From the NCBI GenBank assembly GCA_018821785.1, contig JAHJLI010000084.1:27461-91460 (forward strand): a DNA stretch of 64,000 nt. Reading direction: 5' to 3'. A program made the translations under genes and the position numbers. The DNA comes from Pseudomonadota bacterium. Lineage in GTDB: Bacteria > Desulfobacterota > Desulfobulbia > Desulfobulbales > Desulfocapsaceae. Below are positions 1 through 64,000 of the stretch, piece by piece (position 1 is the first letter of the stretch; each line of letters begins with the position of its first letter). Under the pieces are notes generated by a model that saw only the letters and a program-made list of their open reading frames with translations, had not been told where the DNA came from and did no database searches.

Positions 1-521
1 TCTACCTGAAAAAACCGGTAAGAACCCCTGAAGATCTCAAAGGCCAGAAGGTCCGCATGATGGGTAACCCGCTCTTCATCGACACCATGAATGCCATGGG
101 CGGCAACGGCATCGCCATGGGTTTCGGCGAATTGTACAGCGCCCTGCAGACCGGCGTTGTTGACGGCGCCGAAAATAATCCACCGACCTATTTCACCCAG
201 AACCATTACTCGGTTGCCAAGTATTACAGCCTCACCGGCCATCTGATCATTCCAGAAATCTTCGTTATGTCCAAGATAGTGTGGGAAAAACTCTCCGCCG
301 ACGATCAGGCTCTCATGAAGAAACTGGCCCGTGAGGCCCAGATGGAGCAGCGGGCCCTGTGGGACAAGAAGGTCGCCGAATCGGTTGAAGGTCTGAAGAA
401 GGCCGGAGTCGAGTTCATCGAGGTCGACAAGAAGCCTTTCTATGATGCAACTGCAGCAGTTCGCGAGAAGTACGGCAAGGACTATGCCGCGCTGATCAAG
501 CGAATTGAAGCTGTGAAGTAA
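1..521 (+). CDS. TRAP transporter periplasmic solute-binding subunit (DctP family), 5'-truncated
   Basis: Only the C-terminal half is present. The reading frame is open from the first bases of the window, so the start lies upstream. The residues fit the DctP/TRAP binding-protein family: a segment on peptide-guided ligand binding (LKGQKVRM), the family signature around GELYSALQTGVVDGAENN, where the conserved Arg/Asn-bearing helix contacts a carboxylate ligand, and a long C-terminal helical region. The protein would bind a carboxylated substrate in the periplasm and deliver it to the two permease subunits encoded next. The KDG kinase and KDPG aldolase genes downstream suggest a hexuronate or 2-keto-3-deoxy sugar acid as ligand; that is inference. 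Family call is firm, substrate is not. Confidence 0.93.
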   Translation, partial: YLKKPVRTPEDLKGQKVRMMGNPLFIDTMNAMGGNGIAMGFGELYSALQTGVVDGAENNPPTYFTQNHYSVAKYYSLTGHLIIPEIFVMSKIVWEKLSADDQALMKKLAREAQMEQRALWDKKVAESVEGLKKAGVEFIEVDKKPFYDATAAVREKYGKDYAALIKRIEAVK

Positions 522-591
522 AAACCGATGATCCGGGCGGGGTTTTAAAAAAGATCCCGCCCGCCAACAATTGCAGGGGCTCGAAGAAGAC

Positions 592-1143
592 ATGAAAGAA
601 ACAATCCTCGTCATCATGGATTGGCTATATCGTCTGTGCATCTGGATCTCGGGATTTTCTCTCTTGATTATGACGATCGTCATCCCGATCGGCATTTTCA
701 ACCGCTATGTCCTCGGCCACGGTTCAATGTGGCCGGAGCCCCTGGCCATTCTCTGCATGATCATCTTTACCTTTGTCGGTGCTGCCGCAAGTTACCGGGC
801 CGGCGGCCACATCGCCGTCACCATGCTCACCGACCGGTTGCCAGAGAAGACCCGGCCGGCTCTCAGTTTTATCGTCAACCTGCTGATGATTGTTCTATCG
901 CTTTTCGTCGCCTGGTACGGCGTCTCGCTCTGTCTAGTCACCTGGGACCAGTATATCGCCGAATTCCCGATCCTCCGCGTCGGCCTTACCTATCTGCCGC
1001 TGCCCATAGGCTCGCTCCTCACCCTGCTCTTTATCATAGAATATATGGTTTTCGGCTCCCAGCATAACCGCCCTGTCGTCATGATCGGAGCCCCCGGAGC
1101 CGGGAACAACGACTCCAAACCCGACGCACCAAAGGAGAAGTAA
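592..1143 (+). CDS. TRAP transporter small permease (DctQ family)
   Basis: A protein of about 183 residues with four predicted membrane segments (roughly residues 13-35, 45-65, 85-108 and 127-147) typical of DctQ, the small integral subunit that joins DctM in sodium-coupled TRAP importers. The internal EPLAILCMIIFTFVGAA segment is typical for the family. I place the start at the ATG at 592, preceded by a GAAGAAGA stretch; an in-frame TTG at 571 would add seven residues and cannot be excluded. The C-terminus is a short hydrophilic tail. It lies 70 bases after the binding-protein gene and 5 bases before the large permease gene, so the three are one operon. Confidence 0.92.
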   Translation: MKETILVIMDWLYRLCIWISGFSLLIMTIVIPIGIFNRYVLGHGSMWPEPLAILCMIIFTFVGAAASYRAGGHIAVTMLTDRLPEKTRPALSFIVNLLMIVLSLFVAWYGVSLCLVTWDQYIAEFPILRVGLTYLPLPIGSLLTLLFIIEYMVFGSQHNRPVVMIGAPGAGNNDSKPDAPKEK

Positions 1144-1148
1144 ACATC

Positions 1149-2435
1149 ATGGACGCCTACATCCTTATCGGCAGCCTGTTCTTCCTTATGGCCATCGGAG
1201 TACCTGTGGCTTATACCCTGGGCCTGGTGTCGATTATCGGCGCCCTGCTCATCGACCTGCCACTTGACGCGGTGATGATCCAGATCGCCAGTGGGGTCAA
1301 CAAATTTTCGCTTCTGGCCATCCCCTTCTTCGTTTTGGCCGGGGCGATCATGGCCGAAGGCGGGATTGCCAATCGCCTGGTGAACTTCGCCGCCATCTTT
1401 GTCGGCTTTATCCGTGGCGGCCTGTCGCTTGTCAACATCCTTGCCTCGACGTTTTTCGGTGCCATCTCCGGTTCATCGGTGGCCGACACCGCATCCATCG
1501 GTTCAGTACTCATTCCACAGATGGAGAAAAAAGGTTACCCTCGCGAATTCGCCACCGCTGTGACCTGCGCAGGCTCAGTCCAGGCCATCCTCATCCCGCC
1601 GTCGCATAATGCGGTCATCTATTCGCTGGCCGCCGGTGGTTCTGTTTCCATCGCCGCCCTTTTTGTCGCGGGCGTCATGCCCGGCATCTTCCTCGGCTCG
1701 ACAATGATGGGCATGTGTCTGTATTTCGCCAAGAAACGTAATTTTCCAAAAGGTGACCCCATTCCCTTGAGAGACGCGATTCGCATCGCCCGCGATGCCC
1801 TCTGGGGGCTGTTGACGGTTGTCATTATCCTCGGCGGCATCCTCTCCGGTATCTTTACCGCCACCGAGTCGGCCTCCATAGCCTGCGTGTGGGCATTCTT
1901 CGTCACCATGTTCATCTACCGCGACTACAAATGGCATCAATTGCCGATCCTTGTACACCGGACAGTGAAAACGGTGACCGTGGTTATGATACTTATTGGT
2001 TTTGCCGCAAGTTTCGGCTATATCCTCACCTTGATGCAGATCCCGATGAAGATCACCGCCTTCTTCTCCAGTCTGTCGGACAACCGCTATGTGATTCTTC
2101 TGGCGATAAACGTTATGCTCATTATGCTCGGCACCCTGATGGATATGGCCCCGCTCATCCTCATCCTCACCCCAATGCTCCTGCCGGTGATCCATACCCT
2201 TGGTATCGATCCGGTGCATTTCGGGATGATCATGATGGTCAACCTCGGCATAGGCCTGATCACCCCGCCGGTTGGTTCGGTGCTCTTTGTCGGCAGCGCT
2301 GTGGCCAACCTGTCCATCGAGAAGGTGACCAAGGCAATGACACCCTTTTATTTCGGACTCCTTGCCGTACTCATGGGGATCACCTATGTCCCCGAAATAT
2401 CCCTGTGGCTGCCACGCCTGGTGGGACTCAATTAA
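1149..2435 (+). CDS. TRAP transporter large permease (DctM family)
   Basis: A 428-residue, highly hydrophobic protein of normal DctM length with about 11-12 membrane segments. Family features are visible: the N-terminal GVPVAYTLGL, the AGAIMAEGGIANRL and STFFGAISGSSVADTASIG region (the repeated sodium/substrate site), PPSHNAVIYSL, and near the end GLITPPVGSVLFVG. It forms the transport channel with the DctQ subunit and is driven by the sodium gradient rather than ATP. It starts 5 bases after the small permease gene and ends 15 bases before an RpiR regulator, in keeping with a single transcript for uptake, control and catabolism of one sugar acid. Confidence 0.95.
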   Translation: MDAYILIGSLFFLMAIGVPVAYTLGLVSIIGALLIDLPLDAVMIQIASGVNKFSLLAIPFFVLAGAIMAEGGIANRLVNFAAIFVGFIRGGLSLVNILASTFFGAISGSSVADTASIGSVLIPQMEKKGYPREFATAVTCAGSVQAILIPPSHNAVIYSLAAGGSVSIAALFVAGVMPGIFLGSTMMGMCLYFAKKRNFPKGDPIPLRDAIRIARDALWGLLTVVIILGGILSGIFTATESASIACVWAFFVTMFIYRDYKWHQLPILVHRTVKTVTVVMILIGFAASFGYILTLMQIPMKITAFFSSLSDNRYVILLAINVMLIMLGTLMDMAPLILILTPMLLPVIHTLGIDPVHFGMIMMVNLGIGLITPPVGSVLFVGSAVANLSIEKVTKAMTPFYFGLLAVLMGITYVPEISLWLPRLVGLN

Positions 2436-2450
2436 CAAGAAGAAATTGCC

Positions 2451-3290
2451 ATGGCCGATACTCTAGCCCTTATCCGCGAATCCATCGAATCTCTACGAAA
2501 TTCGGAAAAGAAGGTGGCGAAATGCGTCCTTGCCAACCCCTCTGCGGTCATTACCTCCTCAATCACCGAGCTGGCGGAACGTTCCGACACGAGCGAACCG
2601 ACGGTCATCCGTTTCTGCCGCAAATTGGGACTCGGCGGCTATATGGAACTGCGCCTCAATCTCGCCCGCGACCTGCCCTCAAGCCAATATATATATGAAA
2701 ATATCAGCGACGGCGACAGCCTGGCCGGAATCGCCGGCAAGGTCCTGAACGCCCATCGCGAGGCAATCAGCAACACCCTGACCCGGCTCAGCCTCGATGA
2801 TCTCGACCTCGCGGTGAAAGCCCTGCAGGCCGCCAGGCGCATAGAGTTCTACGGCTTCGGCGGCTCGGCTATCGTCGCCCGCGACGCCTACCATAAATTC
2901 TTTCGACTGGGCATCCCCTGCGCCGCCCAGGACGATTCGCATAAGCAGGTGATGTCGGCCGCTCTCCTTGGCCCTGGAGACGTGGTGGTGGTTGTCTCCC
3001 ATACCGGCTCAACCAAGGATATCATCGATAGTGCGAGAATCGCCCGAAAGGCGGGGGCCAAGGTAATCGGACTGATCGGCAGCGAAAACTCACCGCTTCT
3101 AAAAGAATGCGATATCTCCCTGTCGGTATTTTCCCAGGAGGCTGCTCTGCGCCTTGCGCCGATGACCTCGCGTCTGGTGCAGCTGGCAATTGTCGACGTA
3201 CTGTTCGTTGCTGTGGCCATGAAGAATTTTGACGAAACCAAGGAGCGTCTCGACCGGGTAAAACGTTCCCTGGTTGACAAGCGCTATTGA
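2451..3290 (+). CDS. RpiR/MurR family transcriptional regulator (HTH + SIS domain)
   Basis: A 279-residue protein of typical RpiR length. Residues about 1-75 form the N-terminal HTH_6 domain (SEKKVAKCVL, ITELAERSDTSEPTVIRFCRKLGL), and about 120-250 form a SIS phosphosugar-binding domain (RIEFYGFGGSAIVARDAYHKF, VVVVSHTGSTKDIIDSARIARKAGAKVIGL). RpiR regulators usually sense a phosphosugar intermediate of the pathway they control. Here it sits between the TRAP transporter and eda/kdgK, so KDPG or a related phosphoketosugar is a plausible effector (inference). No operator could be identified because the operon promoter lies outside the window. Confidence 0.93.
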   Translation: MADTLALIRESIESLRNSEKKVAKCVLANPSAVITSSITELAERSDTSEPTVIRFCRKLGLGGYMELRLNLARDLPSSQYIYENISDGDSLAGIAGKVLNAHREAISNTLTRLSLDDLDLAVKALQAARRIEFYGFGGSAIVARDAYHKFFRLGIPCAAQDDSHKQVMSAALLGPGDVVVVVSHTGSTKDIIDSARIARKAGAKVIGLIGSENSPLLKECDISLSVFSQEAALRLAPMTSRLVQLAIVDVLFVAVAMKNFDETKERLDRVKRSLVDKRY

Positions 3291-3363
3291 AGAATTTTAA
3301 TTGAACATCTTGCAGACTAGCAGCGGCTCTAGCCCTACGGCAGTCCCTTTCAGGAGCAAAAAT

Positions 3364-3996
3364 GTGTTTTATGATACACTGAAAAAAATCCGGCTGGTTC
3401 CGGTGGTGGTGATCGACGACGCGGAACTGGCAACACCCCTTGCCGAGGCAATCTCGGCCGGAGGTCTCTCCTGCGTGGAAATCACCCTGCGCACGGACGA
3501 GGCCTTGGCGGCCATAAAAACCATGGCGGCAAGACCCGACATTCTCGTCGGGGCCGGCACCGTTTTGACCCTTGACCAAGCCAAGGCCGCAGTTGATTGC
3601 GGGGCCAGCTTCATCGTTTCCCCCGGCATGAGCCCCACCCTGGTTGATTGGTGCCTCGCCCGGCAGGTTCCGGTGATTCCCGGCTGCGCCACAGCCACCG
3701 AGATCCAAATGGCAATGGAGCAGGGGCTCGAAACGGTGAAATTTTTCCCGGCCGAACAACTCGGTGGAATTTCGATGCTTCAGGCTCTTGCCGGGGTGTT
3801 TCGGGCAATGCACTTCATGCCCACCGGCGGAATCACCGCCGGCAATCTCCTGCATTACCTGGCCCTGCCCCAGGTGGTCGCCTGTGGCGGCAGCTGGCTG
3901 GTGAAAACCGAGTGGCTGAGAGACAAGAAATTTGTTAATATCCGCCAGGAAATCAGCAAGGCCGTTGAATTGCTCAATAACACTTTGACGAGGTGA
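3364..3996 (+). CDS. eda: 2-dehydro-3-deoxyphosphogluconate (KDPG/KHG) aldolase
   Basis: The product splits KDPG into pyruvate and glyceraldehyde 3-phosphate. Family marks: VVVIDDAELATPLAEAISAGG with CVEITLRT (the catalytic Glu region), VGAGTVLTLDQAKAA, the Schiff-base lysine in GLETVKFFPAEQLGG, and the phosphate-binding MPTGGIT segment. I chose the GTG at 3364 because AGGAG lies 7 bases upstream and the resulting 210 residues match the family; a TTG at 3301 in the same frame would add 21 unconserved residues. It follows the RpiR gene and its stop overlaps the ribosome-binding region of the kinase gene, so translation is probably coupled. Confidence 0.93.
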   Translation: MFYDTLKKIRLVPVVVIDDAELATPLAEAISAGGLSCVEITLRTDEALAAIKTMAARPDILVGAGTVLTLDQAKAAVDCGASFIVSPGMSPTLVDWCLARQVPVIPGCATATEIQMAMEQGLETVKFFPAEQLGGISMLQALAGVFRAMHFMPTGGITAGNLLHYLALPQVVACGGSWLVKTEWLRDKKFVNIRQEISKAVELLNNTLTR

Positions 3997-3998
3997 TT

Positions 3999-5027
3999 AT
4001 GATCGACGTGCTTTCCCTGGGTGAGGTGATGCTGCGCTTTGATCCAGGCCTCACTCGTATTGCCGAGGCAGAGCATTTCAAGGTCTGGGAAGGGGGCGGT
4101 GAATACAATGTGGCGCGCGGCTTGAGCAGGTGCTTCGGATGGCGTACTGCGGTCATCACCGCCCTCGTCGATAACGCAGTGGGCCAGCTCATCAAAAACC
4201 GCATTGCCGCTGGAGGAGTAGCAACTGATCTTATTCGCTGGCTGCCGGACGACGGTATCGGAGAATCCTGCCGCAACGGTGTTTACTTTCTCGAACGGGG
4301 TTTCGGCCTCAGGCCGGCGCTGGGCGTCTCGGACCGGGGACACAGCGCCGTCTCACAACTGCGGCCCGGCGATATCGACTGGAGTCGGATTTTTACCGAA
4401 CACAAGGTTCGCTGGTTTCACACCGGTGGGATCATGGCCGGGCTGTCGCCGTCCAGCCCCCAAGTTATCATCGAGGCAATGACGGCGGCCAGGCAGCACG
4501 GCACAACGGTCTCCTACGATCTCAACTTCCGCCCCTCACTCTGGCAGCGGTTCGGCGGCAAAAAAAAGGCCGAGGAGATCAACCGATCCATCCTGCCCTA
4601 TGTCGATGTGCTGTTCGGGGTGGAAGGGCTTGACTCCGCAGCATCCAACCTGGATCCCGCCCCTTTTTGCCTGGCGATTGAGACAACAGCCAGAGAGCAT
4701 ACACAAATCGCGTCCATCGCCACCACCATGCGCATTGTCAGAACCGCCACATGTAACGACTGGAGCGGTCTGTTATGGCACAAGGGAAATGTATACGAGG
4801 GTCCCCTTTTCCCAAATATGGAAATCCTCGACCGGGTCGGCGGCGGCGATGCTTTCGCCGCCGGAATCATCCACGGCCTGCTGTCGGATCTTCCCCCGCA
4901 AAAAGCCATCGACTACGGGGTAGCTCATGGAGCGCTTACCATGACTACGCCGGGCGACAACTCTATGTTCACCCTGCCCGAACTCGACCGCGTCCTGGCC
5001 AACCGTAACGCGGGCGTTGTCCGCTGA
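3999..5027 (+). CDS. kdgK: PfkB-family sugar kinase, probable 2-keto-3-deoxygluconate kinase
   Basis: A 342-residue PfkB carbohydrate kinase. It starts with LSLGEVMLRFDPG, has the substrate-binding glycine pair in VWEGGGEYNVARGLSRCFG and the C-terminal PfkB signature with the catalytic Asp in RVGGGDAFAAGIIHGLL. Next to a KDPG aldolase, phosphorylation of 2-keto-3-deoxygluconate to KDPG is the natural role, though the family also contains other sugar kinases. The ATG at 3999 is preceded by GAGGTGAT and lies just after the aldolase stop; an in-frame GTG at 3993 is less likely. It is the last gene of the operon; the next gene is on the opposite strand and ends 24 bases downstream. Confidence 0.88.
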   Translation: MIDVLSLGEVMLRFDPGLTRIAEAEHFKVWEGGGEYNVARGLSRCFGWRTAVITALVDNAVGQLIKNRIAAGGVATDLIRWLPDDGIGESCRNGVYFLERGFGLRPALGVSDRGHSAVSQLRPGDIDWSRIFTEHKVRWFHTGGIMAGLSPSSPQVIIEAMTAARQHGTTVSYDLNFRPSLWQRFGGKKKAEEINRSILPYVDVLFGVEGLDSAASNLDPAPFCLAIETTAREHTQIASIATTMRIVRTATCNDWSGLLWHKGNVYEGPLFPNMEILDRVGGGDAFAAGIIHGLLSDLPPQKAIDYGVAHGALTMTTPGDNSMFTLPELDRVLANRNAGVVR

Positions 5028-5050
5028 ACAGAAACTTTGGGGAACTATCT

Positions 5051-5869
5051 TTATTGCTTCCTCTCGCCGAAGCCAAAAATGGCTCCCTGAATAATCGGGG
5101 TGATAAAAGCACATTGTTCGGGAGTCAGATAACCTCCAGGAATACATTGTTTCTCTTTCCGAAACACCTTGGCATGTTCTTCTGACCAGAAGAACACCGA
5201 TTGTCGTCAGAATGCTTCGATGATACTGACGTCATTGTGGGATTTGAAATCGACATCAGGGATAAAGATTAATGGCGAAGCCTCCGGCTGATGAACATGC
5301 ATATGCAAATCGCTGCCAATGGTTAAGGACAAAGGCCTTCTGCAACAGGCACATTCGGTCTGTATTTCAACTTCCAGCGGTTCTTTTCTCAGGCGCCCCT
5401 GCACGAAGGGCGTGGCAAATGCGTCTATTGCTCAGGCTGCAAATATCTGCTCACCTGTAGAAAAAATCGCCTTGTGGGGAGTTGTCGCCACCGTGACCGG
5501 ATAGGCCCAGATCACCTCTCCCTGGTTGTTTCGAAACAGAAAGAATTTTTCGGCTTCAAGATTATCAAGAAGTTGTACTACTTGCCGAGGATCAAGACCC
5601 AAGTCCCGGGCAATTATTGATGGTGCCAGAGGAACAGCCGACCGGGGAAGTTCCTGCACGACAAAATTGCGCACCATATGGTGGGCAGAAGTCACACCTT
5701 CCCAATACAGGGCAAAGTCGAGGCATGACGTATAACAGCCAGGAAAACTGGACAACAGTAGTGGAAACATATCGGACCATTGGAACATTGTGTTACAAAG
5801 AGGCCTATAACACCGATATTGTGTGCGTAATTTCGTTTTTCCAGTGCACGCGGTAACCATGATTTCCAT
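5051..5869 (-). CDS. Alkylmercury lyase (MerB)-like selenoprotein candidate with two in-frame TGA codons
   Basis: One continuous minus-strand frame runs from the ATG at 5869 to TAA at 5051-5053 and is interrupted only by TGA at 5432-5434 (codon 146) and 5207-5209 (codon 221). Read through, it gives 272 residues. It has a MerB-like winged-helix region (APSIIARDLGLDPRQVVQLL), then GEQIFAA-U-AIDAFATPF, which matches the MerB active-site segment WCALDTLMFP (Cys96 and Asp99). ECACCRRPLSLTIG matches HCAATGAPVSLTV (Cys117), and EAF-U-RQSVFFWSEEHA matches SFCCHVHFFAS (Cys159 region). Both TGAs therefore sit exactly at catalytic cysteines, and homology continues after each. A GGAGG lies about 13 bases before the ATG. 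MerB cleaves carbon-mercury bonds with these residues; the true substrate here is unknown. The alternative, a twice-mutated pseudogene, is much less likely. No mer genes are nearby. Confidence 0.82.
5174..5197 (-). promoter_or_regulatory. Bacterial SECIS hairpin following the second in-frame TGA
   Basis: Read on the minus strand, the bases after TGA 5209-5207 form a near-perfect stem: GTGTTCTTCT, loop GGTC, then AGAAGAACAT (10 pairs, the outermost a G-U). The apical loop starts 19 bases after the TGA. A short stem capped by a GGUC-type loop at this distance is the classic layout recognised by SelB in bacterial selenocysteine genes such as fdhF. The hairpin also encodes residues FFWSEEH of the protein, so it lies inside the coding frame as bacterial SECIS elements do. 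Confidence 0.78.
5394..5412 (-). promoter_or_regulatory. Possible SECIS hairpin following the first in-frame TGA
   Basis: On the minus strand, 19 bases after TGA 5434-5432, CGCCC pairs with GGGCG, with a possible U-G pair closing a loop of about 7 bases (TCGTGCA). Stem position and loop distance (about 25 bases from the TGA) are in the usual range for bacterial SECIS elements. The loop lacks the clear GGUC seen at the second site, so this is a weaker call. Confidence 0.4.
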
Positions 5870-6010
5870 TATTGTGTACTGAACCTCCGGTGAGGTTTAT
5901 AAGCATATCGGCGTGTGACCCTCTTTTTCGTATATCTATCATCTAGATATTACTCAACTCCCTGTAGTTTTTAGCTCCTTTTCTCCCGGCGTTTTTCCCC
6001 ATCCCTCCAT

Positions 6011-6027
6011 TTGGCAAGACTCTTGCT
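6011..6027 (+). promoter_or_regulatory. Sigma-54 (-24/-12) promoter for alanine dehydrogenase
   Basis: TTGGCAAG, four bases, then TTGCT. The invariant GG (6013-6014) and GC (6025-6026) are separated by exactly 10 bases, matching the TGGCAC-N5-TTGCW consensus closely. Transcription would start near 6038, leaving a leader of about 120 bases before the ald start codon. A sigma-54 promoter requires an enhancer-binding activator; one such protein is encoded at 50498-52057, but no link between the two is shown. Confidence 0.7.
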
Positions 6028-6157
6028 ATACAGCTTGTCGAAAGCACCGATGATTTACGGCACTCACATTTTACGCTAGTAAATGCGGTCAACCATATGC
6101 GTTCTCTCAAAGATTATAACAATGGGGGACACTTTTTTAACCGGGAGGTTTAACAGT

Positions 6158-7270
6158 ATGAACGTTGGTATTCTGAAAGAAATCAAAGTCGCTGAGAACA
6201 GGGTGGCAATGACTCCGGCGGGGGTTGAAACCATGAAGGCGCATGGCCACAGCGTGATGGTTGAGAAGTCGGCGGGTGAAGGCAGCGGATTTGCCGATGC
6301 TGCTTACGTCCAGGCAGGAGCGGAGCTTATTGAAAATCCGGCTGAAATTTACGCTCGATCAGAGATGGTCATGCATGTCAAGGAACCCCAGCCATCCGAA
6401 TACGATCTGGTTCGGGAAGGGCAGATTGTCTTCACCTATTTTCATTTTGCTCCGAACGAGCAACTCACCCGTGCATTTGTTGCCAATAAATCCATCGCCA
6501 TTGCCTATGAAACCGTAGAGGGTCCGAGAGGAGATCTGCCCCTTCTCACGCCGATGAGTGAGGTCGCCGGGAGAATGTCGATGCAGGAAGCAGCCAAATA
6601 TCTTGAACGATCTTACAATGGACGGGGTGTTCTGCTTGGTGGAGTGACGGGGGTTGCCCCGGCAACAGTCGTGGTCGTCGGCGGTGGCGTTGTCGGCACC
6701 AATGCCGCCCAGATGGCCTGCGGTCTTGGTGCCAAGGTATACCTGCTGGACATGAACCTGGACAGGCTTCGCTATCTTTCAGAAATAATGCCGAAGAATT
6801 GTTTTCCGATGATGAGCAGTCGAACCCTTCTTCGGGAACTCGTAATGGAGGCCGACGTGGTGATCGGCGCTGTTTTGGTTGCCGGCACCAAGGCACCACG
6901 CCTGGTCACCCGCGAGATGCTGAAAACAATGAAAAAAGGTGCAGTCATCGTTGACGTGGCGATCGACCAGGGTGGCTGTTTCGAAACATCAAAACCAACC
7001 ACTCATACTGAACCGACCTATGAAGTTGACGGCATCATTCACTATTGTGTCGCCAATATGCCTGGCGCCGTTCCGGTAACGTCAACAATGGCCCTGACTA
7101 ACGCCACCCTTCCGTACGCCGTTCAACTCGCCAACCACGGTTGGAAAAATGCTGCCCGGCACAACCACGGGGTCAAAACAGGCCTGAATATGGTGCATGG
7201 AAGTGTTACCTACAAGGGAGTCGCCGATGCCTTTAACCTCGACTACACCCCGGTTGAGACGGTGCTGTAA
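6158..7270 (+). CDS. ald: Alanine dehydrogenase
   Basis: NAD-dependent enzyme interconverting L-alanine with pyruvate and ammonia. The 370 residues equal the normal family length. Visible marks: NVGILKEIKVAENRVAMTP (pyruvate-binding Arg), MHVKEPQPSEYDLV (catalytic Lys/His region), the NAD-binding loop VVGGGVVGTNAAQMACGLGA, and VDVAIDQGGCFETS with the catalytic Asp. The ATG at 6158 is preceded by GGGAGG; upstream in-frame codons from 6083 would add unconserved residues lying inside the leader. It is followed by an alanine symporter gene, so the pair would import alanine and deaminate it for carbon, energy or nitrogen. Confidence 0.96.
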   Translation: MNVGILKEIKVAENRVAMTPAGVETMKAHGHSVMVEKSAGEGSGFADAAYVQAGAELIENPAEIYARSEMVMHVKEPQPSEYDLVREGQIVFTYFHFAPNEQLTRAFVANKSIAIAYETVEGPRGDLPLLTPMSEVAGRMSMQEAAKYLERSYNGRGVLLGGVTGVAPATVVVVGGGVVGTNAAQMACGLGAKVYLLDMNLDRLRYLSEIMPKNCFPMMSSRTLLRELVMEADVVIGAVLVAGTKAPRLVTREMLKTMKKGAVIVDVAIDQGGCFETSKPTTHTEPTYEVDGIIHYCVANMPGAVPVTSTMALTNATLPYAVQLANHGWKNAARHNHGVKTGLNMVHGSVTYKGVADAFNLDYTPVETVL

Positions 7271-7385
7271 GTGAAGAGCTATTTTTTCTCTTGAAGAAGA
7301 AATTTATATCATTATTACGATGAAACTCCAGCAGAAAGGTCAGTCCCGCTCACTGAAGTTTCGCTCAAAAAAATAAGAGGTTTTT

Positions 7386-8981
7386 ATGGATTTACTCAGC
7401 ATTTCAACGGCCACGGACGACTTCTTCTGGAGTCAGGTCATGATTTACGGATGTCTTCTGGCCGGAGTGTATTTCTCAGTCCTCATGAAGTTCCCACAAC
7501 TTCGTCTGGTCAAGGACATGGTTAAGCAGCTTTTCAGCGGCAGATCATCCGCCTCGGGCGTATCTTCCTTCCAGGGCTTTGCCATGGCGCTGGGCGGCAG
7601 AGTTGGAACCGGAAACATTACCGGCGTGGCTTCGGCAATATTCTTCGGTGGTCCCGGTGCGGTTTTCTGGATGTGGGCGATCGCCTTCGTGGGGGCCGGT
7701 TCCGCGTATATTGAATCAGCTTTGTCACAGGTGTGGAAAGAAGAGGTTCACGGTGAATATCGTGGCGGCCCGGCTTACTACATGGAGAAAGGGCTGAAAA
7801 GTCGCCCCCTTGGCATCGCCTTCGCGATCCTCACCGTCTTTGGCTGCGGGCTAGCCCTACCCGGCATCCAGACCAATGCCTTTGCGCAGGCCGGCAGCCT
7901 TTCCCTTGGGATGGCTCCCTGGGTATCTGGTCTGATATATACGGTCCTTACCGGCTATGTCGTTTTCGGTGGCGGCAGGCGAATTGCCAAATCAGCTGAG
8001 ATGATTGTTCCGTTCATGGCAGTCGCCTACATCCTGGTTGCCATGGTGGTAATGTTTGCAAACATCGACAAAATCGCCGGAGTCTTCCATTTGATCTTCA
8101 GCTGTGCATTCAATATGAACGCTGCCTATGGTGCCGTTTTTGGGTTGGCGATCCAATGGGGCGTCAAGCGAGGCGTCTTTTCCAACGAAGCCGGTCAAGG
8201 CACAGGTGCTCAGGCTTCCGGCGCAGCAGAAGTCTCCCATCCGGCCAAACAAGGGCTGGTGCAGGCCTTTTCCGTCTATGTCGACACCCTTTTTGTCTGT
8301 ACGGCAACAGCCGTCATGATTCTGGCAACCAATACCTTCAATATGGCTGACCCGGCAAACAAGGGTGGCTTCCTCGTGCAAATGCTGCCAGGCGTAGAAA
8401 AATCCAACTTCACACAACTTGCTGTCGATTCGGTATTGCCGGGCTATGGTGGCGCATTCGTGGCCGTTGCCCTGTTCTTCTTCACCTTTACAACCGTACT
8501 GGCCTACGCCTTCTACACGGATTCAAGCATTGCCTACCTGTTCAAGAAAAACGCCAGCGGGTCCGGCTACAAATACGGTATGCTTCTTTCCCGGTTGGGC
8601 ATTGTGGCAATGACGTTCATCGGTGCGGTCAGCCAGGTCGATGTTGTCTGGAACTTTGGTTCCGCTGCAGTGGGTGCTATGGCCTGGTTTAATATCATTG
8701 TCATCGTACTCCTCACCAAACCGGGTCTCGCGACCTTGAGAGATTTCGAGGCGCAGAAAAAATTGGGGCTTGACCCGGTTTTCATTCCTTCACGTTGCGG
8801 TATCAAAGGCGCTGAAATCTGGGAAGAGATCGCTGCCAGAAACTATCCCGAACAGCTGGCAGCGTTGAAAGAAAAAACAGGTGATTCTCTTGATGCTGAG
8901 GAGGCTGAAATCTGGGAAGGGGAAGGTGGCAAGAAGTCTCCTGAACACATGGTGGTTAAGGTAAAAACCGACGGACAGTAA
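7386..8981 (+). CDS. Sodium:alanine symporter (AGCS family)
   Basis: A 531-residue membrane protein with about 10-11 membrane segments. AGCS signatures are clear: GFAMALGGRVGTGNITGVASA near residue 70, PGAVFWMWAIAFVGAGSAYIES, YRGGPAYYMEKGL, and GVKRGVFSNEAGQGTGAQASGAAEV in the middle. It takes up alanine or glycine with sodium. It lies 115 bases after ald. The C-terminus is odd: the last 80 or so residues are hydrophilic, charged and contain a repeated AEIWE motif (about residues 472 and 507), an extension not needed for transport. A strong hairpin follows the stop. Confidence 0.94.
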   Translation: MDLLSISTATDDFFWSQVMIYGCLLAGVYFSVLMKFPQLRLVKDMVKQLFSGRSSASGVSSFQGFAMALGGRVGTGNITGVASAIFFGGPGAVFWMWAIAFVGAGSAYIESALSQVWKEEVHGEYRGGPAYYMEKGLKSRPLGIAFAILTVFGCGLALPGIQTNAFAQAGSLSLGMAPWVSGLIYTVLTGYVVFGGGRRIAKSAEMIVPFMAVAYILVAMVVMFANIDKIAGVFHLIFSCAFNMNAAYGAVFGLAIQWGVKRGVFSNEAGQGTGAQASGAAEVSHPAKQGLVQAFSVYVDTLFVCTATAVMILATNTFNMADPANKGGFLVQMLPGVEKSNFTQLAVDSVLPGYGGAFVAVALFFFTFTTVLAYAFYTDSSIAYLFKKNASGSGYKYGMLLSRLGIVAMTFIGAVSQVDVVWNFGSAAVGAMAWFNIIVIVLLTKPGLATLRDFEAQKKLGLDPVFIPSRCGIKGAEIWEEIAARNYPEQLAALKEKTGDSLDAEEAEIWEGEGGKKSPEHMVVKVKTDGQ

Positions 8982-8996
8982 TTCGAACGAGAAGGA

Positions 8997-9029
8997 AAAT
9001 GGGCTCTCCGGGTAGCTGAGAGCCCATTT
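8997..9029. terminator. Intergenic terminator hairpin between convergent genes
   Basis: AAATGGGCTCTC and GAGAGCCCATTT form a perfect 12-pair stem with a 9-base loop (9009-9017), beginning 16 bases after the symporter stop. A-rich bases precede and T-rich bases close the stem, so it could stop transcription of the symporter gene and also of the convergent MFS gene. Confidence 0.7.
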
Positions 9030-9045
9030 GGGGGGTAACGATTAT

Positions 9046-9074
9046 ATGGAAAAATATTTTCTATATTTTTCCAT
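9046..9074. terminator. AT-rich hairpin downstream of the MFS gene
   Basis: ATGGAAAAATAT and ATATTTTTCCAT form a perfect 12-pair stem with a 5-base loop, 21 bases after the stop of the minus-strand MFS gene. It is AT-rich and not followed by a T-run, so it is more a transcript-end structure than a classic intrinsic terminator. Confidence 0.45.
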
Positions 9075-9094
9075 ACACTTCAGATAGATAGCAC

Positions 9095-10420
9095 CTATGC
9101 TTTTGCAGCAACAAGCGCTCGCACTTTTTCTTTCTGCCCTGCCAGGACATGGGAGTCATCGGGTCTCTTAAGTAAGAGTGCCAGTACAACAGAAACCATC
9201 AACAATGAACCGGAAACATAGAAGGCCATATCGAGGCTTCCGGTTTTGTCCTGAATAACACCACCAAGTTTAGGCATAAAGGCACCAATACCCCAGCCAA
9301 AGAAAACCAATCCGTAGTTCAAACCAAGATTTTTGGGTCCGAAGAAATCGGCCACGAAGGAAGGCATCAGAGAAAGAAGACCACCATATTGCCAGTAACC
9401 AATACCAACAGCTATAAAAAGTAAGATGACGTTCTTGGACTCGATAATCAAAGGCATACACATAATACATACAGCAGAAAGACTGCAGTTAAATGCATAG
9501 GCTTTCATTCTGCCCCACTTGTCTGAATAGACGCCTGTTCCAGGTCTTCCAGAAGCATTTATTAGGCCGCCATAGGCCGCCAAAATCCATGCATTTGCTG
9601 CAAAAAAAGGAATGGTAGCACCGACGGTGCCAAGAAGTCCGGCGGCATTACTGATAATCAGAAGACCAGATTGAGTTGCAAAGATGAACATAAGCATAAG
9701 TACCCAAAACTGCCAGGTCTTAACAATTTGCGACCCTTCCCAGTTGACAGCCGTGGCACTATCACCTCTACTGGCAGTAGCTTTTTCAGGTGGTGTATAA
9801 TTTACAGGTGGGGTGAGAAGCATCTGGCCTGCAACAATAACGACTAAGGCAAAGAAGACACCCAGTGCAATAAAACTACCGGTTATGCCGTACTGATTAA
9901 TAAGGTACTTTGCAAGAGGAGCAATATAGATTGCAGCACCGCCATATCCCATAACAACAAGGCCTGCAATAACACCACGTTTCTGAGGAGCAAACCATTT
10001 AAGTGCAGCCGGTGTTGGGGAAGCATAACCAATGCCCATACCCATACCACCGAGAATACCAAAACCAACAATCAGCCCGGTATAACTCTTCATAAGCCCG
10101 GCAACAATACATCCTGCGGCAACCAAGAGTCCACCGATTGTAGCACCTGCTTTCGGGCCGAGTTTATCCTGGATTTTACCACCAGGAATCATCAAAAGAG
10201 TAAAAACAATAATACAGACAGAGAAAGGTGTGGCAGCTTCTGAGTTGGTCAGATAGGTCCAGCCTGCATTAATACCGTCCATTGTTTGTCCGGCAAGTTC
10301 CTTATTTACCAAGGACTTACTCCAAACACTCCAGGCATATAATATACCTAGGCAAAGATTAATTGCTGTGCCTGCAAATACGGTGATCCAGGCTTGTACG
10401 GGAACTTTACGATCGTTCAT
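9095..10420 (-). CDS. MFS transporter of the oxalate/formate antiporter (OxlT-like) group
   Basis: A 441-residue major facilitator protein with 12 predicted membrane segments. It starts NDRKVPVQAWITVFAGTAINLCLG, followed by LGILYAWSVWSKSL, as in many OxlT-like carriers; GGMGMGIGYASPTPAALKWF and ASGRPGTGVYSDKWGR fit the family loops. The ATG at 10420 has GGAGGA 9 bases upstream; a longer in-frame start at 10498 would overlap the preceding gene. It follows three CoA-transferase genes by 37 bases and would carry the organic acid they act on, or its product. The real substrate cannot be read from sequence; OxlT-like is a family label, not proof of oxalate. Confidence 0.85.
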   Translation of the reverse strand: MNDRKVPVQAWITVFAGTAINLCLGILYAWSVWSKSLVNKELAGQTMDGINAGWTYLTNSEAATPFSVCIIVFTLLMIPGGKIQDKLGPKAGATIGGLLVAAGCIVAGLMKSYTGLIVGFGILGGMGMGIGYASPTPAALKWFAPQKRGVIAGLVVMGYGGAAIYIAPLAKYLINQYGITGSFIALGVFFALVVIVAGQMLLTPPVNYTPPEKATASRGDSATAVNWEGSQIVKTWQFWVLMLMFIFATQSGLLIISNAAGLLGTVGATIPFFAANAWILAAYGGLINASGRPGTGVYSDKWGRMKAYAFNCSLSAVCIMCMPLIIESKNVILLFIAVGIGYWQYGGLLSLMPSFVADFFGPKNLGLNYGLVFFGWGIGAFMPKLGGVIQDKTGSLDMAFYVSGSLLMVSVVLALLLKRPDDSHVLAGQKEKVRALVAAKA

Positions 10421-10457
10421 AACACTACGTCCTCCTTCAGATTTACGTGGCCGATAT

Positions 10458-11285
10458 TTATTTGGCAATACGTTTAACAAACACTCCAGTCGGATCAATA
10501 TCTTCGCGAATCATACGTACTTCTTCTTCCGTTGGTGCCGGAAATTCTGAAACATTAGGGGAAATGAGCAGTTCGAACCCGGTTGCCGCCTGGATACTCT
10601 CAATGGTCTCACCGGGAAAGGTAAACAGGATGCGCATTCTCTTGGATTTCTCCTCGAAGTCGAAGATCCCCTTGGTAGAGATGAGGCGATACGGTCCCTT
10701 GCCCTGCATACCAGCATTATAGCGGGCGTTGGGACTGCCGTCGAGATGGCCGGGACTGGTAATGTAATTCAGCTTTGCATTGAACTTCTTCTTGTCGTGG
10801 GGGACAATGAGAATGGTTCGTTCACAGGAAGCGGCCATATCGCTTGCGCCGCCGCTGCCCGGAAGCCTGACTTTCGGTTTCTGGTAGCCAGCGGGAAAGT
10901 CACCAATCATGGTGGAATTGAGATTGCCGAACATATCAACCTCGGCACCGCCGATGAAGCCAAAATCGGCAAAACCGCGCTGAGTCAATTCAAAGGCTGC
11001 GTTCAACCCCTTAACATAGGATGCCCCGGTAAAGGTCTTCGAGTCACCTACCGAAAGAGGCAGGCCACGCTTAAGAGGAGGCCCGACCGCGCCGGCCTCA
11101 AAGACCGGGATCAGGCCGGGGGCATTGGTAAGCTTTGCCAGAAGGGAAGCGACCATGGGGAGACCGGTTCCGACAAACACTATTTTTTTGTCTTCCAGAA
11201 CTTTTGCTCCCGCCACGACTATAATTTCCTGGGCGGTGTAGTCTGTTGAAACTTTCATATTATTGGATACTGCTGAAGCTGTCAT
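10458..11285 (-). CDS. CoA-transferase subunit B (glutaconate CoA-transferase GctB type)
   Basis: A 275-residue class I CoA-transferase beta subunit. Marks: FVGTGLPMVASLLAKLTNAPGL, then PVFEAGAVG, whose Glu is the likely CoA-thioester-forming residue, GFIGGAEVDMFGNLNSTMIG and the oxyanion loop GSGGASDMA. In this class a transferred CoA moves from acetyl-CoA or another donor to a dicarboxylic or hydroxy acid. An AAGGAG lies before the ATG. It sits 51 bases after the A subunit gene, so A1 and B are a working pair; the upstream second A subunit has no B partner of its own. Confidence 0.88.
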   Translation of the reverse strand: MTASAVSNNMKVSTDYTAQEIIVVAGAKVLEDKKIVFVGTGLPMVASLLAKLTNAPGLIPVFEAGAVGPPLKRGLPLSVGDSKTFTGASYVKGLNAAFELTQRGFADFGFIGGAEVDMFGNLNSTMIGDFPAGYQKPKVRLPGSGGASDMAASCERTILIVPHDKKKFNAKLNYITSPGHLDGSPNARYNAGMQGKGPYRLISTKGIFDFEEKSKRMRILFTFPGETIESIQAATGFELLISPNVSEFPAPTEEEVRMIREDIDPTGVFVKRIAK

Positions 11286-11336
11286 GACGACTCCTTATAG
11301 GTGGGTTCCAGTGTGGAGGAAAGAATGAATCCTTGG

Positions 11337-12353
11337 TCAGGCCAGTCGCTCGCAGTTGTAGGACTCCGCGGCCTTATCAGCCATCAACTTTTTATTCCCG
11401 AATTTCTCGATGTAATCCTCGAAGTCCTCTACACCAAAAATATTTTCCTCGTACCAGGCCTTCAATGGATCAAGGGGCCCACCTTTGCAGATTGGCGTAA
11501 CGAGACTGTGGAACTCACGGATGTGGTCGCCATTATAATAGTAGTGACGACGACAGGCACCTGGATAGGCGCCAAAAGGCACCTGGATCACCGCATCAAC
11601 AGCCGGGAATGGGATCATGACATCCTTCGGGTGGCTGGCCACCAGTTCATGGCTGACAATCTGCTCGCAGGTGACAATGGTATGGGCTGAAGCCATGGCA
11701 ATTTCCGGGCAGGTGGCGTCGGTGCCTCGGATGATGCAGTTACCGAACTTATCGACTGCCTGTACATGGAGGATAGCCACATTGGGATTGCTGGCCGGCA
11801 GCAGGGCGATGGGGCGTCCGGTGAAGGGACAATCGATGACCTTGGTGCGGCTGGTTTTACAAATATCGCCGCCAAGCGGTCCGCGACTCGGAATGAAAGG
11901 CAAACCCATCGCACCGGCCTTAAACCTGGCGGACATGTTGTAGTTGCTCCAGTCCTCGAACTCGACCATGCCCCGTTCGGCAAGATACCGCCAAACAGGT
12001 GATAGCCCGAAAGCCTCATGGGCCCAGTACGCCAGCTCGATTCGTTTTATGCTGCAATGATCAGGTCTTATCATCATCGCCCCGGCAAGAATATCCGGCG
12101 CCATGCCCGCTGAGTGAAAAGAAAGGGTAATATCTTTGAATCCCTGGCGAACCATCTCGTGGGTAATGGCAATTGGCTGACGGATATTGACGAAACCGCC
12201 GATGCCGACGTTGTCTCCATCCTTGATGAACCTGGACACCGCTTCTTTCAGCGTCATCTGCTTGTCTCTCATGGACTTGTCTTTGGTGACAAGTGCTTCC
12301 CTTGCCTCGTCGGGTGATAAACCAGTCCAGAACATATTGTCATTGTTTTCCAA
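11337..12353 (-). CDS. CoA-transferase subunit A (glutaconate CoA-transferase GctA type), copy 1
   Basis: A 338-residue alpha subunit. The GctA pattern is visible: MTLKEAVSRFIKDGDNVGIGGF near residue 35, ALGLPF-like GAMGLPFIPSRG, PNVAILHVQAVDKFGNCIIRG, CPEIAMASAHTIVTCEQI and VPFGAYPGACR. It pairs with the B subunit encoded 51 bases downstream. The start is a TTG at 12353 with GAGAGG about 8 bases upstream; an in-frame ATG at 12335 is an alternative. The first 30 residues extend beyond typical GctA. It is clearly paralogous to the next upstream gene (12517-13581). Confidence 0.88.
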   Translation of the reverse strand: MENNDNMFWTGLSPDEAREALVTKDKSMRDKQMTLKEAVSRFIKDGDNVGIGGFVNIRQPIAITHEMVRQGFKDITLSFHSAGMAPDILAGAMMIRPDHCSIKRIELAYWAHEAFGLSPVWRYLAERGMVEFEDWSNYNMSARFKAGAMGLPFIPSRGPLGGDICKTSRTKVIDCPFTGRPIALLPASNPNVAILHVQAVDKFGNCIIRGTDATCPEIAMASAHTIVTCEQIVSHELVASHPKDVMIPFPAVDAVIQVPFGAYPGACRRHYYYNGDHIREFHSLVTPICKGGPLDPLKAWYEENIFGVEDFEDYIEKFGNKKLMADKAAESYNCERLA

Positions 12354-12516
12354 TGTGATTACCTCTCAATGTCTCATGAATATGCGTTAATTCGCGCTAA
12401 CCCCAAAATATGGGATGAGTGCCATGACCAAATTCGTTAATTAAAACGAGAAACGAATTTCCAAGGTGCTGATTATGGATGACATTCTCCTCGAGCTGGA
12501 AGAATGCTGGATGGAG

Positions 12517-13581
12517 TCAACCGAGGAATATCGGCTGGGACCCATCCTTTCTTATGATTTCCTGCAGGGTCTCGGGAGATTTGAGGCTCAGGAAATCCTC
12601 AAAGGTCTCGCAGCCCAAGATATTCCGATCGTAATATTCCTGGAGTCTGTCCTTGTTGCCGGTCTGACAGAACTCATCGCATATCTTCCAGAAATCGAGA
12701 AAGTGAGGCATGTCGAACCAATAGTGACCGCAAGAGGCGCCAGGAGTTGCGCCGAATGGCTGTTCGATCACCTCGTCAACCAACGGCGATGGAATGTCGG
12801 TTAAGTATGGGAAAGTACGGATCTTTTCATTTGGAATAATTTGATCGACGGACATGATGGTATGGGTGGCCGCCCCGGCGATCTCCGGACATGTGCATAA
12901 GGGCCCGAAGATCCTGGCGTTACCGCCCATGTCCGCTGCCTGGACATGAATTATGCCGACATCCGGACGGCAGGCAGGAACAACAGGAATGTCGTCGCCG
13001 GAAAACGGGCATTTCATCATCGTGCCCCTGTTGATTCCCTCCATGTCAGTACCGCCTTGGTCGAGAGTCGGGAAGAATGGAACTCCGGTTGCTGCCGCTT
13101 TGAAACGGTCGCTCATACCGTGGTGGGTATATCTGTCGAGATGGATCATCCCCCTGTCGGCCAGATATCTGGTCAACGGCGCGTTTTCCATGTCCTTGCC
13201 GCCCTGCCATCCAAGTGCAATTCGCGCTATGGAGAAATGGTCGGGATCGAGGATCATGGCGCCGGCCAGCAGATCAGAACAGATCGAGCTGGACTGGAAC
13301 GACAGGGTCAGATTTTTGGCACCATGTCGAATTATTTCATGAATGATCGCCACCGGGAGCCGGATATTGACAAACCCGCCGATACCAAGATGAATGCCGT
13401 CCTTGAGGTGGCTGGCCACCGCTTCCTTCATCGTGGTGAGCTTGTCTTCTAAGCCGTTTTTCTTGTCTCCTGCCGGTTTTCGGGCTTCACTGGGAGGCTG
13501 TGGCCAGTATGCAAACGGCGTACTTTTCGTCTGTTCCTGCGGCAGTGAAGTACTATCTGGAATGGAAGGCTGTGATGACAT
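12517..13581 (-). CDS. CoA-transferase subunit A (GctA type), copy 2
   Basis: A 354-residue paralogue of the neighbouring A subunit, with the same blocks in order: MKEAVASHLKDGIHLGIGGFVNIRLP, LTLSFQSSSICSDLLAGAMIL, GMIHLDRYTHHGMSDRFKAAATGVPF, VGIIHVQAADMGGNARIFGPLCTCPEIAGAATHTI and QPFGATPGASCGHYWFD. The first 45 residues are Pro/Ser/Gln-rich and not conserved. GAGG lies 8 bases before the ATG. No matching B subunit follows it; 163 bases separate it from copy 1. It may share the single B subunit to give a second substrate specificity, or be a decaying duplicate; the intact frame argues for function. Confidence 0.85.
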   Translation of the reverse strand: MSSQPSIPDSTSLPQEQTKSTPFAYWPQPPSEARKPAGDKKNGLEDKLTTMKEAVASHLKDGIHLGIGGFVNIRLPVAIIHEIIRHGAKNLTLSFQSSSICSDLLAGAMILDPDHFSIARIALGWQGGKDMENAPLTRYLADRGMIHLDRYTHHGMSDRFKAAATGVPFFPTLDQGGTDMEGINRGTMMKCPFSGDDIPVVPACRPDVGIIHVQAADMGGNARIFGPLCTCPEIAGAATHTIMSVDQIIPNEKIRTFPYLTDIPSPLVDEVIEQPFGATPGASCGHYWFDMPHFLDFWKICDEFCQTGNKDRLQEYYDRNILGCETFEDFLSLKSPETLQEIIRKDGSQPIFLG

Positions 13582-14021
13582 CTCTTCAACCTCGGTTTTA
13601 GCTTCAGAGGGACTTGATCTATGAGCAAACTCGAATTCCGTTGATTATTTCCGGACAACCTATGAAATACAGGTAATCACGGATGCCGGTTACTAGCCGC
13701 GACATACCGACTTCCGTGATCACCTGAACTTCCTGAAAGACCGAGGGAAACTCAAATGCAACTGTGTCTTATCAGAATGAGATGGATTATAGATGAGAAG
13801 CCCAGATGCGTAAATCGGTGCAGGCCTCATTTTGTCGTGCGTTTCAGCGGTCATGCGTGTAGGTGCGGAACCTACAAATGGAGGACGGGGGGGGAGTTTT
13901 AAAAAAAGGCTTGGCGGTTACTGCTATGTTGTGGACGCCCCTCGGTAGTGTCCTAGCCATGTTAGTATTTGGCAGCGACCCAGAAAAATTTGCTTACCAG
14001 CTGGTTTGTGTCTATTTGTCA
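13582..14021. other. Intergenic region upstream of the CoA-transferase operon
   Basis: About 440 bases without a convincing gene. It holds the promoter region of the minus-strand CoA-transferase genes, including a large inverted repeat at 13670-13726 (listed separately), and a G-run at 13886-13893. No convincing sigma-54 or sigma-70 promoter could be picked by eye. Confidence 0.6.
13670..13726. repeat. 21-base inverted repeat, probable operator or hairpin
   Basis: The left arm (13670-13690, CAGGTAATCACGGA then GCCGGT after one base) and the right arm (13706-13726) agree at 18 of 21 positions when the right arm is reverse-complemented, with a 15-base spacer. It lies 89 bases upstream of the CoA-transferase A2 start codon. 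Two opposed 21-base half sites at this spot suggest a regulator-binding pair; a transcript hairpin is the alternative. Confidence 0.5.
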
Positions 14022-14693
14022 TTAATCCTCCTTTTTCTGTTCAATCAGGCGCACCGCCTGATGGATCAGTTCGAAGGCATTCTGCAGGCCGAGTTTTTCC
14101 TTAATGCGCTCTCGATAGGTGCCGATGGTTTTCATACTGAGGTTGAGTCTCGCGGCAATCTGCTTGGTGGTAAGTCCCTTGCCGATTGCCTCGAAGACCT
14201 CAAGTTCCCGGTCGGTCAGTTTTTCAATCGGAGTTGTGGTCGGGTCAGGCTGGTGGCCAAAACGGCTGAGAATGGTGCGCATCAAGTTCTTGCCCACATA
14301 GATCTCACCTCCGAGGACACAGCGGATAGCCTGGACGATGGATGTCGAGGTCTCCTGTTTCATGATATAACCACGGGCGCCGGCGGCAAGAGCCCGCTCC
14401 GCATACAGTGATTCCTCATGCATGGACAGGACCAGAACCGGAAGTGACTTCTCATGGCTATTAAGGTCGCGGACCAGCTCAATACCGTTGCGCCCTTTCA
14501 GTGTGATGTCGACGATCACCATATCGGGCCTGAGTTTTTCGATTTGTTGCCAGGCCTCATTGACATCGCTGGCTTCACCGCAAACCTGCAGATCGACCTC
14601 CTGATTGATTAACTCTTTCAGACCGACAATAAAGACCGGGTGATCTTCAACGAGTAGAATCCGGGTGGCTGCGGAAGCATTTTTTTCAGCCAT
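14022..14693 (-). CDS. NarL/FixJ-type response regulator (REC + LuxR HTH)
   Basis: A 223-residue regulator. Residues about 10-125 are a receiver with the acidic pair in LLVEDHPVF, the phosphorylated Asp in MVIVDITLKGRNG and the switch Lys in GYIMKQE. Residues about 155-215 are a LuxR-type HTH (LTDRELEVFEAIGKGLTTKQIAARLNLSMKTIGTYRERIKEKL). Its start overlaps the end of the sensor kinase gene by 8 bases, so the two form a cotranscribed pair. Close paralogue of the regulator at 31880-32551. It would control nearby catabolic genes, perhaps those at 17-21 kb. Confidence 0.95.
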   Translation of the reverse strand: MAEKNASAATRILLVEDHPVFIVGLKELINQEVDLQVCGEASDVNEAWQQIEKLRPDMVIVDITLKGRNGIELVRDLNSHEKSLPVLVLSMHEESLYAERALAAGARGYIMKQETSTSIVQAIRCVLGGEIYVGKNLMRTILSRFGHQPDPTTTPIEKLTDRELEVFEAIGKGLTTKQIAARLNLSMKTIGTYRERIKEKLGLQNAFELIHQAVRLIEQKKED

Positions 14694-16905
14694 TCACCTG
14701 CTCCATTACAAGATATTTTTTTAAGAAATTTATAGTGATAGCCGTGCCACCGGTGGCACTTCCGGCGATTGTAAGTTCAGCCATGATCTTTTTCGCCCTG
14801 AGCCCCATGATCCTGAGGCCCATCCCGTTTGATTTTTCCGACTCGTCGAACCCGATGCCGTCATCAGTAATCGAAAGACGGTACTTACCATCTTCTTGGG
14901 ACAAACTGACAATGATATTGGAAGCGCGGCCATGCTTCACTGCGTTATGGACCGCCTCATGGGTTATGTAATAGAGATGGGTGGCAATAGCGTTGTCATG
15001 AAAAACAACAGGACAGCTACACTCGAACCGGCAGGAAACGCCGAAGACGTCGCTCACGTTGCGAGCCAGGTCCTCGATCGAGGCACTGAAACCATGGGCA
15101 GCCAGATTTACCGGACAGAGCCCGCGGGCAAGGCTTCTGGTCTTCTGAATTGCATCGCCCACCAGGCTCCGGATCTTTTCCGCCAGCATGAACTCATCAA
15201 TGTGTTTTTCTTCGAGTTTGCGTTTCAAAACCTGGCCCAGCACCTCAATACCGATAAGATGCGGACAGAGGTCGTCATGCAGATCGAGACCGATGCGCAA
15301 CCGCTCTTTCTCACTGATATCCATAATCTCTTTTTCCAGCCTCTGGGCCTCGGTTACATCCTCGATGGTGGCGAGAATACAGGCCTCGCCCCAGAGTTCG
15401 ATGATCTCCGCGGAGAGGATGCCGGTCCGTATCGTGTCGGCTCTGGTCATGAATTCGATCGGAACCCGGCGCAGGCTGCCCTTTTCCTCTTGGTTTTGCA
15501 ATAGAGAACGGATCTCCTCCCCATCCGGGAGGAATCTGAACTCGGTCACTCGCCGGTCGATCAGCTCGTCGTTGCTGTAGCCGGTCATGTGCAGCATACT
15601 TTCGTTGACATTGATGAACCGCAGGTCAGTCATGGTGGCGATAAAGATACCACTCGGGCTGGAGCGAAAGGCCTTGGAAAACATCTCTTCGGAACCGCGA
15701 AGGGCATCCTCGGCCTGCTTTCGTTCCTGGATTTCTTTCCGTAGATTGGTGCTGTAGGCTTCCAGTTTCGCCATGAAACCATTGAAGTAGGATGCCATGC
15801 CACCTATCTCATCCTTAGCCTTCCAGTCCATGCGCACCGAAAAATCACCGGTTGCGCCAATACCGAATTTTGCCTGCAATTCCTTGAGAGGACTGGTGAT
15901 CGATGAGCTGATCCGCAGGGTAATCGGCAGAAAGATAAACAGAGAAAGAAAGACCCCGAAAAACATCAATCCCCGGAAGGTTCTCAGTGGCTGGTAGAAC
16001 TCATCCAGATAGCTGCTGGAGGCGACGATCCAGCCGATTTCAGGGATTGAATTGAAGATTACCAGTTTCTCCCGGGGGGAAGATTCATCCGGATTCTGCC
16101 ATGGATAGATGATCTTGCCGTTCAGCATCGCGCACATTTCTGCAATGAAATGCCTGCCGTGGGCATCGGCCTCATCGAGGATGTTTTTACCCTCGAGTTT
16201 TGGATGGATGATCAGGTCTCCTTTTGGGTTGATCACATACGAATATCCGGTTTTGCCGAAACGCAGCGACAGAATAGAGTCACGGAAGTCGTTGACGTTT
16301 ACCAGTTCGCTGAATTCCTCACGGTAGGAAGAGGCGGAGATGATCCAGTCCCATGGCGGGAAATAGGTCATATGCAGGGCCTTTGAACGTTCCCGTTGTT
16401 CGCCGGGATTTTTCCATTCATATTCGACATACCCTTCTTTGCGGATCTTCTGTTCCTGGGCAAAAAGATGCTCGGAAATATTGACCCCGCGAAGCCCCTC
16501 TTTCGGATGTACCTGCAGGACTCCCTGACTGTCCATGCAGTAGATGTAGCCGGAAGTGCCTATCTTCTGGGCAAGCAAGATCTCCGTGGCGCGTTGTTTT
16601 GCTTCGTCTTCGGAGATGAAACCTGCTTGGTACTGGGCATAACAATATTCGACGATTTCGCGATTTCTTTCGACCACCGCCCGCAGATAATTTTTCACCG
16701 AGACCGTGGCCGAGGTCTTGACCATGTTGAGGATCGTTGTGGTCGAGGTCTTCAGTTCATTTTCTATATTGGTCTCGATGGTTGTCCGCATGAAAGTATA
16801 AATGGCAAGGCTACCGAGGAGGACTGCCACAACGAATCCGCCGAAATAACTGTAGAATAGCTTGAATAGGATGGGCTGATCGGCGAGGGTCTTTCTGATA
16901 TTCAT
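14686..16905 (-). CDS. Sensor histidine kinase: double Cache, HAMP, PAS, HisKA_3, HATPase
   Basis: Membrane kinase of about 739 residues. A first membrane helix (FGGFVVAVLLGSLAIYTFM) is followed by a periplasmic dCache ligand-binding region with two related modules (IGTSGYIYCMDSQGVLQVHP and FGKTGYSYVINPKGDLIIHP), a second helix (LMFFGVFLSLFIFLPITL), HAMP, a PAS domain (FRSSPSGIFIATMTDLRFINVNES), the HisKA_3 phosphoacceptor in LDLHDDLCPHLIG and an ATPase domain (HEAVHNAVKHG, DDGIGFD, GMGLRIMGLRA). dCache kinases sense small molecules such as carboxylates or amino acids. The start is uncertain: ATG 16905 begins a natural N-terminus (MNIRKTLADQP) but lacks a clear Shine-Dalgarno; in-frame starts exist at 16962 and 17022. 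Confidence 0.92.
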   Translation of the reverse strand: MNIRKTLADQPILFKLFYSYFGGFVVAVLLGSLAIYTFMRTTIETNIENELKTSTTTILNMVKTSATVSVKNYLRAVVERNREIVEYCYAQYQAGFISEDEAKQRATEILLAQKIGTSGYIYCMDSQGVLQVHPKEGLRGVNISEHLFAQEQKIRKEGYVEYEWKNPGEQRERSKALHMTYFPPWDWIISASSYREEFSELVNVNDFRDSILSLRFGKTGYSYVINPKGDLIIHPKLEGKNILDEADAHGRHFIAEMCAMLNGKIIYPWQNPDESSPREKLVIFNSIPEIGWIVASSSYLDEFYQPLRTFRGLMFFGVFLSLFIFLPITLRISSSITSPLKELQAKFGIGATGDFSVRMDWKAKDEIGGMASYFNGFMAKLEAYSTNLRKEIQERKQAEDALRGSEEMFSKAFRSSPSGIFIATMTDLRFINVNESMLHMTGYSNDELIDRRVTEFRFLPDGEEIRSLLQNQEEKGSLRRVPIEFMTRADTIRTGILSAEIIELWGEACILATIEDVTEAQRLEKEIMDISEKERLRIGLDLHDDLCPHLIGIEVLGQVLKRKLEEKHIDEFMLAEKIRSLVGDAIQKTRSLARGLCPVNLAAHGFSASIEDLARNVSDVFGVSCRFECSCPVVFHDNAIATHLYYITHEAVHNAVKHGRASNIIVSLSQEDGKYRLSITDDGIGFDESEKSNGMGLRIMGLRAKKIMAELTIAGSATGGTAITINFLKKYLVMEQVNG

Positions 16906-17042
16906 GGAGCTAGCACCGTATAAAGAAAGAACAGTCGGTAAATCGAGGCTGCTGGACACCATAGCGGAGGCAATCTCCCCACTATTCCGCCTTAGTGTTG
17001 TATAAAGGATGCAGGTGTGCAAATATCATAATAGACCGACTA

Positions 17043-18080
17043 TTATTTAACCAACACCACCCCCGCAGCCTGCAACTGGTCGACAATCTCGGCATGGAGA
17101 GGAACGCCTGCCTTTATATTGACTCCCCGCGCTGCCCAGCCGCGCTGGCCTGGCCAGGTGAAGGGACCAGTCTCAGCCGCCACTCCGCCCAGATAGGTCA
17201 GATAATCATTAACCCGGTCGGCTAGAACCTCGCGGCCGCCAAAGGCCGCAGGATTGAGAGCGAGAAAGAGCTTGCAGGAGTCGGGATCGATGCCGCTGCG
17301 ATCCCCGGCCTCGATCTCATTGCCAAAGGCACCACCGGCGAGAGCGGCGGTGAGCAATTCCAGCATAAGAGCAAGCCCCGCCCCCTTATGCTCTCCAAAG
17401 GGCAGAACCGCACCGCCAAGAATTGCCTTGGCGTCGCTGCTCGGTTTGCCTTCAGCATCGATGCCCCAACCTGTGGGAATCACCCGTCCCTCTCGTAGAC
17501 AGGTGCCGACCTTGCCAACCGCGGCCTGACTCATCGCCATATCGAGCACCACAGGGTCCTCGCCCTCGCCGCGCGGGATGGCGATGGCCAGGGGATTGTT
17601 GCCGATAACCCGGCCTTTTGCCCCCCATACCGCCATGCAGGGCATACCGTTGGTGGTGCAGATGCCGACCATGCCCGCTCTCGCCGCCCTGGCCGCATAG
17701 GCTTGAGCCCGGCCCCAGTGGCTGGTGTGGATTGAAAGGCAGACGCCCACGCCGAACTGTCCGGCCCGTTCGATTGCCCGGTCCATAGCCTGGCAGGCGA
17801 CAAAGCGGCCGGGGCCATTGTCGCCATCCATGAAGCAGGTAGCGCCGAATTCGCGTATCAGTTTGATATTCGGAACAGCCTTCACCCTGCCATCCCGAAG
17901 AGCCTGAAGCAACCCCGGAAGCATGCGCACCCCGTGCGACGGAACACCCTGCAGGTCGGCCTCGACCATGACGTTTGCTTCCTGTTCGGCCATTTCGACT
18001 GGGACGCCATGGGCGGTTAGCGCACCGGCGATTGCGCGACACAGCCCGACAAAGGGAATGCGGATCTCATTCTGCAGCAT
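17043..18080 (-). CDS. Ldh2/MDH2-family NAD(P)-dependent 2-hydroxyacid dehydrogenase (malate/L-lactate/sulfolactate type)
   Basis: A 345-residue member of the Ldh_2 family, unrelated to classical lactate dehydrogenase. Marks: DLQGVPSHGVRMLP with the catalytic-region His, SIHTSHWGRAQAYAARAARAGMVGICTTNG, IGNNPLAIAIP, VLDMAMSQAAVGKV and LPFGEHKGAGLALMLELL. The family oxidises 2-hydroxyacids such as malate, lactate, ureidoglycolate or (R)-sulfolactate to 2-oxoacids. The ATG at 18080 has GGAGG 5 bases upstream; an in-frame GTG at 18098 would place that site inside the gene. It follows the acyl-CoA ligase gene by 20 bases. The substrate cannot be told from sequence. Confidence 0.9.
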   Translation of the reverse strand: MLQNEIRIPFVGLCRAIAGALTAHGVPVEMAEQEANVMVEADLQGVPSHGVRMLPGLLQALRDGRVKAVPNIKLIREFGATCFMDGDNGPGRFVACQAMDRAIERAGQFGVGVCLSIHTSHWGRAQAYAARAARAGMVGICTTNGMPCMAVWGAKGRVIGNNPLAIAIPRGEGEDPVVLDMAMSQAAVGKVGTCLREGRVIPTGWGIDAEGKPSSDAKAILGGAVLPFGEHKGAGLALMLELLTAALAGGAFGNEIEAGDRSGIDPDSCKLFLALNPAAFGGREVLADRVNDYLTYLGGVAAETGPFTWPGQRGWAARGVNIKAGVPLHAEIVDQLQAAGVVLVK

Positions 18081-18100
18081 CGGTTCCTCCTTAGTCACAA

Positions 18101-19747
18101 CTATTTGTAGTCCGCCCTGATATCCTTCTTGCTGATTTTTCCGACCGAGGTTTTCGGGATCTCATTATTGAATACGATTTTTGTCGGCACCCCATACTTC
18201 GGCAACAAGCCGCGCTCGACAAATGTCATGCAGAACTCCTGAATGTCAGCGGCCGAGACCTTGTCCCGATAGCTTGTCTTCAGGACCACCATGGCCAGGG
18301 GCCGCTCACCCCATTTTTCGTCGGCAATCCCAACCACGGCAACCTCACTTACCGCTTCATGTTGGCTGATAATGTCTTCAATCTCAAGAGATGAGAGCCA
18401 TTCACCGCCGGTTTTGATCACATCCTTCAGCCGGTCGGTAATCTTCAGATACCCTTCCTGGTCAATAACCCCGATGTCCCCGGTGTGCAGCCAACCGTCC
18501 GCCCAGAGCTCTTCGCTCTTTTGCCCGTCCTTGACATACCCCTGGGTCAGCCATGGCGCACGGGTTACCACCTCGCCTGCCGTTTGTCCGTCATGGGCCA
18601 CCGGGTTGCCATACAGATCGACGATTTCCAGCTGGACATAGGGTACCGGGAGTCCGGTTTTACAGCGGATCTCCACCTGCTCATCCTCGCCCCATTCGAG
18701 CATGTGCGGTTTAATATTAGCAAGGCTGAGAATCGGACAGGTTTCCGACATGCCGTAGCCGGTGTACAGGTTGATACCGTTCTTCAGAGCCTCCCGGCAG
18801 AGGCCTTTTGATAGGGCGGAACCACCGATGATGACCTTCCAGCCCCTGAGATCGAGGCTCTTTATCGACGGACTGGTGACCAGCATGTTCATGATGGTCG
18901 GCACGCAGTGGGAAAAGGTGACCTTTTCACCGACGATGAGTTTTAGCAGCATCTCAGGTTCATACCTGCCGGGATAGACCTGTCTTGCCCCGAGAAGAGT
19001 CATCAGGTAGGGCATTCCCCAGGCGTGAACATGGAACATCGGTGTCATCGGCATATAGACATCAGCCGAGGTGACATTGGCCTGGGATGCATAGGCACAG
19101 AGGCCGGACATGACTCCATAGGTGTGCAGGACGATCTGTCGATGACTGAAAAACACTCCCTTAGGCAACCCGGTTGTGCCGGTGGTGTAAAAGGTGGTGG
19201 CCATGGTGTTTTCGTCAAAATCGGGGAATTCATATTCAGGCGAGGCCTTTTCCATCAATGCCTCATATTCGCCGCTGAACCCGAGGGGGCCGACCGGTGC
19301 CGCCTTTTTGTCGGTTAAAAGGATGACCTTTCTCACCGTCTCGAAGCGGTCCTTCACTGATTCCAGGAGAGGCACGAAATCCTCATTAACGAGGATCACA
19401 TGGTCTTCGGCGTGGTTGATGGTATAAATGAGCTGCTCGGCCGTAAGCCGGATGTTGATGGTATGGAGCACGGCCCCCATCATCGGTACGGCAAAAAAAC
19501 ATTCCAGGTAGCGGTTCGAATCCCAGTCCATGACGGCAACGGTGTCACCGGGTTTGACACCCTGATCCCGGAGCATGGAAGCCAGCTGCCCAACCCGTTT
19601 GCCAAAGGTTTTGTAGTCGTACCGGGAAATGTCCCGATAGATGATTTCCTGGTCGGGAGAATAGATCAGGGGGGTGGACAGCATCTGTTTAATGAGCAGA
19701 GGGTAACTGTAGGCACTTTTGGTGGGGGTGATGAGTCTGGTCGTCAT
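18101..19747 (-). CDS. Acyl-CoA synthetase (AMP-forming fatty/medium-chain acyl-CoA ligase)
   Basis: A 548-residue adenylate-forming enzyme that activates a carboxylic acid to its CoA thioester with ATP. Motifs in order: TTFYTTGTTGLPKG (phosphate loop), MFHVHAWGMPY, GYGMSETCPI, DGWLHTGDIG, DRLKDVIKTGGEWLSSLEIE and the C-terminal catalytic lysine in PKTSVGKISKKD. It resembles long/medium-chain fatty-acyl-CoA ligases. GGAG lies 5 bases before the ATG at 19747; the frame stays open far upstream (to 20164) but that part overlaps the permease gene on the same strand and is not coding. It lies between the permease and the dehydrogenase in one apparent operon. Confidence 0.93.
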   Translation of the reverse strand: MTTRLITPTKSAYSYPLLIKQMLSTPLIYSPDQEIIYRDISRYDYKTFGKRVGQLASMLRDQGVKPGDTVAVMDWDSNRYLECFFAVPMMGAVLHTINIRLTAEQLIYTINHAEDHVILVNEDFVPLLESVKDRFETVRKVILLTDKKAAPVGPLGFSGEYEALMEKASPEYEFPDFDENTMATTFYTTGTTGLPKGVFFSHRQIVLHTYGVMSGLCAYASQANVTSADVYMPMTPMFHVHAWGMPYLMTLLGARQVYPGRYEPEMLLKLIVGEKVTFSHCVPTIMNMLVTSPSIKSLDLRGWKVIIGGSALSKGLCREALKNGINLYTGYGMSETCPILSLANIKPHMLEWGEDEQVEIRCKTGLPVPYVQLEIVDLYGNPVAHDGQTAGEVVTRAPWLTQGYVKDGQKSEELWADGWLHTGDIGVIDQEGYLKITDRLKDVIKTGGEWLSSLEIEDIISQHEAVSEVAVVGIADEKWGERPLAMVVLKTSYRDKVSAADIQEFCMTFVERGLLPKYGVPTKIVFNNEIPKTSVGKISKKDIRADYK

Positions 19748-19851
19748 GATGTCTCCTTTGAAGCCCTTTGTGAAGAACTCCCGGCCTGCTTTTTGCCTGG
19801 AATTCTTCATAAAGGAGTTTTTCCCGTTTATCGGGGTTAAAGAACGGCCCC

Positions 19852-21234
19852 TTACGATTCCTGTGGATCGAGAACTGTTACCAGTTGCGTCACCGGCGTC
19901 GGTAGTGGGCTTTCGACTTTTTGCACCAGCAGCAGAACGTAGAGAGCGATACCCACGCCCAGGCCCCAGGCCGGCCCGAATTTGGCAATAACCATACCGA
20001 CAAAAAAAGCATAGCCTTGGGCAGCGGGTGTTTTGACCATGGAAATGGCAACATACGCACAGGCGAATCCTGTGAGAATCAGGGTAATCGAGAGAGCCAC
20101 GGCCAAAAGCGGTTTCATGAATGTCACCACCGGCACCAGGAAGACGAGGATAAAGGCCGGCCAATACCAGTTGAAGAGGCCTGTATAAAAAGAATCCATG
20201 TTATTACGACCGGATTTATAACGTTCCGTCAAGAACACATGCACACCCGTCCAGATTGGCCCGTGCAGGGGAATAAACGGACCACCTGTCAGGAGATGAC
20301 CGATATTACGTACAAAAAGGATAACATGACTGCGGGTGGTGTCAACCTCAATTTTTTCATCTCGGCGGACCTTTCCGGCCTGCGCAAGCAGAGTGTCACC
20401 AAGAATCAGGTCGCCAAAGACAAAGATATAGACCATCACAGCCAAAGGAAAGGCTTTGAGATAGACATCCAGGCCGGGCCAGCCGATCGAAAAGGGAGAA
20501 ACGGCCTTAATATAGGCGCCGATCTGGGGAATATGCCAGCCCATTTTGATATCAAAAGTGATCTCCCCGGAAAGCGTTCCAACAACAGCCGCCACCAGAA
20601 ACCCTACGAGCAGTGCCATGGAACCAAGCAGATTAAGGAGCTTGCTGTTCTTTCTAGCCTTGGTATACCAGACTGAAAACATGAGCAGGAAAACCACGGC
20701 CCAGACTATCGGCAGGGTTATGGGCAGTTTATCCAGGCGGCCGAATTCGGTAGTAAAGGCAGCGATGGCCCCACCGAAAATGATGGCCGCCCGAAGTTCT
20801 ACCGGCACCCATTGGAAAAAACGTTTGCTGAGGCCGGTGACCGCAAAAAAGAGAAAGATGGCCGAGACGCAGACAGTCACTGCCATCATCGCCTGGATGG
20901 CCTGAACACCCGGTGCAAATGCCCCGAGAAAGGTCATTACCAGCGGCAGGGCAGGAGTGATCCACCCGGGCGCGTAGGGTTCACCAAAGATCACCGTCGG
21001 CACGACCCAGACCCAGAACAGCTGGATAAGAACCACCGCCCAGGCCACCTCAAACGGCACCTGGAAATATTTCATGGTAAGACCTGCCACAACACCGGCG
21101 GTAGCCGTTGTCATCAGACCGCCCTGAATGATTTCCGGAAGCGAGAAGTCCACGTGAATCCCTGGAATGCGGGTAGTAAACTTGCCCCAGTGGATACCCG
21201 GCTGCCGTTCCCCTTCTGGTCTTTTCATTGCCAT
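19852..21234 (-). CDS. Polytopic membrane permease, possibly NCS2/SLC23-like
   Basis: A 460-residue protein with about 11-12 hydrophobic segments, no signal peptide and a basic N-terminus (MAMKRPEGERQPG). The pattern of short helices and loops such as GEPYAPGWITPALPLVMTF, RAAIIFGGAIAAFTTEFG and FGDLILGDTLLAQAGKV recalls the nucleobase/ascorbate (NCS2) fold, but I do not recognise a precise subfamily. As first gene before an acyl-CoA ligase and a hydroxyacid dehydrogenase, an organic-acid uptake role is more likely than a nucleobase (inference). An AAGGAGAAAA stretch precedes the ATG. Confidence 0.7.
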   Translation of the reverse strand: MAMKRPEGERQPGIHWGKFTTRIPGIHVDFSLPEIIQGGLMTTATAGVVAGLTMKYFQVPFEVAWAVVLIQLFWVWVVPTVIFGEPYAPGWITPALPLVMTFLGAFAPGVQAIQAMMAVTVCVSAIFLFFAVTGLSKRFFQWVPVELRAAIIFGGAIAAFTTEFGRLDKLPITLPIVWAVVFLLMFSVWYTKARKNSKLLNLLGSMALLVGFLVAAVVGTLSGEITFDIKMGWHIPQIGAYIKAVSPFSIGWPGLDVYLKAFPLAVMVYIFVFGDLILGDTLLAQAGKVRRDEKIEVDTTRSHVILFVRNIGHLLTGGPFIPLHGPIWTGVHVFLTERYKSGRNNMDSFYTGLFNWYWPAFILVFLVPVVTFMKPLLAVALSITLILTGFACAYVAISMVKTPAAQGYAFFVGMVIAKFGPAWGLGVGIALYVLLLVQKVESPLPTPVTQLVTVLDPQES

Positions 21235-21785
21235 TTTTTTCTCCTTTGTTGGTCTTTTGTTGAGCAGCCGGCAGACTGGCTCACCAATCCGCCGGCCGAT
21301 ATGAATTTCTTACAAGGACTATCTTGCAGGAATTCGTCATCCCATGAGAAAACAGAGAAAAAGCTCTTCTTGGTCAATCAGTAAAGATTTGGAAAAACCC
21401 TGAACAAGAGATTTAGGCTATCTGAGCAAGGAAAAAAATCGGCGAAACACCTATAGTGGTGTATGCGAACACCGCATACCTCTGTCGGCAAATCGACTAC
21501 AGAAGATAGTATGGTGAGGAATGTTGATTGTCGTATTATCAGGCATAATGCCTGATCATATTGTGGCCAATCAGGGCAAACAACCTGAGCCTGAAATCTA
21601 GCTGGGCCCAGGTTTGGGCGAACAGCAGAAAGGTTAATTATTGGCCGGTTTAAAAAGATGAGACCTTTGTTGAGGCAATCTCAACAAAAACTATCCCCGG
21701 ATTTTGTTGCAATTTCGTCGTTTAGGTATCTGGGAGATCCCTTTTATCTTCAAACCAAAAAAAACAAGTCAAGGGGATCGTCAGG
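21235..21785. other. Intergenic region with several palindromes
   Basis: About 550 AT-richer bases with no gene. It holds four inverted repeats: GTATGCG/CGCATAC (21461-21479); a perfect 19-base palindrome ATCAGGCATAATGCCTGAT (21538-21556); an imperfect 10-pair hairpin AACCTGAGCC/GGCCCAGGTT (21582-21614); and TTTGTTGAG/CTCAACAAA (21666-21688), which lies about 100 bases past the HEPN gene and may end that transcript. The first three lie 230-380 bases upstream of the permease start and may be regulatory. Confidence 0.5.
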
Positions 21786-22158
21786 TTACTGCAGATCCTG
21801 AGTTATTTTTCTCACTGTTTCAAGGAGTGGAGGAATTTTACGTTTGCAGGTGTAAAAAACAGTTTCCGCATTAAGATCCGCATAATGGTGGGTGATGATA
21901 TCACGCATACCCATAGCTTTTTTCCAATCGACTTCAGGATATTGGGGGAAGTAGCGTTCCTCCGGTGATTTTTTCGAGATTTTTCAGCGACTCTCCTATA
22001 ACGATCAGCATCATGCAGATGGAGTCCAATTTTTCGACTCCGGCCGGACTATCGGTGAAGTCCGATGCTTGGTGTATCACCTGGAAACGGTTGCCGATCT
22101 TGATTGCGGCCCCTTCTATCTGCCGCAAGACTTCCAAGCAGAGTTCCCGGTCATACAT
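21786..22158 (-). pseudogene. HEPN-domain (DUF86) ribonuclease-like toxin gene with a homopolymer frameshift
   Basis: The start codon gives MYDRELCLEVLRQIEGAAI and runs to VIGESLKNLEK, as in DUF86/HEPN proteins, but the frame then ends after 74 residues. If one base is removed from the run of six A (minus strand; 21969-21974 as T), the frame continues KSPEERYFPQYPEVDWKK, then MRDIITHHYADLN, which contains the HEPN catalytic R-x4-6-H motif (Arg-Asp-Ile-Ile-Thr-His), and ends at TAA 21786-21788 with 123 residues, the normal length. The gene is thus whole apart from one extra A. Inactivation, phase variation, programmed slippage or a sequencing error are all possible. It overlaps the MNT gene by 8 bases, the usual arrangement of MNT/HEPN toxin-antitoxin pairs. 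Confidence 0.8.
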
Positions 22159-22441
22159 ACACCGCCTCCTCGTCGATTCTCTTTTTGAGGAAATGGTTCA
22201 TATTGTCTCTATAGGTAACAATATCAACCGGACGATGAAGTCTTTCCTCTAACTCTTCCTTTATTCCTACGAGCATGAACAGGTCGGGTTCCCGGATTCG
22301 AAGTACAATATCCACATCACTTTCCTCATGCGCCTCACCCCGTGCTGTCGAACCAAAAATACCGATTGTCATGATGCCGTAATAATTGGCACGTTCATTT
22401 TTGTAATTACGCAGAATATCAATGATTTCCTCTTTTTTCAT
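22151..22441 (-). CDS. MNT-type minimal nucleotidyltransferase (antitoxin partner of HEPN)
   Basis: A 96-residue protein with the minimal nucleotidyltransferase signature GSTARGEAHEESDVDIVL (GSxARG ... SDxD) around residues 31-48. MNT antitoxins inactivate HEPN RNases by adding AMP to a conserved tyrosine; the HEPN partner follows with an 8-base overlap. Its ATG overlaps the stop of the upstream primase-helicase gene by one base (TAATG), so all three are translated together. This link to a defence-like gene is the notable part. Confidence 0.88.
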   Translation of the reverse strand: MKKEEIIDILRNYKNERANYYGIMTIGIFGSTARGEAHEESDVDIVLRIREPDLFMLVGIKEELEERLHRPVDIVTYRDNMNHFLKKRIDEEAVYV

Positions 22442-25383
22442 TATCGTTTTCCTTGTTTTTCCATACTTTTCAAAAGTTCACTGGCGATATTAGGGCTTTC
22501 GAGCCGCATGATGCTCTCTTCCGCGCTACCGAAAATGAGCAGATTTATACTCCCATACCATACGACCTTTTGATCGATGAGCGCAAATTTCTGGTGTATG
22601 TTTGAACGAAACACCACGTTCACACCGGCATGTTGTAACATATCCAGAGTCCCTTGCAAGGCGGTTGGCACCTTCTTCCCAAAATCTCCTGTCGGTCTTG
22701 TTACAACTATTACCCTCACCTTATTCCGCAACGGAATTTCCAACTGCTGTATCATTTGCAGGGTGCGCCTCTTTGTAACGAAGGGGCTTACGATCAGGAT
22801 CTCTCTTTCCGCGGCCAGAATATCATTGCCGTAAACCGGCAAAAAGTTGCTCTTGTCAAAGATAACATCGACTGAGTTCATCTCGACAGCGCAAGCTTTC
22901 GCCTTATAACCGATCGAGGCGTATCCGTTTAACCGTTTATGGTACATCTTCTCCAACATGCTCACATGGATATCGACATAGTCGTAGATTTGGACCTCTC
23001 TTTTTTCTTCAAACAGTCTGTGAAGCCTACCCGCATATTGCTGCAGAGTCCCCTTCCACGATATCGGCATGGTCAGAAACAGGGTGTCGAGACGCGGTTC
23101 ATCGAAGCCCTCCCCGATATACCTGCCGGTTGCGACCAGCGTCAATTGCTTGTCCGCGGGTGTGTCGGAAATGCATTTGAAAATTTCCGCGTTTTCCCTT
23201 GTTCCCCTTCCTCCCCTGAGTGTTATGACTACGGGAATTCTTTCCCTTAACTTTCCGGCGATTAATTCCAGGTGGTTGGTCCTTTCGGTCAAGATTAGGC
23301 AATTCCTGCCACTCTCATGACTTTTTACCACATCGTCAACAATCATCTGATTACGCATCTCGCTTTCAACCATCAACGAATAATGTTCCTGAATGGATAC
23401 GTCCTTTTCATCTTTGACAAGCGGCACCCGCAGTGCGGTAAATCTCGGTATTACGAAATGATCGAAGGGCCTTTTTTCCGCCTGTTTCTTTGCGTCATCC
23501 CTATATCGTACCGGACCGCATTGCATAAATATTATGGGATGATGACCGTCCTTCCTGATAGGGGTTGCGGTTAAGCCATAGACATGCTTTGCCTTTGCGG
23601 CTTTAAGAATCTCGTCAAAACTCACGGCTGCGACATGATGGCATTCGTCGACGATGATCATGCCATATTCTTTCACGCATTCCCTGACTTCATTCTTCCT
23701 GTTCAACGATTGCATCAAAGCAATATCAATGATTCCGCCCAGGCTATTCTTGCCTTGCCCCAATTGTCCGATTATGCATCCTACTTTTTTTCGTCCTCTC
23801 TTTTTCACGCCTGAGTCCGATACAGGCAGGGATTCATTTATCGCCAGAAATTCAGTCAATTTGTTCTTCCATTGCGTTATCAGGCTGGCTTTATCGACAA
23901 TGATGAGAGTGTTGACTTTCCTCTCGGCGATCAGTTTGATTGCCACAACCGTTTTCCCGAAAGCCGTTGTGCCGGAGAGTACGCCGATATCATGCTCAAG
24001 CAACCTGTCCACTGCCTGTGGCTGCTCATCTCTCAGGTTGCCATTGAATTCAACGTCGATCTTTTTGCCACAATTGGTCTTGTCCAGGTAATTGACATCC
24101 ATTCCTTGTTCGGCAAAAACTGTTCTCAGGTCCTGCTCGCAGCCTCTCGGTAGACAGAGATATTCGACAGTATCTTCAGCACAACAGATAATTCTCGGTT
24201 TGTCATAGGTCGGCATGCGCATTGCCTGATTCTTGTAGAACTCTGGATTCTTGAAAGCCGCCAAGCGTTTTAACTGGTTCAGAGCCCTTTGCGAGATACC
24301 TGCCTTCGGAACAAACAGCATATTTGATTTTACGATTTCTATTTCTCGCGGAAAATCCGTTTTCAGTAATTTAACCTTGGTCGTTTCCCATGGCTTTGGC
24401 TCATCTTCATCTATTTTCAAGACCCCGAGTTCATTCCCCTGACTCAGTTTTGAGGTAAGTGTTATTACGTCATCTTCTGAGAGCGTTTGAATCGTGTCTA
24501 GAAACTCCCACTGATCGGGATACGGCTCGAAATTCCGGTCGATGAATTCGCTGTTTTTGGCCTTTCTTGCCTCCTTTTGCAAAGGCAGCGCTATCAGATT
24601 CCCCAGACCGCCCTTGGGCATCGTGTCCTGATTGGGGAAAAATCTGTCGTATGATTTGAAAGTGATCTCATGCCTGTTCTGCATAGTGCAGGAAAGCAGG
24701 GAAGAGCCAAATTTTCTAGCCAGGGATGCAGATATCGGCTCTTTAAAGAATAACCACGCATGGCTTCCATTGCCGGAACGTGAACGTTCAATGGAAACAG
24801 GGATATTAAATTCCGCACACACCTCCCGCAAGACAGAGATATCCTTTTTCCACTCCCCATCATCGAAATCGATCGCCAGAAACCAGCACGTCTCATCGCG
24901 AAGCATCGGGTATATTCCGGCGACTATTTTCCCCCGCAGATGGTCATTAATTACTTTCTCATCCAGGTCAACATACGCCTTATGGGTGCAACCGATGCAT
25001 TTCCCCTTCGGCTTAACGCATAGTCCTGGTTTCCATTCATTCAGACAGGAGGGAGAATACCCAGAGGTCCCTTTTTTCTTGTTTTCCCATCTTCTGGCGT
25101 AAACATCGTCCCGTCCTTTGAAAAGCGACATAAACAGCCTGATTTTTTCTCCTTCGTCAGCCTTCTTGCTCATGCCTTGAGGCGGAACTTCAGCAGCTTG
25201 AGGAGCGATTATTTCAAATTCGGATTCTTTCCCAGGAATTTCATCATCCGAATACCGCTCCTCCGCTATAACCAACCGTGCTTTTAGAGTTCTGATTTCC
25301 TCTTTCAAATTAATGTTTTCAATCAATAACACCTGACACTTCTTAGACAGCTCTGAAATTGAAATAGAATCTTCAATTTTCAC
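22441..25383 (-). CDS. Primase-helicase-phospholipase D fusion (AEP-TOTE/SF2/PLD), defence-like
   Basis: A 980-residue multidomain protein. An N-terminal coiled coil (about 1-45) is followed by an archaeo-eukaryotic primase-like domain of the TOTE type with a cysteine cluster (CVKPKGKCIGC), the metal-binding FLAIDFDDGEW and the SRSGNGSHAWLFF motif (about 125-290). Next comes a superfamily 2 helicase with Walker A GTTAFGKT, DEAH-type box VDECHH, GLTATP and motif VI QYAGRLHR (about 470-830), then a phospholipase D-type nuclease (SPFVTKRR, HQKFALIDQKVVWYGSINLL) at the C-terminus. Start is GTG 25383 with AGAGG upstream. Such fusions occur in proposed conflict systems; role against phage or plasmids is inference. 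Confidence 0.87.
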   Translation of the reverse strand: MKIEDSISISELSKKCQVLLIENINLKEEIRTLKARLVIAEERYSDDEIPGKESEFEIIAPQAAEVPPQGMSKKADEGEKIRLFMSLFKGRDDVYARRWENKKKGTSGYSPSCLNEWKPGLCVKPKGKCIGCTHKAYVDLDEKVINDHLRGKIVAGIYPMLRDETCWFLAIDFDDGEWKKDISVLREVCAEFNIPVSIERSRSGNGSHAWLFFKEPISASLARKFGSSLLSCTMQNRHEITFKSYDRFFPNQDTMPKGGLGNLIALPLQKEARKAKNSEFIDRNFEPYPDQWEFLDTIQTLSEDDVITLTSKLSQGNELGVLKIDEDEPKPWETTKVKLLKTDFPREIEIVKSNMLFVPKAGISQRALNQLKRLAAFKNPEFYKNQAMRMPTYDKPRIICCAEDTVEYLCLPRGCEQDLRTVFAEQGMDVNYLDKTNCGKKIDVEFNGNLRDEQPQAVDRLLEHDIGVLSGTTAFGKTVVAIKLIAERKVNTLIIVDKASLITQWKNKLTEFLAINESLPVSDSGVKKRGRKKVGCIIGQLGQGKNSLGGIIDIALMQSLNRKNEVRECVKEYGMIIVDECHHVAAVSFDEILKAAKAKHVYGLTATPIRKDGHHPIIFMQCGPVRYRDDAKKQAEKRPFDHFVIPRFTALRVPLVKDEKDVSIQEHYSLMVESEMRNQMIVDDVVKSHESGRNCLILTERTNHLELIAGKLRERIPVVITLRGGRGTRENAEIFKCISDTPADKQLTLVATGRYIGEGFDEPRLDTLFLTMPISWKGTLQQYAGRLHRLFEEKREVQIYDYVDIHVSMLEKMYHKRLNGYASIGYKAKACAVEMNSVDVIFDKSNFLPVYGNDILAAEREILIVSPFVTKRRTLQMIQQLEIPLRNKVRVIVVTRPTGDFGKKVPTALQGTLDMLQHAGVNVVFRSNIHQKFALIDQKVVWYGSINLLIFGSAEESIMRLESPNIASELLKSMEKQGKR

Positions 25384-25820
25384 GTTGAGACCTCTTGCAT
25401 TTTCCTTCTGAAACGCAGGGATTAAAACTCTTCAAGAACAAGCTTTACAGACATTGCCAGAAGGAAAGCTCATAGAGCCGGTTAAAGACATCGCGTAACA
25501 GCTCGATATGGTAAACGGCAGATAAACACTACCGCCAATATCTATCGGACAGTGAAAACTGATATCCTTATGGGCGTAATATGTCAATTATAGCGATCGG
25601 TATCATGTAGGATGGAGCCTAATTTTTAGGCTGAAACAAATAACTCCATTAGTTCAAGCTCGCAAAAATATTTCACAGCAAAAACATGAACAATAATCAC
25701 CGAAAGCTGTGCAGACCTTTAGGCAGTCAGAAATAATCAAGACTCAAAAACCATAACCTGTCAGATCGGATCTCAATTTTTACATTTTACTGTTACCGGC
25801 TGTCACTTCGAAAATAGTTT
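25384..25820. other. Intergenic region upstream of the defence-like operon
   Basis: About 437 bases, AT-rich, no convincing gene. One perfect short hairpin AGCCTAA-TTT-TTAGGCT at 25616-25632. Otherwise I see nothing I can name; the promoter of the primase-helicase operon should be here. Confidence 0.5.
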
Positions 25821-26264
25821 CTATCGTTGCCTTTGTAGCTTTCCGGCAAGTACTGGATGGAGAGTCTGTATTTCCTTTTTATAGGACTGAAAGAGCTGAG
25901 CTCTGTTTTCCAACAAGGATTCAAGTTGCTTTCGTAATGTATCGCGTTCCATCCAATTAATATCAGGCTCTTTTGATTGAGAGATTATACTCTCTATTTG
26001 TATATGCAGATCAGGCATAGTCTCATCATCTATTAAACCAAGGGAGAAGGCCTTGAAAAATCTTTCAAAATCGTAATGCCTTCTCCCTACAATATTTATT
26101 GCTGTCCCACATAATCCAATAAAAATCGCTATTATCAAGTAGTGGGTCTGGGATTTCAATAAGGAAATTGAAGCCATTACAACTGAGCTGGTCATCAAAG
26201 CAAGGTAGATGACAAAAAGAGATCTCTTTACTATTTCATCGAACTGATTGATTTCACGATTCAT
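25821..26264 (-). CDS. Hypothetical membrane protein with two helices and a cytoplasmic tail
   Basis: A 147-residue protein that I cannot assign to a family. Two membrane helices (about 16-37 SLFVIYLALMTSSVVMASIS and 44-62 YLIIAIFIGLCGTAINIVG) are followed by a charged tail of about 80 residues with coiled-coil character (DTLRKQLESLLENRAQLFQ). The arrangement resembles small membrane anchors often seen beside defence genes. ATG 26264 has GAGGGA 5-6 bases upstream; 24 more residues in frame upstream are unlikely. It is followed by an AT-rich gap before the defence-like operon on the same strand. Confidence 0.6.
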   Translation of the reverse strand: MNREINQFDEIVKRSLFVIYLALMTSSVVMASISLLKSQTHYLIIAIFIGLCGTAINIVGRRHYDFERFFKAFSLGLIDDETMPDLHIQIESIISQSKEPDINWMERDTLRKQLESLLENRAQLFQSYKKEIQTLHPVLAGKLQRQR

Positions 26265-27070
26265 TACTTTCCCTCTGTTGAGTTCGCGGTAAATAACATC
26301 TATGAAATTACATCTTTTCTGACTACAGAATACCATATAGTTAAAAAAAACTTAATTTTTCCATAAGAATAATCAATATATTTTTCGATGTGGACCACTA
26401 CGTCACGATGTCTTTGCATTGTACGTTTATCTAGAAAAACCACGGCTTCCCCTCATCCCGCCCCCTTCGGTGTCACCCACACCACATGCTCACCATGACA
26501 TAAAAGAACATCGTTACTGCACAGACAATTCACCCGGTGAATTCTTGACAACGTTTGATAAGCAGAAAAGCCAAATCCTCCACCTTGTATCATTCTAATC
26601 TTCGATTCGACATATATTTATTATCTTAATATATCATTATCTTAAACAACTAAAATCATTTTTCAACAAATGATTGGCTTTTTTTTCTCTTGATATAAAC
26701 ACATTTTTCCAATAAAGTTTCGGTAACATTGTTCTGCATATTTGAATTTTATTGATTTTTATTTTTTAATTATTTTTAAATACAGTAACTTATTGTTTAA
26801 TAATCAATAACACAGTTATCATCAAAAGATTTTGAACCTTACTGACATAACAGCTTAATATATTTTATTACGTAATTACATTGTCTTATATATTTGCAAC
26901 ATTTTCAGTTTACCCAATATTGGATATTGCAATAACTACGTTAGACATGTTCACTGTTTTTTTGACGATATGACATGGACAGAGACTCCCGTGGATCAAT
27001 TTTGGCTTCTACGCAATTGCTCGAATTATGCCCTGTTATATTTCACCCTTAACTTAATCTAAGGAAAAAT
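26265..27070. other. Long AT-rich divergent intergenic region
   Basis: About 800 bases between the membrane-protein gene (minus) and sdhC (plus), very AT-rich from 26580 to 26960. It must hold both promoters. A palindrome AATTCACC-C-GGTGAATT occurs at 26527-26543. I see no gene and no clear sigma-54 or CRP/FNR site. Confidence 0.5.
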
Positions 27071-27718
27071 ATGTGGCCCATCAAATTTATTTCATCATCG
27101 ATTGGAAAGAAAATTATCATGGCAGTCTCTGGACTATTCCTCATCCTTTTCCTGTGCACGCATGCATTAGGGAATGCCGCTATCTTTGTCAGTAGCCATG
27201 CCTTTCAGACGTATGCGGACGCGCTTCACAGTCTGCCAATAGTTGTGTTGTTGTTCGGCTTGGGACTGCTTGTCATCTTGCTTTTTCACATCGGATTCGG
27301 CATCAATCTCTTCCTTCAAAACAAAAAAGCAGGAGGATCTCGATACGCTGTCAACACCAGGGTAATAAAGAATTCATTTGCTTCCAAAACTATGCCTTAC
27401 TCAGGGCTCTGCATCCTGCTCTTCATCCTTATTCACGTCTTTGGATTCAACAATGGACCTGCGGATATTAAAATTTCACAACTCGTTAAGCTGTATCTCA
27501 GTGAGTTCTTTTATTCGGTTTTTTATATTTTTTCATTCTGTGCTCTTGCCCTGCATCTCAGTCATGGTTTTTGGAGCATGCTACAGACATTTGGTATAAA
27601 CCACCCACGATACAACAATGGCATTGCCAAGCTTACACTCATAGTACCGGCTTTTTTTCTTCTATTTTTCAGTGGAATTGCCCTCTACTTCTTGACCGGC
27701 CTTGGTGCATCTTATTGA
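27071..27718 (+). CDS. sdhC: Succinate dehydrogenase/fumarate reductase cytochrome b subunit (type B)
   Basis: A 215-residue membrane subunit with five helices, the single large anchor typical of type-B succinate:quinone oxidoreductases (as in Wolinella and Bacillus). Candidate haem-ligand histidines lie in separate helices: LCTHALGN, LFHIGFG, LIHVFGF and LHLSHGFWSM, consistent with two haem b groups. It anchors the SdhA/SdhB dimer and exchanges electrons with menaquinone. AAGGAAAA precedes the ATG. It is the first gene of sdhCAB, 83 bases before sdhA. Confidence 0.92.
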   Translation: MWPIKFISSSIGKKIIMAVSGLFLILFLCTHALGNAAIFVSSHAFQTYADALHSLPIVVLLFGLGLLVILLFHIGFGINLFLQNKKAGGSRYAVNTRVIKNSFASKTMPYSGLCILLFILIHVFGFNNGPADIKISQLVKLYLSEFFYSVFYIFSFCALALHLSHGFWSMLQTFGINHPRYNNGIAKLTLIVPAFFLLFFSGIALYFLTGLGASY

Positions 27719-27801
27719 TAGCTGCCTGTACATATCAGGTTAATTTATTTTTTACAGTTAGGTAGAACTCCTGCCGCCAGACTTAGGAAAAGGTACAGAA
27801 T

Positions 27802-29730
<1,929 letters not shown>

Positions 29731-29777
29731 TCTCTCGGGATGAAACTGCTAACTTAAATTCTAACCCACATACTAAA

Positions 29778-30533
29778 ATGAGCGATATAGACCTTAATTT
29801 ACAAATTTGGCGCCAGAAAAAGACTGACTCACCTGGATCATTTCAGACGTATGCTTTGGATAAAATCTCAACCGAGATGTCGTTTTTAGAGATGCTTGAC
29901 GTTCTCAATGAAAAATTAACCAAAGAAGGCCTTGATCCTGTTGCCTTTGATCACGACTGCAGGGAAGGTATCTGTGGGATGTGTGGTACCGTTGTCAACG
30001 GTGTCGCCCATGGTCCGGAAAAAGAGGTAACTCTCTGTCAATTGCACATGCGTAATTTTCAGAATGGCGACACCCTGGTCATCGAGCCCTTCAGATCCCG
30101 TGCATTCCCCATTAGAAAAGATCTTCTCGTTGACAGATCCGCCTTCGACCGCATTATCCAGTCAGGCGGCTATGTCTCTGTCAACACAGGTGGAACACCA
30201 GATGGCAACGCCATCCCAATCCCCGCTCCGACGGCGGAGTTGGCAATGGATGCCGCCGCCTGTATCGGATGCGGCGCCTGTGTTGCAAGCTGTCCCAATG
30301 GTGCCGCTATGCTTTTCACAAGTGCAAAGGTTTCTCAGCTCTGCCTCCTGCCACAGGGACAGACTGAACGTCATCAGAGAGCACTTAATATGGTTGAAAC
30401 CATGGATAAGGAAGGCTTCGGCAACTGTTCCAACGAACGAGAATGTGAAGCAGTCTGTCCAAAAAGCATTTCTATCCGCAATATTGCCCGGCTCAACAGA
30501 GAATACCTGAAAGCTGTTCTTTCGGAAGGCTAG
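29778..30533 (+). CDS. sdhB: Succinate dehydrogenase/fumarate reductase iron-sulfur subunit
   Basis: A 251-residue iron-sulfur protein. The [2Fe-2S] ligands are in [11 protein letters not shown] and TLCQLH; the second cluster motif is [14 protein letters not shown], and the third cluster ligands are in QLCLLPQG and [10 protein letters not shown]. It passes electrons between the flavin of SdhA and the haems of SdhC. It lies 47 bases after sdhA with no strong Shine-Dalgarno and is followed by an intrinsic terminator, closing the operon. Confidence 0.95.
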
Positions 30534-30577
30534 CGCCCCATTTTTTCGCAAAACACCAATCCGCCGGCCTTTTTTTT

Positions 30578-30617
30578 GTTCCCCTGCCTCGCCTCCTGCG
30601 GTAGGGGAACATTTTTT
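30578..30617 (+). terminator. Intrinsic terminator after sdhCAB
   Basis: GTTCCCCTGCC pairs with GGTAGGGGAAC (11 pairs, one of them G-T) around an 11-base loop, followed by ATTTTTT. It begins 45 bases after the sdhB stop and is a standard rho-independent terminator. Confidence 0.85.
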
Positions 30618-30654
30618 CCGGGTTTTGTGTTGGAAGAATTCTCTTTTAGTGGGT

Positions 30655-31512
30655 TCATGTCTTTGTCTTGCCTTGCGGATAATGTTCGGCCAGGCATTTG
30701 TCACAAATGCCGTGGCTGAACTGGGCTTCGGTGTGCTCAGAGATATAGGCCTCAAGTTGATTCCAATATCCCTTGTCATCGCGAATCTGCTTACAGTGCA
30801 TGCAGATTGGCACGATTCCCTGCAATGTTTTTATAGCAGCGCCTGCCTCCTTCAGTTCAAGTTCGACTTTCTGTGTATTCATAATAATAAGGCCCAGGTA
30901 GAGGGCAATATTGCCTCCGATCACAACAAAGAAGGTAAACGCCTGAACGGTCGAGGCAGACATGAAGTCCTGGATATTCGATTCCATGAGAATCGTGTAA
31001 GCACAGCGAAACAGGAAAAAACCGGATTGGACCAACAGGGGAAAGACAACCAGACTTCCTTTGCCTTCGATGCCCTGCGGTGCAGAGGTATACACGCAAT
31101 AGGCGGCCCAGCCCTCGAAGGAAGCGAGAAACAGTGATATTATCACAATCCGAGTGTTGACATCCGGGCTAACATAGGTGAAGTAGAGAAAGGCGATAAC
31201 AAATAGGCCTATCGGCAAAAGAGAGGATAATATATTAATTTTTTTGCAGAAAAACTGATGTATGCCATAATTGAGCGCGACCATGCTCGAGGCAATAAGG
31301 GTGTTCGCCAGAATAATTGTGATGAGATCAGGCAGAATGTTACGCATGCTCAGCAGAAACATACCGACCAACATCAGAAACGCCGAGTAGACCCAGAAAT
31401 TGAATCCCGGATAGGTCTTCCGGGTTCGATAGACAACGAAAACAACGATTGCAATGATCAGCCCGAGAAACCCATTCAAAGCACCTAGTGTTCTGATATC
31501 AAGATGATACAT
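30655..31512 (-). CDS. Membrane protein with C-terminal C-x2-C/IRDDxGYW cysteine motif
   Basis: About 285 residues. Roughly seven hydrophobic helices occupy the first 200 residues, followed by a short cytoplasmic linker (MNTQKVELELKEAGAAIKTLQGI) and a C-terminal module PICMHCKQIRDDKGYWNQLEAYI ... HGICDKCLAEHYP. Two C-x2-C pairs about 35 residues apart suggest a metal-binding fold. The same module ends another membrane protein at 37020-37526 and is common at the ends of deltaproteobacterial sensor proteins. Function unknown; a signalling input protein is a guess. Start taken at ATG 31512 (MYHLDIRTLG); the frame is open to 31590. Confidence 0.72.
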   Translation of the reverse strand: MYHLDIRTLGALNGFLGLIIAIVVFVVYRTRKTYPGFNFWVYSAFLMLVGMFLLSMRNILPDLITIILANTLIASSMVALNYGIHQFFCKKINILSSLLPIGLFVIAFLYFTYVSPDVNTRIVIISLFLASFEGWAAYCVYTSAPQGIEGKGSLVVFPLLVQSGFFLFRCAYTILMESNIQDFMSASTVQAFTFFVVIGGNIALYLGLIIMNTQKVELELKEAGAAIKTLQGIVPICMHCKQIRDDKGYWNQLEAYISEHTEAQFSHGICDKCLAEHYPQGKTKT

Positions 31513-31675
31513 GATAAGCAACCAGCCATTGGGGATTGTTCGCGGAAGCTTGCATCTGCCTGCTTCTACATGTCGATGTGCCTTGCACATTTTTCAACAG
31601 TTCTGAAAGAGGCCCTTTTCCCCCACCCCTAGGCCTAGTACTCCAACCCCGATAAACGGGCTAAGTACCTTGTGA

Positions 31676-31713
31676 CAGATTGATTTCTTGTGAAAAAACA
31701 AGAAATCAATCTG
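31676..31713. repeat. Perfect 16-pair hairpin
   Basis: CAGATTGATTTCTTGT and its exact complement flank a 6-base loop GAAAAA. It lies in the 290-base gap between two minus-strand genes, 166 bases downstream of the response-regulator stop. No T-run follows on either strand, so it is not a standard terminator; it may be a transcript-stabilising or repeat-derived element. Confidence 0.6.
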
Positions 31714-31879
31714 CATGGTATTAATCTATCATTTTAGGTTCGGTATCTCAATTGAATATTGACTTGCAATGTTCTCTCCAGTGTTTCCTCTTCACACTGC
31801 TGCCGACCTGTTGCACGGTCCGGGTTGCCACCGGGATTTTCTGGAAAAAGAGCGGCCCGATGGGATGAAATCAATGGAT

Positions 31880-32551
31880 TCAACCGGCTCCTCTAAAAAC
31901 GCCGGTCTCTGCCCAGATTACTGCATGACGGACCAGTTCCCCGGCGCTGTTCAGGCCCAACTTTTCCTTGATCCTTTCCCGATAGGTGCCAATGGTCTTA
32001 ACGCTTATATTCAGCTGCCCGGCGATCTGTTTCGGCGACATGCCGCGGCCGATGAGTTGAAAAATTTCAAACTCACGGTCAGTGATCCGTTTCAAGGGCG
32101 ATTCATTGACCAGATCCGGCTGCTTCTGGAAGGAATTGAGAATATGGCTCATGATCCTAGGGCTCACATGGATATGCCCAGCCATGATGCGGCGTATGGC
32201 CAGGACTACCGACTCGGACGCCTCCTGCTTCATGATGTACCCTTTGGCTCCGGCGAGAATGCAACGCTCGGCATGCAGGGCCTCATCGTGCATGGAGAGC
32301 ACCAGGGAAAGAGTAGGTTTGTGATGCTCGGCAATCTCCTTGACGAGATCGAGCCCATTACTGCCTTTCAACGACAGATCGACGACGACCAGATCAGGTT
32401 TTTGTTCGCGGATCAGCTTCAGGGCACTGGCGACATCGCCTGCCTCGCCGCAGACGCACATGTCCGGTTCATGTTCGATCATTTCCTTCATCCCCATCCG
32501 GAAAATGGGGTGATCTTCGACAATGATGATACTCATAGATTTTTGCTCCAT
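31880..32551 (-). CDS. NarL/FixJ-type response regulator (REC + LuxR HTH), second copy
   Basis: A 223-residue paralogue of the regulator at 14022-14693, with the same order: receiver (IIIVEDHPIFRMG, phosphoacceptor Asp in LVVVDLSLKGSNG, switch Lys in GYIMKQE) then LuxR HTH (ITDREFEIFQLIGRGMSPKQIAGQLNISVKTIGTYRERIKEKLGL). GGAGGA lies 9 bases before the ATG at 32551; an in-frame ATG at 32536 is possible. It follows its kinase gene by 50 bases. Target genes unknown; the HxlR gene just upstream suggests a linked regulatory block. Confidence 0.94.
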   Translation of the reverse strand: MEQKSMSIIIVEDHPIFRMGMKEMIEHEPDMCVCGEAGDVASALKLIREQKPDLVVVDLSLKGSNGLDLVKEIAEHHKPTLSLVLSMHDEALHAERCILAGAKGYIMKQEASESVVLAIRRIMAGHIHVSPRIMSHILNSFQKQPDLVNESPLKRITDREFEIFQLIGRGMSPKQIAGQLNISVKTIGTYRERIKEKLGLNSAGELVRHAVIWAETGVFRGAG

Positions 32552-32601
32552 CAGCCTTTATCCTCCACTGCAGTGAAAAGAACACAAAAAAACCGGACAG
32601 T

Positions 32602-35196
32602 TCATGTCCTTGCAAGCTCCAGCCGGACCACCGTTCCGCCGCCCTTGGGCGTGTCAAAGAAAATGGAAGCCCCGATCCAGCTTGCCCGATAGGACATGAT
32701 GCGGATACCCATGCCTTGGGAGACCACTGCTCTGTTCAGGCCGATGCCATTATCGGCAACCGTGAGTATGATCGTATCCGGCCGGTTCATCAGGGTAATG
32801 GTGATTTTATCGGCCCGCGCATGTTTAATGGCGTTCTGCACCGCTTCCTGCGCAATATAATAGACGTGGGTGGCAAGCGAATTGTCGGCAAACGGTTGGT
32901 TGCTATCGCAACTAAGAGTGCAGTCGATAGCAAACACCTCTCTTACATAGGCCGCCAGATCCGCAAGGGAGGCGTCAAAGCCGCGGTCAGCGACGTTTAC
33001 CGGCGACAAGCCCTTGGCAAGCTGACGGGTTTTTTCAATGGAATCGTGTATCAGCGCGCGGATTTTCCCGGCCCGCTCGGCTTCTTTCAGGGCAGTGTCC
33101 GGATCGCCCGCCTTTTCGCCAAGCCGGCTCTGGAGCATTTTGGTCATCACCTCAATGCCGATCAGCTGAGGACACAGATCGTCATGGAGGTTCATGGCGA
33201 TATTCTGCCGTTCTCGCTCACTGATGGTGAGAATCTCCCTTTCCAGTCGCCTGGTTTCCGTGACATCCTCGATCGCCCCCAGCATACACGCCTCTCCCCA
33301 CAATGTCACTTGTTCGACTGAAATCATGCCTGTCCGTTTTTCTCCTTTTTTTGTCAGGAAAATAATCTCCAGGTTTTTCACCTGGGCTTTTTCAGCAAGC
33401 GATGCCATCACCCTCTCACCATCAATCCGGTGGTGGAAAAACCCGATGGCCAGCAACTCCTTGCCGATAAGATCAAAAAGGCTGCAGCCGGTAATATTTA
33501 AAAAACTGTCGTTGACATTGATTATCCGAGTGTCTTTTTGGGCGGCGATAAACATGCCGGAAGGGCTGCTCCTGAAGGCCTTGGAAAACATTTCTTCCGA
33601 CAAGCGAAGGGCCTTTTCGCTTTTTTTCCGTTTGCTGACATCACGAAGGACGCCGCTGAAGCCAACCGCTCGCTCTTCCGGATCCTTACGCAAAGATACC
33701 GAGGTTTCGACGGCGCAGACGGTGCCGTCTGCTTTTACTATCGCAAGCTCCGACATCTGTCTTGCCTGGCCGGACTGCCGCACCTGACTTGAAACAGTTG
33801 CAATAATTTCAGCATTTTTCTTATCCATCCAGGCGCTGATTGAGCTTCCCAGCAACTGTTGCTCCGCCACCCCGAGGATCCTGCCCATGGCGTGATTGCA
33901 GAAGGTAAAGGTGCCGGACAGATCGACCTCGAAATAGCCTTCTTCCATGCGCTCAAGGATGGTCCGATATTTTTCCTCACTCGTCTGCAGCGCCTGGGAC
34001 GTCATTTTGTGCCTGCTTATTTCCGACCGGAGGTTTTTGCCGTAGCGATTCAGAGTGTCCATGAACCGGTTGAAATACTCGGCCAGTTGACCGATCTCAT
34101 CGGTCGACTGCACCGGCATACGGGTAGTGAAATCGCCCGCGGCACCAGAGGCAAAGCGTTGCATCAGGGATTGCAGCGGCCGTATCACCGTATCGTTAAT
34201 CCACAGGGAGGAAGAAAAGACCAGCACACAGATGAGCAGCACCATGGTCACTATGGTATTGCGGACCGTCTTCAGCGGTTCGAAGATCTCATCGAGGTAG
34301 GAGGTAGAGGCAACTATCCAGTCATATTCGGGAATGTAGTTGAAAATGACCATTTTCGCCCGGGGGTAGGCATCTTCCGTGTTCTTCCAGGTATACACGT
34401 CCTTGCCGTTTTTCCGGCGGCAGATCTCCCGGACAAAATACCGGCCGTCGCTGTCTTTCTCATCAAAGTAGTTGCCGCTATTGAAGGGATGGACGACAAG
34501 GTTGCCAAGGCTGTCGGTGATATAGGCATAGCCGGTCTTGCCGAAGGTTAGGCTGAGAATGCTTTTGCGGAAATCGGAAATGTCGACGAGCTCCCGGAAT
34601 TCCTCGCGATAAGAAGAGGCAGCGATGATCCAGTCCCAAGGTTCGAAATAGGTGATGTACATGGCTTTTGCCTTCAAGCCGTCATCTTCCGGGTTTTTCC
34701 AGTCATACTCAAGGTAACCGTTTTTCATGCGGATCATCTCCCGGACAAAGCCGCGATCGGCAAAATCTTTGCCGGCGACTCCCGGGTTGGGATGTTCAGC
34801 GGCTATTCCTTTGGAGTTGGCGCAGAACAGATATCCGGTTTTGCCGATGGTCTGGCTGAACATGATCTTCCGACACAGTGCCTTTGCCTCGTCCTCGGTT
34901 ATCAGACCGCGCAGGAAATCGCCATGGATGCTCACGACGATCTCCCGGTTTTTTTCGGCAATGGCCCGCAGATGATTTTTGATGGAGGTGGCGGCGGCGG
35001 TCCCGACCATGCTCTTGATGGCTGCGGTGGCATTAGTCAATTCGCTTTCGATATTGGCCTCAATAGTCGTCCGCACCTGCCGGTAAACCGCAGCACCACT
35101 GAGAAGTGTGGCGAGGATAAAAATCAGGGTATAGCCCCCGAGGAGCTTGACGCGGATCTTCAGATTTCTGAAAAACTGTGGGAGTCGCCCAAGCAT
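32602..35196 (-). CDS. Sensor histidine kinase: double Cache, HAMP, two PAS, HisKA_3, HATPase
   Basis: About 864 residues, paralogous to the kinase at 14686-16905 but with an extra PAS domain. Order: helix (LLGGYTLIFILATLLSGAAVY), periplasmic dCache with IGKTGYLFCANSKGIAAEHP and FGKTGYAYITDSLGNLVVHP modules, helix (TIVTMVLLICVLVFSSSLW), HAMP, PAS 1 (YRTILERMEEGYFEVDLSGT), PAS 2 (FRSSPSGMFIAAQKDTRIINV), HisKA_3 with the phosphoacceptor in MNLHDDLCPQLIG, and ATPase (QEAVQNAIKHA, DNGIGLN, GMGIRIMSYRA). It likely senses a small organic ligand outside the cell. Start at ATG 35196 is by N-terminal logic; no clear Shine-Dalgarno, and the frame is open to 35262 where it would overlap the HxlR gene. 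Confidence 0.92.
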   Translation of the reverse strand: MLGRLPQFFRNLKIRVKLLGGYTLIFILATLLSGAAVYRQVRTTIEANIESELTNATAAIKSMVGTAAATSIKNHLRAIAEKNREIVVSIHGDFLRGLITEDEAKALCRKIMFSQTIGKTGYLFCANSKGIAAEHPNPGVAGKDFADRGFVREMIRMKNGYLEYDWKNPEDDGLKAKAMYITYFEPWDWIIAASSYREEFRELVDISDFRKSILSLTFGKTGYAYITDSLGNLVVHPFNSGNYFDEKDSDGRYFVREICRRKNGKDVYTWKNTEDAYPRAKMVIFNYIPEYDWIVASTSYLDEIFEPLKTVRNTIVTMVLLICVLVFSSSLWINDTVIRPLQSLMQRFASGAAGDFTTRMPVQSTDEIGQLAEYFNRFMDTLNRYGKNLRSEISRHKMTSQALQTSEEKYRTILERMEEGYFEVDLSGTFTFCNHAMGRILGVAEQQLLGSSISAWMDKKNAEIIATVSSQVRQSGQARQMSELAIVKADGTVCAVETSVSLRKDPEERAVGFSGVLRDVSKRKKSEKALRLSEEMFSKAFRSSPSGMFIAAQKDTRIINVNDSFLNITGCSLFDLIGKELLAIGFFHHRIDGERVMASLAEKAQVKNLEIIFLTKKGEKRTGMISVEQVTLWGEACMLGAIEDVTETRRLEREILTISERERQNIAMNLHDDLCPQLIGIEVMTKMLQSRLGEKAGDPDTALKEAERAGKIRALIHDSIEKTRQLAKGLSPVNVADRGFDASLADLAAYVREVFAIDCTLSCDSNQPFADNSLATHVYYIAQEAVQNAIKHARADKITITLMNRPDTIILTVADNGIGLNRAVVSQGMGIRIMSYRASWIGASIFFDTPKGGGTVVRLELART

Positions 35197-35207
35197 GATG
35201 AACAATT

Positions 35208-35579
35208 TTACCGACAGACAAGCGTCGCTTCGTTCTGCACGTAGTCCCGCCCCCAGTCGCACATCTTCTCAAGGATGGGATGGATGCTTCTTCCTTTCTC
35301 TGTGAGCGAATATTCGACCTTCGGCGGCACCTGGGGATAGACCTCGCGATGAACCAGCCCGTCGGCCTCCAGTTCGCGCAACTGCTGCGTCAGCATTTTC
35401 CGGGTGGTATTTGAAAATTGCCGCTGCAGATCGGAAAAGCGCATAGTCCCCTGCGCCAGATGCCAGAGGATCGATGCCTTCCATTTACCACCTACTACCG
35501 CCAAGGTGACGTCGATACCACATTTATACTCTTTTTCCCGATAGACCATCGGTTCGGCTGTCGCCTGGTTTGTTTGCAT
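35208..35579 (-). CDS. HxlR-family winged-helix transcriptional regulator
   Basis: About 123 residues, the family's usual size. YKCGIDVTLAVVGGKWKASILWHLAQG, FSDLQRQFSNTTRKMLTQQLRELEADGLVHRE and VPPKVEYSLTEKGRSIHPIL are typical HxlR. The first Cys of the conserved (K)CxxD position is present, the residue that senses thiol-reactive or oxidising agents in some members. ATG 35579 is preceded by AAAGGAG at a short spacing; ATG 35600 in frame is an alternative. It is divergent from an FMN reductase/nitroreductase operon, which it probably controls through repeats at 35616-35642. Confidence 0.9.
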   Translation of the reverse strand: MQTNQATAEPMVYREKEYKCGIDVTLAVVGGKWKASILWHLAQGTMRFSDLQRQFSNTTRKMLTQQLRELEADGLVHREVYPQVPPKVEYSLTEKGRSIHPILEKMCDWGRDYVQNEATLVCR

Positions 35580-35615
35580 GACTCCTTTTCCATTCTTCAT
35601 AGGTGACTTAAAAGA

Positions 35616-35642
35616 TACTACGTGATAAATATGGTACTACGT
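35616..35642. promoter_or_regulatory. Tandem TACTACGT repeats, probable HxlR operator
   Basis: Two exact copies of TACTACGT start at 35616 and 35635, 19 bases apart, that is about two helical turns, in the divergent gap. They lie just upstream of the -35 box of the reductase promoter. HxlR relatives such as YodB bind TACT-containing sites, which fits, but the assignment is inference. Confidence 0.5.
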
Positions 35643-35659
35643 TACCCAAAGGTGCGTTA

Positions 35660-35687
35660 TTGACGTTTTGTTTCCTATGGGTATATA
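35660..35687 (+). promoter_or_regulatory. Sigma-70-type promoter of the FMN reductase operon
   Basis: TTGACG (35660-35665) and TATATA (35682-35687) are separated by 16 bases, 66 bases before the TTG start codon of the reductase gene. Confidence 0.6.
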
Positions 35688-35752
35688 TAGACCGAATGAC
35701 GGCAAAAGAAAAGTATCAATTCACCAGCACCTAAAACCAGGAGGGAACATCT

Positions 35753-36388
35753 TTGAAAACCATCGCATTTAACGGCAGTCCCAACAAAAAAGGCAATACC
35801 TATCATGCATTACAAATGGTTACTGAGGAACTTCAAAAGGAAGGGATAGAAACCGAAATCCTTCATGTCGGCAACAAGGCGATCAGAGGCTGTCTCGCAT
35901 GCGGCCAATGCGCCAAGAAAAAAAATGAGCAATGCGTGCAGACAGAGGATGAGGTCAACGGCTGGATTCAGAAAATGAAGGAGGCCGACGGCATCCTCAT
36001 AGGTTCGCCCGTGCACTTCTCGGCCATCGGCGGCACAATGAAATCATTCCTTGATCGGGCTTTTTATGTGACCGGCGTCAACAATGCCATGCTTCGCCAC
36101 AAGGTCGGCGCAGCGGTGGTTGCGGTACGGCGCTCCGGCGGCCTGCCGACCTTCAACCAGCTCAATAATTTCTTGTGTTATGCCGAAATGTTGCTGCCGG
36201 CGTCCAACTACTGGAACGTCATTCACGGAACCCGGCCTGGTGAAGCCACCCAGGATGAAGAAGGCAAACAAATCATGAGGACACTGGGTAAAAACATGGC
36301 CTGGCTGATGAAGCTGGTGCAACACGGCAAGGGCACAATTACACCGCCTGAAAGAGAGGGCAAAATCTACATGAATTTTATCCGCTGA
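35753..36388 (+). CDS. NADPH-dependent FMN reductase / flavodoxin-fold oxidoreductase (iron-sulfur flavoprotein-like)
   Basis: A 211-residue flavodoxin-fold protein. FNGSPNKKGNTYHAL is the FMN phosphate loop, then RGCLACGQCAKKKNEQC (a cysteine cluster seen in the FMN-reductase/iron-sulfur flavoprotein group), GILIGSPVHFSAIGGTMKSFLDRAF (flavin-ring contact) and a C-terminal helix. It begins with TTG at 35753, with AGGAGGG 6 bases upstream, which decides the start. It would reduce quinones or electrophiles with NAD(P)H. It heads a two-gene operon under a probable HxlR regulator. Confidence 0.9.
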   Translation: MKTIAFNGSPNKKGNTYHALQMVTEELQKEGIETEILHVGNKAIRGCLACGQCAKKKNEQCVQTEDEVNGWIQKMKEADGILIGSPVHFSAIGGTMKSFLDRAFYVTGVNNAMLRHKVGAAVVAVRRSGGLPTFNQLNNFLCYAEMLLPASNYWNVIHGTRPGEATQDEEGKQIMRTLGKNMAWLMKLVQHGKGTITPPEREGKIYMNFIR

Positions 36389-36398
36389 GGTCGGCATC

Positions 36399-36908
36399 AT
36401 GGAACTCCTTGAGGCTATCAAAACCCGGCGAAGCATTCGCCAGTTTCAGAACAGGCCAGTCCCCGAAGAGCTTATAACGACGGTCATCGAAGCTGCCATG
36501 ATGGCACCTTCGGCAGGAAACCAGCAACCCTGGCATTTCATTATCATCACCGACCCTGCAAAACTCCAGGCAATTCCCTCGTTCCATCCGCACAGCAAGA
36601 TGGTACTTCAGGCGCCGGTGGCAATTCTCGTCTGTGGTGACACAACAGGCAAGCCCTGGCCGGCTTTCTGGGTTCAGGACTGCAGCGCAGCCACCCAGAA
36701 CCTGCTGCTGGCCGCAAGGGACCTGGGACTGGGAACTGTCTGGGCCGGTGTCTATCCGGCTGAGGATCGCATGGCCGGTTTCCGCAGGCTACTGGCAATC
36801 CCCGAGCACATCTATCCGTTCGCCCTCATCCCCGTAGGCTGGCCAACCGGAGACTTCCCTGCCGCCGAGAGGTTCAAACCGGAACTGGTCCATAGGGAGG
36901 TCTGGTAG
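36399..36908 (+). CDS. Nitroreductase-family protein
   Basis: A 169-residue FMN-dependent nitroreductase-fold protein. N-terminal LEAIKTRRSIRQFQNRPVPEEL is the family FMN-binding start; APSAGNQQPWHFIII and GLGTVWAGVYPAEDRM follow, with the C-terminal PFALIPVGWPTG. The family reduces nitro compounds, quinones or enones. It starts 11 bases after the FMN reductase stop, so both are one operon for electrophile or quinone detoxification (inference). A terminator hairpin follows. Confidence 0.92.
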   Translation: MELLEAIKTRRSIRQFQNRPVPEELITTVIEAAMMAPSAGNQQPWHFIIITDPAKLQAIPSFHPHSKMVLQAPVAILVCGDTTGKPWPAFWVQDCSAATQNLLLAARDLGLGTVWAGVYPAEDRMAGFRRLLAIPEHIYPFALIPVGWPTGDFPAAERFKPELVHREVW

Positions 36909-36932
36909 ACTGAGAGCCCAAGCACAGCTAAT

Positions 36933-36964
36933 TCCTGTCCCCCTGGTCATTCTTGGGGACAGGA
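36933..36964 (+). terminator. Intrinsic terminator after the nitroreductase gene
   Basis: TCCTGTCCCC pairs exactly with GGGGACAGGA (10 pairs, 12-base loop), 25 bases after the stop, followed by CAATTTT. The T-run is short. Confidence 0.65.
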
Positions 36965-37019
36965 CAATTTTGAAGAACTTTCCTATTCGATCGGGGATCG
37001 GAATCGGCCGTTATGGCCT

Positions 37020-37526
37020 CTAGCATGGTCTTGGGCCCGGCGGAGAAGCGGCCGATTGCAATCCCGGATACAATCGTGCGACGCACTCCGGACAAAAGCC
37101 GTGGGTGAGTTGGAGATCCATGCGATCACAGAAATAATCCTCGACTTCGCTCCAGTATCCCTGGTCGTCGCGGATTTTTTTGCACGAGCAACAGATGGGC
37201 AGAAGTCCGCTGAGTGTCTTCACCTCTCGCAAGGCCTGTTCGAGTTCACAGTTTTTGATCCGCAAATCCTCTTCGGTCCTGTACAATTTCAGGTAAGTCG
37301 TAAAGAAAATCCTGGCTGGAAGAGGGAAAATCAACAGAGGTGCGGCAACACAGATGACAATGCCGAGCAGGTCAACATATCCCTGGAAAATCGCCAAAGC
37401 CACGCTGGTTATAACAAGCGACAGCATGACGATGCCTGCGGTTGCAAGAAAGACCATGGTGTTGGCACCATGGAGGGTCAGTTGATTTACCAAAAAAAGG
37501 GAGTACGATTTGTTTGGAGAAGGCAT
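37020..37526 (-). CDS. Small membrane protein with C-terminal C-x2-C/IRDDxGYW cysteine motif
   Basis: A 168-residue protein with two membrane helices (about 24-47 and 52-75), a short coiled linker (TEEDLRIKNCELEQALREVK) and the module LPICCSCKKIRDDQGYWSEVEDYF ... HGFCPECVARLYP. The module is the same as in the protein at 30655-31512, with two C-x2-C pairs. It looks like a cut-down relative in which a two-helix anchor replaces the seven-helix part. Function unknown. The ATG at 37526 lacks a clear Shine-Dalgarno. Confidence 0.68.
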   Translation of the reverse strand: MPSPNKSYSLFLVNQLTLHGANTMVFLATAGIVMLSLVITSVALAIFQGYVDLLGIVICVAAPLLIFPLPARIFFTTYLKLYRTEEDLRIKNCELEQALREVKTLSGLLPICCSCKKIRDDQGYWSEVEDYFCDRMDLQLTHGFCPECVARLYPGLQSAASPPGPRPC

Positions 37527-37794
37527 CGATCTTTTTTACAATAGATGTTAAAAAATGACGAAGAAGAAACCATTCAAAACAATACATGAAAATGGTTGCT
37601 TCGAGCAAGAGAGCGATGAGTTTATTTTATCAAAACGGCGCGGCAATTATATATCTTTTAGTGTCGTCGAGTATGAACCTTCGCCTGTCATTTCTTTCGG
37701 AAGCTGTTGCATCACCGCGTGAATATGTTAAACATTGAGATACATTGATTTGTATTGTTCTTGAGTACGTTTGAAGAAACGAGGAGAGGACGTT

Positions 37795-38871
37795 ATGAAA
37801 AATTCGTTGTATTCGCTGTTGAAAATATTTTTTCTGATTCTGGCATCGGTTGCCTTCCTTTACAACCCAGTTCAAGCGGCAGAGAAAAAAACCAGGGAGC
37901 GTTTGGCTGTATTAGACCTGGAGGCAAAATATGGCACGGATAGCATCTTTGCTGAAGGATTGTCGGTAATTGTCAGAGATGCCATTCATAGCTATGGCGA
38001 GTTTCAGGTGATGAGCCAGGAAGATATCCGGGCTGTAGCCAGCCGAGAGCAACTCATGCAGGCGTTGGGTTGTGAAAATAACAGCAACGAGTGTCTGGTT
38101 GATTTCGGTCGGGCCATAGGCACCCGTTTCATGGTGGCAGGATCGATCTCAAAATTCGGCAAAACTTATACAATAAGTCTCAGGATGCTCGACACTATGG
38201 GCGATTCTGCTGGACTGGTAAATCGGGCGAGCGAAGACTGCAAATGTGAAGAGGACGGGCTGATAGAAACAGCACGCAACGTAGCAGCGAGCTTAATTGG
38301 AAAGAATGCAGGGGTTACAAACAAGGTCGAAGCAGATGTAAAACCGTTGACCAAGGCGGGGAAAAAAATCGAAAAGGAAAGATACCGGCAAGATGTTGAA
38401 GGTAATGCTCATGAAGGATCTCAAAAAGCAGAAAAACTGCCAGAAGACATACTCCCCATTGCTGATTCTTTGCTCTTTGTAAATGGAACAATCCTTGACA
38501 ACAAAGAGGGCCTCGAGTGGCTAGTTGGATTGGACAAAGATACTTCACACTATAGTGCTAAGGAATGGATAGCAAATCTATATAATGATCAAGGCGAATG
38601 GCGCCTGCCTACGTTGCTTGAGTTACAAACACTCTATAAAAACGGCTTACGAGTAGATCAATTGGAAACGAAGCTGAAAATATCGGGCTGGAAAGTGTGG
38701 TCAAATGAAAATCACCATGGGCCATATGGATCGAATAAATATGAGTCTGTTACATGCTTTGATTTTAAGACCGGAGGATCACTACAAATAGCGGTGGAAA
38801 GTTCGTGGACTGGACGTGACCCAATATGGGATGTCAGAGCTTTTGCAGTACGACCAAAGAAATCCAGATGA
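37795..38871 (+). CDS. Exported protein: CsgG/LpoB-like domain plus DUF1566 (Lcl) domain
   Basis: A 358-residue protein with a signal peptide (LLKIFFLILASVAFLYNPVQAAE, cut near residue 28). Residues about 34-170 resemble the CsgG/TolB-N-type domain often found in deltaproteobacterial exported proteins (RLAVLDLEAKY, IVRDAIHSYGEFQVMSQED, ARNVAASLIG). A charged linker follows, then a DUF1566 domain (DNKEGLEWLVGLDK, GEWRLPTLLELQTLY, VWSNENHHGP, RAFAVRP). Function unknown; DUF1566 domains occur in surface proteins. The ATG at 37795 has GGAGAGG 7 bases upstream and the signal peptide supports it; 8 more residues are in frame upstream. Confidence 0.72.
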   Translation: MKNSLYSLLKIFFLILASVAFLYNPVQAAEKKTRERLAVLDLEAKYGTDSIFAEGLSVIVRDAIHSYGEFQVMSQEDIRAVASREQLMQALGCENNSNECLVDFGRAIGTRFMVAGSISKFGKTYTISLRMLDTMGDSAGLVNRASEDCKCEEDGLIETARNVAASLIGKNAGVTNKVEADVKPLTKAGKKIEKERYRQDVEGNAHEGSQKAEKLPEDILPIADSLLFVNGTILDNKEGLEWLVGLDKDTSHYSAKEWIANLYNDQGEWRLPTLLELQTLYKNGLRVDQLETKLKISGWKVWSNENHHGPYGSNKYESVTCFDFKTGGSLQIAVESSWTGRDPIWDVRAFAVRPKKSR

Positions 38872-39018
38872 TTCACCAATCAAACCAAAGCGGTTGAGTA
38901 GAGCTATTCCGAAAAAGGGGCCCGGATATATTTATCACTATAATTCCTACGGGCCTATCAAATCACCAGCACAACACAGATCTCTCCGAACTCATGTGAA
39001 AAGACCGGTTAATCAATC

Positions 39019-41616
39019 TCACTCATCCCCAATCGCCTTTGCCAGAGCATCCTCGAGTGCTATCTTCTGATAAGGCTTGTGCAGAAAAGCTTGAGGAAGT
39101 TCAAGATGGTCACCGACAAGTACATCGGACTCGTCGTGGCCGCTGACCAGGATCACCGGGATATCGGGTCGGATTTGGCGCAGAGCGGCCAGAGTCTCCC
39201 ATCCGCCCATACGCGGCATGCTAAGATCAGACAGAACTACACAAATTTCAGAGAGGTGACTTTTGAACACTTCCAGAGCATCAACTCCGTCATTTGCCGT
39301 AAGAACCGTAAATCCAAGGCGTGCCAGGAGAGCAGCTGCCGTCTTGCGCATCATTTCATCGTCCTCGATCAACAGCACCGTACCGTTTTCTTTCCTTGCC
39401 ACGGGTTTGCCGGAATTCCCCTGCCGTTCGGGGAGTTCCTCCGCAGACACAGGCAAAAACATACAGAAATTGCTCCCTTGCCCCACTGTGCTTTCTACGG
39501 TGACAGATCCTCCATGTGCCTTGGCAATCCCCAACACAACCGGCAAGCCAAGACCTCGACCTGTAAATTTGCTGGAGAAAAATGGGTCAAAGAGCTTATC
39601 GATTTCTTCTTTAACAATCCCACAACCGCTATCCTGAACTTCCAGGCAGGCATAGACACGATACTCCGGTTGCCAGTCGAAGGGAAAACGGTGCGCTGCG
39701 GGGATATCCGCATGAGAAACCGTCTTGACAAAAAGGTTGACCGTTCCCTGGTTCTTGCCGATTGACTCCCAGGCATTGATGGCCAGATTGGTCAGGGCCT
39801 GCTGTATCTGGTCTTCAATGGCGCTTATGGTCGGGCCTGGAACTGGAAAATCGACCTTGAGAATGACGCCTTTGGGGGCTGCCGCATGAAGCAGGGGCAG
39901 GCTTTGACGGCAAAACAGAGAAAAATCCAGCAGTACCCGTATGCCGGTTGTTTGGCCGAGATACATGAGCATCGAGCCGCTGATTTCAGCAGCCTGGATT
40001 GATGCTTGCATGGCTGCCTTCAGACTCTTGACGGGAGGTGCATCCTGAGGCAGATCCTCAAGGGCCATCTCCAGGTTTCCCATCACCGCTCCAAGTTGGT
40101 TGTTGAAATGATGGGCGATGGCTCCGGCCATACGACTGAGACTTTCGGACTTCTGGAGTTGCCGGTTTTGGACCTCCAGTTTTTCCTTTTCTTGCTCCGC
40201 CTGCTTGCGGTCGGTGATATCACGAATGGTTCCAATCAACGAAGTAAGATTGCCGGCAGGACCAACAATGGTTTTTCCCAAACCAAAGACCCATCGGACT
40301 TCAGCATCGGATTTACGAATAATTCTGTATTCCTGAGTAAATGGTTCTCCTGTCAAATGAACTCCTTTACTGAAAAAATCATGCACCAGGTCTCTGTCAT
40401 CTGGATGCACCAAATCCAGCCACCCTTGAACGCTTTTGCAGTAGCTCTGGTCAATGCCAAAAATCTGGTCAAGGACTTCGGATGTTTCGAATACATCGAG
40501 GATAAAATCGATTTTAAATGAACCGACAAAAGCAGCACGTTGCGATTCTTTGAGCAAGTATTCACTTTTCTGCAGCTCCACCTGCTGGTGTTGTATCTGA
40601 TCCAGGCTTGCTGACAGTTTTGCCGCAAGTCGGCGATGGTTGAGATAGGAAATGCTCACCAGCGTCAGCAGCGCGAGTAACCCCAGGATCCCCAGCAACA
40701 GCTGTCTCTGTCTATTTTTTTGTTCGGTGAAACGCAGGATCAGTTCATCCTCATCCAGATCATAATGGGAGATCAGTCTTCCTGCATCGGTTCCGGCAAG
40801 GTAGCGATCAATAATTCCGATCAATTGACGGTAATCGTCGGATTTCTTAAAATAATAACTATATTTTCGCGGCGACTCCACAATGGTGTGAAACATGGTC
40901 ATATCAATAAAACCCATGTTGAAGCGATCTTCCCGAAAAACATTTTTATTCTGCAGGGCAATGTCGATCTCACCATTTCTAATCCCCTGGTACATGGCTT
41001 TCTGGGTGTCGTAAGCCACTATATTTGATGAAGGAACGAACGGTTGAATAAAAGATATAATTGCGCTTGCCTTGGTAACGCCGACCCTGTAAGCGGCCAG
41101 CTCGTATGAATCCTTGATTCGTATGGAGTGCGTGCTTTTTGCAATGGCGCCGTAGTAGGTGTCGTAGAAGCTGTTGGTAAATATTCCGGTTAATGCCCTT
41201 TTGGCCGTGAAACTTACCGGCATCAACATGTCAACTTTCCCGCTTTTCAACAGATCTTCCTTGTCCGACCAGGAGCACTTGGCATCGTGCAGTATATTAT
41301 ACTTCAATCCCAATCTCAGAGCGATGTGCCGGAAAAGGTCTACACTTATTCCATGGTATGAGCTTGTCTTTGTATCATATTGGGATAGCGGGACAAAATT
41401 ATCATCAATCATTATCTTCAGCGGCTCCAGCGATTTAATGAACTGGACCTCTGTTTCGCTAAGGACAAAGGTTGTGTTCGGTAGAATAAGATCCTCAAAA
41501 TTGTTTGCAAAGCTGTAGATTGGTGACAGTAAAACAAATAATGTCACTCCTAAAAATCTGACAACTGAAAATGGTTTTCTTATTCTTTCGTTTTTTCCAA
41601 GAGGGTTAAATCTCAT
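39019..41616 (-). CDS. Hybrid sensor histidine kinase with periplasmic SBP_bac_3 domain
   Basis: About 865 residues. A signal/anchor (FLGVTLFVLLSPIYSFAN) is followed by a family-3 solute-binding domain (LEPLKIMIDDNFVPLSQYD, YHGISVDLFRHIALRLGLKY, DIALQNKNV) at about 50-285, a membrane helix (LLLGILGLLALLTLVSISYL), PAS/PAC (about 360-480), HisKA with the phosphoacceptor in GAIAHHFNNQLGAVMGN, HATPase (DSGCGIVKEEIDKLFDPFFSSK, GRGLGLPVVLGI) and a C-terminal receiver (VLLIEDDEMM, phosphoacceptor Asp in VVLSDLSMPRMGG, HKPY). It would bind a small solute such as an amino acid and pass a signal to an unlinked partner. Last gene of a minus-strand signalling cluster. Confidence 0.93.
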   Translation of the reverse strand: MRFNPLGKNERIRKPFSVVRFLGVTLFVLLSPIYSFANNFEDLILPNTTFVLSETEVQFIKSLEPLKIMIDDNFVPLSQYDTKTSSYHGISVDLFRHIALRLGLKYNILHDAKCSWSDKEDLLKSGKVDMLMPVSFTAKRALTGIFTNSFYDTYYGAIAKSTHSIRIKDSYELAAYRVGVTKASAIISFIQPFVPSSNIVAYDTQKAMYQGIRNGEIDIALQNKNVFREDRFNMGFIDMTMFHTIVESPRKYSYYFKKSDDYRQLIGIIDRYLAGTDAGRLISHYDLDEDELILRFTEQKNRQRQLLLGILGLLALLTLVSISYLNHRRLAAKLSASLDQIQHQQVELQKSEYLLKESQRAAFVGSFKIDFILDVFETSEVLDQIFGIDQSYCKSVQGWLDLVHPDDRDLVHDFFSKGVHLTGEPFTQEYRIIRKSDAEVRWVFGLGKTIVGPAGNLTSLIGTIRDITDRKQAEQEKEKLEVQNRQLQKSESLSRMAGAIAHHFNNQLGAVMGNLEMALEDLPQDAPPVKSLKAAMQASIQAAEISGSMLMYLGQTTGIRVLLDFSLFCRQSLPLLHAAAPKGVILKVDFPVPGPTISAIEDQIQQALTNLAINAWESIGKNQGTVNLFVKTVSHADIPAAHRFPFDWQPEYRVYACLEVQDSGCGIVKEEIDKLFDPFFSSKFTGRGLGLPVVLGIAKAHGGSVTVESTVGQGSNFCMFLPVSAEELPERQGNSGKPVARKENGTVLLIEDDEMMRKTAAALLARLGFTVLTANDGVDALEVFKSHLSEICVVLSDLSMPRMGGWETLAALRQIRPDIPVILVSGHDESDVLVGDHLELPQAFLHKPYQKIALEDALAKAIGDE

Positions 41617-41725
41617 GTGCCACCACAATTTTTGCCAGGTTTCAGCCCCGGATTTCCGGGAGGTGTTATCGTGCAGTTTCCATGGCCACGTAAGACCCTG
41701 AAAATTTCCATGCTCTCTTGATTTT

Positions 41726-44059
41726 TCAGCTGTTGATCACCTTGTCAATCGCACTGGAAAGGACATGTAAAGTATATGGCTTTTGCACAAAGCCCTGGAC
41801 TCCCAACTGTAGAACTTCTTCTACCCGTTCATCCTGCTTGAAACCGGATGAGAACAGAACCTTGAGGTTCGGGTTGATCTTTTTGATTTCCATATAGGTT
41901 TCCTTACCGGACATTTTCGGCATGAGCATGTCCAGCAATACCACGGAAATTTCCTGGTGACGCAGCCTAAAGATGTCCAACCCCTCCTGGCCGTCGGTGG
42001 CCAGGATCACGGAATAGCCACAGGTCTCAAGGATTTCTTTGGCGGTATTGCGAATCATTGCCTCGTCATCGACGACCAGAACGAGTCCCTTGCCCATGAT
42101 GAGTTCCACCGCCCCCATGTCCGACTTTATTTGCGTCGACGCATCCAGATAGACCGGGAAATAGGCGCTGAAGGTCGATCCCAGGCCAAGCTCAGAGTAC
42201 ACATCGATAAAACCGCCGTGCTGCTGCACTATGTTATAGACCATGGCAAGGCCGAGACCGGTCCCTTTGTCTTTTGCCTTGGTGGTGAAAAAGGGATCGA
42301 AGATCTTTGCGACGGTTTTGGTTTCCATGCCGACACCGGTATCCTGAACACTGAGAACCCAGTAAGAGATAGGTTTGGCCTCGAGATGGGTGACACGAAA
42401 GTTCTGATCGGCAAAGATCTTTTCAAGCCAAACCATGAGCTTGCCCCCCTGACGTTCATCCGTTTTGCGCATGGTAGTCATGGCATGGGAGGCGTTGACG
42501 CAAAGGTTAAGGAGAACCTGTTCGGTCTGGGTTGGGTCGGCATTGATCATGGCCTTTTCTGTATAATTGCTAAAATTCAAATCGATACATTTATCAAAGG
42601 AGATCGTGCAGATTTTCAGGATATGGTCGATAGTGGTGTTCAAATCAACCGGTTGAAAATTCATCTCCTGTTTGCGGACGATTGAAAGGAGCTGTTTCAC
42701 CAGGTCGCCGGCCCGTTTGCCCGCCTGCTCCATGATACCGAGGTATTTCCGTAAAAAATCTCTATCAAACTCTGTGTCTTGCTCAAGTTTAAAGCGAATG
42801 AGGGAGAGCGATCCAGTGAGCCCACCGAGGATGTTGTTGAAATCGTGCGCCAATCCACCAGCGAGGGTACCAATGGTTTCCATCTTCTGCGCATGCCTCA
42901 GCTGCTGCTCTTTGTTTTCAAGCTCCGTGACGTTGTCAATCCGAATGACGATTCCCTGCACACAGTTGGCGACCAGGGGGAAAAAGGAAATATTGTGGAA
43001 CTCTTCGCCTTCACCGGCTCCGATCGCTTCCCGATGGAATTCCTTGGGGACTCTGGTGGTGAACACCTCATGGATATGCTCGCGGTATTTCTCCATGAGA
43101 GGCAGTATTTTCCATATTTCCTGACCGACCGCCTCGGTTGAGGGCATTCCCGTTGCGCGATATGCGGCCTCGTTCCATTCGACAACAATGCCGGTATCGC
43201 CCACCGAGACAAGAATGGATGGCATGGAATCAAAGATATTCTTGAGATAGACACGCATCTGCGCCAGGCGTTCCCGCTCATCGGAAAGACGCTTTTCGCT
43301 TTCTCGCAGGTCACTGTTTTGGCTCTCGATCTGCCGGTAAGAATCGGCGAGATCGGCGGACATGCGATTGAAGGCCGTGGTAAGCTCGCCGACCTCGTCT
43401 TCGCTGGAAACCACTAGCTGATCACCCAGTGCACCTCTTTTCATGCGCAGCATGGCATCTCTCAGCGAAGAGATGGGATGAATGACCACCTGGGATAGAA
43501 TGTAATTCAGCAGTACCAGCATTATAATGAAGATGAAGCCGAGAAGACCGCCGAAGATGAGATAGGATTGCCGCTGTTGCCGCTCTATTTCGGCCAGGGA
43601 ATAGTCGATGCGGATAAAGCCGATGCGCTCGCCTACGATTTCGATTGCTTGCACAAATACCAGAATTCTCGTCTTGTCCAACTGGTCTTGACGAATCAGA
43701 TTGATTGCCAGCGGCTGCGGCAGATTTTCAGGGGTAAGTTCAGATATATGGGGATTCTTTCCTTCGTTTATTAGAAGCTTCCCGGCCTTATCATAGACAG
43801 CAATATTCAAGATACCTTCAACCCTGCTCATTTGCCCAAGGCGGATGGCCATGGCCCGCTTGCGGTCCTCGAATATCTCATTGGCAAGAGATTCCTGATC
43901 ACGATCGACCATCAACTTCAGGAGCATCTCGTTCTGCTTCATGGCCGATTGCATACTGCGCTGTTGAAAGGGGAGCTGGATGACGCTAAAAATAGCAGCA
44001 ATCAAGAGAAAGGTGATCAGAATTGCCACATTGACTTTCTGTCTCAGTGCCCACTTCAT
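41726..44059 (-). CDS. Hybrid sensor histidine kinase (periplasmic sensor, HAMP, PAS, HisKA, HATPase, REC)
   Basis: About 777 residues. Helix 1 ([19 protein letters not shown]), a periplasmic region of about 140 residues, helix 2 ([20 protein letters not shown]), HAMP ([14 protein letters not shown]), coiled coil, PAS ([22 protein letters not shown]), HisKA ([17 protein letters not shown]), HATPase ([34 protein letters not shown]) and receiver ([12 protein letters not shown], phosphoacceptor Asp in [13 protein letters not shown]). The ATG at 44059 has GGAAAA upstream; an in-frame TTG at 44098 would overlap the binding-protein stop. The kinase follows two binding-protein genes directly, which suggests that they supply its ligand input. 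Confidence 0.92.
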
Positions 44060-44082
44060 ACGCTGATGTTTTCCATTGTCAT
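44056..44082 (-). CDS. Possible 8-codon leader ORF before the hybrid kinase
   Basis: ATG at 44082 with AGGAG about 8 bases upstream opens a frame MTMENISV whose TGA overlaps the ATG of the kinase gene (ATGA). The good ribosome site belongs to this frame rather than to the kinase, so it may couple kinase translation to the upstream gene. The size makes chance equally possible. Confidence 0.25.
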   Translation of the reverse strand: MTMENISV

Positions 44083-44094
44083 CGTTTTCTCCTG

Positions 44095-45231
44095 TCAAGG
44101 CTGGTAGGTCTTGAAATAGACCGTGGCACTTTTCTCATATTTCAGGATCACCGCCGCTTTGTTCACTGGATCGCGGTTTTTATCCAAAGTGATATCACCG
44201 GTAACGCCTTTGAAATCCTGGGTGGCGGCCAGGGCATCGCGGATTTTCGGCGGATCAAAGGAATTTGCCCGGGTTATGGCATCGGCCAGAAGTGTTGCGG
44301 CATCATAGGCCAGAGGAACAGCAAAGGAGGTGATTCGGCCATAGGTTTTCTCAAAGGATTCGGTAAACCTTCGACTCAAGAGATCAGCGTTACTCCTATT
44401 CCAATGCGAGCAGGTGTAGCTTCCCTCAGCGGCATCACCGGCGTATTCATAAAGGAGATCTTCTCCCCAGCCATCGCCACCTAAATACTGCTGCTTAATG
44501 CCCAACTCTTCTGATTTTTTCATTATCTTCCCGGTGTCCTTGAAGTAGCCGGGAACAAAAACAACCTTGGGGTCAAGCGCCTTTACCTTTTTGAGCAACG
44601 CCTCGAAATCAGTAACATCTTCGAGATACTCCCCTTCCATGAGAATTTCGCCGCCGGCTTTTTTGTACTGTTCGATGAACACCTTAGCAAGACCCAGGCT
44701 GTATTTGTTTCCGGTATTGGTGAGAACCACCGCAGTTTTGGCGTTTAGGTCGCGAAGAGCAAAGGTGGCCATGATTTCACCCTGGAAATCGTCGACAAAA
44801 CAGGTTCTGAAAATGTAATCCCCGGCGGCGGTAAGTTCCGGAATTGTTGCGCTGGTTGATATCATGGGAATATGCGCAGCCTGAAGTACCGGGGCCATAG
44901 CTAAGGCCTGTGAACTGCGTGAGCCCCCGATCACCGCTATTGCGCCCTCTTTGACGGCCTTCTCCGCCGCCGCCTTTGAGCCAAGCGCCGTGCTCTTGTT
45001 ATCAATTTCAATCAACTTAACGGTTTTACCCAGCAGGCCACCTTTATTGTTGATTTCTGCCACGGCAAAATGGAGTCCGCTGAAAATCATGGCGTCTGCC
45101 GTTTTCGCATCACCGCTCTTGGCAAAAATGGCCGCCACTTTTATGGTCTCGGAGGCTTGCGATATCCTCCCCAACAACAAGCAAAACACAATGATGAAAC
45201 AACTGCCAACAAGCTCCGTTTTTTTAATCAT
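44095..45231 (-). CDS. ABC-type branched-chain amino acid binding protein family, copy 2
   Basis: A 378-residue periplasmic protein of the Leu/Ile/Val-binding (Peripla_BP_6) family. Signal peptide FIIVFCLLLGRISQASE; IKVAAIFAKSGDAKTAD begins the mature domain; GLLGKTVKLIEIDNKS, AVIGGSRSSQALAMAPVLQAAHIPMIS, GAVVLTNTGNKYS-type VVLTNTGNKYSLGLAKVFIEQYKKAGG and FAVPLAYDAATLLADAI are typical. GGAG lies 5-6 bases before the ATG. It is a clear tandem duplicate of the next gene upstream. No ABC permease or ATPase is nearby; its stop overlaps the start region of a sensor kinase, so a sensing role is likely. Confidence 0.9.
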   Translation of the reverse strand: MIKKTELVGSCFIIVFCLLLGRISQASETIKVAAIFAKSGDAKTADAMIFSGLHFAVAEINNKGGLLGKTVKLIEIDNKSTALGSKAAAEKAVKEGAIAVIGGSRSSQALAMAPVLQAAHIPMISTSATIPELTAAGDYIFRTCFVDDFQGEIMATFALRDLNAKTAVVLTNTGNKYSLGLAKVFIEQYKKAGGEILMEGEYLEDVTDFEALLKKVKALDPKVVFVPGYFKDTGKIMKKSEELGIKQQYLGGDGWGEDLLYEYAGDAAEGSYTCSHWNRSNADLLSRRFTESFEKTYGRITSFAVPLAYDAATLLADAITRANSFDPPKIRDALAATQDFKGVTGDITLDKNRDPVNKAAVILKYEKSATVYFKTYQP

Positions 45232-45259
45232 CCCGACTCCTGAGCCTCTTCAAGTTACC

Positions 45260-46399
45260 TTACTGAGTAATCGTTTTCACATATACCCAGGCGTCTTCTT
45301 CAAATTTCAGTATGACTGCAGATTTATTAACCGGGTTGCGGTTTGCATCAAAGGTGATTTCTCCGGTGACACCTTTGAATCCTTGAGTTTCAGCCAGAGC
45401 GGTACGAATGTTTTGCGGTTCGATGGAATTTGCCCGTTTGACTGCATCAGCCAAGAGCATGACTGCATCATAGCTCAAGGCTGTTATGGGATCTATTATT
45501 TTAGAATTGTCCTTTTCATACGCTTGTACAAATTGTCTGCTTTTTGGATCCACATCTTCCCGGTGCCAGTGGTTTGAGGAGTACGTACCGGCTGCGTCTG
45601 ATCCAGCATATTTGTAAATATTTTGAGTCAAGCCGTCGCCACTCAAAAAGATCGATGTTATACCCATTTCCCGGGACTGCTTAATAATAAATCCGGTATC
45701 GGCATTATAGCCAGGTACGAAACAGACATCAGGTTTTAATTCTTTCACCTTGACGAGTTGTTCTTCAAAATTGACGGCATCGCCCAAGTAATCACCTTCC
45801 CAGAGAATTGTACCGCCCAGTTTTTTAAATTTTTCAATGAAGAGTCCGGCCAGGCTCAGACTGTATTTTTCACTGGCATTGGTAAGGACGACAGCTGTTT
45901 TCGCTTGCAGTTCCTTGGCGGCAAATGTCGCCATAACCTCCCCCTGAAAGTCATCAATAAAACATACCCGAAAGATAGAGTTGCCAACAAGGGTGACCTG
46001 GGGGTTGGTGGAAATGGGAGAAATCATAGGAATGGATGCAGTTTGGAGCACCGGAGCCATCCCTAAAGAGTGCGAACTCCGATTAGCACCGATAACGGCA
46101 ATGACCTTTGCTTTGATAGCTTCAAGGGCGGCCTGTTTGGCACCGAGAGCCGTGCTCTGGTTGTCCAACTCAAGGACTTCAATGGGATGACCAAGAAGGC
46201 CACCGCCGTCATTGAGTTGGCTCACTGCCAGCTGGATTGCCAAAAATTCCGGTCGAATACCGGGAACTACTACCGCTTGCCCTGTCTTGGAAAAAATCGC
46301 GGCAATTTTGACAGGATCAGCGGCCTGGATGGATGAAGGCAGAAGCACCGAAAACACTACTGCCAACCATTTGATGAAGTTGCAGCTTCTTTTTTTCAT
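45260..46399 (-). CDS. ABC-type branched-chain amino acid binding protein family, copy 1
   Basis: A 379-residue paralogue of the following gene, alike from end to end. Signal peptide LAVVFSVLLPSSIQAAD; then VKIAAIFSKTGQAVVVPG, GLLGHPIEVLELDNQSTALGAK, AVIGANRSSHSLGMAPVLQTASIPMIS, TAVVLTNASEKYSLSLAGLFIEKF and ITALSYDAVMLLADAVKRA. AGGGAA lies upstream of the ATG. It heads the cluster of two binding proteins and two hybrid kinases; 28 bases separate it from copy 2. The two copies differ at residues lining the cleft, so they may present different ligands. Confidence 0.9.
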   Translation of the reverse strand: MKKRSCNFIKWLAVVFSVLLPSSIQAADPVKIAAIFSKTGQAVVVPGIRPEFLAIQLAVSQLNDGGGLLGHPIEVLELDNQSTALGAKQAALEAIKAKVIAVIGANRSSHSLGMAPVLQTASIPMISPISTNPQVTLVGNSIFRVCFIDDFQGEVMATFAAKELQAKTAVVLTNASEKYSLSLAGLFIEKFKKLGGTILWEGDYLGDAVNFEEQLVKVKELKPDVCFVPGYNADTGFIIKQSREMGITSIFLSGDGLTQNIYKYAGSDAAGTYSSNHWHREDVDPKSRQFVQAYEKDNSKIIDPITALSYDAVMLLADAVKRANSIEPQNIRTALAETQGFKGVTGEITFDANRNPVNKSAVILKFEEDAWVYVKTITQ

Positions 46400-46536
46400 T
46401 GCGATTCCCTTGCCTCCTCTGCAAAGAGTATATAGTGCTTTCTTTCACATCTTCGAACTTTCCCTTATGGGGTGAGGGGACGAAAATTTGCAGTCTTTAA
46501 GACAGGGTATATGAAAGGCCAAGGCTGTGTCAAGAA

Positions 46537-46560
46537 TGGTCAAGATTAAATTCTTGACCA
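46537..46560 (-). terminator. Hairpin after the mraZ-ftsL unit
   Basis: TGGTCAAGA pairs exactly with TCTTGACCA (9 pairs, 6-base loop), 10 bases after the ftsL-like stop; TTCTTG follows on the minus strand. It separates the mraZ-ftsL unit from the binding-protein genes. Confidence 0.55.
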
Positions 46561-46570
46561 GACTGCCTTT

Positions 46571-46936
46571 TTAGAAAACCTTAACCTGTTCTTTTTCAGG
46601 AATATTAAGGGCTAATTTTTCTGCAGCGATTACCCGTACCCGTTCCGGTGAAAATAATTGATCCTTCTTTATTCTCAGAGTAATCTGACTCTCTATGAGC
46701 TCATGCTGGACATTTTCCAACACCTGTACAGATTGGGAAAGTTTATTGAATGAAGAGGCTAGCCATAGATTCACTGCCAGTAACATCGGGCAGAGAACCA
46801 GCAGCATCTTCCCAGCCGAGAACCATACTTTTCTGTCGCGCGATAATGAGAAGACCTTCTGTTTATGCAACTGTTGAAGAGAGTGCGTGTTTGCCCTCGA
46901 CCGGAAATAGGGTTGCGCAGGGTTATGAAAATTCAT
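46571..46936 (-). CDS. ftsL: FtsL-like cell division protein
   Basis: A 121-residue protein with a basic cytoplasmic N-terminus, one membrane helix (MLLVLCPMLLAVNLWLASSF, about 44-63) and a periplasmic coiled coil ending LFSPERVRVIAAEKLALNIP, the usual FtsL C-terminal pattern. FtsL links FtsB and FtsQ in the divisome. The ATG at 46936 has GAGGAAG upstream; the longer open frame to 47161 overlaps mraZ and is not coding. Position after mraZ supports the call, but the gene normally between them (rsmH) is missing and ftsI does not follow. Sequence similarity alone is modest. Confidence 0.65.
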   Translation of the reverse strand: MNFHNPAQPYFRSRANTHSLQQLHKQKVFSLSRDRKVWFSAGKMLLVLCPMLLAVNLWLASSFNKLSQSVQVLENVQHELIESQITLRIKKDQLFSPERVRVIAAEKLALNIPEKEQVKVF

Positions 46937-47060
46937 TTCTGCTTCCTCATTGACTGTTGCCACATACACTAACCCAACCCGGTTGAAGAGTGGGCCTCTA
47001 AGATTTTCTGAAGCTGAACGAAAAGATGCAGCAGCTCCCTCCCAAGCATCATCCGCACCA

Positions 47061-47519
47061 TCAGATAATGCCCCTCTTTTTGATACTTGCTTTGTGCTCT
47101 CCAAAATGTTCGCGCCCAACCTCGCGCTCCACGTTCCAAGTATCTTTGTCCCAAATCTCAACCCGATCTATCATCCCAATAAGGACGATATCCCTTTTCA
47201 AACCAAGCTCAGTTCTGAGAGTGGGCGGAAGCAGAATCCGTCCCTGTTTATCCAAGACACATTCAATACTTTCCGACTCTAAATATCTGATAATTTTGTC
47301 CAAGTCTTCTGACTGGTTGCCGTCTTCTCTCTTCAGTTTGTTTTCGAGATTTTCCCACTCTGCCAAAGGATAGGCTCGCAAATGATTGTCCCAGGGGATG
47401 GCGATCAGGACCTCGGATTCATATTGACGCAGAACCTCTCTGAAACGACTGGGAAAACTCAGTCGGCCCTTCTCGTCGATGGTATGATCGAATTTGCTAC
47501 GAAACCTACTGCTGATCAT
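47061..47519 (-). CDS. mraZ: Division/cell wall cluster transcriptional repressor MraZ
   Basis: A 152-residue MraZ. It has two SpoVT/AbrB-like halves, each with the family signature: DHTIDEKGRLSFPSRFRE near the start and ECVLDKQGRILLPPTLRTELGL in the middle. MraZ rings bind repeated TGGG boxes before their own gene and repress the division cluster. ATG 47519 is chosen for homology; GGAGGG lies only a few bases before it, and an in-frame ATG at 47531 is possible. The operator at 47525-47558 touches the start. A 124-base gap without rsmH separates it from ftsL. Confidence 0.92.
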   Translation of the reverse strand: MISSRFRSKFDHTIDEKGRLSFPSRFREVLRQYESEVLIAIPWDNHLRAYPLAEWENLENKLKREDGNQSEDLDKIIRYLESESIECVLDKQGRILLPPTLRTELGLKRDIVLIGMIDRVEIWDKDTWNVEREVGREHFGEHKASIKKRGII

Positions 47520-47524
47520 ATCCC

Positions 47525-47558
47525 TCCACATAACACCATACAATCCCACATACACCCA
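47525..47558 (-). promoter_or_regulatory. MraZ operator: four 10-base-spaced TGG(G) boxes
   Basis: On the minus strand TGGGTGTATG, TGGGATTGTA, TGGTGTTATG and TGGAGGGATA follow each other exactly 10 bases apart, the box periodicity known for MraZ binding. The last two boxes are degenerate at the fourth base. It ends 6 bases before the mraZ start codon, so bound MraZ would block its own transcription and translation. Confidence 0.8.
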
Positions 47559-47559
47559 T

Positions 47560-48039
47560 TTTATTCCATATATAGCAACATAGAAACCATGTCAATCAAA
47601 TAAAACACGACAGTTCAATAAATTAGCCGAAGTTTTTCAAATAACACAGAAACACCACAAGCAACAATAAGACAAAAAATGCCACAACGACTCCGCACTG
47701 CGGTGTATTTTATAATACACTATTATTATTACTATATCATAAATTCTGATTTCTTATTAGAGTTTTAGAACTTAATTTGTGGAGTACAGTGGTGCACTAT
47801 GGAATATAATCCCTACAAATGAATGCGGCCGGAACCACGCACAGCAGTGCAATCGGCATGGCCTAAGGGGAAGTTAACAGGGGGGATGGTCATTGCCGGG
47901 GCCATTACAAAAAGACCCCGGTCGTTTTGGAGACCTTGGGCGGGCGGTTGGTCAGGCAGCAAACTTCCGCCACCTCGCAGCCTCAGCACCACCGAACTTA
48001 GAAAGAAGACTCAAGAAATTAGCGAGGATCTGCGACTCC
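47560..48039. other. Intergenic region upstream of mraZ
   Basis: About 480 bases between mraZ and the CoA-transferase/GNAT gene (both minus). A short hairpin GTGTATT-TTAT-AATACAC lies at 47703-47720, followed by TATTATTATT. I see no gene; the mraZ promoter should lie just past 47560. Confidence 0.5.
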
Positions 48040-49938
48040 TCAGGGTTGCTCCTTTTCGACATTGGGAGACAACTCAAAGGGCATGGTTACAAGCGTTCCG
48101 CCGCTCGAACCGGGTGTCAATTGCGCATGGGGATACCGCTTTTTAAAAACATTGAGCATCGCTTCATTTTCATCTAAAACCGTAGCGATAAAACCGAAAA
48201 AATTATTCTCCCTGGCAATCTGCTCCAAAAATCCGAGCATATGGCTGGCTAGCCCCTGCCCCTGAATGTCATCATGCACCACGAAGGCCACCTCAGCATA
48301 GCCATCTTTTTCCTGGGAATATGAACCGATAGCAATCACATCATGATGACCTCCGCTCTGCACTCGTCCGATCAGTGACATGTTGTCGTGGTAGTCAACC
48401 TCAGCCCATTGTTGCTGCACAACCTCATGGGAAAAGAGTCTCATTTTATAAAAAAACCTTCGGTAAATGGTCTCCTCTTTCAAAGAATAAAAAAAGTTTC
48501 GGTATTCGAATTCATCAGAAGGATAGAGCGGGCGAATGAATGCTGTTTGGCCGCCCTTCAAGTTCACTCGCCAATTATATTTTTCAAGAAAGATAAGATC
48601 CCGGTCCATCGGCGGCAGTTGATCGGCAAAGATATAATGATGTTTTTTTGCATCATCGATCAATTGCGCACGAAATTTGGGGTGGGCGATTTGCGCCAAT
48701 TCGATAACCCTTTGGTATATCCCTTTGCCCTGCAATTCAGCACAGCCGTATTCGGTTACCACAAAATCAACATCGCCCCGGGTAGTAGCCACGCCAGCTC
48801 CTTCCGACAAATGCGAGACAATGCGTGAAACCTTGCCGTTCTGGGCTGTGGACGGCAAAGCGATGATAGAAAATCCACCCTTGGACATGGCAGCCCCTCT
48901 CAAAAAGTCAACCTGGTCACCGATGCCGCTGTAAAAGCGATAGCCCAAAGAGTCCGAGCAAACCTGGCCGGTAAGATCAACCTCCAGAGCAGAGCTTATG
49001 GAAACAAGATTGTCGTTCCGGGCTATAATCAAGGGATCACTGACAAATTCCGATGAGCGGAAATCAAAAAACGGGTTGTCATCGATAAAGCGGTACAATT
49101 TTTCCGTCCCCATACAGAGCGAGGCAACGACCTTTCTTGGCAGTAAGGTTTTCAACCGATTTGTAATAACCTTCTGCTCAAAAAGGGGTAACATGGCTTC
49201 AGTAATGAGCTGGGTATGAAGCCCCAGATCTTTTTTGTGGGTCAGGTGTTTCAGAATTGCATTGGGCAGCGCGCCGAAACCTATCTGGAGGGTATCCCCG
49301 TCTCTAACCAACTGAGAGATAAAATGACCGATACGGCGAGTAATATGGTCGCCCAGCAGATTGAGATGATACGTGACCAATGGTTCTTTATGGGGCACAA
49401 AATAATCAATGACGTCCATGTGCACCAAGCTATCGCCCCAAGCGCGCGGCATATAAGGATTCACCTGAGCAATGACTAGATCAGCATTCTCTACGGCGGA
49501 ACGAGTAATATCAACAGAAACACCCAAGCTGCAAAAGCCGAATTGGTCGGGCGGACTGACCTGGACCAAAGCAACATCCAGACCGATGCGACGACTTGCG
49601 AACAATTTGGGAATTTGCGAGAGATAGGTGGGCAAATAGTCGATTTTCCCCTCAAAAACGGCTTTGCGCATAGGCTCACTGATAAAGAACAGTTTCAGGG
49701 AAAAACGTTTCACAAACGCGGGATCGTTAACATATTGCGCCAGGGTATGAGACAACATCTGATAAATCATGATATCATGGATACCCCTGTTTGCCACCAT
49801 GGCATGGATCAAATGCTGAGGCTCACCGCATCCGGTTCCGAGAAAAACACGGCAACCATTATTCAGCGAAGCAAGAGCTGCTTGTGCGGTCACGGTTTTC
49901 TCGCTGGGCAGTTTCTGCTGCCATTTCGGCAATGACAT
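48040..49938 (-). CDS. Acetyl-CoA hydrolase/CoA-transferase fused to a GNAT acetyltransferase
   Basis: A 632-residue fusion. Residues about 1-430 form a family I CoA-transferase of the 4-hydroxybutyrate/acetyl-CoA hydrolase type (FLGTGCGEPQHLIHAM, VSPPDQFGFCSLGVSVD, LQIGFGALPNAILKHL, ADFVVTEYGCAELQGK-like VDFVVTEYGCAELQGKG). Residues about 465-620 form a GNAT domain (FIRPLYPSDEFEYRNFFYSL, VAFVVHDDIQGQGLASHMLGFL, acetyl-CoA loop). Such fusions occur in deltaproteobacteria. The segment LGLHTQLITEAML has Gln where the catalytic Glu of the HTE motif is expected; a shifted Glu follows four residues later. AGGAG lies before the ATG. Role may be CoA transfer coupled to lysine acetylation; unproven. 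Confidence 0.88.
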   Translation of the reverse strand: MSLPKWQQKLPSEKTVTAQAALASLNNGCRVFLGTGCGEPQHLIHAMVANRGIHDIMIYQMLSHTLAQYVNDPAFVKRFSLKLFFISEPMRKAVFEGKIDYLPTYLSQIPKLFASRRIGLDVALVQVSPPDQFGFCSLGVSVDITRSAVENADLVIAQVNPYMPRAWGDSLVHMDVIDYFVPHKEPLVTYHLNLLGDHITRRIGHFISQLVRDGDTLQIGFGALPNAILKHLTHKKDLGLHTQLITEAMLPLFEQKVITNRLKTLLPRKVVASLCMGTEKLYRFIDDNPFFDFRSSEFVSDPLIIARNDNLVSISSALEVDLTGQVCSDSLGYRFYSGIGDQVDFLRGAAMSKGGFSIIALPSTAQNGKVSRIVSHLSEGAGVATTRGDVDFVVTEYGCAELQGKGIYQRVIELAQIAHPKFRAQLIDDAKKHHYIFADQLPPMDRDLIFLEKYNWRVNLKGGQTAFIRPLYPSDEFEYRNFFYSLKEETIYRRFFYKMRLFSHEVVQQQWAEVDYHDNMSLIGRVQSGGHHDVIAIGSYSQEKDGYAEVAFVVHDDIQGQGLASHMLGFLEQIARENNFFGFIATVLDENEAMLNVFKKRYPHAQLTPGSSGGTLVTMPFELSPNVEKEQP

Positions 49939-50497
49939 GAGATCTCCTATGTATTTACTTTGACATCGTTTCAGACCAATCCGATAGCTGCGGACCGTGA
50001 AAATCTTGCTCGTCCCCCACTCCTGTTTTTTCTATCCACCTCACTCACTCCACCCTGCCTGTTTCACAATACACTGCAGATACCGAATCGAATAAAAATA
50101 AGTATGATATTACAGTTAATTGCCATTTTCTTGCATAATAGGCAAACAAAAACAATGAAGCCACCAAAGCTTCTCCGGATGACACAGTTGATAGTTAACC
50201 GCTGAATGCTGTTCCAGCTGCAGGATATCGAGGGTGTCTGGTTGGTTTGGTTGGAAAGATGCGGTCTGTTTTGGAACAGGCGCCGAATCCGGCAAAAGCG
50301 AGAAGAAAAAGAAATAGTCCACACCCCCTGGTGGCGGCATGAACGATGATGGTGATTTGCAGTTGTTTTTTCAAGCCTTTCCGACGATGCGGGCGTCAGT
50401 CGCCAGGGCCATGCAGCCCTCTTGCAGCACCTAATAAATTCATTTCCTGTTGCTTAAGAATGAATTTATTAGGGACAACTCCAGCGGGGGCTGAACA
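49939..50497. other. Intergenic region with a long hairpin
   Basis: About 560 bases without a convincing gene between the sigma-54 activator (50498) and the CoA-transferase/GNAT gene. It holds the hairpin at 50430-50473 (listed separately). I looked for a sigma-54 promoter upstream of the CoA-transferase gene and found none. Confidence 0.5.
50430..50473. repeat. Perfect 15-pair AT-rich hairpin
   Basis: CCTAATAAATTCATT and its exact complement flank a 14-base loop. It starts 24 bases past the stop of the sigma-54 activator gene, so it may end or protect that transcript, although no T-run follows. Confidence 0.6.
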
Positions 50498-52057
50498 TCA
50501 GAACAACAGGTTATGCCTTTTGATTTTTTTGTCCAGGCCCTGTCGAGTAATTGCCAGAAGCTTGGCCGCCTTGGTCTTGTTGCCCTTGGTACGCCTCATG
50601 GCTTTTTGAATCAGAATGATTTCCAATCTTTGGGTTTGTTCCAGGAGGGCAAGGTAACCGTTTTCAACCTCATTTTCATGGTTCTTTTGACTCGAATACA
50701 GGGAATGAAGGTCCCTGGATAGTTGATCCGGTTGGATGAGTTGTCCCTCGTTGGTCAGAGCAACCAGCCGTTCAATTTCTTTCTGTAATTGCCTGACATT
50801 CCCCGGCCACCCATAGGCCTCGAACACATTCAACACTTCAGCAGAAAATCCCTGAATGTTTTTCCCGAAGCGCTCAGTAGTCAATTTCAAAAAGTGTAGT
50901 GACAGAGGAAGAATGTCCTCCTTTCGATCCCGCAGGGGTGGCAACGTGATTTCCACGGAGAATATACGAAAAAACAGATCCTCCCTGAATCGTCCCTGCG
51001 CAACCTCCTCGGCCAAATCACGGTTGGTGGCACTGATAAGCCGCAGATCATATTTGACGGGGATGTTACTCCCTACTCGCTGCCCCTCTCCCTCTTGTAT
51101 TGCCCGAAGAACTTTCGGTTGCATCACCATGGGCATCTCGCCTATTTCATCTAAAAACAGGATGCCGCCGCCAGCTTCTTCAAACAATCCTTTTCTTGCA
51201 GAATCTGCACCTGTATAAGCCCCCTTTTCATGACCGAAAAACTGGCTCTCCATTAAATTTTCTGGGATACTGGCGCAGTTAACCGGGAAGAATCCCCTCT
51301 TATGACGATCTCCAAACTGGTGAATCATTCGGGCTACAAGCTCTTTTCCTGTCCCATTTTCGCCCTGGATCAGAACATTAACGGGCGTCTTACTAACAAT
51401 ACGAACGAGATCAAGCACTTCTCGCATAGCCGAACTTTCTGCAATCAATGTAATTCCGTTAACCGATTCTTTTTCGAGACGCTCTGCTTCTTTTCCAAGG
51501 GATGTTGCAATCCTCAAAATTTCTTGGTTAAGGACAACAGACTCGATTGAAAGAGACAAAAAATGGGCGATCTCTTCAAGGCGGATCAAATCCGCTTCAG
51601 TAAAAAGCTGATTGTCAACTTTGTTGAGGAGCTGTACTGCACCGGTAACACTGTCTCCAGTAATACTTTTTATTGGAGCACATATCATGTTGTAACTGGT
51701 AAAACCGGTTTGCTCTTCAACGAATGAGTGATACCCGGTGTGGCCCTGAAGATCATTTGTCAGGAATCCCTTGCCGGAGCTGATAACTCCGCCAACGATG
51801 CTTCCTTTGAGTGGTGGTTTAATAATTTGATTTAAAAGGCCGGTTCCAAAAATGGAACAGATCTCTTTGCTCCCCAGATCCATTATAAAAACGGTGCACC
51901 GCTCTGCTTTCATCAAAGAAGGAACGAAGGAAGAGTAAAAGCTGATTAATCCGTGATAATCTTCAACGGTCCATGCACCTGCCAGCTTAGAAAGCTTCTG
52001 TTTTAACAGGTTAAGGTATGATTCTGATGTACGAATATGGGTGACAGTTTTTGACAT
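50498..52057 (-). CDS. Sigma-54-dependent transcriptional activator (GAF + AAA+ + Fis HTH)
   Basis: About 519 residues. An N-terminal GAF domain (about 15-180: YSSFVPSLMKAERCTVFIMDLGSKE-type sequence, SVTGAVQLLNKVDN) is followed by the AAA+ activator domain (about 200-435) with Walker A GENGTGKE, the sigma-54 contact loop GAYTGA, Walker B ILFLDEIGEM and the arginine finger region LRDRKEDI, and by a C-terminal Fis-type helix-turn-helix (KTKAAKLLAITRQGLDKKIKR). The GAF domain would bind a small effector, so this is a one-component activator. ATG 52057 is used; a TTG at 52069 is in frame. A sigma-54-like promoter lies divergently at 52460. Confidence 0.93.
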   Translation of the reverse strand: MSKTVTHIRTSESYLNLLKQKLSKLAGAWTVEDYHGLISFYSSFVPSLMKAERCTVFIMDLGSKEICSIFGTGLLNQIIKPPLKGSIVGGVISSGKGFLTNDLQGHTGYHSFVEEQTGFTSYNMICAPIKSITGDSVTGAVQLLNKVDNQLFTEADLIRLEEIAHFLSLSIESVVLNQEILRIATSLGKEAERLEKESVNGITLIAESSAMREVLDLVRIVSKTPVNVLIQGENGTGKELVARMIHQFGDRHKRGFFPVNCASIPENLMESQFFGHEKGAYTGADSARKGLFEEAGGGILFLDEIGEMPMVMQPKVLRAIQEGEGQRVGSNIPVKYDLRLISATNRDLAEEVAQGRFREDLFFRIFSVEITLPPLRDRKEDILPLSLHFLKLTTERFGKNIQGFSAEVLNVFEAYGWPGNVRQLQKEIERLVALTNEGQLIQPDQLSRDLHSLYSSQKNHENEVENGYLALLEQTQRLEIILIQKAMRRTKGNKTKAAKLLAITRQGLDKKIKRHNLLF

Positions 52058-52069
52058 AGGTGCAAACAA

Positions 52070-52459
52070 TGTTTACAGAACCCTAGAAAATGTTTTGTAT
52101 TATCCTGATATTACATAATTATTAAAGATATTTACACTCCTCACCCACACTTCGTTATGAGGTTAATTTGTCAGGCAAAGAAAGCGATTTCCCCAAAATG
52201 ATACAAACAACTATTTGTTTTAACAAAAATATTTTATAAGCCCTTACTGCTTTGAACTATTATTGTCACTAGGTAGCCATATGTCAACGCCGTTGTCGTT
52301 TTTTGCGTTTCTTGACCATTCCCGCAGAAATTTTTCTTTTTCAATTGTTACTTTAGAAAAAAAAATTTGACCGTAATTAATTAATTTACAATATATCCAA
52401 TATGATAAATCAACAACGAGCCACTCCCGTCACTCTATTATAACCAGAGGCATCTTGTG
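52070..52459. other. AT-rich divergent gap upstream of the sigma-54 activator
   Basis: About 390 AT-rich bases. It should hold the activator's promoter and possibly enhancer sites for the divergent promoter at 52460. A small palindrome CAACGCCGTTG occurs near 52286. Nothing else recognised. Confidence 0.45.
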
Positions 52460-52475
52460 TGGCATGGTTAATGCT
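52460..52475 (+). promoter_or_regulatory. Sigma-54-like (-24/-12) promoter before a small ORF
   Basis: TGGCATGGTTAATGCT: GG (52461-52462) and GC (52473-52474) are 10 bases apart as required. The -24 box TGGCAT is good, while the -12 box reads ATGC instead of TTGC. Start of transcription would be near 52486, 57 bases before the ATG of the small ORF. The neighbouring sigma-54 activator is the natural regulator. Confidence 0.5.
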
Positions 52476-52542
52476 ATCTCCTAAAGCATAGCACAGGCCG
52501 GCAACGAGGGGAAAATTCAAATTTCGGCAAAGAGGTAATAGT

Positions 52543-52728
52543 ATGAAAGACAAATATGATCAACCTTATTTTCGTGAGGTAGGAAAGGGATTCATAGTGA
52601 GTCAGATTGAAGGAATTGTTGGTCGTATACTCACTCAGACATACATGGATCAGCACAAAAAGACCTATGTGAAAATTAGAGGAGAATACATTCCTCTCAC
52701 CAAGGAGCACAATTTCCTTGCCGCATAG
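52543..52728 (+). CDS. Small hypothetical protein
   Basis: A 61-residue frame (MKDKYDQPYFREVGKGFIVSQ ... YIPLTKEHNFLAA) with GAGGT 8 bases before the ATG. No signal peptide, no cysteine and no membrane helix; mixed charged and hydrophobic residues suggest a small folded domain. I do not recognise a family. It lies behind a sigma-54-like promoter and opposite a sigma-54 activator, which supports that it is a real gene. Confidence 0.55.
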   Translation: MKDKYDQPYFREVGKGFIVSQIEGIVGRILTQTYMDQHKKTYVKIRGEYIPLTKEHNFLAA

Positions 52729-53225
52729 AAATCCCTAGAAAATGCCTTTCCAGGCAAGAACCTGTGAGCACAACGCTTCAAATCTATTTTTAACTGTATG
52801 ATTTTACGAATTATTTTACACTGCCACTGACGATATCCCGGCCGCAGACCCCTGCCAAGAGAAAACGATTCGTAACCCACCACCAACCCCAAGGCCAAGC
52901 TCGGCACCCACAGCAGAGACCTCTCGCCTTAGCCCCATGACCTTTTTGTCCAACTTGAAGACGGATGCTGGCGGAAGTCATCTGACTGGCCCCTCTCAAT
53001 TGTGTCCATTTGTTCACATGAAAGACTGCCCAGATTTCTTTCCGTGCAACCAGTTGATCCCGTTACGGCTTTCTCCCAGACTCCAAAATAGGTGTTGCCT
53101 CCATCTTGTTATTACACTAACATGCCTGCCTTAAAGAAATTTTTACCTGAAAAACATCAACAATATGGGCATAGTTGAAAAACTCCTAACTGGCTTTCAA
53201 GTTCTGTTGGTTTCGTGGGGATCAA
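52729..53225. other. Intergenic region before the GT10 gene
   Basis: About 500 bases with no convincing gene on either strand. Some short frames exist on the minus strand but show no codon pattern or ribosome site. No regulatory element recognised. Confidence 0.5.
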
Positions 53226-54377
53226 GTGTCGAAAAAATATTTTTCATTTACCAATACCGAGAGCTTTCCCGCCGGGCTTGAAATTCCGAAGCTGCAATGG
53301 GACAAAGCAAAAATCAAGGTCAAATTCATGCACAGGGGGCTACGTCGCGGCCTGCCCTTTTCGGGATTTCTCCGGCAATTCCCCAACTCCTTTCCGCAGT
53401 GGGGGGATTGCCTTTTCGACTTTGATGTTGATTGTCGAGATTATGACTGGCTGGTGGTCTATCACGATCTGCCCCGGGATGACACCTATTTCACCGAGGA
53501 AAAATTACACTGCCCTAAAGAACGGACAATGCTCATCACAGGTGAGCCAACTACTATCACCGTTTTTGGCACCGATTATTTGCGACAATTTGGTGTAATC
53601 CTTACCTTTCAAGAACCTTGGGCGATGAGACACCCAAAGGTTATCTTTCACCACCCCGGATTGATGTGGCATTATGGCCTGCCCTTCGATGGAGGAGAAT
53701 TTATCACTTGGGATACGATGTCCAATACCCCTCCGCCAGATAAATATCGTATGATTTCAACTGTTTGTTCTCACAGGACAAACAGAGCTACACTTCATAC
53801 AGCCCGTGTTGATTTCACTAGGATGTTAAAAGAAGAATTGCCGGAGCTTGATGTTTTCGGCCATGGAGTCAATCCCATGAACGATAAAGCGGAGGCGCTC
53901 GACCCATACCGCTTTCATATTGCGGTTGAGAATCATGTTTATGATCATCACCTGACCGAGAAACTGCCGGATGCCTATCTTGGTTACACTCTTCCCTTCT
54001 ATCATGGCGCCCCCAATGCCGCAGACTACTTCCCGAAAGAGAGCTTCATTCCCATCGATATAAACAATTATCAACGATCCCGAGATATTATTAAAGGCCA
54101 TTTGACAAACAATGAGTATCAAGATCGGTTGCCGTATATCATCGAGGCAAGACGTCGAGTGCTCGAAGAAGAAAATCTCTTTGCCATTATCAACCGTATG
54201 ATTGGGGAAAAAGAACAAGAGATCTCGACCACCACCATGGGTAAAGTTATTCGTAACCGTTCAACCATGCGGATCAAAAATCCTCTTGCCGGGGTGAGAA
54301 GTTTTGCAGAAAAAGCAATGATCAAGACCTACCAAAGGCTCACTTCCAAAACCCGTAACAAAAAAAGGGAGCTCTGA
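53226..54377 (+). CDS. Glycosyltransferase family 10 (fucosyltransferase-like)
   Basis: A 383-residue cytoplasmic protein. The C-terminal half has the GT10 donor-binding signature: YRFHIAVENHVYDHHLTEKLPDAYLGYTLPFYHGAPNAADYFP then SFIPIDINN. Here the Glu-Asn/Glu-Lys pair and the YxGAPN motif contact GDP-fucose or a related GDP-sugar in known members. The N-terminal half (about 1-170) holds the acceptor-side fold. It starts at GTG 53226 with GGGGATCAA upstream. Bacterial members add sugars to lipopolysaccharide or exopolysaccharide. It stands alone, with no polysaccharide cluster nearby, and its flanks are gene-poor. Confidence 0.85.
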   Translation: MSKKYFSFTNTESFPAGLEIPKLQWDKAKIKVKFMHRGLRRGLPFSGFLRQFPNSFPQWGDCLFDFDVDCRDYDWLVVYHDLPRDDTYFTEEKLHCPKERTMLITGEPTTITVFGTDYLRQFGVILTFQEPWAMRHPKVIFHHPGLMWHYGLPFDGGEFITWDTMSNTPPPDKYRMISTVCSHRTNRATLHTARVDFTRMLKEELPELDVFGHGVNPMNDKAEALDPYRFHIAVENHVYDHHLTEKLPDAYLGYTLPFYHGAPNAADYFPKESFIPIDINNYQRSRDIIKGHLTNNEYQDRLPYIIEARRRVLEEENLFAIINRMIGEKEQEISTTTMGKVIRNRSTMRIKNPLAGVRSFAEKAMIKTYQRLTSKTRNKKREL

Positions 54378-54938
54378 TCTCAGAATGATTTCCCCTCTCC
54401 CAAGCCAACAATACACTACAAACAGTAACCCAAAACAAAAACAAATGGACATTTCCCCGATAAAATTCCCAGGAACTAAGCCATCGTGCAAAAAGAAGAT
54501 ATTCAATGTATTCTCTGAAACGGCATAAGAATCCGTTCATTAATGACAAGTATTAAGAGAGCGGAGGCGTTCGAAAATGTGGTAAGTAAGGGCCGAATTG
54601 TGGAAAAACTGCCTCGGAAATTATAGAGTTCAGCAACAAGTTAATGCTTAATTTTATGCACCACACAAAATAATTACATTTCCCTCTTTTAATGATAAGG
54701 CCTTTCAAAGTGGACAAAATCAATCAGAAAGACAGCGCCCATCAGGAGGGCTTTTTGGATAGTGTCCGCCTTACATGGAAATTCAAGCCAGAAGTCATCG
54801 GCTTTGCTGAAGGTTTCCTTGAAGAAACCGCTCCATTTTTTGGTGATCCTTCCGTGTTCGACGCCGTTTTGAAGAATTACAAATGTCCAAGGATGCAAAA
54901 TCGGGCCGAAAAGGGTGAAGACTTCCCGATCAAAGGCA
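54378..54938. other. Gene-poor region after the GT10 gene
   Basis: About 560 bases, AT-rich. I see no supported gene, terminator or repeat here. Frames on both strands lack ribosome sites and recognisable sequence. Confidence 0.45.
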
Positions 54939-55339
54939 TCATAAATAATATAATGTCTTGCCGCCAGTGAAGGTGAGGCTGCTGCCGGAGGTGTAAAGGC
55001 CAATTGCATCACCCCCAGTAACGGTGGTATCGATGCCAAACAATGGATCCGTCGTCACCGTCAGGGGATCGGAAGTGCTGATGGCCTGTGGGTGCCATCA
55101 CCGACCGCCGCAGCACCTGAGGGGAGGTAAGAGCCCCCCCTGTGGGGGTGCAGCTCCCGGCAAAGGCACGGTGGTAATAGCCCGATATCAAACTCACCAT
55201 AAGGGCTCCAGCCTTCAGGCAAGGGGGCCAAGACCTTCGGAAATCGACGAATCATGGTGCTTCCTCAATGATGTTATAGGCAAAGGACTCCTGCACCCCA
55301 AAATTGTCGGCGTCAAAGGTGATCAGGCCTGCCGCATCT
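54939..55339 (-). pseudogene. Decayed adhesin/autotransporter-type beta-repeat fragments
   Basis: Two minus-strand pieces read like beta-helix passenger sequence but are broken by stops and frame changes. One (55083 to 54939) gives DPLTVTTDPLFGIDTTVTGG then AIGLYTSGSSLTFTGGKTL before a stop; the other (about 55339 to 55252) gives GLITFDADNFGVQESFAYNI before a stop. Thr/Gly/Ser-rich short strands such as these are typical of surface adhesins. No start, signal or translocator domain remains in the window. Chance is possible because the pieces are short. Confidence 0.4.
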
Positions 55340-55657
55340 GACGCTTTTCTCCGTAATCTTCATGCTGCCCTTTGCAAGGTAACATTTTTTACCGGGGTAG
55401 AGTCATCAATAAGTATCTGCCGTTCAAGAAGAAGAATGCAGCCTATGAACTGCTGGCGTGGATTTTCCACCATAATAAGGGTATAAAACTCTAGGGTTTC
55501 AGGTTGTTTACAATGGGATGGTTTGATGGAGCAAGCTTTCTGCCAATCGATTTCGTCCTCTGTTCTTGGTGATAGGTTATAATTCATTGGTTTTTTAGGA
55601 CTTCCTGGAAAATGCCCTTTCCAATGAAGGGCTATCCGCTCCAATGCATCAACGAAA

Positions 55658-55691
55658 AATCCAGCCGAGGCGTAGCGATATCGGCTGGATT
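55658..55691 (-). terminator. Intrinsic terminator after the exported glutaredoxin-like gene
   Basis: AATCCAGCCGA and TCGGCTGGATT form a perfect 11-pair stem with a 12-base loop. On the minus strand it is followed by TTTTCGTT. It starts 20 bases after the stop of the gene at 55711-56049. Confidence 0.7.
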
Positions 55692-55710
55692 GCCTTTATC
55701 AACTTCTACT

Positions 55711-56049
55711 TCATTTGATATAGCTTTGAATCTCAGACAGAGTTGGCCGGTTTGGAAGAAGCGCTACACCCAAATCAACAACAGGCATCTTGATGCTTCC
55801 TCCAGGCACATTATGCTCCTGAAGTTTGCGTGTGAGTTCAGACTCTTTTGATTTATCTTGATCAACATAATATTCATCGAATTGAATACCCGCATTGTGG
55901 AGTTCATTAGAAAGGCTTTTACAGAAGTTGCAGTAACTAAGAGAATACATCACAATGCGAGCATTTGGCATAGATTTTGGCTTTGAGAAATGCTGATAGC
56001 TGAAATATCCTGAACAGATAATTAAGACAATCACTAATACTTTCTTCAT
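55711..56049 (-). CDS. Membrane-anchored glutaredoxin-like protein
   Basis: A 112-residue protein with an N-terminal helix (VLVIVLIICSGYFSYQHF) acting as signal or anchor, then a glutaredoxin-like domain with the redox motif in MYSLSYCNFCKSLSNELHNAGI and the cis-Pro region VPGGSIKMPVVDLG near residue 85. It would act in the periplasm on disulfides. GAGAG lies before the ATG. It is the last of a run of small minus-strand genes separated by attC-like hairpins, and a terminator follows. Its sequence is more AT-rich than the metabolic genes of the window. Confidence 0.75.
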   Translation of the reverse strand: MKKVLVIVLIICSGYFSYQHFSKPKSMPNARIVMYSLSYCNFCKSLSNELHNAGIQFDEYYVDQDKSKESELTRKLQEHNVPGGSIKMPVVDLGVALLPNRPTLSEIQSYIK

Positions 56050-56090
56050 TTAATTTCTCTCATTTAATCTTATTAAGACGGTCATTGGTT

Positions 56091-56163
56091 GCCGGACATA
56101 TCACTCTTGATTTTGCCGCAGAATTAGAGCTTTCCGGTGAGTAACAATTTTTTTGTGTCCGGC
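56091..56163. repeat. Inverted repeat next to the attC-like hairpin
   Basis: GCCGGACA (56091-56098) and TGTCCGGC (56156-56163) are exact complements 57 bases apart. With the flanking GTT and GATCAAC the pairing extends further, with a 4-base gap. It abuts and shares its GATCAAC end with the hairpin at 56164-56294. Confidence 0.45.
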
Positions 56164-56294
56164 GATCAACGTACTATTTAATAAGTTAACGGTCGCCACT
56201 GTGCCACGGGAATCGATAGGACGGGCCGCGCTGTTTGCGGGTCCTGTGGGACAGCTGGCTGACGATTTTACTACATGTTATTAGTACGTTATGG
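56164..56294. repeat. Long bulged hairpin resembling an integron attC site (A)
   Basis: The ends GATCAAC and GTTATGG enclose arms that pair over about 40 bases: AACGTACTA with TAGTACGTT at the outside, then GTC-GCCA-CTGT-G-CCAC-G-GGA against a partner that carries single extra bases. Extra bases on one strand only and a variable loop are the hallmarks of attC sites. The length, 131 bases, is in range. The core boxes are imperfect (consensus RYYYAAC/GTTRRRY). It overlaps the stop codon of the gene at 56289-56780, as attC sites often do. Confidence 0.42.
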
Positions 56295-56780
56295 GAAATG
56301 ATCTTCAATCCAATCCATGCCTTCTCTGTAATATTTCATTGCGTTTTTAAGTTTTGGGTTCTTAGAATAAGAATCAAACAAATTTTTGAATTCTTTATAG
56401 TACCTTTGTGCTTCTTCTTGATTGTTAGCAGAGATTGCTGCCATAGAAGCACCAAAATAAATATCTAAGGGGTTTGCTACACCATAAAGGGCAGCGCTTA
56501 AGTCTAAAGTTTCAATTGCATTTTCAAATGCCACTAAACTTAATTGGTAGTCTTTGATCTGATACAATAGGTCAAAACCTTCTTGCGTCCATAGCGGAGC
56601 AAGGTACTTCTTGTTGAGAATTTTCAGATTTTCATGCCTGAGCTTTCTTGCTTCGATATATTTTTCTTTTCGTTCCAATGACTCGATGTCGCTATGAATC
56701 ACAAGGGTTCTGAATAAAGGACTAAATATTCCAATTATTTTGTATAGTAGTCGGCAAATCTTTAAGAATACCCGTTTCAT
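56289..56780 (-). CDS. Hypothetical protein with helical-repeat character
   Basis: A 163-residue protein of unknown family. The N-terminus is hydrophobic and basic (MKRVFLKICRLLYKIIGIFS), perhaps a membrane-binding helix; the rest is predicted helical with TPR-like pairs (YQLSLVAFENAIETLDLSAAL, ASMAAISANNQEEAQRYYKEF). No catalytic motif. There is no clear Shine-Dalgarno before the ATG. Low GC, minus strand, directly followed by an attC-like hairpin, which suggests a cassette gene. Confidence 0.6.
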   Translation of the reverse strand: MKRVFLKICRLLYKIIGIFSPLFRTLVIHSDIESLERKEKYIEARKLRHENLKILNKKYLAPLWTQEGFDLLYQIKDYQLSLVAFENAIETLDLSAALYGVANPLDIYFGASMAAISANNQEEAQRYYKEFKNLFDSYSKNPKLKNAMKYYREGMDWIEDHFP

Positions 56781-56944
56781 ATTATTTGTTAAATGCCGAT
56801 AGTTTCATTTTTCAATTGTTACGTGATGATCAACGATTTATTCGGTGCATTATTTTGTTATAAAACTAAATCCGTCCCCTTGTTGCCTTATTAGTTGGAC
56901 TAAACTGTTACGTTTTTATTTTCACATCAAAATTATCGAGATAA

Positions 56945-57379
56945 TTATTTCAGAGCACTTGTGTACCGTTGCGGTGAGTAGCCGTGGATTGCTGTGCCAT
57001 TGATAATTGCAAACGGCACCCCTTTCTCAGAACCCAACTTTTTTTTCCTGGCTGCTGCCTGCTCGTCTTTTTCTATATCATAAGCTTTGTAGGAGATTCC
57101 TCTGGACTCAAAAAACTGCCTGGCTTGTTTGCAATACGGACACGAACTGGTCACATATATTTCAACCTGGTTTTGTTGAGCTGTTCGCTGTGATGACGAT
57201 TCTTGGGCGGGTGCACTTCTCTTTGAATAGTCAGGTGGTGGCGGGTAATAGGTCCTGCGAACTACACCGTTCTTGTCTGTCCAGGTATAGAGAGTTTCGG
57301 AAAACGTGGGAGCTGCCAGCAGTAACTGAATAGCAAGTGGGAAGCCGCAAATGATTAGATAGATACGGGACAGTTTCAT
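56945..57379 (-). CDS. Exported DUF4124-glutaredoxin protein
   Basis: A 144-residue protein with a signal peptide (YLIICGFPLAIQLLLAAPTFSE), a short DUF4124 segment (LYTWTDKNGVVRRTYYPPPP, about 31-50), a Ser/Gln-rich linker and a glutaredoxin domain with IYVTSSCPYCKQARQFFESRGI and GVPFAIINGTAIHGYSP. DUF4124-glutaredoxin pairs are known in periplasmic thiol proteins. GGAGG lies before the ATG. It is the second exported glutaredoxin-like protein within 1.4 kb. Confidence 0.82.
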   Translation of the reverse strand: MKLSRIYLIICGFPLAIQLLLAAPTFSETLYTWTDKNGVVRRTYYPPPPDYSKRSAPAQESSSQRTAQQNQVEIYVTSSCPYCKQARQFFESRGISYKAYDIEKDEQAAARKKKLGSEKGVPFAIINGTAIHGYSPQRYTSALK

Positions 57380-57465
57380 TATAAACCTCCAGTTGATGGA
57401 AACAAACTACAGTTGCAGCCTTCGGCTTGGCCATTGACAAAAAAATCGTACCATCGATATGGGGG

Positions 57466-57554
57466 GTGTAACGTGCTGGTCCGCCGCACCGGGTAACTGA
57501 CGTAAGAATTAAAAACCGTGGTCTTCCCGGTGTCGGCTGGACTAGCTGTTGGAA
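57466..57554. repeat. Bulged hairpin resembling an integron attC site (B)
   Basis: Between GTGTAAC and GTTGGAA, GCTGGTCC-GCCG-CACCGGG pairs with a right arm that carries two single extra A/T positions and one G-U pair; the loop is 32 bases. Length 89 bases. The paired stem with extrahelical bases on one strand is the attC plan; the outer boxes each differ from consensus at one base. It lies 59 bases past the stop of the gene at 57613-58065. Confidence 0.45.
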
Positions 57555-57612
57555 TTTAACTTCCTGGCCCTGATGTTCATTTAACTCTAAATTCTAGACC
57601 CCATTATTTTTT

Positions 57613-58065
57613 TCAATCAATATAAAAGCTATACGGCAGAACAATTCGAGTTACTGTTTGGCCGTTATGCCAACAGATAACTCCATTTTTTATATCAGTC
57701 ATATCTCTTTGCCCAGGGTCAACGCCAATTGCTTTACCTATATCATTAACCTTGTCGCCCAAACTGAACCCGTTAGGGTCTATATATTCATAATCGTTAT
57801 AAATTATAATAGTATTGACATTTGAGTTGTCTCCGCCAGGAAAATTAACTTTAACTTTCTTAAATACATAATTCCAACCACCGCCTGCTGCTTCAACTCT
57901 TAATGGTTTTCCAAGTCGTTTATAAACAGTCTCTAAGGAACTAAAACCTGGATATACACCATTATAGTTATGATCGAAATAACCTATAGTTCTCTCTTTA
58001 GCGTTGCACAGAATTGCCAATGAAAGGATTGAGATGACAAACAGCATTTGAAAAACATTCTTCAT
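57613..58065 (-). CDS. Hypothetical exported protein
   Basis: A 150-residue protein with a signal peptide (VFQMLFVISILSLAILCNAKE, cut near residue 22). The mature part (TIGYFDHNYNGVYPGFSSLETVYKRLGKP, FPGGDNSNVNTIIIYNDYEYIDPNGF) looks like a small beta-rich periplasmic domain of unknown family, perhaps related to SmpA/OmlA-type folds that measure a GLPxxxx-like segment; that is a guess. AAGGA lies 6-7 bases before the ATG. Low GC; attC-like hairpins flank it on both sides, so it is the best single-gene cassette candidate. Confidence 0.6.
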   Translation of the reverse strand: MKNVFQMLFVISILSLAILCNAKERTIGYFDHNYNGVYPGFSSLETVYKRLGKPLRVEAAGGGWNYVFKKVKVNFPGGDNSNVNTIIIYNDYEYIDPNGFSLGDKVNDIGKAIGVDPGQRDMTDIKNGVICWHNGQTVTRIVLPYSFYID

Positions 58066-58115
58066 ATTAATCCTTCAACCATGATTTCTTGTACCCCCGG
58101 CGTAACCGGGCGGCC

Positions 58116-58179
58116 ACTTAACACCCCAATTACCATAAGAAACCCGCTTCGGCGGCTCCCGCTGAGACGATTGTTAGGC
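58116..58179. repeat. attC-like core boxes (C)
   Basis: ACTTAAC (58116) and GTTAGGC (58173) both match the attC core consensus RYYYAAC ... GTTRRRY exactly and are 64 bases end to end. On the minus strand the site begins GCCTAACAAT, as many known attC sites do. The inner stem pairs less well than in sites A and B (a local CCGC-TTCG-GCGG hairpin is present). It lies 37 bases past the stop of the gene at 58216-59145. Confidence 0.4.
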
Positions 58180-58215
58180 ACGTTTGGTCACCATTTTACG
58201 AGTCTCTGATACCAC

Positions 58216-59145
58216 CTATTTGCCAAAGAGAAACCTCTTTACCGTCCGCACAAAACTCTCCTGCTCTTCGTAAAATGGCAAGTGACCGCTCTGCTCGAAA
58301 ACGACAAATCTCGACCCCGAAATAGCTTTATGGATTTTATAAGCTACAGATGGCGCGACGTTCATATCGAAACGGCCTGTCATAACGAGAGTCGGAAAGC
58401 GAAATTTCAAGAGTTCCGGCGTGAAATCTAGCTTCTCCATATCCTTCCAGAGCGTATCACCAACCTCATTGTTCACATTTATGGTTGTAACTTTAGCAAG
58501 ATAGGTGTCTCGGTTTTGGGCTGAGTAGAAAAGCATTGAAAGATAGTACATAAAAGCGGCCTTTTTCGTTGCCTCATCCGTGACTTTTATCGCTTCCATT
58601 CGTTCTTTCGTTTCAGGGAAAACCTTATCAAAAAGGAAAATGGTATCAGTATACTTTGGGGCTGCCGAATCACAGATGATCAGGTGTTCAATCCTTTCCG
58701 GGTAACTCGCCGCATATGCCATAGCAAGATAGCCGCCGAAAGAGTGCCCTAATATGTTTATACGTTCGTATCCGAGATATGTCCGCAACGCCTCCAGGTC
58801 AGCCACTTGATCGGCGACCGTACAAGATTGACCCGCCTCCAAAGCAGGTGATTTCCCAACTCCGCGTTGGTCGTAGAAGATAACCGGGCGATCCTTAGCC
58901 AACTCATCCAGGGCCGAAGAAGAGTGAAGAGTAGAGTGCAGATAGGTGTGGTCTACGCCGGGCCCGCCATTGATGACCAATAAGGGCGTGCCGGTCTGCA
59001 CGCCCCGGATTTCATAATAGAGTGTCGCGCCTTGACCCTGAAAGAACTTGCCAGACTCGAACTTCTGACCTAATGCGGGGAATGCCGCCAGATGGCACAA
59101 CAAAATGATGCAAAGGACTCTGCCTGGGTTTCTATTCATTCTCAA
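58216..59145 (-). CDS. Exported alpha/beta hydrolase, proline iminopeptidase-like
   Basis: A 309-residue protein with a signal peptide (VLCIILLCHLAAFPALGQ). The hydrolase core has the oxyanion motif VINGGPGVDHTYLHS, nucleophile elbow ILGHSFGGYLAMAYAASYPE, catalytic Asp in MTGRFDMNV and His in EQSGHLPFYEE; DQRGVGKS is typical of peptidase family S33. It would release N-terminal residues from peptides or cleave small esters in the periplasm. AGGA lies 8 bases before the ATG. It lies directly upstream of attC-like site C. Confidence 0.87.
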   Translation of the reverse strand: MRMNRNPGRVLCIILLCHLAAFPALGQKFESGKFFQGQGATLYYEIRGVQTGTPLLVINGGPGVDHTYLHSTLHSSSALDELAKDRPVIFYDQRGVGKSPALEAGQSCTVADQVADLEALRTYLGYERINILGHSFGGYLAMAYAASYPERIEHLIICDSAAPKYTDTIFLFDKVFPETKERMEAIKVTDEATKKAAFMYYLSMLFYSAQNRDTYLAKVTTINVNNEVGDTLWKDMEKLDFTPELLKFRFPTLVMTGRFDMNVAPSVAYKIHKAISGSRFVVFEQSGHLPFYEEQESFVRTVKRFLFGK

Positions 59146-59202
59146 GTCCTGCCATTTTTCTAACTTTACACATATAGTAGCGCTATCCCCTTTTCCTGCA
59201 AT

Positions 59203-60588
59203 TTAGTATGTCGAATTGGAGTGTGAAATCTCCAGATCATTGACCTGAATAAAGGCGGGGACGACAATCGCTGTCGGGTTGCGCGCGCCATAGCTCATCG
59301 ATGTATTGTTGACGGCCTGAGGCCGCGAGAGCCATGCCAGCCGGTCGCCAAAAATATCCAGCAGACTTTGGGTTATGCGCACATTGTAGGGCACAGCCAC
59401 CGAGCCGTCTTTTTTGAGCAGCAGTGCACCAAAACGTGAACTGGCGGTGATCAGCCCCTTTGACGGGTTGACGATGTTCATGTAATGCAGAAAAGGGATG
59501 TATAGCAGATCGTTTTCGCGCGGCAGATTGACCAGCTCTTCGAGCGTGGCGACCTCTTTGTCGCCGCCGCCCAATACAAGGCTTTTATGCATGACCGTGT
59601 GTCCCGTTGGCGATGCGCCGAACTCATCGGCATCATCCTGCAACCAGGTAAATGCGTTGAAAATCCCGTTCTCAAAGATCGGGAACAACTTGCGGGATAT
59701 GCCCATATGATCCCGCTGAAACGGGAAAGTTTCCAGACGGGTCGGGTCATCGGTCAGGTTGAACTTGTCCGAGAACACTTTCTGACCGACCTGATCCCCG
59801 GCAATGAAAGAAAATCCTCGTTTCATCGAGCCGCCGCTAAAACCGATGTAGTTCATCATGTTCAACAGATCGCCAATGGCAGCAGATCCAAAAACAATGT
59901 TATACCTGCCCAAAGGCAGCTGCTGTGGCGTATCGTGCCGGTAACGCTCCAACAGGAAGGTCAGGTCGCGGCGCACTCCAAGCGGGTTGAGATCAGTTTT
60001 CTTCTGGGCCGACTGCTCGGCAATCACTTCCCATTTGAGGCTAATATGCGCAAGGACTATACTGATCTGCGCATCGGAACTTTTGAAATACTGGAGATGT
60101 TCCGAACGGGTATTGATTTGTGCGGTGGTGCTCACACCTGAAGAGAAAATCCCCGAGAGTTTGATTTCGTCCGTTTCAAGACCCGCAACCGCCTGGTTGA
60201 AATACTCAAGGCGCTCTTCACTTGCGATCCCTGCCAGCGCGGCGTCAAAGACGCTTTCATCGATAAATGTTTCCCAATAGACCGGCACGGTTGGCTGGTA
60301 ATTCAAAGGCTGGACGTGCTTGACCATTTCGGCTGCGATATCAACCCCCTGTTTCATCTCGTCCAGTTTATTCAAATCGGTGATCATTTCATAGCTGGCG
60401 CGTTTGCGCCCTTCAAAGGCGGTAATTTCCAGGCGAATGAGATGCTCGTTGGTATTGAGTGAAATGGCCGAGTTGGCAAAACGCATCAGGCAACTCTCTT
60501 CTTCGTGATAGAAGAACGTGGCTTCAACGTTTTTTGAAAGAGCATAGGTGCGCAGGTCACGCAAAACTTGCAGAATTAGTTCTTTCAC
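59203..60588 (-). CDS. TldE/PmbA-like metalloprotease subunit
   Basis: A 461-residue TldD/PmbA-family protein without the zinc-binding HExxxH motif, so it corresponds to the TldE (PmbA) partner. Family marks: AISLNTNEHLIRLEITAFEGRKRAS, then RYNIVFGSAAIGDLLNMM and GFSGGSMKRGFSFIAGDQVGQKVFS in the middle, and RFGALLLKKDGSVAVPYNVRI and MSYGARNPTAIVVPAF near the end. TldD/TldE heterodimers degrade unfolded or modified peptides. It starts 2 bases after the TldD gene, so both are one operon. Confidence 0.85.
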   Translation of the reverse strand: MKELILQVLRDLRTYALSKNVEATFFYHEEESCLMRFANSAISLNTNEHLIRLEITAFEGRKRASYEMITDLNKLDEMKQGVDIAAEMVKHVQPLNYQPTVPVYWETFIDESVFDAALAGIASEERLEYFNQAVAGLETDEIKLSGIFSSGVSTTAQINTRSEHLQYFKSSDAQISIVLAHISLKWEVIAEQSAQKKTDLNPLGVRRDLTFLLERYRHDTPQQLPLGRYNIVFGSAAIGDLLNMMNYIGFSGGSMKRGFSFIAGDQVGQKVFSDKFNLTDDPTRLETFPFQRDHMGISRKLFPIFENGIFNAFTWLQDDADEFGASPTGHTVMHKSLVLGGGDKEVATLEELVNLPRENDLLYIPFLHYMNIVNPSKGLITASSRFGALLLKKDGSVAVPYNVRITQSLLDIFGDRLAWLSRPQAVNNTSMSYGARNPTAIVVPAFIQVNDLEISHSNSTY

Positions 60589-60590
60589 AG

Positions 60591-62057
60591 TTATTCTCCT
60601 ATGGTCACATTGTCAAAACGACAGACCGGAACGCCATGTCCCAACTGCATGATCTGGTTGGGTTGTCCCTTGCCGCAGTTATCGACACTGCGCACTTCCC
60701 AGGTGGATGTATCGCCTACGGCAGAGAGCGAATTGTAAAACTTGACAGTCTCACCCTTGTAGGTCGAATTTTTCACGACGCCGGTTACTTTGCCGTCTTT
60801 CACCAGCCAGCCAATATCAGTGGCAAAGTGAAATTGCTCACGGTTGGAGCCGATCGACCAGCTCTTATCGCCGTCCAGAATGATCCCTTTTTCGGTGTTT
60901 TTCACGATCTCAGCCAGCGAGCCATCGCTGCCGGGGTCGATGTTAATGTTGGTCATTCGTTCGATCGGCACCCGATAAAGTGCCGTCGCGCGGTTGGCGC
61001 CGCTGCTGCCGTTGAAGATCGTTTTGCCGATACGATCATTGGCCTCTTCCACCATCTGACGGCCAGTAATTGCGCCTACCAGCAACCCCTTATCTATCAG
61101 CACGTTATCCTGCGCGGGAACGCCGTCATCATCATAACCAAAACTGCCGGGGCTGTTGGGGAGAGTGGCATTGGCGCGGGCGGTCAACTTGCTAGAGCCG
61201 TAACGCAACTCGCCGAAATCACTCAGCTTGACGAACGATCCCCCCGCGTAAGCCAATTCATAACCAAGAATGCGATCCAGCTCGAGCGCGTGGCCTATGG
61301 TTTCGTGGGTTTGCAGGTACATAATGCCAGGGAGCAAAATTACCGAACGCTCATCTTTGGGGCAAACGTCAGCCACCAGGACTTCGTTCATCTCCCGTAC
61401 AATTCGTGCACCATTTTCGCTGAACAGCTGCGGGTCAAGCGTTTCCCAACCACGTGTAGCGCCAGCAAGCGATGGGCTGAACTTCCGCGAATGGGACTCA
61501 CCCTGCGCATCTACCCCCATGACTTGAATTGTGGGAAACACTTCGACAATGTTCTTCTCGATCTCGCTCTCTTCAGAATCAAGGTAAACGATCTGCTTGC
61601 GTATGAAGATCAACTCGCAAATCCGCTGGGTGACGCCTGTCTGGTTTAATTGCACATCCAGCTCTTTCATAAACGCTATTTTTTCCGCCAGCGGCACGGT
61701 AAACGGGTCAATCCGGTTTGGACTGATGAAAGAGGCTCTGATTGGCACCTTCCCGGCTAAACGGACCGGAAAGGTAACCCGTTCCGCCGCCACACGGGCA
61801 TTATCCAGCGCTTTATCAAAGAGCGCTTTAAGATTGCCGATATCCGACGAGGCGGAAAAGCCCCACGCCCCCTTGTAAAGCACACGAACGCCAATCCCGC
61901 TCTCACGAGATGAGGACGCATTTTTCAAATTGCCATTCCACATTAAAAGCTGGCTGGTTTCTTCCACAGGATACCAGCGCGCATCAACGGAGGTTGCCCC
62001 TGCAACCATGAGCCGGTCAATCTGTTTTTGTAATTTCTTTCGCACTCGACTCTCCAT
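60591..62057 (-). CDS. TldD-like zinc metalloprotease subunit
   Basis: A 488-residue catalytic partner. The zinc site is in YLQTHETIGHALELDRILGYE (HExxxH), with the third ligand expected in the C-terminal half; VDNCGKGQPNQIMQLGHGVP fits the C-terminal TldD pattern, where a Cys is the usual ligand. N-terminal VDARWYPVEETSQLLMWNGNL and GIGVRVLYKGAWGFSAS are typical. It forms a dimer with the next gene's product and cleaves peptides that enter the dimer tunnel. ATG 62057 has no strong Shine-Dalgarno. Confidence 0.88.
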   Translation of the reverse strand: MESRVRKKLQKQIDRLMVAGATSVDARWYPVEETSQLLMWNGNLKNASSSRESGIGVRVLYKGAWGFSASSDIGNLKALFDKALDNARVAAERVTFPVRLAGKVPIRASFISPNRIDPFTVPLAEKIAFMKELDVQLNQTGVTQRICELIFIRKQIVYLDSEESEIEKNIVEVFPTIQVMGVDAQGESHSRKFSPSLAGATRGWETLDPQLFSENGARIVREMNEVLVADVCPKDERSVILLPGIMYLQTHETIGHALELDRILGYELAYAGGSFVKLSDFGELRYGSSKLTARANATLPNSPGSFGYDDDGVPAQDNVLIDKGLLVGAITGRQMVEEANDRIGKTIFNGSSGANRATALYRVPIERMTNINIDPGSDGSLAEIVKNTEKGIILDGDKSWSIGSNREQFHFATDIGWLVKDGKVTGVVKNSTYKGETVKFYNSLSAVGDTSTWEVRSVDNCGKGQPNQIMQLGHGVPVCRFDNVTIGE

Positions 62058-62286
62058 GGTTATATTTTATATCAAAAAGTCCTGTTTTCCATTACCCAAC
62101 CTTGTCTGTTAATTGCCAAAATGAGCTTTCTGTTGTGCATTACCTGGATCATTGTTTTGCGGCAATCGCATCCAGGATCGGTACAATACTATTGGTAAAT
62201 TTTAGCTCTTTAAAATGTCAAACCTGACCTCTGTTCCGGCTCGGATTGAGATGCAATTTCGATTTAAATATTACTTTCAGTGATTT

Positions 62287-63219
62287 TCAAAGCCATAACC
62301 CTCGCCTCTGATGTTCTCGCATGGCCCAGACTAGCACCTTGATGGAACTATTCCTGGCCTGGATAAACTGTTGCAAAACAAACTCTTCATAGACCTCTTG
62401 CGGTATTTCAAACCCTGGTGATACACCCGGAAGTGTCTTTTGGCCAAAATTATTGCAGAACCGACCATAAGTGCCAAACCCCGGCTTGGGCTGTTTGTCA
62501 TCACAGGCAGGAGAAGTGCTGCCTTGCAAACGCCAAAAGTCGGTCCACTTGTACGGCTTGTTGCCGGACGCATCTGCAACAGGAATCTCCTCCTGAATCA
62601 CCTTGAGTGTCTCTCCTGCCTCTGATGCCAACAGGTCATTCAATTTGTCTTTCCAGCTTAAAAAAGCTTTCAAATCGGCTTGGTTCAACGCCAGTTTATG
62701 TTGATATTTTTTTTGATCAATTACCTTGGCATCAAAGGGCTCTATGACGCCCATGCTTAAAAATTTCCAATGATAGACAGGGACAACATGGGGCGGGGAA
62801 CTCATGTCCTGGATGTAATGCATAACTGAGCCGGCCTTTATGAATACATCAGCAGGCTCGTCCGAGATTATAGCTTCATCTAATTCTGTGAATTTTTGTA
62901 AAAATATTCTGTCAAGGAAGTGCCTCACCCAACCTTCATCCTCCTGCTCATTGGCATTATAAAAATGCCAATTACGCAATCGGGCCAGTAAGGGATAAAA
63001 TACATTATCCTCATTCTTATTCCGTTTGGTTATGGCAACCTTTGTCGATTCAGGATCAATACTATATTTGGCAAGGTCTGGGTCCAGGGCAACAGCATCG
63101 TTAAAAACATCTACTGCTGCTTCAGTAATCGCCCCATGAACAGGACCATCAAAAGCTGAAAGGTTGACAGCCCATAAACAGAGAGCCACTATCATAAATA
63201 AAATTGTTAGGTTTGTCAT
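62287..63219 (-). CDS. Secreted P1-nuclease/phospholipase C-like protein
   Basis: A 310-residue protein with a signal peptide (ILFMIVALCLWAVNLSAFD). Zinc-ligand-like histidines appear in the P1-nuclease/phospholipase C order: the mature N-terminus FDGPVHGAITEAAV, then NWHFYNA and GSVMHYIQDMSSPPHVVPVYHW, which is very close to the H-x3-D/H-x-H pattern of that zinc-dependent fold. Substrate could be nucleic acid or phospholipid. The C-terminal half (from about 190) is not recognised. Closely spaced charged residues and no membrane helix suggest export. Stand-alone gene. Confidence 0.68.
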   Translation of the reverse strand: MTNLTILFMIVALCLWAVNLSAFDGPVHGAITEAAVDVFNDAVALDPDLAKYSIDPESTKVAITKRNKNEDNVFYPLLARLRNWHFYNANEQEDEGWVRHFLDRIFLQKFTELDEAIISDEPADVFIKAGSVMHYIQDMSSPPHVVPVYHWKFLSMGVIEPFDAKVIDQKKYQHKLALNQADLKAFLSWKDKLNDLLASEAGETLKVIQEEIPVADASGNKPYKWTDFWRLQGSTSPACDDKQPKPGFGTYGRFCNNFGQKTLPGVSPGFEIPQEVYEEFVLQQFIQARNSSIKVLVWAMREHQRRGLWL

Positions 63220-63372
63220 CTTTCTCTTCCCTCCTCAATAGATTCATCATGCCAGACCACAGGGAGCGAGTCTGTAGAAAAAGCCAATTTTGAAAATTAG
63301 ATAGGGGCATAGGTGAAGGGGCCTTTAAATGTGTGCCCCCAGACAGACCTCCAAGTAACTGGATCAGATTTT

Positions 63373-63846
63373 TTAAATTTTTTCAGGATCTTTGGACTTA
63401 ACGTATGTGCAAAAACTATAACCGTGCCGCTCGAAATTCAGCGATTCGTAGAAGGTATGTGCCAAATTGCGTTTGAGATTCGAGGATAGAACAGCCTTGT
63501 AACACCCCTTCTTACTGCAGAGTTGAAGCGCATGTTGCATCATTATCTTGCCGACTCCACGCCCTTGCCACTCTGGATCAACGGCAACGTCTTCGATGAC
63601 GCCAGAGGATGCGCCTAGGTGTCCAAGATTTTCCATAATGAGTAGAGTAAACGTGCCGACTATCGTGGTGCCAATAATCGCTACGTATATCTTGTAGTCG
63701 GGATAACGTTCGATGCGATCAAAGATACGCTCAGCCTGTGAAAGAGGCAAAACCTTCCCGTCATCAATGCCAGGTTGAGCATAAAGCTGAAGTACCTGCG
63801 GGAGTTCTGTCTTTGATGCTTCTCTACAAATAATCGAACCGTTCAT
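63373..63846 (-). CDS. GNAT-family N-acetyltransferase
   Basis: A 157-residue GNAT protein. The acetyl-CoA loop is VIEDVAVDPEWQGRGVGKIMMQHAL (Q/RxxGxG/A type) and the C-terminal beta-alpha is KRNLAHTFYESLNFERHGYSF. It would acetylate a small amine or a protein N-terminus; substrate unknown. ATG 63846 (MNGSIICREA) matches family N-termini and has GGTGGGG upstream; the frame is open 30 residues further (63936). Last complete gene in the window. Confidence 0.88.
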   Translation of the reverse strand: MNGSIICREASKTELPQVLQLYAQPGIDDGKVLPLSQAERIFDRIERYPDYKIYVAIIGTTIVGTFTLLIMENLGHLGASSGVIEDVAVDPEWQGRGVGKIMMQHALQLCSKKGCYKAVLSSNLKRNLAHTFYESLNFERHGYSFCTYVKSKDPEKI

Positions 63847-64000
63847 CCCCACCCTTGTCCAACGACCTAAATCACCAGCTTGACTGGTGCATTTTATTGT
63901 TGGAAATATGTAAACTCTCCCCTTATTTGGGCCCATCTCTTATTTGCTTTGATCGTGAACACATCTGACAAAATTAAGCTCACTTGGAGGGGAGCAATTC

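Follow-up and report, generated by a model that had tools for sequence, protein, structure and literature searches.

A MerB-family gene with TGA at both catalytic cysteine positions and SECIS-like hairpins: a probable two-selenocysteine protein

A gene of the MerB family located in the window (the whole stretch of 64,000 nucleotides analyzed here) carries in-frame TGA codons at both positions that are occupied by the catalytic cysteines of MerB, each followed by a SECIS-like hairpin. We consider it probable that the gene encodes a protein with two selenocysteines (Sec) which cleaves carbon-metal bonds, with methylmercury as the likeliest substrate. The basis in hand comprises the conserved TGAs, hairpins with compensatory changes, the genes for Sec incorporation, the kept residue at the Asp99 position and the predicted MerB fold, and it supports the two-selenocysteine, MerB-like reading put forward by the first-pass annotation. 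The proposal is least secure where it concerns the substrate and the protection of mercury methylators.

The window gene and its two in-frame TGA codons

Catalysis by MerB depends on Cys96, Asp99 and Cys159. Upon re-reading, the minus-strand frame at 5869-5051 proved to be as originally described, its sole interruptions being the TGAs at codons 146 and 221 and its terminator being TAA. The proposed alignment, which equates codon 146 with Cys96, Asp149 with Asp99, Cys173 with Cys117 and codon 221 with Cys159, was likewise upheld, and homology to MerB before, between and after both TGAs was borne out by homology comparisons. The features of the gene, together with the hgcBA genes of the same genome, are compiled in Table 1.

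Table 1. Coordinates of the window gene and of hgcBA in the window's genome
Feature	Position	Strand	Remarks
Upstream open frame, codons 1-58	5696..5869	-	Without match to the family N-terminus
Family-homologous coding part, codons 59-272 + TAA	5051..5695	-	Profile positions 38-248 matched
TGA codon 146, MerB Cys96 position	5432..5434	-	Predicted Sec
Asp149 codon, MerB Asp99 position	5423..5425	-	Asp in 80/80 loci
SECIS-like hairpin 1, loop CGUGC	5394..5412	-	CGCCCUU-CGUGC-AGGGGCG, after first TGA
Cys173 codon, MerB Cys117 position	5351..5353	-	
TGA codon 221, MerB Cys159 position	5207..5209	-	Predicted Sec
SECIS-like hairpin 2, upper stem 5177-5194, loop GGUC 5184-5187	5172..5199	-	UUCUUCU-GGUC-AGAAGAA, after second TGA; encoded by FFWSEE motif
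hgcB and hgcA	L135 (G000:C111:1-4500), 869-1162 and 1176-2144	minus	Both over NCBIfam cut-offs

The two TGA codons are conserved in a widespread family

Genomes of named species were scanned with six peptide patterns, none of which spans codon 146 or 221, and 80 of 94 loci were kept. By the records' own labels these loci belong to Deltaproteobacteria, Chloroflexi, Acidobacteria, Binatia, Rokuibacteriota, KSB1, Nitrospirae, Bacteroidota, Spirochaetes and others. The codons at positions 146 and 221 were TGA/TGA in 78 of the 80 loci and TGC/TGA in the other two (L069, L080). No in-frame TAA or TAG occurred in any of the 80, and the genes themselves terminate with TGA (37), TAA (22) or TAG (21). 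A profile search of 117 relatives returned four matches, namely the window's genome, a full member of the family (L100) and two SaoL genes, while a search of 395 genomes of the phylum gave 15 strong matches (E < 1e-60, the window's genome included), each with at least two TGAs and one of them (L109) also showing a TAG. The profile-found members (L100 and 14 others) had TGA at both positions in 15 of 15 cases, bringing the total to 93 of 95 relatives, where some genomes may already have been part of the 80-locus scan. A further search, in the phylum to which an Anaerolineales genome belongs, gave strong matches in 2 of 301 genomes, both already known members. The two-TGA gene is a family spread over many bacterial groups.

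The first-pass annotation had judged it very unlikely that two stops fall on both catalytic Cys codons by chance, and chance is excluded by the distribution among the 80 loci. Resequencing to TGC or TGT had been named as a refuting outcome; sequencing error is not the explanation, as relatives have TGA at the same codons. The expectation of Cys in homologues was confirmed in part: more distant MerB-like proteins have Cys at both positions, but in the close relatives both codons are TGA, the sole exception being TGC at codon 146 in the two loci mentioned. Conservation of an in-frame TGA combined with Cys in some homologues, a criterion for bacterial selenoproteins, is found in this family. A pseudogene or sequencing error was rejected on the grounds of this recurrence.

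An agreeing picture was obtained from 128 database proteins (120 of the 158 matches of one search plus the matches of another). Among the matches listed, 64 end at codon 146, another 15 have Cys at that codon and run on to codon 221, where they end, 44 have Trp at both positions, one has Trp and then ends before codon 221, and four are irregular. No close homologue with Cys at both positions was present among these 128, and one full-length protein among the matches listed (P0029) has Ser and Cys. The Trp/Trp proteins would speak for the rival view that the TGAs are chance stop mutations, sequencing errors or Trp codons under a changed code. However, they sit on short contigs (up to 2,397 bases for the 40 that were tabulated out of 44), whereas TGA-truncated reads were found on contigs of up to 755 kb, and TGG was seen at codons 146 and 221 in none of the 96 sequences examined, the sole other codon seen in DNA being TGC (Cys). 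In addition, 37 of the 80 loci end this very gene with TGA, indicating that TGA also works as a stop in these hosts, and both TGAs are found again in records from many phyla. Chance, error or a changed code are therefore highly improbable explanations for the TGAs. Genuine tryptophan was rejected, and Trp/Trp in 44 of the 128 listed proteins most plausibly reflects translation of TGA under code 4 by a gene finder working on short contigs. As the 64 truncated proteins illustrate, gene prediction tends to truncate the gene at its first UGA, and merB surveys in anoxic sediments could therefore miss the family.

Each TGA is followed by a SECIS-like hairpin

To score bSECIS-like hairpins, we used a rule of our own, requiring a loop at a distance of 16-37 nt, a G within the first two loop bases and a stem of at least four. 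Such a hairpin followed codon 146 in 80% and codon 221 in 85% of 81 sequences, which placed the two codons fourth and first among 180 codon positions (with an average of 21%) in a ranking where neighbouring codons share the same hairpins. Both hairpins are intact in the window copy. Taken alone, this copy of hairpin 1 folded no better than shuffled sequences (z -0.47 and +1.37), and that of hairpin 2 was moderately more stable (z -1.22 and -2.09). When synonymous codons were shuffled, the fold excess was sharpest at codon 146 (-3.0 kcal/mol) and absent at codon 221, which we attribute to the stem being written by the FFWSEE motif itself.

Codon usage within the hairpins was restricted. At conserved residues, synonymous codons were frozen at CCC (78/78), TTC (81/81), GTG (79/81), two consecutive TTC (81/81 each) and GAA (80/81); the codons of the columns at the hairpin edges (Leu160, Arg161, His232, Ala233) were not. 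Mean codon entropy amounted to 0.68 bits within the hairpins compared to 1.45 bits (P 5e-4, with region limits chosen by us). Since FFWSEEHA served as one of the scan patterns, the invariance of this motif among the 80 loci is subject to bias, but the choice of its codons is not. For hairpin 1, we counted 18 double-sided covariation cells, a number reached in none of 500 shuffles and compared with 0 to 6 in slid controls, while the numbers of covarying pairs and of pair types were not unusual (52/500 and 103/500 shuffles). Hairpin 2 was nearly invariant, with no covariation in the 81 sequences. In five profile-found members (L107, L109, L113, L116, L117), Trp228 is replaced by Arg, in all of them by a change from TGG-TCA to CGG-TCG that turns a U-A stem pair into C-G and keeps the GGUC loop (Fisher P 2.9e-6, sequences not independent). 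Hairpin 1 is retained in L069 and has lost pairs in L080, the two members that have TGC at codon 146. A search against Rfam gave no hit above cut-off, and SECIS families were absent up to an E-value of 5. By their frozen synonymous codons and compensatory changes, the elements following each UGA qualify as putative SECIS hairpins of the bacterial type. In the FFWSEE motif, an RNA hairpin is seen to constrain the protein sequence.

Selenocysteine machinery

Among the checks suggested beforehand was the presence of selA, selB, selC and selD, and SelA, SelB, SelD and tRNA-Sec were all found in the window's genome. Of 78 member genomes, 66 have a SelB match over cut-off (39/49 and 27/29). In the two groups that were sampled, SelA passed its cut-off in 356/395 and 247/301 genomes. 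Since SelA is common in these groups regardless of the gene, co-occurrence with the machinery was dropped as proof, and the presence of SelB in member genomes is only consistent with the Sec reading. Two SelD genes occur in the window's genome (L098, L099; G000:C175, C156), each with one in-frame TGA, and thus SelD may itself be a selenoprotein there. Two tRNA-Sec matches were over the Rfam cut-off (L090 and L091; G000:C308, C289; 69.9 and 54.7 bits), the second being either an extra selC copy or a chance match.

Relation to MerB, MerB2 and SaoL

When compared with MerB families, the read-through window protein scored 47.1 bits against the Pfam MerB superfamily model (PF03243, gathering cut-off 27 bits) but missed the cut-offs of the NCBIfam MerB models by far (41.6 vs 193 for NF009710 and 36.3 vs 200 for NF033555). 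It also remained below the cut-off of the SaoL model NF040728 (40.1 vs 140), which was exceeded by a SaoL control from the same order (L103, 177 bits). A structural model of a family member (L010) reached a pLDDT of 94.2, and its 11 Foldseek matches, with E-values up to 0.001, were all MerB or MerB2; the predicted fold is that of MerB.

The fold and the positions of Asp99 and Cys117 are common to MerB (PF03243; PDB 3f0o and others) and the window family. Classical MerB has Cys96 and Cys159, whereas the family has TGA, the predicted Sec codon, at both positions and keeps the Asp. In MerB2 (PDB 5c17), two cysteines are accompanied by Ser at the position of Asp99, in contrast to the Asp of the family. 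SaoL is a MerB-like selenoprotein which, like the window protein with U221, has Sec at the Cys159 position and also possesses Cys117-type cysteines; it differs by a Cys at the Cys96 position and by a CU pair, where the family has TGA and lacks the pair. Accordingly, in the SaoL genes L102 and L103 the Cys96 position is occupied by Cys, and the Sec at the Cys159 position is preceded by another Cys; L119 resembles this pattern by alignment. In the tree, the SaoL clade (support 0.995) lies outside the window family, whose own node has a support of only 0.355, so that the Sec at the Cys159 position may share its origin with that of SaoL or have arisen separately. The available part of a 2026 review lists SaoL with one Sec in a table, describes its organometallic role as assumed and its substrate as unproven, and names no other MerB-like selenoprotein (PMC13188914). 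A literature search found no paper on a two-Sec MerB; the family may be mentioned in Haft and Gwadz (2023) or Haft and Tolstoy (2025), which deal with SaoL and further new selenoproteins. The window gene is predicted to encode a double-Sec relative of MerB that is distinct from the one-Sec SaoL.

Additional frames with in-frame TGAs were noticed near the SaoL genes and named by eye: a permease-like frame (L103, 2875-3372, minus strand) and a methyltransferase-like frame with SCU (L102, 2208-3191, plus strand). Furthermore, two distant and weak MerB-like matches (L124 and L125 in G435 and G466; E 1e-5 and 3e-4) contain two TGAs by count, have short normal open frames of 64-65 aa, and possibly represent a further seleno-MerB type.

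Proposed function and genomic context

In the proposed mechanism, SelB would decode both UGAs to yield two Sec residues, whose selenols (U146 and U221) would grip the mercury of R-Hg. The carbon would be protonated by Asp149 and the hydrocarbon released, and Hg(II) would stay on the selenols until passed to other thiols or selenols. With Sec replacing both mercury-binding Cys, the active site of a lyase would hold mercury unusually strongly; from the selenols, we infer tighter mercury binding and a changed substrate, as the first reading had. A double-Sec family would also provide a natural test of the contribution of selenium to MerB chemistry.

The genome harboring the window gene also encodes HgcA (405.8 bits vs a cut-off of 275), followed by HgcB (109.1 vs 99). 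HgcA contains the motif NVWCAAGK, which we take to be its hallmark. With both genes over cut-off, the host is predicted to be a mercury methylator. Among 49 other member genomes tested, 18 have HgcA over its cut-off (19 of 50 with the window's genome counted) and 31 do not; grouped by us according to record titles, HgcA was found in 12 of 19 genomes with deltaproteobacterial labels, 4 of 17 of the Chloroflexi type and 2 of 13 others. A published study gives HgcA genome sets of 111/2,540, 111/1,529 and 35/228, i.e., 4% to 15%, which are not lineage-matched to the family (PMC7438021). As the 49 genomes are in addition a non-random set, the link between HgcA and the family is to be taken as a lead. 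According to a 2021 survey, no genome with only MerB codes for HgcAB (PMC8261052), compared to the 19 of 50 genomes in which family members co-occur with HgcA, as judged by a search for HgcA alone.

Judging from gene content only, the enzyme would, in hosts with HgcAB, destroy their own or their neighbours' methylmercury, and, if so, it possibly guards methylmercury makers against their own product. Cleavage of methylmercury by the family would bear on methylmercury degradation by anaerobes. That the double-selenol family is a missing demethylase of anaerobic methylators, degrading methylmercury in the very HgcAB cells that make it, is a tentative suggestion which we regard as rather unlikely to hold in full.

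Alternatively, the protein may be a genuine two-Sec protein of MerB fold with another job, i.e., cleavage of other organometal bonds or of bonds between carbon and a metalloid, or non-cleaving binding and transport of soft metals. The low scores against the MerB models would fit such a role, as would SaoL, the nearest selenoprotein relative, for which the review likewise leaves the substrate unproven (PMC13188914), and the absence of HgcA over cut-off from the 31 genomes. Also the adjoining regulators are of two types, the 69 nearest upstream ORFs including 7 of MarR type and 6 of MerR type. On the other hand, the Asp99 position is kept in all 80 loci, as expected for protonolysis, and hgcAB in the window's genome and HgcA in 18 others likewise speak against such a role. 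We therefore consider a different job a minority possibility and favor the cleavage of carbon-metal bonds, most likely in methylmercury. No family occurred more than three times among 71 nearest downstream ORFs, and no mer-type, shared or otherwise recurrent operon was seen among the members' nearest ORFs; with regard to SAO operon neighbours, these ORFs were surveyed for recurrence in general.

Integrity and distribution of the window copy

Codons 1-58 of the window frame lie outside the family, show no recognizable homology, lack a coding-like base composition by codon position and are modeled with low confidence. They are probably non-coding or a damaged 5' end of the gene, and the coding part probably begins near codon 59, where a GTG at 5695 lines up with an internal Met conserved in the family and is a candidate start. 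It is conceivable that the family is real while the window copy is 5'-damaged and not expressed. The N-terminus of the family was sought in all frames at the window gene and is absent, the profile match starting at position 38 only; the model has low confidence before residue 61, and no clear ribosome-binding site was recognized by eye. However, the 214-codon frame is intact, as are its two TGAs and two hairpins, modeling of the core by itself gives high confidence, and some database relatives, e.g., P0024 with 216 aa, begin at the same place, with starts as called by gene finders. A damaged and silent copy hence appears the less likely case.

The gene is flanked by KDG-kinase-like and alanine-dehydrogenase-like genes (named from reading the ORFs). 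GC content is 0.46-0.51 around the gene, 0.56-0.65 to its left (3400-5000) and 0.44-0.57 to its right (5800-7500). None of 14 genomes of the same genus (56 to 99% complete) carries the gene, which together with the GC difference suggests that it was gained by transfer or lost repeatedly. A copy from the same order (L100) is bracketed by two 180-base repeats (1287-1466 and 2291-2470) that are 91% alike and begin near GCCTAAC at the end of the gene. Such a cassette-like arrangement could explain the patchy spread of the family.
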